From assembly GCA_028869395.1 (NCBI GenBank), contig JAGWSE010000444.1, positions 1 through 36,498 of the forward strand: a stretch of DNA of 36,498 nt. The letters are read 5' to 3'. Position 1 is the stretch's first letter. Each line of letters starts with the position of its first letter. The notes under the pieces are model-generated. The model did no database searches, was not told where the DNA came from, and saw only the letters and a program-made list of their open reading frames with translations. Of the stretch, positions 1 through 36,498 are shown piece by piece. The DNA comes from Alphaproteobacteria bacterium (GTDB taxonomy: Bacteria; Pseudomonadota; Alphaproteobacteria; Caulobacterales; Caulobacteraceae). Both the position numbers and the translations under genes were made by a program.

Positions 1-99
1 CACATCGTCAATCGACATCGCGGTGGCCTGATCGTGGAGAGCGCTGAAGGGCAGGGGACGACGTTCAGCGTCTACCTGCCTTCGGCTCCAGCCAGCTGA
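1..99 (+). CDS. C-terminal end of a sensor histidine kinase (HATPase domain; PhoR possible from context), truncated by window start
   Basis: Frame 1 reads HIVNRHRGGLIVESAEGQGTTFSVYLPSAPAS*, a typical G2-box/C-terminal end of a histidine kinase ATPase domain. Confidence 0.7.
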   Translation, partial: HIVNRHRGGLIVESAEGQGTTFSVYLPSAPAS

Positions 100-533
100 G
101 GCCTGCCTTGAGACCGAGATCCTCCGCCTCGCGGCGCGCCGAACACTTCGAGGCAGGCCGGCGCGGCCTTGGGCGCGTGGCCTGAAATCAGGGCGGCCGC
201 CGCGCGCACCACAGCATCCAGGCTCTCGACCGGGAAGGGCTTGGCAAGTAGCGCGACGGCGGCGTCGCGGTTCTCGCGCGCTTCGCAGACTTGGCCGGTG
301 ACGAAGATGGACGGGATGCCTGAGCGCCGGAGCGTTCGTGCCAACCGCACGCCATCGCCGCGGCCGGTCAGGTTGATGTCAACCAGGGCAAGGTCGGGAC
401 GCAGGTTCGCGGCCAGGTCTTCGGCATGCGCCGCGCTCGCGGCAGGGCCAACGACGTCATAGCCACGGTCGCGCAGTTCCCATTCCACCGAGGCCGCAAT
501 CAGCGGCTCATCCTCGACCACAAGGACGCGCAT
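72..533 (-). CDS. Single-domain response regulator (receiver)
   Basis: MRVLVVEDEPLIAASVEWELRDRGYDVVG...LALVDINLTGRGDG...FVTGQ...LAKPF: receiver acidic pocket, phospho-Asp, T and K. Internal ATG at 533 is the better start. Overlaps the end of the kinase convergently. Confidence 0.85.
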   Translation of the reverse strand: MRVLVVEDEPLIAASVEWELRDRGYDVVGPAASAAHAEDLAANLRPDLALVDINLTGRGDGVRLARTLRRSGIPSIFVTGQVCEARENRDAAVALLAKPFPVESLDAVVRAAAALISGHAPKAAPACLEVFGAPRGGGSRSQGRPQLAGAEGR

Positions 534-813
534 GGGCAGCCCCCTCTCACAGCAGAGCAATCATTGGTAACACCCCGCCTTAAGCTCAAGGCTGTGGCGG
601 GCTGTCGCAGGCGGAAATAAAGCTTCAGCATTAGCTGAGCTTTCGGGGGTGTCTAGACCTCGGTTATGGTCAAGCTAGTTTCGTATTCGGCTTCCGTCAG
701 CGGTCATACGGTGCAGCTTATGTTTGTTGATGGACGCTGAGCGACTTTAATCGGTTCGCCCCCAGCCGCAAGTCATTGCCGCGCCGAACATTTGCGCGCT
801 GACCGCGACGACC

Positions 814-846
814 AAGTTCCCGAGTGTCACAAAAGTGTCATGGGGC
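814..846 (+). promoter_or_regulatory. Putative PhoB box upstream of phoU-phoB
   Basis: TGTCACaaaagTGTCAT: two half-sites spaced 11 nt (825 and 836). It overlaps the ORF-track start at 835, so the real phoU start is probably GTG 874 or GTG 883. Confidence 0.65.
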
Positions 847-873
847 GCAGCTAATTTCCCGGTCCTGAACAAG

Positions 874-1614
874 GTGCGCGCCGTGGCCCAGCCGATTCCC
901 AGAACGTCCTACGCTTCCGAGCTGCGCGCCCTCGTGGCCGAGGTCATCCGAATGGGCGGCCTGGCTGAAGCTCAGGTGGTCGACGCGGTGGATGCCGTGG
1001 TGCGCAGGGATGTACCGCTGGCGCAAGGCCTGATCGCGCGAGACCTGCGGCTCGACGACATGCAGGCCGCGATCGAGCGGCGGGCGCTCGCCCTCATCGC
1101 CGACCAAGGGCCTACCGACGAGGACCTGCGGCGCGCGGTCTCGACGTTCAAGCTCGCCATGAACCTGGAGCGCTGCGGAGATCTCGCCCGCAACATCGCG
1201 AAGCGGAGCCTTGTGCTCTCCGGTCAGGACCCGGTCCTGCACCTGATGCCCGCGATCGCCCGAATGGGCCGGTTGGTCGCTGCCCGCCTCCATACGGTGC
1301 TCGACGCCTACGCCGCCCAGGAGATGGACGCCGCCATGTCCGTCTGGCGGCGCGACGAAGAGGTGGACGAACATTACGAGAGCATCTTCCGCGAACTCCT
1401 GACCCTGATGGCCTCGGAGCCTGAGACCGTCGCTCCCGGCGCGCACCTGCTGTTCATCGCCAAGAACCTGGAGCGGATCGGCGACCACGCGACCAACATC
1501 GCCGAAATCCTGCACTTCCAGCTGACCGGCGAGGAGCTGAATCAGCCCCGTCCCAAGGTGAGCCTTCTCGAGGCCGAGGCGCCCCGACCCACGCTTGGAG
1601 ACGCAGCGCCGTGA
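874..1614 (+). CDS. phoU: Phosphate-signalling regulator PhoU (copy 1)
   Basis: PhoU repeats: ...IERRALALIADQGPTDEDLRRAVSTFKLAMNLERCGDLARNIAKR... and ...LLFIAKNLERIGDHATNIAEI... Confidence 0.9.
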   Translation: MRAVAQPIPRTSYASELRALVAEVIRMGGLAEAQVVDAVDAVVRRDVPLAQGLIARDLRLDDMQAAIERRALALIADQGPTDEDLRRAVSTFKLAMNLERCGDLARNIAKRSLVLSGQDPVLHLMPAIARMGRLVAARLHTVLDAYAAQEMDAAMSVWRRDEEVDEHYESIFRELLTLMASEPETVAPGAHLLFIAKNLERIGDHATNIAEILHFQLTGEELNQPRPKVSLLEAEAPRPTLGDAAP

Positions 1615-2300
1615 AACCCTATCTGCTGGTGATCGAGGACGAGGAGGCGCTCGCCACACTCCTCGACTACAACCTCGACAAGGAAGGCTTCCGCGTAGAC
1701 CGCGCCGGCGACGGCGAGGAAGGGCTCCTGAAGATCGAGGAGGAGACGCCTGACCTCGTCCTGCTGGATTGGATGCTGCCGAAGGTCTCCGGCGTCGAGG
1801 TCTGCCGCCAGCTACGGGCGCGGCCTGAGACACGGCGGACGCCGATCCTCATGCTGACCGCCCGCGGCGAGGAGAGCGACAAGGTCCGCGGCCTCGACAC
1901 CGGCGCCGACGACTATGTGGTCAAGCCATTCGCCATGAGCGAGCTCACCGCCCGGATCCGCGCGCTCCTCAGGCGGACCCGCCCGGAGCTTGTCGACGAA
2001 CGGCTGGAGTACGGGGACATCGTCCTTGACCGCGCCTCCCGGCGCGTGATGCGCTCGGGCCGCAACGTCCATCTCGGCCCGACGGAGTTCCGGCTGCTCG
2101 ATTTCCTGATGCAGCGCCCTGGGCGCGTGTTCAGTCGCGAGCGCCTGATGGACGCGGTGTGGGGCCCGAACACCTATGTCGAGCTCAGGACCGTGGACGT
2201 CCACGTCGGGCGCCTGCGCAAGGCGTTGCGCGAAGGCGGGGCGGCCGACCCCATCCGCACGGTCCGTTCGGCGGGCTACTCGCTCGACCACCAGGCCTGA
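1611..2300 (+). CDS. phoB: Phosphate regulon response regulator PhoB (OmpR/PhoB winged-helix)
   Basis: Receiver (LVIEDEEALATLLDYNL...LLDWMLPKVSGVE...GADDYVVKPF) plus C-terminal wHTH (HLGPTEFRLLDFLMQRPGRVFSRERLMDAVWG..VDVHVGRLRKAL). GTG start overlaps the phoU stop. Confidence 0.92.
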   Translation: MKPYLLVIEDEEALATLLDYNLDKEGFRVDRAGDGEEGLLKIEEETPDLVLLDWMLPKVSGVEVCRQLRARPETRRTPILMLTARGEESDKVRGLDTGADDYVVKPFAMSELTARIRALLRRTRPELVDERLEYGDIVLDRASRRVMRSGRNVHLGPTEFRLLDFLMQRPGRVFSRERLMDAVWGPNTYVELRTVDVHVGRLRKALREGGAADPIRTVRSAGYSLDHQA

Positions 2301-2356
2301 ACCGTCACGCCGGCGTCACCGATTCAGCTGCTAGCTCGCGCTGTCGGGAGACCGTC

Positions 2357-3154
2357 ATGCCGCCCCTCTTTAGCTGCCGCACCGCCTTCATCTCCGACGT
2401 CCACCTCGGGACGCGCGGGTGTCAGGCCGACCGGCTCCTGGAGTTCATCCGGGTCCTGGATTGCGAGACGCTCTACCTCGTGGGCGACATCGTCGACGGC
2501 TGGAAGATGAAGTCCGGCTGGTATTGGCCGCAGGCGCACAACGACGTGGTCCAGAAGATCCTGCGGCTCGCGCGCAAGGGCGTCAGGGTCGTCTACATCC
2601 CCGGCAACCATGACGACCGGGTGCGCGACTTCTGCGGCGTGCATTTCGGCGGTCTCGTCGTGGCGCGCGATGCGATCCACGAGGCGGCGGACGGCCGCCG
2701 CTATCTGGTCACTCATGGCGACGAATTCGACGGGGTCATCCAGCACGCCAGGTGGCTGGCCTTCCTCGGCGACTGGGGATACCGCGCACTCCTAGGGGTA
2801 AACACTCACTTCAACCGCCTGCGCCATGCGCTCGGGCTCGGCTACTGGAGCCTTTCGGCCTACCTGAAGCATCGCGTGAAGAACGCGGTCCAGTTCATCG
2901 ACAACTTCGAGGCGGCCATGGCCGAAGAGGCGCGGCGTCGCGGCGTCGACGGGGTGATCTGCGGTCACATCCATCATGCCGAGATCCGCCAGATCGCCGG
3001 CGTCACCTATGTCAACGACGGGGACTGGGTGGAGAGCTGCACCGCGGTGATCGAGGGCTTCGACGGCGCACTCGAGATCGTCCGTTGGCATGAGGCCCGC
3101 GCCGGCTATGCCGAGGCTGGCGTCACGCTCGCCGCGGAGGCGCTTGCCGCGTGA
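2357..3154 (+). CDS. Calcineurin-like metallophosphoesterase, UDP-2,3-diacylglucosamine pyrophosphatase-like; candidate PlcP-type phospholipase C
   Basis: Metallophosphoesterase motifs FISDVHLGTRG, VGDIVDGW, PGNHDD, THGDEFD, CGHIHHAE. ATG at 2357. Directly downstream of phoB. Confidence 0.85.
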   Translation: MPPLFSCRTAFISDVHLGTRGCQADRLLEFIRVLDCETLYLVGDIVDGWKMKSGWYWPQAHNDVVQKILRLARKGVRVVYIPGNHDDRVRDFCGVHFGGLVVARDAIHEAADGRRYLVTHGDEFDGVIQHARWLAFLGDWGYRALLGVNTHFNRLRHALGLGYWSLSAYLKHRVKNAVQFIDNFEAAMAEEARRRGVDGVICGHIHHAEIRQIAGVTYVNDGDWVESCTAVIEGFDGALEIVRWHEARAGYAEAGVTLAAEALAA

Positions 3155-3161
3155 AAGTAAA

Positions 3162-3188
3162 GGCCGCGGCCCTTCGGGGGCCGCGGCC
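3162..3188. terminator. GC-rich inverted repeat, likely intrinsic terminator or bidirectional end structure
   Basis: GGCCGCGGCC-CTTCGGG-GGCCGCGGCC (10-bp arms), just after the phosphoesterase stop and between convergent genes; no clear T-run. Confidence 0.5.
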
Positions 3189-3231
3189 AGGATGCCCTGT
3201 GTACGGGGGGCTGGGTCTCGGACAGGGCGTT

Positions 3232-3498
3232 TCAGGCCGCCGCAGCGGGCTCCAGTTGCACGAGCGCGGCTCGGCCGCCGGGCGCCAGGGGGCGCGAGCG
3301 CAATCGGCCGCCCAGGCTGCCGTCGCGGAGGAATATGAGCACTTCGCAGCTCTCTCCCGCGCGGGCGAGCCGCTCGGCAAGCTGACGGGCGGCGCGCTCT
3401 GCGAGGGCTCCGCTCGCATAGATCACCGCCTTGTCCTGATCGTCGATCGAAAGCATCCAGCCGAAGTTGGCGGGGCGCACGGAAATGCTGCGGGTCAT
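3232..3498 (-). CDS. Small conserved hypothetical protein (DUF2188-like character)
   Basis: MTRSISVRPANFGWMLSIDDQDKAVIYASGALAERAARQLAERLARAGESCEVLIFLRDGSLGGRLRSRP...; internal ATG 3498 preferred over the long ORF. Confidence 0.6.
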   Translation of the reverse strand: MTRSISVRPANFGWMLSIDDQDKAVIYASGALAERAARQLAERLARAGESCEVLIFLRDGSLGGRLRSRPLAPGGRAALVQLEPAAAA

Positions 3499-3717
3499 GG
3501 TGCTCTCCCGTTGGGGATCGGGATGGACGATAGGCGCCCCTTGTGTCGCCGCGATGACGAGAAAATTGCAGTCAGGGACCTTATGGCGCCGCTTCAAGGG
3601 CGGCCTCGCCACATATCGGGCGCCACTCCCTTGACCTGGCGCAAGGCGGGGGACCCCGCTCCTGTCTATGAGGCGCGCGTGCAACAGGCGATCGCAGGGG
3701 TGCGGTCGCCGGGCGGC

Positions 3718-3750
3718 TTACATCGAACTGTCACGCTAGCTTTGTAAGAC
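3718..3750 (+). promoter_or_regulatory. Putative PhoB box upstream of porin
   Basis: TTACATcgaacTGTCACgctagCTTTGTaagac: three half-sites at 11-nt phase; one strong TGTCAC core, the others degenerate. Confidence 0.5.
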
Positions 3751-3795
3751 GCCCCTGCGACGGCTCGCACCGGGCCGCGCTCGAAGGGGGTTTCA

Positions 3796-5136
3796 ATGAC
3801 CAAGAAGATGTCCCTGCTCGCGGGGGTGGCCGTGGGGGTCTTTCTCGCGGCCGGTACGGCGGCGCAGGCTGCGCCCAAGGCGCACAAGGTCCACAAGGCG
3901 CATCATGCGCACGCGATGAGCGCGGTCGAAGCCAAGCAGGCCGCCGAAATCGACCAGCTCAAGGCGCAGGTCGAGTCGCTCAGCGAGCGCCTGCTCGCCA
4001 CGGAGCAGCAGCAGCAGCAGGTGCAGCAGCAGGCCGCCGCGGCCCAGGCCGCCGCCCAGACCGCGCAGCAGCAGGTCGCCAACGAGGTCCAGACGATCCC
4101 GGGCGTGGTGAACACCGAAGTGGCGCGGGCCGTGCCGAAGCCGAAGCCCAGCTGGGCCGACAACACCGCCGTCAGCGGCCGGATGTATTTCGACCTGACG
4201 AACCTGGAGCAGAAGAAGGACGGGGCCAAGGTCGCCCCCTCCGGCGTCGGCTTCGACATCAAGCGCTTCTACATCGGGATCGACCACAAGTTTAACGACA
4301 CCTGGTCGGCCAATGTCACGACCGACGTGGCCTACGTCAGCAACGACGGCCTGACCCAGGTCTACATCAAGAAGGCTTATCTGCAGGCCAAGCTCTCCGA
4401 CGCGGCGATCATCCGCTTCGGCTCGGCCGACATGCCCTGGATTCCGTTCGTGGAAGACCAGTACGGCTATCGCTTCGTCGAGAACACGCTGATCGACCGC
4501 ACTCACTACGGCAACTCGGCCGACTGGGGCGTCTATGCCCTGGGCAACCTGCCGGGCGGCATCTTCAGCTACTCCGTCGCGGTGGTGAACGGCGCCGGCT
4601 ACAAGAACCCGGTGCGCTCGAAGGGCATGGACATCGAAGGCCGCGTCAGCGCCAAGTTCGACAATGTGACCCTCGCGGTCGGCGGCTACTCGGGCAAGCT
4701 CGGCAAGGACGTCCAGGGCGGACCTGCAACCCCGCACACCGCCAACCGCTTCGACGCGCTCGCGGTCTACGCGACCAAGAGGTACCGCATCGGCGCCGAA
4801 TATTTCGCCGCCGACAACTGGAACACCGTCTCCTCGACGCTCTCGGACAAGTCGGACGGCTATTCGCTGTTCGGCAACTTCAACTTCACGCCCGAAATCT
4901 CCGCCTTCGGACGCTGGGACTACGTGAAGCCGAGCAAGTCCCTCAACGGCAGCGAGAAGGACAACTACTTCAATGTCGGCGTGAACTGGGAGCCGGCGAA
5001 GATCGTCGACCTGGCGCTCGTCTACAAGCGCGACAAGGTCGACAACGGCCTGTTCTCGACGTCGAACGGCACGATCGGCGGCGTCAACCAGGGCGCCTAC
5101 GACGAGATCGGTCTCTGGGGTCAGCTTCGCTGGTAG
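3796..5136 (+). CDS. OprP/OprO-family phosphate-selective porin with N-terminal coiled coil
   Basis: Signal peptide, Q-rich coiled coil (EQQQQQVQQQAAAAQAAAQ), beta-barrel sequence with GVGFDIKRFYIGIDHKFNDTWSANVTTDVAY and terminal aromatic (...LWGQLRW). Confidence 0.85.
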   Translation: MTKKMSLLAGVAVGVFLAAGTAAQAAPKAHKVHKAHHAHAMSAVEAKQAAEIDQLKAQVESLSERLLATEQQQQQVQQQAAAAQAAAQTAQQQVANEVQTIPGVVNTEVARAVPKPKPSWADNTAVSGRMYFDLTNLEQKKDGAKVAPSGVGFDIKRFYIGIDHKFNDTWSANVTTDVAYVSNDGLTQVYIKKAYLQAKLSDAAIIRFGSADMPWIPFVEDQYGYRFVENTLIDRTHYGNSADWGVYALGNLPGGIFSYSVAVVNGAGYKNPVRSKGMDIEGRVSAKFDNVTLAVGGYSGKLGKDVQGGPATPHTANRFDALAVYATKRYRIGAEYFAADNWNTVSSTLSDKSDGYSLFGNFNFTPEISAFGRWDYVKPSKSLNGSEKDNYFNVGVNWEPAKIVDLALVYKRDKVDNGLFSTSNGTIGGVNQGAYDEIGLWGQLRW

Positions 5137-5159
5137 GAGAGCCGAAGCCAGCGAGACGG

Positions 5160-5186
5160 AGAGCCCCCGGCGACGGGGGCTCTTTT
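5160..5186 (+). terminator. Rho-independent terminator after porin
   Basis: AGAGCCCCCG-GCGA-CGGGGGCTCT followed by TTTT. Confidence 0.85.
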
Positions 5187-5251
5187 CGCATCCGCCTCCA
5201 GTGTGGTCGCCTCGGGTCCAGGGGTGTCCTCTGGCGGGGCGTCCGGCGTTG

Positions 5252-5295
5252 TGTCATCGAACCTTCGTAGAATTGTCACGGAACCGTCGTGCAGG
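5252..5295 (+). promoter_or_regulatory. Tandem PhoB boxes upstream of pstS
   Basis: Four units in exact 11-nt phase: TGTCATcgaac CTTCGTagaat TGTCACggaac CGTCGTgcagg. Confidence 0.8.
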
Positions 5296-5342
5296 GTCAG
5301 TAAGCCCTCACCCATCCGAGCCGCGGGAAACGGGAGACAGGA

Positions 5343-6404
5343 ATGTTGAAAAAGCTGGTCGTTGTACTTGCCGCCACCGCGGCGCTTGCCGGCTGCAGCA
5401 AGGGGACGCAGACGCAGCAGGCGCAGGGTCCGCAGATCTCCGGCGCCGGCGCCACCTTCCCCGCGCCGCTCTACGCCAAGTGGGCGGAAGCCGCCAAGGC
5501 GGCGACTGGGCTCACCCTGAATTATCAGCCCATCGGCTCCGGCGGGGGCATCAAGCAGATCGAGGCGAACACCGTCGCGTTCGGCGCCTCCGACAAGCCG
5601 CTGAAGCCGGACGAGCTCGAGAAGAACGGGCTCATGCAGTTCCCGACCGTCATGGGCGGCGTAGTGCCCGTGGCCAACCTGCCGGGGGTCAGCGCAGGTC
5701 AACTGAAGATCACCGGGCCAGTGCTCGCCGATATCTATCTTGGCAAGGTCAAGAAGTGGACAGATCCGGAGATCGCCCAGATCAACCCGGGTCTGAAGCT
5801 GCCCAACCTGCCGATCACCGTGGTGCACCGCTCCGACGGCTCTGGGACCACGTTCCTCTTCACCAGCTACCTGTCGGCGGTGAGCCCTGCCTGGGGAACC
5901 GTCGGCGCCTCCGACAGCGTGAGCTGGCCGACCGGCCTCGGCGGCAAGGGCAATGACGGCGTGGCCGCCATGACCAAGCAGACGACGGGGGCCATCGGCT
6001 ATGTCGAGTACGCCTACGCCAAGCAGAACGCGATGACCTACACGCTCCTGCAGAACAAGGACGGCAACTTCATCTCGCCGACCGCCGACAACTTCGCCGC
6101 GGCCGCCGCCGGCGCGGACTGGACGAAGGCGCCTGGCTTCTATCTGCTGCTCCTCAACCAGCCGGGCAAGAACGCGTGGCCGATCACTGGGGCCACCTTC
6201 ATCCTGATGCACCGCCAGCAGACCAACGCCGCTCAGGCGAAGGCCGTGCTGTCCTTCTTCGACTGGGCCTACAAGAACGGCGACTCCCAGGCCCAGGCGC
6301 TGGATTACGTGCCGCTGCCGGGCAGCGTGAAGACGCTGATCCGCCAGAGCTGGTCCGGCATTGTCGGACCTGACGGCAAGCCCGTCTACACGCCGGGTTC
6401 CTGA
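5343..6404 (+). CDS. pstS: Phosphate ABC transporter substrate-binding lipoprotein PstS
   Basis: Lipobox LAGC; ISGAGATFPAPLYAKWAEA, GSGGGIKQIEANTVAFGASDKPL, HRSDGSGTTFLFTSYL. Confidence 0.95.
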   Translation: MLKKLVVVLAATAALAGCSKGTQTQQAQGPQISGAGATFPAPLYAKWAEAAKAATGLTLNYQPIGSGGGIKQIEANTVAFGASDKPLKPDELEKNGLMQFPTVMGGVVPVANLPGVSAGQLKITGPVLADIYLGKVKKWTDPEIAQINPGLKLPNLPITVVHRSDGSGTTFLFTSYLSAVSPAWGTVGASDSVSWPTGLGGKGNDGVAAMTKQTTGAIGYVEYAYAKQNAMTYTLLQNKDGNFISPTADNFAAAAAGADWTKAPGFYLLLLNQPGKNAWPITGATFILMHRQQTNAAQAKAVLSFFDWAYKNGDSQAQALDYVPLPGSVKTLIRQSWSGIVGPDGKPVYTPGS

Positions 6405-6429
6405 GCGGGCTGGGCGGGGCAGGGGCGCT

Positions 6430-7392
6430 ATGACCGCGGCCGGTCTTACGGTTGAACGCGCGCCCCGCCCCAGGGCGCGGGGCGCGGTGTTCGACCGGGC
6501 GTTCGAGTACGCCTGCTTCGCCGCCGCGACCCTGCTGCTGAGCGCGCTTGGCGGGTTGATCTTCAGCCTGGCGATCGGAGGCTGGCCGGCGTTCGCGAAG
6601 TTCGGTCCGGCCTTCTTCGTCCGCTCCACCTGGAACCCGGTGACGGAGGTCTACGGCGCCTCGGGCGCCATCGTGGGGACCCTCGTGAGTTCCGGGTTGG
6701 CGCTGCTGCTGGCCCTGCCACTGGCGATGGGCGTGGCGATCTTCCTGGTGGAGCTTTGCCCCGCCTCCTTGCGGCGGCCGATCGGCACCGCGGTCGAGCT
6801 TCTCGCCGGCATCCCGTCCATCGTCTACGGAATGTGGGGCCTGTTCGTCTTCGCGCCCTGGTTCGGCAGGCATATCGAGGTGCCGGCCATGACCGCTGCG
6901 CCCCCCGGCAGCCTATGGGAGACGCTGACCACCGGCGTGCCGAACGGGACGGGCATACTGGCTGCGTCGGTGATCCTGGCGATCATGATCCTTCCCTTCA
7001 TCGCCGCCACCCTGCGCGAGCTGCTGCTCGCCATCCCGCCGGCGGTGCGCGAAAGCGCCTACGGACTGGGCTCCACGCGGTTCGAGGTGATCCGAAAGGT
7101 CAGCCTGCCCTATGTGCGGATCGGCGCGGTGGGCGCGATCATGCTGGGGCTGGGGCGGGCGCTTGGCGAGACCATGGCCGTGACCTTCATCATCGGCAAC
7201 GCTCACGGCTTCCCCACCTCAATCTTCGCCTCCGGCGCGACCATCGCCTCCACCATCGCCAACGAATTCGCCGAGGCCACCAGCGACATGCACACGGCGG
7301 CGCTGATCGCGCTCGGGCTCGTGCTTTTCGTGATCACCTTCGCGGTCCTGGCTCTGGCCCGCCTGATGATCGCTCGGGAGGCCGCGCGATGA
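6430..7392 (+). CDS. pstC: Phosphate ABC transporter permease PstC
   Basis: ABC permease TM pattern, AGIPSIVYGMWGLFVFAP, GLGRALGETMAVTFIIGNA; ATG at 6430. Confidence 0.93.
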   Translation: MTAAGLTVERAPRPRARGAVFDRAFEYACFAAATLLLSALGGLIFSLAIGGWPAFAKFGPAFFVRSTWNPVTEVYGASGAIVGTLVSSGLALLLALPLAMGVAIFLVELCPASLRRPIGTAVELLAGIPSIVYGMWGLFVFAPWFGRHIEVPAMTAAPPGSLWETLTTGVPNGTGILAASVILAIMILPFIAATLRELLLAIPPAVRESAYGLGSTRFEVIRKVSLPYVRIGAVGAIMLGLGRALGETMAVTFIIGNAHGFPTSIFASGATIASTIANEFAEATSDMHTAALIALGLVLFVITFAVLALARLMIAREAAR

Positions 7393-8237
7393 GCGCCGCG
7401 TCTCCGAGGTTCGGGCGCCGGGCCGCGAACGCGGCCTTCCTCGGCTTCTGCTGGGCGGCGACAGCCATAGCCCTGATGGCGCTCGTGGCGATCCTTTGGT
7501 CCCTGGTGAAGCAGGGCGTGGGCGGGTTGAACCTGAAGGTGTTCACGATGTCGACCCCCGCCCCGGACTCCGAGGGCGGCCTGCTGAACGCGATCCTCGG
7601 GTCCCTCATGATGTGCGTGCTGGCCATGACCGGCGCGGGCGTGGTCGGTGCGCTCGCCGGCACCTGGCTCTCGGAGTACGCCAAGGACAGCCGCTACGGG
7701 AAAGTCGTGCGCTTCGTGAACGACGTCCTGCTCTCGGCGCCCTCGATCCTCGTGGGCCTGTTCGTCTATGAAATCATGGTCGCCCCGATGAAGGGTTTCT
7801 CCGGCTACGCCGGCGCGCTGGCTCTGGCGCTCCTGGCGGTCCCGGTCATCGTGCGCACAACCGAGGACGTGCTTCGCCTGCAGCCGGTGGCGCTCCGCGA
7901 GGCGAGCATCGCGCTCGGCGCCCCCGTCTGGCGCACGACCCTGGCGGTGATCTGGAAGTCGGCCCGGGGCGGCATGATCACCGGCGCCCTGCTCGCCTTC
8001 GCCCGCATCAGCGGCGAGACCGCGCCCCTGCTGTTCACCGCCCTCAACAACCAGTTCCTGAACCTGAACCTCGCGCACCCCACCGCCAACCTGCCGGTGG
8101 TCATCTTCAACTTCGCCCTGTCGGCGCAGGACAACTGGCGCCGGCTCGCCTGGGTTGGCGCCATGCTGATCGCGCTCGCCGTGCTCGCCGTCACCATTAT
8201 CGCCCGCCTTTCGACCCGGGAGCCGCAACGCTCATGA
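7389..8237 (+). CDS. pstA: Phosphate ABC transporter permease PstA
   Basis: [37 protein letters not shown]..., [22 protein letters not shown] overlaps the pstC stop. Confidence 0.93.
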
Positions 8238-9043
8238 CCGTGCAGACCCTCGAGGTCCCGGACACCAAGATCCTCACCCTGCCGCCGGAGGACGTGATCC
8301 TGCAGGTGAGGAACCTGGACTTCTACTACGGGGCCAAACAGGCCCTGTTCTCGGTCACCGCCGGGTTCAAGCGGAAGGCGGTCACCGCGCTCATCGGACC
8401 GTCGGGCTGCGGAAAGTCGACGCTGCTGCGCACGCTCAACCGCATGTACAGTCTCTATCCCGGCCAGCGCGCGGAGGGGCAGGTCCTGCTCGAGGGTGAG
8501 GACGTGCTGGCCCGCAGCGTGGACCTGGCCGCCCTGCGCGCCCGGGTGGGCATGGTGTTCCAGAAACCGACACCGTTCCCGATGTCGATCTTCGAGAACG
8601 TGGCCTACGGCGTGCGCCTGTACGAACGCCTCTCAAAAGCCGACATGGCGCAGCGGGTCGAGGAGAGCCTGCGCCGGGCCGCGCTCTGGGAGGAGGTCAA
8701 GGACAAGCTCAAGGACTCCGGTCTCGGCCTGTCCGGCGGCCAGCAGCAGCGGCTCTGCGTGGCGCGCGCGATCGCCGTCAGGCCGGAAGTGCTGCTCCTC
8801 GACGAGCCTGCCTCGGCTCTCGATCCGATCTCGACCGCCCGGCTCGAAGAGACGATCAGCGAGCTGAAGGCGGACTACACGGTGATCATCGTCACCCACA
8901 ACATGAGCCAGGCCGCCCGCCTCTCAGACCATACCGGATTCATGTACCTGGGCCACATGGTGGAGTTCGGGGAAACGGACCAGGTCTTCACCAGCCCCGC
9001 GACCACGCGGGCCCGCGACTACATCACCGGCCGGTTCGGCTAG
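8234..9043 (+). CDS. pstB: Phosphate ABC transporter ATP-binding protein PstB
   Basis: Walker [18 protein letters not shown], signature [15 protein letters not shown], Walker [13 protein letters not shown]. Confidence 0.96.
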
Positions 9044-9053
9044 GGGAGCCGCC

Positions 9054-9725
9054 ATGGAACACACCTACAGGGTCATCGACGAGGCGCTGAACGCGCTGCA
9101 CGCCGAGGTTGCCGCCATGGGTGAGCTTGCGGTGGCGCAGCTCTCCGGCGCCGTCGACGCATTCCTGCGTCACGACCGCGACGCGGCCGCCCGCATCGCC
9201 TCGGGCGACCCACGACTCGACGAGATGGACGCCGGGATCGAGCGTCGCGCGGTGCGTTTCATCGCCCTTCACCAGCCGATGGCCGACGATCTGCGCGCGC
9301 CCATCGCGGCCATGAAGACGGCCATGAACCTCGAGCGGTGCGGCGACCTCGCCAAGAACATCGCCAAGCGTACGCCGCAGCTCTCCGGCGCGCCCGACGC
9401 CGAGATCGCCAGGGGCGTAGGTGAACTTGGCGCGCTTGTCGCCCGCCGCCTCGGCGAGGTGGTCGCGGCCTACAAGGCCTCCGACGCCGACGCCGCCAAG
9501 GACGTCTGGGAGAAGGACACCGAAATCGACGAACTGCACGAGAAGGTGTTCCGCCAGATCCTGGAGGAGATGTCCGGCCATCCGTCGCTGATCGAGGCCT
9601 CGACGCACCTGCTGTTCATCACCAAGAACCTGGAGCGGATCGGCGACCACGCGACGAACATCGCCGAGCTCGTCTGTTACGAGGCGACGGGCGGGGAATT
9701 GTCGGACAGGCCGAAGGCGAGCTAG
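9054..9725 (+). CDS. phoU: Phosphate-signalling regulator PhoU (copy 2)
   Basis: PhoU repeats MNLERCGDLAKNIAKR and LLFITKNLERIGDHATNIAEL; distal gene of the pst operon. Confidence 0.93.
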   Translation: MEHTYRVIDEALNALHAEVAAMGELAVAQLSGAVDAFLRHDRDAAARIASGDPRLDEMDAGIERRAVRFIALHQPMADDLRAPIAAMKTAMNLERCGDLAKNIAKRTPQLSGAPDAEIARGVGELGALVARRLGEVVAAYKASDADAAKDVWEKDTEIDELHEKVFRQILEEMSGHPSLIEASTHLLFITKNLERIGDHATNIAELVCYEATGGELSDRPKAS

Positions 9726-10717
9726 GCCATCGTCTCGCGCGGCAGGGCGCGGATGACGGCGGTGGCCTCGTCGACGATCTCGCGGATCACCTCCGCCGCG
9801 GGCATGACGGCTTTCACCCCGCTCACGCCCTGGCCGCACCAGAGAGAGAGCGCGTCGATGTCGCCCGTGGCGTCTGCCCCGGGCGTCGTGGAGGCGTAGC
9901 GCGGAATGGCTCCCCGAGGCGTGCGCGCCACCGGCTCGCCCTCGCCCGGGCGGGCCCCGGTGTCCGGGCGTCCGGCGGCTTCCCACGCGTCGAACGTGGG
10001 GTTGCGCAGCACGCGGTGAGGCGCGTCGGGCCAGCCCACGTCGAAAAGGCGGGTATGCACGGTGGAGGCTTCGTCGGCTTGCAGAAGCCGCTCGCGGTAT
10101 CGCGCATGGACGCCCGCTTCGGGGGTGGCGAGGAACCTCGTTCCGATCCAGGCGCCGGCCGCGCCCAGCGCAAGCACCGCGGCGAGCGCTCGTCCGTCGG
10201 AGATTCCGCCGGCGGCGATGACTGGCGTCGGCGAAACCGCCTCGACCACCGCGCGGACCAGCGGCAGGGTGGCCACGGCCCCCAGCACATGGCCCCCGGC
10301 CTCCCAGCCCTGGGCGACGACCATGTCGACGCCGGCTTCGATGTCGGCCCCGGCCTGGGCTGCGCTGCCCACCGTCGAGAGCACGACGGCTCCGGCCGCG
10401 TGGCATGCGCCGACATAGGGCGCAGGATCTCCCCAGAAGAACGAGACGGCGGCGACCTTCTCCTCCAGGCAGATGGCCAGGCGCTCGTCCTGCGGAAAGG
10501 CCAGCACGAGGTTGACCCCGAACGGCCGGTCGGTGAGCGCGCGTGTCGCCCGGATCGCAGCGCGCGCCGCCTCGGGCGGATGCCAGGACAAGGCCAGCAT
10601 CCCGAGCGCGCCGGCATTGCTGACGGCGGCGGCGAGCGCCGGCGGACTGGCTCCCCCCATCGGCGCCTGGACGATGGGCGCGCGCAGGCCCAGCCGCTCG
10701 GTCAACGCGGTGCGCAT
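9722..10717 (-). CDS. Nitronate monooxygenase (2-nitropropane dioxygenase family)
   Basis: MRTALTERLGLRAPIVQAPMGGASPPALAAAVSNAGALGML, VAQGWEAGGHVLG, VIAAGGISDGRALAAVLALGAAGAWIGTRFLATPEA. Confidence 0.9.
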   Translation of the reverse strand: MRTALTERLGLRAPIVQAPMGGASPPALAAAVSNAGALGMLALSWHPPEAARAAIRATRALTDRPFGVNLVLAFPQDERLAICLEEKVAAVSFFWGDPAPYVGACHAAGAVVLSTVGSAAQAGADIEAGVDMVVAQGWEAGGHVLGAVATLPLVRAVVEAVSPTPVIAAGGISDGRALAAVLALGAAGAWIGTRFLATPEAGVHARYRERLLQADEASTVHTRLFDVGWPDAPHRVLRNPTFDAWEAAGRPDTGARPGEGEPVARTPRGAIPRYASTTPGADATGDIDALSLWCGQGVSGVKAVMPAAEVIREIVDEATAVIRALPRETMA

Positions 10718-10725
10718 GCCAGGTC

Positions 10726-11502
10726 TCAGGCCGGCTCGAAGAGCCGGGCGGCGTCCAGAAAGCTCGTCAGGGCCGCGTTGAACGCGGCCGGGTTGTCGAT
10801 GTTCGCGGCATGGCCGGCGTTGGGGATCACGGCCTTCTTCGCGCCCGGGATCTTCGCGGCCATGTACTCGGACGCTGCGAGGAAGGGGGTGTCGTTCTCG
10901 CCCACGATGACAATCGCGGGGACGCCGATGTGGGGCAGGCTCTCGATGACGCGCGCGTCGCGCTGGGTGAGCATGCCGCGCGCCGCGCGGGCCAGGCCGG
11001 TCGCGTCGCGATGACGGGCCGCACGTACCTCGGCGCTGCCGCGGGAGAGGTCGGGCAGGCCCTCGCTCTCGTAGCGTTCGGCGCGCTGGATGGCGTTGGC
11101 GTTCCAGCCCTGCCGGGCCTGGTCGTTCCGATATCCCGGGCCGGTGTCGATGATCAGCAACGCCCGCGTACGCTCCGGGTGCGCACGGTGAAAGGCCAGG
11201 CTCATGTAGCCGCCGAGTGAGAGGCCGCCGATCACGGCGCGCTCGGCGCCGACCGTGTCGAGCAGGGCCGCCATGTCGGCCACGGTCGCCTGCTCGGAGT
11301 AGGCGCCCTGATCGGCGGGGTAGTCGCTGCGGCCGTGCCCGCGCATGTCCCAGGTCACGACGGTGAACCGGTCCTTCAGCGCCGCGACCTGGCCTTGCCA
11401 CATCTCGCCCGTCGCCGAGAAGCCGTGGGTCAGCAGGATCACCGGACCGTGTCCCGCGACGTCGTAGTGGATCCGCACCCCATTTCGATCAAGCGTCGGC
11501 AT
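10726..11502 (-). CDS. Alpha/beta-fold hydrolase
   Basis: ILLTHGFSATGEMW, VVTWDMRGHGRSDYP, VIGGLSLGGYMSL nucleophile elbow, NAGHAANIDNP. Confidence 0.92.
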   Translation of the reverse strand: MPTLDRNGVRIHYDVAGHGPVILLTHGFSATGEMWQGQVAALKDRFTVVTWDMRGHGRSDYPADQGAYSEQATVADMAALLDTVGAERAVIGGLSLGGYMSLAFHRAHPERTRALLIIDTGPGYRNDQARQGWNANAIQRAERYESEGLPDLSRGSAEVRAARHRDATGLARAARGMLTQRDARVIESLPHIGVPAIVIVGENDTPFLAASEYMAAKIPGAKKAVIPNAGHAANIDNPAAFNAALTSFLDAARLFEPA

Positions 11503-11615
11503 GGTGTCCTCCAGAGGCCGTTCTTCGACCCTGGCCTCAGCATGACTCAGGCCGGGAACCGCCGCCAGCCTGGGCGCCGGGCGGTTGGGTCTGCGGAGGG
11601 CGCGCCGATCGCGCT

Positions 11616-11629
11616 GTGACCGCGGTCAC
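11616..11629. promoter_or_regulatory. Perfect 14-bp palindrome in divergent intergenic region (possible operator)
   Basis: GTGACCGCGGTCAC between the hydrolase (-) and the DUF3307-like gene (+). Confidence 0.35.
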
Positions 11630-11718
11630 TGCGGGAGCGCCGCGCCACAGCTTGGCTTCGATCAGGTCTGCGGCGATCCGCGTGTGGAGAGTCGGCGGGC
11701 GAGGAGGAGTGAGGAGCG

Positions 11719-12075
11719 TTGTCCCTTGCGCTGTTGGCCTTTCTGCTCGTGGCCGTCCATGGCGTCTGTGACTTCGCCCTGCAGCCCGAGGCTATGGTCT
11801 TGGGGAAGAACCGCCACGCCGATCCCGATCCGGAGCGCCAGCCGCGGTGGTATTACTGGCTGTCCGCGCACGGCCTGACGCACGGCCTGGCCGTCTCCCT
11901 GGTCCTGATGCTGGCGGGCTTCCCGCAACTGTGGTGGCTGGGCCTGGTCGAGGCGGCGAGCCACGCCGCAATCGACGACCTGAAATGCGCCGGGCGGATC
12001 AGCCTGCCGGCCGACCAGGCGCTTCATTACGCGTGCAAGGCGCTCTGGATCGCGGCCGCCGCGGCCGCGCGGTAG
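11719..12075 (+). CDS. DUF3307-like small membrane protein (TTG start)
   Basis: MSLALLAFLLVAVHGVCDFALQPEAMVLGKNR...YYWLSAHGLTHGLAVSLVLML...EAASHAAIDDLKCAGR. Confidence 0.6.
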   Translation: MSLALLAFLLVAVHGVCDFALQPEAMVLGKNRHADPDPERQPRWYYWLSAHGLTHGLAVSLVLMLAGFPQLWWLGLVEAASHAAIDDLKCAGRISLPADQALHYACKALWIAAAAAAR

Positions 12076-12079
12076 TGGA

Positions 12080-12571
12080 TCAGCCCGCGCGACGCAGCCG
12101 CAGCGACGGCTGAGAAACACCCGCGGCGCGGGTCACCGCCGCGATCAGTCCCTGCACCATCACGGGCTTTGGCACGAAGCCTGAGAACCCCAGCGCCAGG
12201 TATTCGGCCGGCTCGCGCGAGAGGATGTCTGCCGTGAGGGCGATGACCGGCGTGTCCCGCTCGGGGCCCGCGCGTTCCCGAATCCGCTTCATCGCCTCGA
12301 TGCCGCTCATCTCGGGCATGTGGATGTCCATCAGCACCACATCGAAGGCCTGGCGTCCCATCTGCTCGATCGCCTCAGCGCCGCTCAGCGCCTTGACCGC
12401 GCGGTGACCGAAGGCGGTCAGAATCTCTTCCACGACACGAAGGTTCACCGGGTCGTCGTCGACGTGCAGGACAGTCAGCGGCCGCTCAGGCTTGGAATTG
12501 AACTCAGACACGAATTGATACTCCGCCCACCCAGCTGCGACCGCCGAGGCTGCGGACGCTGCGTCTTTCAA
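12080..12571 (-). CDS. Single-domain response regulator (receiver)
   Basis: TVLHVDDDPVNLRVVEEILTAFGH...DVVLMDIHMPEMSGIEAMKRIR...VIALTAD...FVPKPV; start uncertain (GTG near 12511 possible). Confidence 0.85.
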   Translation of the reverse strand: MKDAASAASAVAAGWAEYQFVSEFNSKPERPLTVLHVDDDPVNLRVVEEILTAFGHRAVKALSGAEAIEQMGRQAFDVVLMDIHMPEMSGIEAMKRIRERAGPERDTPVIALTADILSREPAEYLALGFSGFVPKPVMVQGLIAAVTRAAGVSQPSLRLRRAG

Positions 12572-12686
12572 CCTGAACGTGGCGCCAGTTCGCTAAGGTA
12601 AGGCTGACAAGTAGGCCTAATCGCCGGTTAATGCGCCCTGCCACCGAGCCGAACGCCCCGGAATGGGGCTTCGGCAGGGTTAAGCC

Positions 12687-12926
12687 TCATCCGCTCTCCG
12701 CGATCACCTGTCCTCCGCGCCGCAGCACGACACGCCGTCCCAGGTGCTCGGTCCGGGCGGCCGCGAAGATTGCGCGGGCGACCAATATGCTGGACGCCCG
12801 TCCGATCACCCGTTCCGCCGCGGTCCGCGGCAGGTTCCAGAGCTCGATCACGTAAGCCAGGCCATTGGTGGTCCCCGCCGATGCGCTCAGCGGCACCAAC
12901 TTGGACTCGTCTTCACCTTCGATCAT
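12687..12926 (-). CDS. Small hypothetical protein (paralogue of the next ORF)
   Basis: YVIELWNLPRTAAERVIGRASSILVARAIFAAARTEHLGRRVVLRRGGQVIAESG; aligns with the ORF at 12945..13250. Confidence 0.65.
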   Translation of the reverse strand: MIEGEDESKLVPLSASAGTTNGLAYVIELWNLPRTAAERVIGRASSILVARAIFAAARTEHLGRRVVLRRGGQVIAESG

Positions 12927-12944
12927 GCGGCTGACCCGGAGCGA

Positions 12945-13250
12945 TCAGTGAGTCTTGCCGGTCCAGCGGCTGATCACCGTGCCCTTGTGGCGGAGGGTGA
13001 TCGCGCGCCCGGGATATTCCCGGGTGGCCGCGAAGTAGGCGGCGTACCCGATCGACGGGCTTATGCTGACGGCGACGACGTGTTCGACGAACTGGCCGCC
13101 GTCGTCCCAGACCTCGACCTTGTAGGGCAGGTCCTCGCGTTCCAGCGGGAACTCACTGGCGCCCATAGGCGTTTTAGGCGCTTCGTCAGGCGGCTCTCCG
13201 GGGGGATGAAGCTCGTGTACGCCAGGAACCATACGCTTTTCCTCGACCAA
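12945..13250 (-). CDS. Small hypothetical protein (paralogue of 12687..12926)
   Basis: YKVEVWDDGGQFVEHVVAVSISPSIGYAAYFAATREYPGRAITLRHKGTVISRWTGKTH. Confidence 0.65.
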   Translation of the reverse strand: MVEEKRMVPGVHELHPPGEPPDEAPKTPMGASEFPLEREDLPYKVEVWDDGGQFVEHVVAVSISPSIGYAAYFAATREYPGRAITLRHKGTVISRWTGKTH

Positions 13251-13370
13251 CGTCGTACATCTTTGGCGCGAGCCAAGATTGTGTCAATTCGCGCTCGAGT
13301 AGTTGCTCCCGAAACTTCAGCTCTCTAAGGAAGTTGCAGGGGCGCATATGAAATTGGCGGCGATTGAGCG

Positions 13371-15740
13371 ATGACCGAGCTTCAGCATAACGCGCTCGCG
13401 CTGCAGTTCCTCTTGGAGTCGGTCAGCGACTACGCGATCTACATGCTGGATCCCGACGGTCGCATCGTAACCTGGAACCCGGGCGCCGAGCACCTCAAGG
13501 GCTATTCCTTCTCCGAGATCGAGGGGCAGTCGTTCGAACGGTTCTTCACGCTGGAGGATCGTCGCGCCGGACTGCCCGGGAAGCTGCTCGAGCGCGCCCG
13601 CGCCGAGGGCAAGGTCCAGAGCGAGGGCTGGCGCATGCGCAAGGACGGCACTCGCTTCTGGGCGGTGGCCGCCCTCCACGCCGTGAAGGACGACTCCGGC
13701 CGACTGATCGGGTTCGCCAAGATCACCCGCGACATGACTGCGGAACGGGAAGCCCAACTGGCGGTGGCCGAAAGCGAGCAGCGCTTCCGTCTGCTTGTCG
13801 AAGGCGTGATCGATTACGCGATCTACATGCTCGATGTGAACGGCTCGATCACCAACTGGAACCGCGGCGCCGAGCGCATCAAGGGCTACAAGTCCGACGA
13901 GGTCCTCGGCCGCCACTTCAGCATCTTCTACACGCCCGAGGACCGCCAGGCCGGCCTGCCTGCGCGCGCCATGGCGACGGCGCTTGCGACGGGGCGCTAC
14001 GAGACGGAAGGCTGGCGGGTGCGCAAGGACGGCACGCGCTTCTGGGCGCTCGCCGTTCTCGATCCGATCTACGACGAGAGCGGCCGGCACATTGGCTTCG
14101 CCAAGGTCACCCGCGATATTTCGGAGCGGAAGGCCGCAGAGAAGGCGCTGATCGAGAGCGAGCGGCAGTTCCGCCTGCTGGTCTCGGGCGTGGTCGACTA
14201 CGCGCTTTTCATGCTGGACCCCAACGGCATCGTCACCAACTGGAACGCCGGCGCCCAGCACATCAAGGGTTACAAGGCGGAGGAGATCGTCGGACAGCAC
14301 TTCTCGCGCTTCTATACGGAGGTCGAGCGCGCAGCGGGCGTTCCCATGCGCGCTTTGCAGACGGCTACCGATACAGGCCGTTACGAGGCCGAGGGATGGC
14401 GGGTGCGAAAGGACGGCTCGCTCTTCTGGGCGAGCGTCGTCCTGGATGCCATCCGCGACGAGGATGGAAGGCTCGTCGGCTTCGCAAAGATCACCCGCGA
14501 CGTCACGGACAAGCGCAACGCCCAGCTCCAACTCCAGCGCGCCCAAGACCAGCTCGCCCAGGCCCAGAAAATGGAGGCGCTCGGCCAGCTCACGGGAGGC
14601 GTCGCCCACGACTTCAACAATCTCCTGATGGTGGTGAGCGGACAGGCGCAATTGCTTCGTCGGCGACTTGCCGAGGATTCGAAGGCCCTGAAGGCGCTGG
14701 ACGCGATCGAAGCTTCCGCGCGCCGTGGCGAAGACCTGACCCGGCATCTGCTGTCCTTTGCGCGCCGCCAGCGGCTTCGTCCGGCGCCGCTCGCGCTCAA
14801 CCAGAACGCCAGCAGTCTCAAGGAGCTGTTGTCGGCAAGCCTTCCCAAGGATGTCCAGCTGGTGCTGGACATGCCGCGAAAGCTCTGGCCGGTCGATGTG
14901 GACCAGAGCGAGTTGGAGCTGGCGCTCCTCAATCTCACCGTGAACGCCCGCGATGCGATGCCGAATGGCGGTGTGCTCACGATCTCGGCGGAAAACGCGA
15001 CGCTGTCCGATGAGGGCGACGCCCCCACTGATCTTCGGGGTGACTTCGTCGCGGTCAGCCTCAGCGACACCGGGGTGGGGATCCCGCCCGATATCCTGAG
15101 CCGGATTTTCGATCCTTTCTTTACGACCAAGGATGTCAGCAAGGGCACGGGGCTCGGACTTTCACAGGTGTATGGTTTCGTTCAGCAGTCCGGCGGCCGC
15201 GTGGGGGTCGAGAGCGAGCTTGGACGGGGGACCAGGTTCACGCTCTATCTGCCGCGGGCGCGCGAAGCGCCCAGGGCGGCGGAGCCCTTGCCCGACACCA
15301 TCGTCGCAGCGCCGGGCGCCCGCATCCTCGTCGTCGAGGATAATCCCGAGGTCGCCGACGTGGCCGCCGGCATGCTGGAACAGCTCGGCCATAACGTGCA
15401 GGTCGTCAGCAACGCCGGCGCGGCGTTGGCTGCGATCGCGGAAGGCGATCGGCCGGATCTCGTGTTCAGCGACATCGTCATGGCCGGGGAGATGGATGGG
15501 GTGGCGCTCGCCCGCGGGCTGCGCGAAAAGGCGCCGGGGCTGCCGGTGCTTCTCGCCACCGGCTACAGCCAGGCCGCCGAACGCATCGGCGACGAATTTC
15601 CGATCCTGCGCAAGCCATACAGGCTCGAGGATCTGAACCAGGCGCTGAACGCCGCGATGGCTCAGGCGCACGACGGCAAGCTTGTCCGCATCGACACCGC
15701 CCGCCGGGCGCGCGCAAGCCGCAGGGATGGTTCGGCCTAG
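13371..15740 (+). CDS. Hybrid sensor histidine kinase: PAS-PAS-PAS-HisKA-HATPase-REC
   Basis: Three repeated PAS units (YAIYMLDPDGRIVTWNPGAEHLKGY / YAIYMLDVNGSITNWNRGAERIKGY / YALFMLDPNGIVTNWNAGAQHIKGY), H-box GGVAHDFNNLL, N-box, G-boxes, C-terminal receiver ILVVEDNPEVADVA. Confidence 0.93.
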   Translation: MTELQHNALALQFLLESVSDYAIYMLDPDGRIVTWNPGAEHLKGYSFSEIEGQSFERFFTLEDRRAGLPGKLLERARAEGKVQSEGWRMRKDGTRFWAVAALHAVKDDSGRLIGFAKITRDMTAEREAQLAVAESEQRFRLLVEGVIDYAIYMLDVNGSITNWNRGAERIKGYKSDEVLGRHFSIFYTPEDRQAGLPARAMATALATGRYETEGWRVRKDGTRFWALAVLDPIYDESGRHIGFAKVTRDISERKAAEKALIESERQFRLLVSGVVDYALFMLDPNGIVTNWNAGAQHIKGYKAEEIVGQHFSRFYTEVERAAGVPMRALQTATDTGRYEAEGWRVRKDGSLFWASVVLDAIRDEDGRLVGFAKITRDVTDKRNAQLQLQRAQDQLAQAQKMEALGQLTGGVAHDFNNLLMVVSGQAQLLRRRLAEDSKALKALDAIEASARRGEDLTRHLLSFARRQRLRPAPLALNQNASSLKELLSASLPKDVQLVLDMPRKLWPVDVDQSELELALLNLTVNARDAMPNGGVLTISAENATLSDEGDAPTDLRGDFVAVSLSDTGVGIPPDILSRIFDPFFTTKDVSKGTGLGLSQVYGFVQQSGGRVGVESELGRGTRFTLYLPRAREAPRAAEPLPDTIVAAPGARILVVEDNPEVADVAAGMLEQLGHNVQVVSNAGAALAAIAEGDRPDLVFSDIVMAGEMDGVALARGLREKAPGLPVLLATGYSQAAERIGDEFPILRKPYRLEDLNQALNAAMAQAHDGKLVRIDTARRARASRRDGSA

Positions 15741-15849
15741 CTCACGCGGCTTTGATGGAGGCTCGCACAGGCGTGCGAAACCCCCGCGCCGACTTTCTGT
15801 TAGAGTGGCTGGGAGGCGCTGTCCCACCGGCGAACGGGAGGGTGACACC

Positions 15850-16035
15850 ATGGATAACTACTGGCTGCGCGCGCTGGAAGCGGCGGAAGCCGCCGAGGAG
15901 ACGGCAAGGCGCCTGCGCCAGCGCTATGGCAGCGATGCCGAGGCGCATCTTAAGGACGAGGCTCCGCGCTGGAGATCCGCAACGAAGCCTCCGCCGCGGC
16001 TGGACGACGTGCGCCGCGCCCTCAGATGGACCTAG
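15850..16035 (+). CDS. Small hypothetical protein
   Basis: MDNYWLRALEAAEAAEETARRLRQRYGSDAEAHLKDEAPRWRSATKPPPRLDDVRRALRWT with RBS-like GGGAGGGTGACACC upstream; overlaps the Nudix 3' end convergently. Confidence 0.5.
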   Translation: MDNYWLRALEAAEAAEETARRLRQRYGSDAEAHLKDEAPRWRSATKPPPRLDDVRRALRWT

Positions 16036-16462
16036 GGCCCGACGGCTCGAAGCTCGCGATCAGGAGCTGGAGGTCCACTTCGTCGACCAGGCCCGAGGCC
16101 TCTGTGATCGAGATCCACAGCTTGTCCCGGACCTCGCGTTCCGGCCAGTCGGAATGCTCGTGGAGCACCTCGAGCGCATAGACCGCGACATTCACGCTCT
16201 GGATCCGGCCGCTTTTCATCACCTTGTCGTAGCGGTACTCACCCAGCGGATCCTCGGTCACGCGGCCCGCGACGCCGGTCTCCTCCAGCGCCTCCCGGGC
16301 GGCGGCGATGGTCGGCGGCTCGCCCTTGCGCCCCCAGCCCTTGGGAATGACCCAGCGGCGGGTCTCGCGCGAGGTGATGAGCAGAACCTCCACCCCGCCT
16401 TCGAAGCGGCGCCACGGGAGCGCCGCATACTGCCGACGTGTCCCGCGGCGCGCCTTGGCCAT
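16022..16462 (-). CDS. Nudix hydrolase, DIPP-like (diphosphoinositol polyphosphate phosphohydrolase type)
   Basis: RRWVIPKGWGRKGEPPTIAAAREALEETGVAG: Nudix box with the IPKGW motif. Confidence 0.88.
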   Translation of the reverse strand: MAKARRGTRRQYAALPWRRFEGGVEVLLITSRETRRWVIPKGWGRKGEPPTIAAAREALEETGVAGRVTEDPLGEYRYDKVMKSGRIQSVNVAVYALEVLHEHSDWPEREVRDKLWISITEASGLVDEVDLQLLIASFEPSGPRSI

Positions 16463-16509
16463 CGTCAGCGCCTCCTTCGACGGGGCCCCGTCGTCCGGCG
16501 GCGGTGGTC

Positions 16510-16531
16510 GAATCGTGACGGTCCCGTGACA
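16510..16531 (-). promoter_or_regulatory. Putative PhoB box upstream of the Nudix gene
   Basis: Minus strand TGTCACGGGACCGTCACGATTC: 11-nt-phased half-sites, nearly the same as the pstS box segment TGTCACGGAACCGTCGTGCAGG. Confidence 0.6.
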
Positions 16532-16599
16532 TCCAGCGGTAGGACCGGGCGTCGGTGCTGTAAACGACGATCGCAGCTTGGCGCTGACCGGGGCGGGGG

Positions 16600-16685
16600 G
16601 GACCGGCTCAACTGCTGGAGAGAGGGGCTCGTAATGACGTTGAGCCGGTCCGTCCGGGATCGGCTGGGGGCGACCGCTCCCGGAC
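16600..16685. other. Two consecutive intergenic hairpins between DUF885 gene and Nudix gene
   Basis: GGACCGGCTCAAC (16600..16612) / GTTGAGCCGGTCC (16639..16651) 13-bp perfect arms; then GTCCGGGA (16652..16659) / TCCCGGAC (16678..16685). Confidence 0.5.
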
Positions 16686-16735
16686 CGCGCAAGAACATGA
16701 TCCGCTTGTGTCGAGTTCCAGACCTTAGCGAATGA

Positions 16736-18607
16736 TCAGAGCTCGTGGCGTCCACCATCGCCGATCCAACTGTCGACGACGTCGTCCAGGACGGTAAGCG
16801 GAACCGGACCGGTCTCGAGAAGCAGGTCATCGAACTTGCGCAAGTCGTACGCTGAGCCGAGCGTGGCCCTGGCCTTGTCTCGCAGCCTGTTGATCTCCGT
16901 GTGTCCCACCTTGTAGCCGCAGGCTTGGCCGGGGCTCGCGCAATAGCGGTCGATCTCGCTGGTCATGGCGTCGCGCGTGCGCCCCGTAGCGTCCATCGCC
17001 CACTTGATGGCCTGCTCGCGGCTCCAGCGCTTGGCGTGCAATCCAGTGTCGACCACGAGGCGGACGGCGCGGAACTGCTGGGCCTGCAAATAACCCAGTC
17101 GGCCCGCCCAATCGTGGTCGTACATGCCGATCTCGTCCGCGAGTTGTTCGGCGTAGAGGGCATAGCCTTCCACATAGGCGTTGAACCCCGACAGCAGCAC
17201 GCGGACGAGCGGCAGTCGGCCGGTCTCGGTCAGGTAGGCGCCCTGCCAGGCGTGGCCGGGGATGCCTTCGTGGAAAGTCAGGGTCGGCAGCGAGAACTTC
17301 GGCCAGTTCGAGGTGGTCTTGAGGTTGATGTAGTAGATCGAAGGCCGCGAACCATCGAGGGAGCCGAAGTTCATGTAGCCTTGGCCTGCCCCGTCCTGGA
17401 TCTCCACCGGCACGCGCTTGACCAGGATCGGAGCCTTCAGCTTCAGGTCGAAGGCGCGCGACAGCCTCGGTCGCACCGAGGCGATCAGCTGATTGAGGTA
17501 GGAGAGGATCTGGGCGCGGCCGGCGTCGGTATCGGGGAACAGGAAGCGTGGATCCTTTCCGAGCGCGGCCATCCGCGCGCCGACTGAGCCTTTCGCGAGC
17601 CCGTGCGATTTGAGGAGCCCGTCCATCCGGGCCTCGATTGCACGGTTCTGCTCCAGCCCCATCTGGTGGATTTGATCAGCCGTGAGGCTTGTCGTCGTGC
17701 CGGCCTTCAGCAGCCATGCGTAATAGGGCTCGCCGTCCGAGAAGCGCCAGACGCCCGCTTCCTGGCCGCTGTGCGGCTGCAACGCCTTCAGTGCATCGAG
17801 CTGGCGGGCCAGGGCGGGATAGACCTCCGACTCGACGATGTTCTGGGCGCGCTCCCCGTAGGCGCCGCCGATCCGGTGCTGCGCCGTGCGCCGGGCGAGC
17901 GACAGCGCCAGCCGCGACTGGGCCGGCGACACCTTCAGCATCGCTTGCTGCTGGCCGATGGTGTTGGCGAGGATGAAGTCGGGCGGGACGACGCCCTTGC
18001 CCGCATCGGCGATCATCCGCTCGGTCTCGCCGGCCAGGTTGCGCGCCAGGTCGTGCAGCCGCGCGAGGTAGGCGTCCGCGTCGTCGGCCGTCTCCACCCG
18101 GTGCTGTGTGTCCAGGAAGTCGGGCGCCGAGGAGTAGGATCCGGACTGCTGACTGACGACATAGGGCCCGGCGTTCTCGTTCATGGCGTCGCCGAGGGTG
18201 TTCGCGCCGAAGTCGAACGGCCGCGCCTCGGCTCCAAGCTGAAGGGCGTAGGCCACGGTCTGCTTGTGGAGCTTCGCCCTCGGGGAGAGGCCGGTGTCCG
18301 GAAACGCCGTGAGCGACTTCAGTTGGTCCGCGCAGAACGTAGCCTGCTGGCGGTGGGCGCTCGGGGAAGCGTCGGAGAGCTCGAACATCAGGCCCGCCCT
18401 GGCGCCCTTGTCGAGTCCGTAGCTCGTCGCCGCCTCGGGCCAAAGGGTGAGCAGGGAGCCGGCGAGCATGTCCAGATGCGCGGCGAACGCCTTGTCCGCT
18501 GGTGTTTCCGCCGGAGCTTCGCCTGCGCTGTCGCGGGACTTGGGGGCGGCGGCCAGCAGGCCCGCAGCCGCGCCGGACAGGAGAAGGTGCCTACGGTCGA
18601 GCTTCAT
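16736..18607 (-). CDS. DUF885 family protein (predicted metallohydrolase), exported
   Basis: Signal MKLDRRHLLLSGAAAGLLAAAP, HEGIPGHAWQG, GWALYAE-like EGYALYAEQLADEIGMY. Confidence 0.88.
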   Translation of the reverse strand: MKLDRRHLLLSGAAAGLLAAAPKSRDSAGEAPAETPADKAFAAHLDMLAGSLLTLWPEAATSYGLDKGARAGLMFELSDASPSAHRQQATFCADQLKSLTAFPDTGLSPRAKLHKQTVAYALQLGAEARPFDFGANTLGDAMNENAGPYVVSQQSGSYSSAPDFLDTQHRVETADDADAYLARLHDLARNLAGETERMIADAGKGVVPPDFILANTIGQQQAMLKVSPAQSRLALSLARRTAQHRIGGAYGERAQNIVESEVYPALARQLDALKALQPHSGQEAGVWRFSDGEPYYAWLLKAGTTTSLTADQIHQMGLEQNRAIEARMDGLLKSHGLAKGSVGARMAALGKDPRFLFPDTDAGRAQILSYLNQLIASVRPRLSRAFDLKLKAPILVKRVPVEIQDGAGQGYMNFGSLDGSRPSIYYINLKTTSNWPKFSLPTLTFHEGIPGHAWQGAYLTETGRLPLVRVLLSGFNAYVEGYALYAEQLADEIGMYDHDWAGRLGYLQAQQFRAVRLVVDTGLHAKRWSREQAIKWAMDATGRTRDAMTSEIDRYCASPGQACGYKVGHTEINRLRDKARATLGSAYDLRKFDDLLLETGPVPLTVLDDVVDSWIGDGGRHEL

Positions 18608-18704
18608 GAGGGGACCGTAGGCCGCGCCGGCTCGTTGCGGCAATACCGCCCGCCGGCGCCTCCCGACCACAGCTCGATCCCGGAGCGCAGCCGTCCGGGG
18701 GCCG

Positions 18705-19529
18705 TCAGGCGGCCTGCAGCGGCGGCTTGAAGATGCCGGCGGGCGAGAGGGTGAAGACCTCGACGCCCGCCTCGGTCACGCCCACGGAATGCTCGCACTG
18801 GGCCGAGAGCGACTTGTCCCTCGTCACGGCCGTCCAGCCGTCGGAAAGCAGCTTCACCGGGTACTTTCCCAGGTTCACCATCGGCTCGATCGTGAAGAAC
18901 ATGCCCGGGCGCAACAGCTCGCCCGTGCCGGGCTGGCCAAAGTGCAGGATGTTCGGCGCGTCGTGGAACACCCGACCCACGCCGTGACCGCAGAAGTCGC
19001 GCACCACCGAACAGCGCATGCTCTCGACGTAGGTCTGGATGGCGTGGCCGATGTCGCCGGTGCGCGCGCCCGGCTTCACCGCCGCAAGGCCCCGCTCGAG
19101 GCCTTCGTAGGTCACGTCCACCAGCCGCTTCGCCCGAGGCGCGATCTGGCCCACGCCATACATGCGGCTCGTGTCGCCATGCCAGCCGTCAACGATCACG
19201 GTGACGTCTATGTTGACGATGTCGCCCTCGCGCAGCACCCGCTCGCCGGGGATGCCATGGCAGACGATATGGTTGGGGCTGATGCAGACGGTCTTGGTGT
19301 ATCCACGGTAGCCGAGGCAGGCGGGCAGGGCGCCGTGATCGAGAATGAACTCGCGCGCCAGCCGGTCGAGATCCTCCGTCACCGCGCCCGGGACGACGTG
19401 CGGCGTCAGCATGTCGAGGCACTCGGCCCCGAGCTTTCCCGCCTTGCGCATGCCCTCGAAGTCCTCGGCGGAATGGATCTTGATCTGGCCGGTGCGATAG
19501 TCGCCGTCGAGAGCGTCTGTGGATGACAT
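18705..19529 (-). CDS. map: Type I methionine aminopeptidase
   Basis: IHSAEDFEGMRKAGKLGAECLDML, NIDVTVIVDGWHGDTSRMY, GHGVGRVFHDAPNILH, FTIEPMVNLG, CEHSVGVTEAG. Confidence 0.95.
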   Translation of the reverse strand: MSSTDALDGDYRTGQIKIHSAEDFEGMRKAGKLGAECLDMLTPHVVPGAVTEDLDRLAREFILDHGALPACLGYRGYTKTVCISPNHIVCHGIPGERVLREGDIVNIDVTVIVDGWHGDTSRMYGVGQIAPRAKRLVDVTYEGLERGLAAVKPGARTGDIGHAIQTYVESMRCSVVRDFCGHGVGRVFHDAPNILHFGQPGTGELLRPGMFFTIEPMVNLGKYPVKLLSDGWTAVTRDKSLSAQCEHSVGVTEAGVEVFTLSPAGIFKPPLQAA

Positions 19530-19619
19530 GAGATGTTCCGGCCCATCAGCGTGGGCCGCTCCTTGGATCGAGACTATGTCGCAATGCTTACGCGGAAGTT
19601 CAACGCCTGAAGGGCTTCA

Positions 19620-20333
19620 CTAGGGCTGCGGCGCATCGCGCCATGGCAGCCGGCCGCTGATCCGGACGCTGTCCGTGCTGATCGCGCACCCGTAGACCAA
19701 CACCTCGACGCCGCGGCCGGCGACCGCCGCCAGGGTCTCGGCGAACTTGCGGTCGCAGTCGGCCGCAGCGGCGAACCGGTCGCAATCCGTGCGCTGGACG
19801 ATGAACAGGAGCACCGCCCGGTCGCCCGCCTGCTTCATCGCGGCAAGCTCGTTGAGATGCCGGGTCGAGCGCGCCGCGACGCAGTCGGGAAATTCGGCGA
19901 GCGAGCCCTCCCGGCGCAGATGGACGTTCTTCACCTCGACCCAAGCGTTCGGCCGCGCATCGTCCTGCAGCAGGAAGTCGACCCGGCTGTTCTCGCCGTA
20001 GCGCACCTCGCGCCGATGCGTCCGATAACCGGCGAGCTCCGGGATCGCCCCGGCCGCAAGCGCCTCGGCCACGAGGCGATTGGGATGCATCGTGTTGAGG
20101 CCCACGAGTCCGCCGTCGGCCTCGATCAGTTCGAGCGTATGGGCGAGCTTCCGTTTCGGATCGTCCGACTTCGACAGCCAGCAGGTCAGGCCCGGCGTGT
20201 TCAGGCCCAGCATGGCGCCAGGGTTCGGACAGTGCGCCGTCAGCGCGGTCCCGTCGTCGAGCACGACGTCGGCGAAGAATCGTTTGTAACGGGCGACCAG
20301 GCGGCCGCGGACGAGCGGTTGCGGGAAGTCCAT
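19620..20333 (-). CDS. sfsA: Sugar fermentation stimulation protein SfsA
   Basis: [54 protein letters not shown]. Confidence 0.93.
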
Positions 20334-20386
20334 GAGGGGCGCTAGTCGAAGGGGGCGGTGGCTTCATCTAGGGCAGGGAACGAAGG

Positions 20387-21166
20387 ATGGCGAGCGTGGG
20401 CGTGAACGGGGCGCACGAGCGGGTCAGCGCCGCGGTGTTGATCATCGGCGACGAGATCCTTTCTGGGCGCACCCAGGACACCAACCTGCGCGACATCGCC
20501 CGCTATCTGGGGACGTTCGGCGTCGATGTGGCCGAGGCCCGCGTCGCGCCGGACATCATCGAGGAGATCGTGGCGGCCCTGAATGCGCTCCGCGCCCGCT
20601 ACGACTACGTGATCACGACCGGCGGCATCGGTCCCACCCACGACGACATCACCGCCGACGCGGTGGCGGCGGCCTTCGACACCGAGCTCTACGAGCACCC
20701 CGAGATCCTCGCGATGATGCAGGCCCGCTGGGGTGGCGAGCTTAACGCCGCGCGCCGTCGGATGGCACGCGTTCCCATTGGGGGCGAGTTGGTCAAGAAC
20801 CCGGTGCAGGGGCCGCCCGGCTTCGCCATCGGCAACGTCTTCGTGCTCGCGGGCGTGCCCCAGATCATGCGCGGCATGCTCGAGGACGTGGGGCCGAGGC
20901 TCAGGACCGGTGCGGTCACCATCTCGCGCACGGTGCGGGTCGAGGGCACGGGCGAGGGAGCTATCGCGGCGCCGCTCGAGGCGGTGGCGAAGGCCCATCC
21001 GGCCATGTCGCTGGGCAGCTATCCCTTCTTCGGTCCGGAGGGCTACGGCTCCAATCTTGTCCTGCGCGGCCGTGACGCTGCGGAAGTCGCCGCGACGATC
21101 GCCGAGCTTATCGCGGCTCTGACGGCCGCCGGGATCGCAAACGTCAGTGAGGTTTCCCCATCCTGA
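20387..21166 (+). CDS. Molybdopterin-binding domain protein (CinA N-terminal/MoaB-like)
   Basis: AAVLIIGDEILSGRTQDTNLRDIARYLG...YDYVITTGGIGPTHDDITADAVAAAF. Confidence 0.9.
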   Translation: MASVGVNGAHERVSAAVLIIGDEILSGRTQDTNLRDIARYLGTFGVDVAEARVAPDIIEEIVAALNALRARYDYVITTGGIGPTHDDITADAVAAAFDTELYEHPEILAMMQARWGGELNAARRRMARVPIGGELVKNPVQGPPGFAIGNVFVLAGVPQIMRGMLEDVGPRLRTGAVTISRTVRVEGTGEGAIAAPLEAVAKAHPAMSLGSYPFFGPEGYGSNLVLRGRDAAEVAATIAELIAALTAAGIANVSEVSPS

Positions 21167-21240
21167 GGGCCGTGGGATTTGTGCCCCGGCAGCGTATCGC
21201 CTAGGCTTCGTCCAACGATGTTTTCGCTGGGACCGATTTC

Positions 21241-21507
21241 ATGATTGCCGCAATGTTCGCCGCGGCGGCGCTGCTGGCGGGCGGGTCGCCCGCGGCCGGC
21301 GCGCCCGCCGCGACCACGACAGCCGATGCAAGGCCCGCTCCTAAGGCAAAGACCAACGACCTTGTCTGCCGCAAGGAGGCCCTGCTCGGGAGCAACATTC
21401 CGCAGAAGGTCTGCTACAGCCGGTCGGAAGATGCGGCCAACCGCCAGGAGAGCCGCATGACGCTCGAGCGCATGCAGGCCATGAGCCGGCCGCCTGGCGG
21501 TCACTGA
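21241..21507 (+). CDS. Small secreted protein, tandem paralogue A
   Basis: Signal-like N-terminus; NDLVCRKEALLGSNIPQKVCYSRSEDAANRQESRMTLERMQAMSRPPGGH. Confidence 0.75.
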   Translation: MIAAMFAAAALLAGGSPAAGAPAATTTADARPAPKAKTNDLVCRKEALLGSNIPQKVCYSRSEDAANRQESRMTLERMQAMSRPPGGH

Positions 21508-21535
21508 CCCACGGGCGGACGCCCACTCTGGGTCA
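21505..21535 (+). terminator. Nested inverted repeat at stop codon of paralogue A
   Basis: TGACCCA...GGGCGGACGCCC...TGGGTCA followed by TT; weak T-run. Confidence 0.4.
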
Positions 21536-21601
21536 TTCCGCAGATTTGTAACGGTGCGCCAGCTATCGTAGAGGTAGATTGGCTTATTTGGGGGCTGCAA
21601 C

Positions 21602-21865
21602 ATGCTTATCGTGATGCTCGCGGCGACCGCGCTGCTCGCCGGGGGGACGCCGGCCGCGGCTTCGGCTCCCGGCGCGCAGGTCGTCGTCGCGCAGTCGGCG
21701 AAGTCCGACCAGAACGACATCGTCTGCCACAAGGAATATCCGACCGGCAGCAACATCCCGACCAACGTCTGCCGTAGCAAGGCCGAGGAGGCCGCGGCCC
21801 GCGAAGAAGCGCGCAAGCAGCTCGAAAAGATGCAGCTCGCCACGCCCCGCCCGCCGGGGGGATAA
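21602..21865 (+). CDS. Small secreted protein, tandem paralogue B
   Basis: Signal-like N-terminus; NDIVCHKEYPTGSNIPTNVCRSKAEEAAAREEARKQLEKMQLATPRPPGG. Confidence 0.78.
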   Translation: MLIVMLAATALLAGGTPAAASAPGAQVVVAQSAKSDQNDIVCHKEYPTGSNIPTNVCRSKAEEAAAREEARKQLEKMQLATPRPPGG

Positions 21866-22035
21866 TGTCCGGCCCCCGCCCCCTTGGACAGCTTGTCCGT
21901 CGGGCGGTCCTGCCAAGGAGCTGATCGCCCGGTTCGGTCGCGTTTGCCTGCGCGTCGCCTCCACCCCTCAGAGAGGGTCGGTTGTGGCTTGGCGGAAAAC
22001 GCGGTTACCTCGCGCCAGACGGCGCGGAGCGGGTG

Positions 22036-24246
22036 ATGGAGCGGCCGCTTGAGGGATTGAAGATCCTCGAGGCCTCGGGCGAGGTCGCGGTGCGCTATTG
22101 CGGGCGGCTCTTCGCACAACTCGGGGCTGACGTTGCGACCGCCGGCCAGCGCGGCGACGCCCACATCGGTTACGCCGGCGAGCTCGGCCGGGCCTACGGC
22201 CGCTGGCTGGATCAGGGAAAGCGTGAGGTGGCGCCCGAGGACCCGTGGTCGGGCTTCGACCTGGTTGTTGCGGGTCAGGACCAGCCCGCGGTCGCCGCGG
22301 CGCGCGTCAGACTGGCGCGCGCTCCGGACCCTCCGGCGCTGCTGGCGCTCACCTGGTTCGGCTCCGAGGGACCCTGCGCCGGCTGGCGCGGAACCGATGA
22401 GCTGATCTCTGCTCTCGCGGGCCTGGCCTACGCCTTCGGGCCCATCGAGGGCCCTCCGACGCTCGCGCAGGGCCACGGACCACAGCTGACGGCGGGACTG
22501 GTGGCCTTCAACGCCGCCGTGGCCGCGCTCCTGGCGCCTCGGCCGGTCAGGCCCTCGCGGATCGACGTGAATGTTTTCGAGTCCGCCATGTGCTTCACCG
22601 AGACCGGCGCCATGAGCGCGCGCGTCGATGGCGTGATCTCGCATCGCTGGGGCGTGAACCGGTTCGCGCCCACCTACCCCGGAACCAGCTACCGCACCGC
22701 GGACGGCTGGGCCGGCGTAACGGCCCTGATCCCGGCGCAGTGGCGCGCGCTGGCCCAAATCGCCGGACTGCCGGAACTGGCTGAGGACCCGCGTTTCGCC
22801 ACGACCGTCGACCGGCTGCTCCTGGCCGACGAGGTGGACGAGATCCTCGCGCCTATCTTCCTGACCAGGACGACAGACGAATGGGTCGCGCTCGGCGCCC
22901 GCCACCGCGTTCCGATCGCCCCGATGCCGCACCCCGGCGAACTGCCCCAGGTCGGCCACTGGCGCGCCAGAGGAAGCTTCGCCCCGTTCGACGGGTCCGA
23001 GGTCCTGGCGCCTACGCTGCCGTTCAGGATGGGCTTCGATCATGTCACCTCCGCCCGTTCCGTGGCCGGGCCGAACGGGCCTCTGGGCGGACTGAAGGTC
23101 GTCGATTTCGGGATGGGCTGGGCGGGCCCGCTCTGCGGCCGCACCCTGGCCGACCTCGGCGCGGAGGTGATCAAGATCGAGTCGGAAACCCATCCCGACT
23201 GGTGGCGTGGCTGGGAAGCTGACGAAGGCGGCGATCCGCCCCTCATCGAGCTGAAGCACAACTTTTTCTGCGTGAACCGAAACAAGCGCGGCGTGGCCCT
23301 GGATCTCGCCACGTCGGACGGCCAGTCCGCTGCCAGGGCGCTGATCGCCCAGGCCGACGTGGTGATCGAGAACTATGCCGCCGGCGTGATGGACAAGCTG
23401 GGCCTGGGCCAGGCCGAGCAGCGCCGCATCCGACCCGGGCTGATCAGCGTCTCCATGGGGGCGTTCGGCTCCGACGGGCCGCTGTCGGGGACGCGTGCCT
23501 ACGGTTCGACCGTCGAGCAGGCCTCGGGCCTTCCCTACATGAACGGTGAGGCGGACTGGGCGCCCTGTCTGCAGCACGTGGCTTATGGAGACCCTCTGGC
23601 GGGGCTGTTCGCGGCGGCGGCCATCCTGGCTGCGCTTCACGGCCGGCGTCGGCTCGGCGGGGCCGAGATCGACCTCGCGCAGACCGCCTGCCTGTTCCAG
23701 TTCGGCGCCGATGCGATCATCGCCGAGCAGATCACGGGCCAACCCGTCCCCCGCACCGGCAATCGCCGCGCGCGGATGGCGCCTGTCTGCGTCACGCCTT
23801 GCGGCGGCGACGACGAGTGGCTCGCCATCGCCGTCGACGGCGAAGCGGCCTGGGTGGGCCTGTGCCGCGCCCTTGGCCGCCGTGATTGGGCCGCCGACCC
23901 GAGGCTGGCGACCCTGGCCGGCCGCGCGGCTGCGGCCGAGGCCATCGAAGGCGAGATCATTGCCTGGACCATCGTGCGCGAGGGGCGCGCCGCAGCGGCC
24001 GAGCTGCAGGCCTTTGGTGTCCCGGCCGCGGCGGTCCAGCGGTCCTCCGACCTCACCTACGATCCGCAGCTCGTCGCTGGCGGCTTCTGGGACTGGATGG
24101 AGCGCCGTTACGTCGGCCGCCACATGATGGCCGCCGCGCCCTTCGCCTACGACGGCCGTCGCCCGGCGCTCCGGCTGCCCGCTCCAACCCTCGGAGAACA
24201 CACAGCTGAGGTCCTCGGCCGCATGAAGGTGGACGTGCGCGCCTGA
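22036..24246 (+). CDS. CaiB/BaiF CoA-transferase family protein, two fused CoA-transferase domains
   Basis: Second half has LGGLKVVDFGMGWAGPLCGRTLADLGAEVIKIESETHPDWWRG and VNRNKRGVALDL; first half has MERPLEGLKILEASGEVAVRYCGRLFAQLGADVATA. Confidence 0.85.
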   Translation: MERPLEGLKILEASGEVAVRYCGRLFAQLGADVATAGQRGDAHIGYAGELGRAYGRWLDQGKREVAPEDPWSGFDLVVAGQDQPAVAAARVRLARAPDPPALLALTWFGSEGPCAGWRGTDELISALAGLAYAFGPIEGPPTLAQGHGPQLTAGLVAFNAAVAALLAPRPVRPSRIDVNVFESAMCFTETGAMSARVDGVISHRWGVNRFAPTYPGTSYRTADGWAGVTALIPAQWRALAQIAGLPELAEDPRFATTVDRLLLADEVDEILAPIFLTRTTDEWVALGARHRVPIAPMPHPGELPQVGHWRARGSFAPFDGSEVLAPTLPFRMGFDHVTSARSVAGPNGPLGGLKVVDFGMGWAGPLCGRTLADLGAEVIKIESETHPDWWRGWEADEGGDPPLIELKHNFFCVNRNKRGVALDLATSDGQSAARALIAQADVVIENYAAGVMDKLGLGQAEQRRIRPGLISVSMGAFGSDGPLSGTRAYGSTVEQASGLPYMNGEADWAPCLQHVAYGDPLAGLFAAAAILAALHGRRRLGGAEIDLAQTACLFQFGADAIIAEQITGQPVPRTGNRRARMAPVCVTPCGGDDEWLAIAVDGEAAWVGLCRALGRRDWAADPRLATLAGRAAAAEAIEGEIIAWTIVREGRAAAAELQAFGVPAAAVQRSSDLTYDPQLVAGGFWDWMERRYVGRHMMAAAPFAYDGRRPALRLPAPTLGEHTAEVLGRMKVDVRA

Positions 24247-24249
24247 TCC

Positions 24250-25086
24250 CTAGAGTCCCTCCAGGCCCTTGTTCCCGAGGATCTGCACCACAACCCTGCG
24301 GTTCTTCGCGCGACCTTCGGAGGTCTCGCTCGCGCCCATCTGATGGGCCTCGCCCATGGCGTTCTGCGCGAGCACCCGATAGGGCTGGATGCCGCAATAC
24401 TTCTGCAGGTACCGGATCACCGCGTTGGCGCGGCGCCCGCTGAGCGCCTGGTTCGCCGCGGAGCTGCCTGTGGTGTCGGCGTAGCCGATGACCCCGATCA
24501 GGTAGCCCTTGATCGCCTTGGCCTGCTGAGCGAGCCCCTTCAGCTGCGCCTTGCCTTCCTTCGAGATCGTCGCGCTCCCCGTCTGGAAGAGGATCGTCGC
24601 CGATCCCTTCTCGACGTACTGGTTCGCCTCGGCGAGCCGCCGCCGCATCTCTTCGTTCTGCGCCTCGAGTTCAGCCGCCTTTTCCTTGACCCGCGCCTTT
24701 GCCTGGGCGGTGCCGGCCTCGACCTGACGCGCGGTCTTGAGATCGCTGGCCTTGAAGGTCACGCGCGTGGCCTCGATCTGCTCGCTGTTGTGCGTCGGCT
24801 CGACCGTGACCGGGAGGCCGTCCAACAGGTCGGTGACGGCCAGTTGGCTTTGCCGGATTCCCAGCGCGCCCTCGGTCGCCACCACCTTGGTGTGCTCGGT
24901 CAAAGCGACCGTCGTTTCCGAACCATCGTTGTTGCGGACGATCATGTTCGGGCCGTCGCGACCGATGATCATGCCGTGGAGGGTGGGCCCTTGCGCGGCC
25001 GCGATCTGCGGAAGAGCCAGGATCATCGCCAGCGCAGCGAAGAACGCCGCCAGGCCGCGCCCGCGCATTTTTAGTGCAGCCGTCAT
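24250..25086 (-). CDS. OmpA-family C-terminal domain protein, exported
   Basis: Signal peptide MTAALKMRGRGLAAFFAALAMILALPQIAAAQ; IGVIGYADTTGSSAANQALSGRRANAVIRYL. Confidence 0.9.
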   Translation of the reverse strand: MTAALKMRGRGLAAFFAALAMILALPQIAAAQGPTLHGMIIGRDGPNMIVRNNDGSETTVALTEHTKVVATEGALGIRQSQLAVTDLLDGLPVTVEPTHNSEQIEATRVTFKASDLKTARQVEAGTAQAKARVKEKAAELEAQNEEMRRRLAEANQYVEKGSATILFQTGSATISKEGKAQLKGLAQQAKAIKGYLIGVIGYADTTGSSAANQALSGRRANAVIRYLQKYCGIQPYRVLAQNAMGEAHQMGASETSEGRAKNRRVVVQILGNKGLEGL

Positions 25087-25215
25087 TTCGCCCTCGAAGC
25101 TGCGCGGCGCGCCTTCCGGGCGCACGGCGCTCCGGACGATGTTCCCGCGCCCCTGGACCTTGCCCCATCCGGCGCCGACCCGAGGCCCGGGCCGGCGCCG
25201 ACCTGAGGCGGGCCC

Positions 25216-26037
25216 TCAGCGCCCGGCGAACACCGGCTCGCGCTTCTCCACGAACGCCCGCGCGGCTTCCTTGTGGTCGGCCGTCTGGCCGCAATGGACG
25301 TGGTGGGTGACTTCCAGGTCCATGCACTCACCGACCTCGCCGGTCATGGCCCGATTGAGGTTCTCCTTCATGTAGCGGAAGGCCACCGTGGGGCCGGCGG
25401 CCAGGCGCCGCGCGATGTCGCGGGTCTTCGCCTGCAGCTCGTCAGCCTCGCAGACCCAGTTTGTCAGGCCGAGGCGCAGGGCCTCTTCCGCGTTCACGCG
25501 CTCGGAGAAGAAGTAGAGCTCGCGCGCCTTGCCCGCCCCGACCAGCTGGGTCAGGAAATAGGTTCCGCCGTAGTCACCCGAGAACCCGACACGGGCGAAG
25601 GCGGTGGTCATGATCGCCGTCTTCGACATGATCCTGAGGTCGCAGGCGAGGGCGAGTCCGAGACCTGCCCCGGCGGCCGCCCCGGGCAGCGCCGCAACCG
25701 TGGGCTTCGGCATGCTGAACAGCCGTCCGGAGGTCTCCCGCTGGTTCACGCGCTGGGCGAATATGGCCTCGTCGATCGTGGGGCCCGCGCCAGCGCCCTG
25801 GTTGCGCTGGTCCATCCCCTTCACGTCGCCGCCCGCGCAGAAGCCCTGGCCGGATCCCGTGAGGACGACGACCTTCACCTCGGGCGCCAGCTCGGCCCAG
25901 GCGAGCTGACGCGCCAGCGCGCCGGTCATCTCGCCGCTCATGGCGTTGCGCGCCTCAGGGCGGTTCAGCGTCAGGGTCAGCACGCCGCCGTCCAGGTCGG
26001 CGAGCAGATGGGTGGTGCCGGTATCGATCTGGGCCAT
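25216..26037 (-). CDS. Enoyl-CoA hydratase/isomerase family protein
   Basis: LNRPEARNAMSGEMTGAL, GQGFCAGGDVKGM, ALPGAAAGAGLGLALACDLRIMS. Confidence 0.92.
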   Translation of the reverse strand: MAQIDTGTTHLLADLDGGVLTLTLNRPEARNAMSGEMTGALARQLAWAELAPEVKVVVLTGSGQGFCAGGDVKGMDQRNQGAGAGPTIDEAIFAQRVNQRETSGRLFSMPKPTVAALPGAAAGAGLGLALACDLRIMSKTAIMTTAFARVGFSGDYGGTYFLTQLVGAGKARELYFFSERVNAEEALRLGLTNWVCEADELQAKTRDIARRLAAGPTVAFRYMKENLNRAMTGEVGECMDLEVTHHVHCGQTADHKEAARAFVEKREPVFAGR

Positions 26038-26128
26038 GGCGGCCTCCCTCGCGTCTTCTGCCTCTTGTTGTGCGAAGTGATAGGCCTGAAGCTCGGCAGC
26101 CGGAAAGTCCGACTTCGAGGAGCCGCCG

Positions 26129-26878
26129 ATGCGCCTTCGCCAGATCGCCCTGGTGGGCAAGGACCTGGACGCGATCCGCGAGGACGTCGCCGCCGTGCTG
26201 GGCCTGGGGGAGGCCTACGCCGATCCCGGCGTCGGCAAGTACGGCCTGCGCAACCAGGTCTGGCCGATCGGCGACACCTTCCTGGAGGTCGTGTCTCCAA
26301 AGCAGGAGGGCACGACGGCGGGCCGCCTCCTGGAGAAGCGGGGCGGCGATGGCGGCTACATGGCCATCTTCCAGGCGGACGACCTGGAGACGGCCCGCGC
26401 CCGCATCGCCGCCGCGGGCGTCCGCGTCGTGGACCAGGCCGACCGCAATGGAGCCTCGTTCACCCACCTGCACCCCAAGGATGTGCCAGGCGCCATCGTC
26501 TCTATCGACGCGATGGAGCCGAAGGCCCGCTGGGAATGGGGCGGCCCCGACTGGCGCAGCAATGTCCGCACCGACGTCGCCGTCGAGATCCGTGGCTGCG
26601 AGATCCGGGGCGACGACCCCGACGCGATCTCGAACAAGTGGGCGGCGGTGCTCGGCTGTCCGCGCGAGGCGACGGCCGGTGGCTGGCGCATCGCCGTGGA
26701 GGGCGGCGAGATCCGCTTCGGCGCGCCGCGAGACGGGCGCGGCGAGGGGCTGGCCGAGTTCGACGTGGCCGTCCGCGACCCGGTGGCCGTGCGGGGGCGG
26801 GCGATGGCGCGCGGATGCGTCGACAGCTCCGGCGCGGTGGTGCTCTGCGGGACGAGGATCAGGTTGGTTCCGGCTTAG
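26129..26878 (+). CDS. VOC/glyoxalase-like family protein
   Basis: MRLRQIALVGKDLDAIREDVAAVLGLGEAYADPGV..YGLRNQVWPIGDTFLEVVSP. Confidence 0.75.
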   Translation: MRLRQIALVGKDLDAIREDVAAVLGLGEAYADPGVGKYGLRNQVWPIGDTFLEVVSPKQEGTTAGRLLEKRGGDGGYMAIFQADDLETARARIAAAGVRVVDQADRNGASFTHLHPKDVPGAIVSIDAMEPKARWEWGGPDWRSNVRTDVAVEIRGCEIRGDDPDAISNKWAAVLGCPREATAGGWRIAVEGGEIRFGAPRDGRGEGLAEFDVAVRDPVAVRGRAMARGCVDSSGAVVLCGTRIRLVPA

Positions 26879-27534
26879 TGCCGCAGGTGAAGTGCGCGCC
26901 CGACCTCGTCCAGGCTGACCGCGCAGCCCAAGCCCATCTTCCAGTCCTGCCGACCCACGCTGCCGTGGGAGAATTCCTTCTCGGAAATCTCGGGATCGCA
27001 GCCGTTATGCGGCCGCCGGGCCAACAGCGGACCGCGGTCGCGCGACGATCTTGCCGCGAACGCCGCCTGCTTTGCGGGGTCCATCCCGATCGGCAGAGGC
27101 GGCGGATTTCGGCCACCAGCAAACTGCTCCTCGCATTTCACGCGCTCAGCCCGGGTGAGGCCGAGGAGCCGCGCCTGGGTGCACCCCACGGTTCGGCGCA
27201 GCACCGCGGCCACGCCGGGAAGCGTTGATGAAATCGCGGCGGCGGCCGGGGCCAACGAGGAGGGGACCGGCGCGGTCCGGGCCGTAACCCTCGCCGGGGC
27301 GTGCGTTCTCATTCGTGAGGCCCGCGTCGTTTGCGCACGACGGTGCGCCGCCGGCCTCGTGCTGGCCGGCCCTATGAGCTCTACCTGGACGATCGTGGGC
27401 TCGCGCCCGGTGTGCCGCAGGCCGAGGTTCCACATGAGGGTGAGGAGCGCCGCCCCATGCGCACACGCCATTGCGATGAAAATGACCGCCTGGCGTCCTC
27501 GGCCCTGCTGGCGAGGTCCCATGCGCGCGGCCAT
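26875..27534 (-). CDS. Hypothetical protein with N-terminal TM segment
   Basis: MAARMGPRQQGRGRQAVIFIAMACAHGAALLTLMWNLGL...VQVELIGP..., Pro/Ala-rich linker, C-terminal domain with TRAERVKCEEQF; TonB-like layout but no recognised family. Confidence 0.5.
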   Translation of the reverse strand: MAARMGPRQQGRGRQAVIFIAMACAHGAALLTLMWNLGLRHTGREPTIVQVELIGPASTRPAAHRRAQTTRASRMRTHAPARVTARTAPVPSSLAPAAAAISSTLPGVAAVLRRTVGCTQARLLGLTRAERVKCEEQFAGGRNPPPLPIGMDPAKQAAFAARSSRDRGPLLARRPHNGCDPEISEKEFSHGSVGRQDWKMGLGCAVSLDEVGRALHLRH

Positions 27535-27607
27535 AAGTAGATGTTCCCGTGGTTATACAGCCTCAGATTCGGATGCGGACATCCGCCGATGTCCAAAAGA
27601 TGGCCCC

Positions 27608-27997
27608 TCAGCACCACCACATCGGATTGCAGAAGATGGCCCGCGGAGGTGCGCCGGGCGGCGGCTTGCCTGCCCGAACCGCGGTGATGAACGCGGCGAT
27701 GTCGTCGGCCTCCTCATCCGTCAGATAGCGCCGGGGCATGTCGAAGCTCTCGTGCACTGGGGAGCGTTCCAACCGAAGCTGCAGGCTCTCCCCGTTCCAC
27801 CGCCCGCGCAAAGTCCGGAAGGGCGGCGCCGCGCGGTAGGTGCTGACGCCCTTCACGTCGATGTTGTGGCAGCCGGCGCAGTGGCTGACCGCGTAGTCGC
27901 GTCCCTTGCCCGCCTGGCTTTCAGTTCCCGATTGCGAAGGACTGCTGGCGCAGGCCGAGAGCGACACCGCGATCAAGGCGAGCGCGGCGGCTCTCAT
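27608..27997 (-). CDS. c-type cytochrome, lipoprotein-like
   Basis: Lipobox LSAC, heme motif CAGCH, MPRRYLTDEEADDIAAFI; ATG overlaps the stop of the SDR gene. Confidence 0.82.
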   Translation of the reverse strand: MRAAALALIAVSLSACASSPSQSGTESQAGKGRDYAVSHCAGCHNIDVKGVSTYRAAPPFRTLRGRWNGESLQLRLERSPVHESFDMPRRYLTDEEADDIAAFITAVRAGKPPPGAPPRAIFCNPMWWC

Positions 27998-28761
27998 CTC
28001 GCCGTATAGCCGCCGTCGATGACGAGCTCGGAGCCGGTGACGAACTTCGCTTCCTCCGAGGCCAGGTAGACGCAGCCCCAGGCGATGTCGTCCGGTTCGC
28101 CCATGTGGCCCAGCGGGTGCAGCGCGTCGGTGGCTTGGCGCGCGGCCTGAGTGTCCCCGCTGTCGGCGACAAAGTGCTGGACCATCGGCGTCCAGATGAA
28201 CCCGGGGTGGACCGAGTTCACGCGGATCCTGTCCGGGGCATAGGTCAAGGCGTCGTTCTTGCTCATCAGCCTCACCGCGCCCTTGGAGGCGTGATACGGC
28301 GGCACGTCGCCGGCGCCCACGAGGCCGTAGATCGACGAGAGATTTATGATCGAGCCGCCGCCCGCCTTCCTCATGTGCGGGATCGCGTGCTTCACGCCGA
28401 AGAAGACGCCCTTCACGTTTATGGCCTGGACGTAGTCCCACTCGGCTTCGGTGAGTTCGTGCGTGGGCTTGTTGGCCCCGGAGACGCCGGCGTTGTTCAC
28501 CAGGATGTCGAGCCTTCCGAAGTGCGCCGCGGCCTCGTCGATCGCGCGCTGGACCTCCGCCTCCTTCGAGGTGTCGCAGCGCCAGTAGCGGGCCTTGAAC
28601 CCTCGGGCCGCGAGCTCATCTGCGAGCGCCTGGCCCTGATCGTCGAGGATGTCGAAGAGGCCTACGGAGGCGCCTTCCTCGGCCATCCGCGTGGCTGTGG
28701 CGCGGCCGAGCCCCAGCGCTGCGCCGGTCACGATCGCGACCTTCCCCTTCAAACGATCCAT
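27994..28761 (-). CDS. Short-chain dehydrogenase/reductase
   Basis: VAIVTGAALGLGRATATRMAEEGA, NNAGVSG, YHASKGAV. Confidence 0.95.
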   Translation of the reverse strand: MDRLKGKVAIVTGAALGLGRATATRMAEEGASVGLFDILDDQGQALADELAARGFKARYWRCDTSKEAEVQRAIDEAAAHFGRLDILVNNAGVSGANKPTHELTEAEWDYVQAINVKGVFFGVKHAIPHMRKAGGGSIINLSSIYGLVGAGDVPPYHASKGAVRLMSKNDALTYAPDRIRVNSVHPGFIWTPMVQHFVADSGDTQAARQATDALHPLGHMGEPDDIAWGCVYLASEEAKFVTGSELVIDGGYTAR

Positions 28762-28888
28762 GCCGGGTTTCCTTGCTGCCACGAGGGGAACGGACGCCGG
28801 CACGCTAGCATCTGCGCCGGCCCTTCGACTTGACCCACCTCAACGAAGCTTGGCGCCGACCGCTCCGGCATGGCACGACCACGCGCAT

Positions 28889-29193
28889 GCGGACGTGGCG
28901 AAACCGGTAGACGCAGCAGACTTTGATTGGAGTGCCCGGGTGGAAACGCCCGGAGTAGAACCGCTCAAATTCGGGGAAAGCTCAGGCTCTGGCCGTGCCA
29001 ATCCCGAGCCAAGCCTGGCCTGGCCAGGAAGGTGTAGAGACTAGACGGGCGGCGCCTAAGCCCCGGCCTTGGGCCGGGGGAGGGCGAAGGGATAGTCCAG
29101 ACCACGAACGCCTCGGCGGCGGCGAAAGCCGAAGTGGTACGAAAATCTGTTTCCCGAAAGGGAGTGCGGGTTCGATCCCCGCCGTCCGCACCA
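28889..29193 (+). tRNA. tRNA-Leu(UAA), interrupted by a group I intron; exons 28889..28923 and 29142..29193
   Basis: Joined exons GCGGACGTGGCGAAACCGGTAGACGCAGCAGACTT + AAAATCTGTTTCCCGAAAGGGAGTGCGGGTTCGATCCCCGCCGTCCGCACCA form a 7-bp acceptor stem, D arm, anticodon stem GCAGA/UCUGU, loop CUUAAAA, long variable arm, T arm GCGGG-UUCGAUC-CCCGC and encoded CCA. Confidence 0.93.
28924..29141 (+). other. Group I intron (218 nt, tRNA-Leu/IC3-like core, no ORF), inserted between U34 and A35
   Basis: P1: exon ACUU with IGS GAGU (G.U at splice site); P2 CCGGGUG-GAAA-CGCCCGG; P/Q elements TCGGG (28971) / CCCGA (29003); R/S elements GGTGTAGAGACTAGACGG / AAGGGATAGTCC with P7 GACTA (29039) / TAGTC (29093); P8 GCCCCGGCC-TTG-GGCCGGGGG; P9 CGGC-GAAA-GCCG; terminal omega-G. 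Confidence 0.92.
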
Positions 29194-29195
29194 AT

Positions 29196-29233
29196 CCGAC
29201 GCCCAGCGCGGAACGCGCGCGCAAGGGCGTCGG
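29196..29233 (+). terminator. Inverted repeat downstream of tRNA-Leu
   Basis: CCGACGCCC ... GGGCGTCGG (9-bp arms) 3 nt after the CCA; no T-run. Confidence 0.45.
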
Positions 29234-29366
29234 TCGACGACCATGTCGACACCGCGAAGGACGTCGCGCCCGTCCGCCCCTCCACGGGCCATATGCGCAG
29301 AGAGCGGCCGGATGATCGCGGCGCGATGGAACCTCCTCCGCGATTGCGGGCTTTCTGTCCGAGAGG

Positions 29367-29792
29367 ATGGGTTGGGTGCCAGACACGAACTCTCCATCGC
29401 GCGCGCGCTTGACGGCCCGGCTGCTGCGACCGGCGCTCGCCGCGACAATGGCGCTCGCGGCGGTGGCCCTCGCCGGCTGCAATGAGCGTGCGAAGACCGA
29501 GGTCCACACAGGTGGAGACCCGGGTCGCGGCTCCCTGCTCGTCGACGAGGAGGCGTGCGGCTCCTGTCACGTGATCCCGGACAAGGCGCAGGGGAACGGT
29601 CTGGTCGGACCGCCGCTTGCAGGAATCGCCCGGCGCGCGGTGATCGCAGGCCTGCTCCCCAACACCCCCGACAACATGACGAGATGGCTGCAGTCGCCGC
29701 AGTCGGTCGTTCCCGGAAACGCCATGCCCAACATGGGTCTGACCCAACAGCAGGCGAGGGATATCACCGCCTATCTCTACACCTTGGACTAG
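29367..29792 (+). CDS. c-type cytochrome lipoprotein
   Basis: Lipobox LAGCN; CGSCHVIPDKAQGNGLVGPPLAGIARRAVIAGLLPNTPDNMTRWLQSPQSVVPGNAMPNMGLTQQQARDITAYLYTLD. Confidence 0.88.
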   Translation: MGWVPDTNSPSRARLTARLLRPALAATMALAAVALAGCNERAKTEVHTGGDPGRGSLLVDEEACGSCHVIPDKAQGNGLVGPPLAGIARRAVIAGLLPNTPDNMTRWLQSPQSVVPGNAMPNMGLTQQQARDITAYLYTLD

Positions 29793-29801
29793 GCCGGCGG
29801 C

Positions 29802-30476
29802 GTGGAAGAGCGGAACCGGACACGGCTGACGTGGTCCCTGGGCGCCCTGATCGCGGCGGGCGTGTTGGCCGGCGTGGTTGGCCTCGTCGAGGTGGCGGGG
29901 GGCTTCGACACCGCGGCCACGCACCCGTTCCCGCAGCCCGCCACCTGGCTCGTCCATCGCACGATGATCGATTCCGTGAAGTGGCGGGCGCAGTCCGTCT
30001 CCCCGCCGCCGAAATTCACCGAGCCACAGGTGATGGCCGGCTTCCGGGATTACGACGCCGACTGCGCCATGTGCCATGGCGCGCCTGGGGTCGGGCGCCA
30101 GCCCTGGGTGGCCGGCATGGATCCTCCGCCGCCTTATCTGCTGGACGCGGCGAACCGATGGCGGCCTGAGGAGCTTTATTTCATCGTCAGCGAGGGCGTG
30201 AAAATGACCGGCATGCCCGCCTGGCGGAAGGCGCTTCCGAAGGACGAGATCTGGAACATCGTGGCCTTCCTCGAAGCCATGCCCCGCACGACCGCCGCCG
30301 ATTACGCCCGGCTCCGCGCGACCTATGGGCCCGGCGCGCCCATCTTCACCCAGCCGCCGAAGGGCCCGCCCGCCTTCTCACCGGCCGGCAGCGAACTGAA
30401 TCAGGGCGCCGTCCCGGGCGTCGCGGCCCAAACGGCTCCTCCGGCGCGTTCTCGGCCCGCGCCCGGCGCGCCATGA
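29802..30476 (+). CDS. Membrane-anchored c-type cytochrome (GTG start)
   Basis: N-terminal TM (WSLGALIAAGVLAGVVGLVEVAGG), heme motif CAMCHGAPGVGRQPW, EELYFIVSEGVKMTGMPAW. Confidence 0.88.
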   Translation: MEERNRTRLTWSLGALIAAGVLAGVVGLVEVAGGFDTAATHPFPQPATWLVHRTMIDSVKWRAQSVSPPPKFTEPQVMAGFRDYDADCAMCHGAPGVGRQPWVAGMDPPPPYLLDAANRWRPEELYFIVSEGVKMTGMPAWRKALPKDEIWNIVAFLEAMPRTTAADYARLRATYGPGAPIFTQPPKGPPAFSPAGSELNQGAVPGVAAQTAPPARSRPAPGAP

Positions 30477-31309
30477 GCTTCGCCTCCGCAGACGAGGCCG
30501 CCTCGAGGTCCGCGGGGAGTCGCCTGCCCGCCGAAGCGTTGGGCGCGACGCGGATCACCCGGACGGCCCGGCAAGTTAGTCAGAGACTTGTACCGGAGGA
30601 GCGGCCCATAGCCCTGGTGCACGACGGTTCCACCACCGCGGTGATGATGGCCACTCCCGCCGACCTCGAGGACTTCGCCCTGGGGTTCAGCCTGACCGAA
30701 GGGCTGATCGAGGATGCCGCCGAGATCGAGAGTCTCGAGATCGCCGAGAGCGACGACGGAATCGAAGTCCGCATGTGGCTGAGCTCGGCCCGCGGCCGGG
30801 CCCTCGCCCAGAGGCGGCGGCGCCTCGCTGGACCAACGGGCTGCGGCCTCTGCGGCATCGAGAGCCTGCACGAGGCGGTTCGCCCGCCGCGGCGCGTGGG
30901 CGAAGGTTTCGTCATCACGGCCGAGGCGATCCATGAGGGGCTGGAGGCGATGACCCGGGCCCAGGAGCTCGGCTCGGCCACTCGCGCCATGCACGCCGCG
31001 GCGTGGTGGTCGACGCAAGAAGGCCTCGTCGCCGTTCGCGAGGACGTGGGCCGCCACAATGCGCTCGACAAGCTTGCGGGCGCGCTCGCGCGAGGTCATG
31101 GCGAGCCGGAAGGCGCGGTTCTTTTGACCAGCCGGCTGTCCGTCGAAATGATCCAGAAGGCGGCGGCCATGTGCGCGCAGGTGGTGGTCGCCGTCTCGGC
31201 TCCCACGTCGCTGGCCGTGAGCACGGCTGAGACGGCCGGCATGACGCTGATCGCCGTGGCGCGAGCCGACAGCTTCGAGGTCTTCACGCGCCCCGATCGC
31301 GTCCGCTGA
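30473..31309 (+). CDS. fdhD: Formate dehydrogenase accessory sulfurtransferase FdhD
   Basis: ERPIALVHDGSTTAVMMATPADLEDFALGFSLTEGLI, CGLCG, EDVGRHNALDKLAGAL; start overlaps the preceding cytochrome stop (ATGA). Confidence 0.93.
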   Translation: MSFASADEAASRSAGSRLPAEALGATRITRTARQVSQRLVPEERPIALVHDGSTTAVMMATPADLEDFALGFSLTEGLIEDAAEIESLEIAESDDGIEVRMWLSSARGRALAQRRRRLAGPTGCGLCGIESLHEAVRPPRRVGEGFVITAEAIHEGLEAMTRAQELGSATRAMHAAAWWSTQEGLVAVREDVGRHNALDKLAGALARGHGEPEGAVLLTSRLSVEMIQKAAAMCAQVVVAVSAPTSLAVSTAETAGMTLIAVARADSFEVFTRPDRVR

Positions 31310-31628
31310 CTTCGTCGGCGCCGGAGGCGTCCAACAGCTTCTGGAGCCATCCGCGCGCGCCTTCCAGCTCCGGCCACGGCGCGGGACCAAGGGGAAAGTG
31401 CACGGCGGTGATCGCGCTGATCACGGCGTTGGCGTGCTCCAGGTTGCGCCGCTCCTCATCGCCGTCGCCGCTCGCGGCGGCGATCAGCTCGTCGCGGAAT
31501 TCGCACGCGAATTTGGTGGCCTCGGTCAGCGCGTGACCGTCTCGCTGCGGTTTCGCCGCCAACGCCTTGTCGATGCAAGCCAACGCCTGCCGACCGGGAT
31601 CTTCCCGCGGGCCCTGGGTTGGACTCAT
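31284..31628 (-). CDS. Small unknown protein translationally coupled to FDH alpha subunit
   Basis: MSPTQGPREDPGRQALACIDKALAAKPQRDGHALTEATKFACEFRDELIAAASG...HFPLGPAPWPELEGARGWLQKLLDASGA; ATG at 31628 overlaps the alpha stop codon (31627..31625). Confidence 0.75.
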   Translation of the reverse strand: MSPTQGPREDPGRQALACIDKALAAKPQRDGHALTEATKFACEFRDELIAAASGDGDEERRNLEHANAVISAITAVHFPLGPAPWPELEGARGWLQKLLDASGADEVSGRDRGA

Positions 31629-34600
31629 TCCGCCGCCTTCCGAATTCCGCGACGACCCGGGCGGATATTGCAGGTGACCGCCTTGGTGCTGTGGATGCTC
31701 GTGTTGGGATCGCCGGTGATCGCCAGCAGAACATTCGCCGGTTCGCCCGTGGCGTAGCCCAGTGGGCCATATACCCACGGCATGCCGACCTGGTGCACCT
31801 TGCGGCCGTTGATCGTGAACGGCCGCATCCGCTCGGTCACCATGGCTCGCACCTCGATCTCGCCGCGCGGGCTGGAGAGCACGGTCCAGCCGAGGTGCTC
31901 GATTCCGAGTTCGGCAGCCAGCTCCGGGGAGATTTCGACGAAGGCTTCCGGCTGCAGTTCGGCCGTGTGCGGCGTGATGCGGCTCGGGATGCCGCCGCAG
32001 TGGATTTCGGTCAGCCGGAAAGTCGTGAACACATAAGGGTACCGTGGGTCGCCGGTTTCGGCCAACTCGTTGCCGGGCCTGGGCCAGATCTTGGCCGCCG
32101 GATTCATCTGGTGCTTCTCGTAGAGCTCATTGCGAACCGGGCTCTCGACCGGCTCGTAATGGGTGGGGAGCGGACCATCCTTGATGCCTGAGGCGGCGAA
32201 GATCATCGCCTTTCCGTCGGGCTCCATGATGAACGGCGAGTCCCCGGCGATGGCGTCCATGCCGTGAGGCGTCTTGGACCAGTCCGGCCGGAACTCGGGC
32301 GCCTTGTCCTTGTCGAAGTCCGGCGTGTCATAGCCAGTCCACGCCTTCTTCTCAGCGTCCCACCAGATCATCTTCTTCCGCTCGGACCAGGGCTTTCCGT
32401 CCGGGTCTGCCGAGGCGCGGTTGTAGAGGGTGCGGCGGTTCGACGGCCAGGCGAACGCCCAACCGCTATGGCTGGTGTTATCGCCCGGCTTATCGGGCCG
32501 GCGCGATCGGGCGAGGTTCTTGCCTTCTTCGGGGAAAACCCCCGAGTAGATCCAGCAGCCGCAGGCCGTGGAACCATCGTCCTCCAGGGCCTTGAAATCC
32601 GCGACCTGCTTGCGGTCGGCCGTCGTGTAGCCGTTGATCTCCTTGAGGATCGCCTCGGCGCTCGGTTCTTCACGCTCGCCCTTCACCGGATAGTCCCACG
32701 CCAACGCCTGGATCGGCCGGTCGCGTTCAAGCGTGCTGTCGGCATAGAGCGCCTTCAGGCGCTTTCCGAGATGGAAGATGAACCATGTGTCCGAGCGGCT
32801 GTCGCCCGGCGCCTCGAGCACATGGTCGTGCCACTGCACGAGCCGGCTCGTGTTGGTGACCGTGCCTTCCTTCTCGCCGGGCATGGCCGCGGGCAGGAAG
32901 AAGATCTCCGTCTCGATGTCCTCGGGCCGTGTCTCGCCGTTGCGCACGCGCCGACCGTTGCGCCAGAACTCGGCGGTCTCGGTCATCGCAAAATCGCGCA
33001 CGACCAGCCACTCGAGCTTCGCCATGCCGAGCTCCACGAGCTCGGTGTTGACGGCGCCCACCATCGGGTTCTGGCCCAGCATGAACTGGCCCTTGATCAC
33101 CCCATTGGCCATGGCGAGCGTCATCGGCTCCTGACTGACGTCGCCGGTCAGCTTCGGGACCATCTGGTAGGCCCAGTCGTTGTCGGCGGCGGCGGCCTCG
33201 CCGTACCAGGCCTTCAAGAGGCTGATCGCGTATTTGGGGAAATTCGCCCACCACCCGGTCGCCGCCGTCTCGGTCTTCAGATAGCTCTTCAGGTCGGCGT
33301 GGTCTTCGTGCAGGACCGGCTGCGCCAGATAGCCGGGCAGCATGTTGTAGAGCGTCGGGATATCGGTCGAGCCTTGGATGCTCACGTGACCGCGCAGCGC
33401 CAGCACGCCGCCGCCCGGTCGGCCCACGTTGCCCAGCAAAAGTTGGACGATCGTCGCGGCCCGGATGATCTGCACGCCAACAGAATGGTGCGTCCAGCCC
33501 ACCGCGTAGCAGAAGCAGCCGGTGCGATCGCGACCGGAATTCTTCGCGAGCGTGTCGGCGATCTGCAGGAAGGTTTCCTGCGGACAGCCCGTCGTCGCCT
33601 CCACCATCTCGGGCGTGTAGCGGGCGTAGTGTCGTTTCAGGATCTGGTAGACGCACCTGGGGTGCTGCAGCGTCGGATCGCGCGGCGGCGGGCTCTGCGC
33701 CATGCTCTCGTAGTCGGTGTCGGCGCCGGCCGGATGGCGGTTGGCCAGCGGCGTGGGAGTGGTTTTGCCCTCGTACTGCCAGGTGTCCTGCTTGTAGCTC
33801 TTGGCGTCCGGGTCGTAACCGGAGAAGACGCCGTCGGCATCTTCGGTGTCGAGGTATCGCTCGTCGATGATGTGGTCGAGGTTGGTGTAGGCCAGCGCGT
33901 AGTCGCGGAACCAGAGGTCGTTCTCCAGGATGTGCCGGATCAGGCCGCCCAGGAACGCGATATCGGTGCCGGAGCGGATCGGCGCATGAATGTCGGCGAT
34001 GGCCGAGGTGCGCGTGAACCTTGGGTCAACATGGATGATCTTCCCGCCGCGCCGCTGCGCTTCGACCACGAAACGGAACGCCACGGGGTGGTTCTCCGCC
34101 ATGTTGGAGCCCATGACGACGACATAGTCTGCGTTCGGAAGGTCCCACAGGGCCATCGTCGCCGCGCCGCGTCCGAAGGAGGCGCCCAAACTGGGCACCG
34201 ATGAGGAGTGTCAAATTCGAGCCTGGTTCTCGATGCTCACCATCCCCAGGCCGCCTCCGAACAACTTCTTGATGAGGTAGTTCTCCTCGTTGTCCATCGT
34301 CGCCCCGCCCAACGAGGCGAGACCCAGGGTGTGATTGACGGTGCGACCGTCAGGCATCCGGCTGACGAAGGTCTGGTCGCGCGTCTTCTTGGTCAGCTGG
34401 GCGATGCGGTCCATCGCCCAGTCGAGCGGCTTCTCCTCCCACTCGGTGGCGCGGGGTGCGCGATAGAGCACCTTGTTGATCCGCTTGGGCGACAACAGGG
34501 TGCCCAGGGTTCCGGCTCCCTTTGGGCATAGGGTGCCCTGGTTGACGGGGCTGCGCGGGTCGCCCTCGATGTGAATCGGCTTCTTGTCCTTGGCGTAGAT

Positions 34601-34804
34601 CAGCTGCGAGCAGCCGACGGCGCAGAACGGACAGACGCTCGTGCCGACGGTGTCCGCCTCCTCCAGGCGAGGGCGCCAGGTCTTCGAGTGCGTGCTCTTC
34701 GCGGCCTCGCCATAGACGTCGCCCCCGGACAGCTGCCTGGGCAAGGTCCAGTCCTCGACAAACTTGTTCAGTCGCTCGCCAACGGACTCGCGCAGCTTCT
34801 TCAT
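31625..34804 (-). CDS. fdoG: Formate dehydrogenase major (alpha) subunit, selenocysteine-containing: one reading frame across in-frame UGA at 34213..34211
   Basis: The upstream ORF ends ...GMVSIENQARI, then TGA, and the same frame continues HSSSVPSLGASFGRGAATMALWDLPNADYVVVMGSNMAENHPVAFRF. The NQAR(V/I)-U-H context matches the Sec site of FdnG/FdoG enzymes. 4Fe4S motif CPFCAVGCSQL..C. Joined product about 1059 aa. Confidence 0.92.
34181..34213 (-). promoter_or_regulatory. Bacterial SECIS-like element (UGA plus downstream hairpin)
   Basis: RNA UGA-CACUCCUCAUC-GGUGCCC-AGUUU-GGGCGCC: 7-bp stem starting 11 nt after the UGA with a G/U-containing apical loop. Confidence 0.72.
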
Positions 34805-34946
34805 GGGGACCCCCGCGGAGTTTCGCGCCTGCCCCAATAAGATCGTACCCGCGGCGGCGGTTCCGGCTCGGCGACGAAAACATCGCGGGGCGACGAAACC
34901 CGCCCGGGTGTGAACGGTTATGGTCCCGAGTGTGGCGGAGGCGTCT

Positions 34947-35183
34947 ATGCCCCAGATGGCGGGAACGGTGGTGGTCGTCCAGGAAGGGCGGCTGCAGCTC
35001 CTGGACGACAGCGGGGCCGGCCATGTGTTCATCCTGAGCCATGCCTGCGCGGCCGAACCGCAGCAACTCTATGGGCTCGAGCTCGGGCGCACCCGCCTGC
35101 GGATCGACTATTCCGAGCCGACCAACGTCATCGGCTTCCTGGCCGAGAAAATCGAAGTGCTGAACGAGGAGACCGTGAGATGA
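34947..35183 (+). CDS. Small unknown protein translationally coupled to FDH beta subunit
   Basis: MPQMAGTVVVVQEGRLQLLDDSGAGHVFILSHACAAEPQQLYGLELGRTRLRIDYSEPTNVIGFLAEKIEVLNEETVR; GGAGG upstream of ATG 34947; stop overlaps the beta start (ATGA). Confidence 0.7.
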   Translation: MPQMAGTVVVVQEGRLQLLDDSGAGHVFILSHACAAEPQQLYGLELGRTRLRIDYSEPTNVIGFLAEKIEVLNEETVR

Positions 35184-36088
35184 CCGTGCCCGCGCGCGCG
35201 CAGGACTTTACGGACTCCATCCTCGAAGCGCCGATCCCCGACGAATCCGAGCTGACCGCCGGGGTCAGGATCGAGCCGGGGAAGTCCTACGGGTTTTTCA
35301 CCGACACCACCGTCTGCATCGGTTGCAAGGCCTGCGAGGTCGCCTGCAAGGAATGGAACAACTTGCCGGCGGACGACGTGGGGCTGACCGGCGATTCCTA
35401 CGACAACACCGGCGCGCTCTCGGCCAATACATGGCGCCACGTGAACTTCGTGGAGCGCTCAGGCGAAAACGGCGTACGCGAGAACAGCCAGACGCCGTTC
35501 CAGAGCGGCTGGCTGATGATGAGCGACGTCTGCAAGCACTGCCACAATGCGCCGTGTCTCGAGGCTTGTCCGACCGGCGCTATCTTCAAGACCGAGTTCG
35601 ACACCGTCGTCGTGCAGCAGGACGTCTGCAACGGCTGCGGCTACTGCGTGCCGGCCTGCCCGTTCGGGGTGGTCGACATCAGTCTGCTGGACGGCAAGGC
35701 GCACAAGTGCACGCTTTGCTACGATCGCCTGAAGGGCGGGCTCGAGCCTGCGTGCGCGAAGGCCTGCCCGACGAATTCCATCCAGTTCGGCGAGATGGAC
35801 GACCTGGTCGAGCGCGCCCACAAGCGCGTCGACGAACTCCATGAGCGTGGCGTTGAGGGCGCGCGGCTCTACGGCGCCCCGGGCGAACCCGGCGCCACCG
35901 GCGACCTCGTCCACCTCAACGCCTTCTTCCTGCTGACCGACCGACCCGAGGTCTACAACCTGCCGCCCGCGCCCACCCGGCCGTCGAACCGCGTGGCGCC
36001 GTCGCTGACGGCGGGCCTCCTCAGCATGGCCGGGTTCGCGCTGCTGGCCGTCGCCGCCTTCGCGGCGCGTCGCGGGAGTGAAGCATGA
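35180..36088 (+). CDS. fdoH: Formate dehydrogenase iron-sulfur (beta) subunit with C-terminal TM helix
   Basis: CIGCKACEVACKEWN, CKHCHNAPCLEACPTGAIFKT, CNGCGYCVPACPFGVV, CTLCYDR...CAKACPT; C-terminal LTAGLLSMAGFALLAVAAFAARRG. Confidence 0.93.
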   Translation: MTVPARAQDFTDSILEAPIPDESELTAGVRIEPGKSYGFFTDTTVCIGCKACEVACKEWNNLPADDVGLTGDSYDNTGALSANTWRHVNFVERSGENGVRENSQTPFQSGWLMMSDVCKHCHNAPCLEACPTGAIFKTEFDTVVVQQDVCNGCGYCVPACPFGVVDISLLDGKAHKCTLCYDRLKGGLEPACAKACPTNSIQFGEMDDLVERAHKRVDELHERGVEGARLYGAPGEPGATGDLVHLNAFFLLTDRPEVYNLPPAPTRPSNRVAPSLTAGLLSMAGFALLAVAAFAARRGSEA

Positions 36089-36498
36089 AGCCTCCGAGCC
36101 CGCCTTCCGCTCCGCACGAACGCACATCCACGCTGTGGCCTTCGCCGAAGGCCGGCGCCGGCCGCCGGCCCGGCTGGGAGGGGCCCACCTACTATGGCCG
36201 CCCCCAACTGAAGGCCGCCCCATTCAACAGCTGGATCGTGGGCGCATACATCTTCCTCGCCGGAATGAGCGGCTCCTCGAGCATGATCGGCGCCATCGCC
36301 GACGCAGCCGGCGGTCCGAGGGCGCAAGGCGTCGGCAAACGCGCCCGAGGGCTCGCGGTCCTGGCGCCGACGCTCGGGTCGGCCCTGCTGATCAAGGACA
36401 TGCACACCCCGCAACGGTTCTACAACATGCTGCGGGTGTTCAAGCCGCGCTCTCCCATGTCGATCGGGACCTGGATCCTGGTTCCGTTCGGCCTGACG
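36085..36498 (+). CDS. NrfD/PsrC-family membrane subunit, truncated by window end
   Basis: GPTYYGRPQLKAAPFNSWIVGAYIFLAGMSGSSSMIGAIAD...APTLGSALLIKDMHTPQRFYNMLRVFKPRSPMSIGTWILVPFGLT; ATG overlaps the fdoH stop. Confidence 0.82.
   Translation, partial: MKPPSPPSAPHERTSTLWPSPKAGAGRRPGWEGPTYYGRPQLKAAPFNSWIVGAYIFLAGMSGSSSMIGAIADAAGGPRAQGVGKRARGLAVLAPTLGSALLIKDMHTPQRFYNMLRVFKPRSPMSIGTWILVPFGLT

Follow-up and report, generated by a model that had tools for sequence, protein, structure and literature searches.

The window analysed here, the whole 36,498-nt stretch of a Caulobacteraceae contig (JAGWSE010000444.1), holds at nt. 28,889–29,193 what is virtually certain to be a tRNA gene interrupted by a group I intron, and with it a question that has stood for decades: the reason for group I introns in the anticodons of bacterial tRNA genes, and the way in which those lacking an open reading frame (ORF) spread. 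Reinhold-Hurek and Shub reportedly described, in 1992, group I introns in alphaproteobacterial tRNA-Arg(CCU) and betaproteobacterial tRNA-Ile(CAU); these likewise lie in proteobacterial tRNA anticodon loops but concern other tRNAs, with the link to a rescue gene developed below shown for neither. A review of bacterial group I introns (PMC3984707) gives homing and reverse splicing as the routes of spread, and carriage by integrative elements is absent from it. The explanation we put forward combines a splicing tRNA gene, its use by integrative elements to rescue the host, shielding of the rescue gene, and a domesticated copy in the window, and as a whole we consider it probable. It names a concrete carrier (integrative elements) and, if true, a concrete benefit, in that the integrase site is hidden in the DNA and the intron is gone in the RNA.

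The 5′ exon (nt. 28,889–28,923, forward strand, 35 nt), delimited with ARAGORN and an alignment of 67 related genes, ends at U34, and the 3′ exon (nt. 29,142–29,193, forward strand, 52 nt) starts at A35 and encodes the CCA end. Joined, the two exons form an 87-nt class II tRNA called tRNA-Leu(taa) by ARAGORN, the identity that the first-pass annotation had given to the gene. Its placement of a 218-nt intron between U34 and A35 proved exact on direct reading of the sequence. The intron (nt. 28,924–29,141, forward strand) ends in a terminal G, common to all aligned tRNA-Leu(UAA) introns, and contains no ORF and hence no homing-endonuclease gene, as had also been noted. Its P1 helix pairs the exon strand ACUU (nt. 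28,920–28,923) with the internal guide sequence GAGU (nt. 28,930–28,933), placing a U·G pair at the 5′ splice site that is invariant in 35 aligned sequences. The P3 strands are CCGCUC (nt. 28,961–28,966) and GGGCGG (nt. 29,047–29,052), those of P7 are GACUA (nt. 29,039–29,043) and UAGUC (nt. 29,093–29,097), all on the forward strand, and P2 and P9 are capped by GAAA.

The group I architecture proposed earlier is borne out both by a match to the Rfam model RF00028 (Intron_gpI) and by covariation across 35 relatives, on which the fold comprises P1, P2, P3, a P4–P5 stem, P6, P7, P8, and P9 (helix names were given by hand after the general group I plan). Standard pairs make up 98.1% of the pair cells over the 35 relatives, compared with 88.2% when shuffled, and changes on both sides occur in 23 pairs, a number reached by 0 of 500 shuffles. 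In the same alignment, pairing falls to 28–47% when the partners are shifted one to three columns. In the pseudoknotted core, one compensatory change was seen in P3 (UA/CG) and one in P7 (AU to GC, in L235). The window intron matches RF00028 over the full model (positions 1–253) at 43.9 bits (E 7e-10), and its relatives reach 67.5 bits. The covariance-model check suggested earlier thus returned a match that lies under the gathering score of 50, for which reason an Rfam scan of the window at the gathering threshold comes back empty, a limit of sensitivity. ARAGORN run without introns likewise reports no tRNA in the window (again a sensitivity limit), so that routine annotation misses the gene; with introns allowed, the program finds it but places the splice site one base off and names it Phe(gaa). 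A reverse-strand coding sequence at nt. 28,965–30,077, already flagged as a false call, overlaps cytochrome c and the tRNA on the opposite strand and is most likely no gene. The system described here accounts for tRNA genes that are overlooked or wrongly named in ordinary annotation.

The host assembly is a 3.17 Mb bin of 476 contigs, 90% complete, in which the window intron is the sole match to the Intron_gpI model and no second, intronless tRNA-Leu(UAA) was found. Many complete related genomes have no intact tRNA-Leu(UAA) besides the intron gene, so that the intron almost certainly splices, and we regard it as very likely that the gene is functional, with the intron removed from the precursor in vivo.

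What the letters of the window alone had not revealed is that the intron-bearing tRNA is widespread among Alphaproteobacteria and that elements which insert into the intronless gene carry it. Within the order Caulobacterales, 15 of 200 genomes gave a group I match, in every case in tRNA-Leu(UAA) and at the same position. Seven of these 15 genes have a member of one integrase family beside them or no more than a few kb away, an eighth retains a broken native half, and the other seven, the window copy included, have no element trace. At the family level, 48 of 250 genomes gave a match, and all 25 loci retrieved were tRNA-Leu(UAA). The intronless 5′ half was absent in 31 of these 48 genomes, as against 12 of the other 202, and in most of the remaining 17 intron genomes it sits 1.5–26 kb upstream of the intron gene, as attL. 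Across the class, 31 of 395 genomes matched, mostly in tRNA-Leu(UAA), with some in tRNA-Arg(CCU) and several in tRNA-Lys-like genes, and all searches together yielded two intron-bearing tRNA-Leu(CAA) genes. Intron presence is patchy within genera. Most intron-bearing tRNA-Leu genes across the class have no integrase of the element family beside them, so intron genes may predate the elements. Among 20 proteins neighbouring stand-alone introns, the only ones of recombinase type were an rve transposase domain (L233) and an unrelated phage integrase (L218); at the latter locus (L218:1869–3170), this phage-type integrase comes after a tRNA-Arg(CCU) gene that contains a group I intron.

The elements themselves were resolved in related genomes. 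In G104 and G049, an intronless tRNA-Leu(UAA) 5′ half ending in the anticodon loop is followed by a gene of ~400 codons, encoding a tyrosine recombinase with Pfam SAM-like and Phage_integrase domains, and then by a complete intron-bearing tRNA-Leu(UAA). The native 3′ halves lie at 21.5 kb (G104), 14.1 kb (G049), 25.1 kb (G186), and 7.3 kb (G611), and in all four genomes the acceptor stems of the native 5′ and 3′ halves match each other. The two ends, attL and attR, have GACTTAAAA(TC) in common, a core located in the anticodon loop. When rejoined, the flanks of G104, G049, and G186 fold as an intact tRNA-Leu(UAA), and the attL junction of G104 forms no tRNA. These related elements therefore have a short common core and leave the host tRNA broken and not rebuilt. 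The cargo in G104 includes a MobA/VirD2-type relaxase, MobC/NikA, a type IV coupling protein, and HipA, and that in G049 includes AbiEi/AbiEii and a ThiF-domain protein; both inspected elements look like mobilizable integrative elements and not phage-like ones. A phage nature was considered and rejected, with no close integrase among 50,697 phage records. Viral contigs gave four weak or partial matches to the element integrase, none with an intron tRNA, and plasmid records gave 24 matches, most of them partial.

In named genomes, a scan with the integrase gave 546 relatives, and the counts in this paragraph refer to the best 80 of these 546, with targets sorted by the tRNA broken or rebuilt beside each integrase. 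These integrases come from Alphaproteobacteria and Acidobacteriota, plus a small number of bins with other labels. Forty-three of the 80 act at tRNA-Leu(UAA), and 40 of them come with an intron-bearing tRNA-Leu(UAA), which follows right after the integrase in 34 cases, stands at a contig end with the exon and the start of the intron visible in three, and lies 2–5 kb further on the opposite strand in three Rhizobiales. Two more are accompanied by an intronless tRNA-Leu(UAA) (L152, L169), and one more is of UAA type, outside the 42 with a typed rescue gene. Altogether, 37 of the 80 integrases lie within ~0.7 kb before an intron tRNA. The CAA-type integrases comprise 17 with an intronless tRNA-Leu(CAA), one with an intron-bearing tRNA-Leu(CAA), and five for which a rescue gene was looked for and not found. 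One integrase acts at tRNA-Leu(UAG), one at Thr and one at Arg(CCU) (the last two assigned by eye), and at the junctions of another 11 an intact Phe, Met, Arg, or Asn tRNA is rebuilt. On this evidence, we are highly confident that the intron-bearing tRNA-Leu(UAA) is carried as a rescue gene by a family of integrative elements. In 29 pairs of native and rescue genes, the acceptor GCGGGCG occurs in 21 of the 29 rescue genes and the natives show 21 different acceptors; since rescue acceptors are mostly common and native ones diverse, the rescue tRNA travels with the element. Similarity among rescue genes (0.915) also exceeds that between a rescue gene and the gene of its host (0.855). That genomes bearing an element have no other intact copy suggests that the element's tRNA would be required for an integrant to survive.

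Several members of the integrase family depart from the common arrangement. Five acidobacterial members (L194, L206, L208, L209, and L211) belong to one clade; their tRNA-Leu(CAA) is broken, no rescue tRNA was found within reach, and a conserved inverted-repeat stretch, GGATGGAACCATCC / GGCCGGAACCGGCC, follows the integrase. For two members (L124:8336 and L160:1–30), the insertion site is the tRNA-Arg(CCU) anticodon loop, and no intron-bearing tRNA-Arg was found on the Arg(CCU)-targeting members G040, L124, and L160. Chimeric attL junctions occur at L081:7834 (minus strand), L188, and L200, where a tRNA-like 3′ half from the element, with a CCA end, has been joined to the native 5′ half and the resulting tRNA-like sequence is badly paired.

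The principle of breaking a host tRNA and replacing it with the element's own is that of tRNA-dependent lysogeny in actinobacteriophages, known from mycobacteriophages in which integration breaks the host tRNA and a replacement is supplied (Guerrero-Bustamante and Hatfull 2024, PMC10865867); in phage Gaia, for example, a tRNA-Leu-CAA lies downstream of the integrase (PMC10865867). In contrast, the hosts here are Alphaproteobacteria and Acidobacteriota, the two inspected elements look mobilizable, and the core of the rescue tRNA is interrupted by a group I intron; rescue tRNAs with introns are not described in PMC10865867. Replacement-tRNA integration is thereby extended from mycobacteriophages to elements of these two groups. 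The open-access literature yielded no description of integrative elements with tRNA-Leu(UAA) introns, nor of replacement tRNAs with group I introns, and this role of a group I intron appears to be new. The novelty is the system, a ribozyme intron in a replacement tRNA; the window feature alone is of a known type.

We propose that recombination by the integrase would take place between attP and the core GACTTAAAA in the anticodon loop of the intronless host tRNA-Leu(UAA), cutting the host gene into two useless halves. As merely ~9–11 bp are common to attP and the target, the host tRNA would be destroyed and not rebuilt, and the intron-bearing tRNA-Leu(UAA) just after the integrase gene would take its place. 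At the DNA level, the intron inside the core (ACTT^AAAA) would make the rescue gene no target for its own or a related integrase, and at the RNA level the intron would remove itself from the precursor. Later loss of the integrase and the broken halves would leave the intron tRNA as the host's single copy.

The part of this scheme that concerns protection depends on what the intron does to the integrase core. In 28 of 29 intron-bearing rescue genes, the joined core is GGACTTAAAATCC, which has the loop and closing stem that a perfect target would have and is cut by the intron, with the caveat that P1 pairing also constrains the exon core. By cutting through the integrase core, the intron probably protects the rescue gene, and we lean towards viewing it as a shield of that gene's att site. 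A second account, which we consider unlikely if still worth weighing, holds that an old host intron in tRNA-Leu(UAA) was captured once as a rescue gene and rides along without protecting anything. One intron family at one position would explain most loci, and numerous stand-alone genes are interspersed with those on elements; the P1 pairing would by itself conserve the exon core. Host tRNA-Leu(UAA) genes are mostly intronless, yet the intron is kept in 40 of the 42 typed UAA rescue genes among the best 80 of 546 integrases, and it persists over wide integrase divergence and repeated target switches, the target changing many times on the integrase tree. The intronless rescue genes bear on the same choice. 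In both of the UAA type (L152, L169), the core is altered to CACTTAAAATG, and 13 of 16 of the CAA type differ from their own broken target at loop base 32 or at the closing stem pairs, as passive carriage would not lead one to expect; the other three of these 16 keep nearly the same core, which counts against shielding. A CAA-targeting element (L193:7463–7783) carries a tRNA-Leu(CAA) with an intron at U33/C34 (Rfam 51.1 bits), in which the guide has changed to match, pairing with GACU, and the exon core is intact, a further point against mere carriage. A tRNA-Leu(CAA) at L228:1392–1752 (minus strand) also has a group I intron at U33/C34. The integrase tree offers eight independent pairs on supported branches; in seven of these the intron changes along with the target, and in none the opposite way (sign test p 0.016), bearing in mind that tRNA and intron may be inherited as a unit. 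The simplest reading of these sequences is that a rescue gene would have to escape the neighbouring integrase, for which an intron in the core and a changed core would be two ways. The dozens of loci, including the intronless rescue genes with changed cores, are natural test cases of protection by the intron.

Protection of attachment sites has a precedent in a proposal of Randau and Soell for archaeal tRNA introns, as cited in a passage of Sugahara et al. 2012 (PMC3293823). The idea there is that the intron would destroy the attachment site and may arrive with a mobile element, and an integrase-like arrangement lies beside a tRNA half. The archaeal introns are short, spliced by proteins, and concern one tRNA-Thr locus, whereas the present case involves a ribozyme intron, dozens of elements, and mapped att sites.

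Neither the att halves nor the integrase of tRNA-dependent integration was found at the window copy, which is treated as a stand-alone relative of the element-borne genes. From 12 kb upstream to 7.3 kb downstream of it, a search for an integrase or a tRNA half gave nothing above the shuffled background, and no integrase was found anywhere in the bin (90% complete, 476 contigs). It lies 7.7 kb downstream of a cluster (nt. 18,705–21,166) of map (M24 peptidase, reverse strand), sfsA (reverse strand), and a MoCF/CinA-like gene (forward strand), assigned by Pfam and by synteny with G037, G057, G017, G049, G020, and G167. In related genomes, this cluster adjoins the native tRNA-Leu(UAA) or its attL half; the same neighbourhood holds a broken native gene in G049 and G020 and the intron gene in G017, G037, and G057, and the intron gene of G327 was assigned to it by its sfsA neighbour. 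Sister lineages retain decayed intermediates: in G020, the native half lies 190 bp upstream and the integrase is gone, in G634, the native half is directly upstream of the intron gene, and in G621, a frameshifted C-terminal integrase fragment occupies that place. Because the window copy stands alone, close to where the ancestral tRNA lay, and belongs to a lineage with such intermediates, we consider it fairly likely that it descended from an element and is now a domesticated rescue gene, which would leave its host without an attB site.

The same synteny with the native locus, and the lack of element traces nearby, would also suit a gene inherited vertically as a stand-alone copy that was never in an element, the elements having taken theirs from such genes. 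The window exons (CAGCAGACTT/AAAATCTG) fit this account as well, as they match the stand-alone copies in G037, G266, and G280, unlike the usual element type. We find it doubtful nonetheless, since intron presence is patchy inside one genus and family, the closest intron to the window's is the element-borne one of G186 (90.8% identity), and decayed intermediates occur in sister genomes. On the intron tree, stand-alone and element-borne introns are intermixed, with at least five forced changes; given its many weak forks and four long branches, the tree speaks for mixing and not for a direction of transfer. Domestication of an element-borne rescue gene remains our preferred origin for the window copy.

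The cyanobacterial tRNA-Leu(UAA) intron, from a 1997 study as cited in PMC4033280, is small and ORF-less and, by that account, interrupts the same tRNA at the same anticodon position, a likeness in tRNA and position alone that could suggest recent transfer from a cyanobacterium or plastid. The introns here occur in other bacterial phyla, are GC-rich, and sit on integrative elements, and relatives 85–91% identical are widespread in Alphaproteobacteria and Acidobacteriota, making such a transfer very improbable. That the window gene is a pseudogene with a dead intron, as the first-pass annotation would have concluded from another intact tRNA-Leu(UAA) and as the Rfam score under the gathering cut-off might hint, is hardly credible: the exons and the core are intact, covariation is strong, and neither in the bin nor in complete relatives (G037, G022, G017, and G057 among them) was another tRNA-Leu(UAA) found.

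Carried beyond this family, the rescue-element explanation would make group I introns in bacterial tRNA anticodon loops att-site shields, spread by elements and not by homing endonucleases, with stand-alone genes as domesticated rescue genes and their hosts immune; we hold the chances of this broader claim to be evenly balanced. The class survey also returned group I matches in the anticodon of tRNA-Lys-like genes (CUU or UUU) at L221, L227, L229, and L242. We know of no group I intron described in an alphaproteobacterial tRNA-Lys; ARAGORN names these four genes Arg, SeC, or Lys. Further along the window, nt. 31,625–36,088 hold a selenium- or molybdenum-type formate dehydrogenase region with large subunit ORFs and an iron-sulphur protein, and fdhD, which is described as part of this region, lies at nt. 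30,473–31,309.
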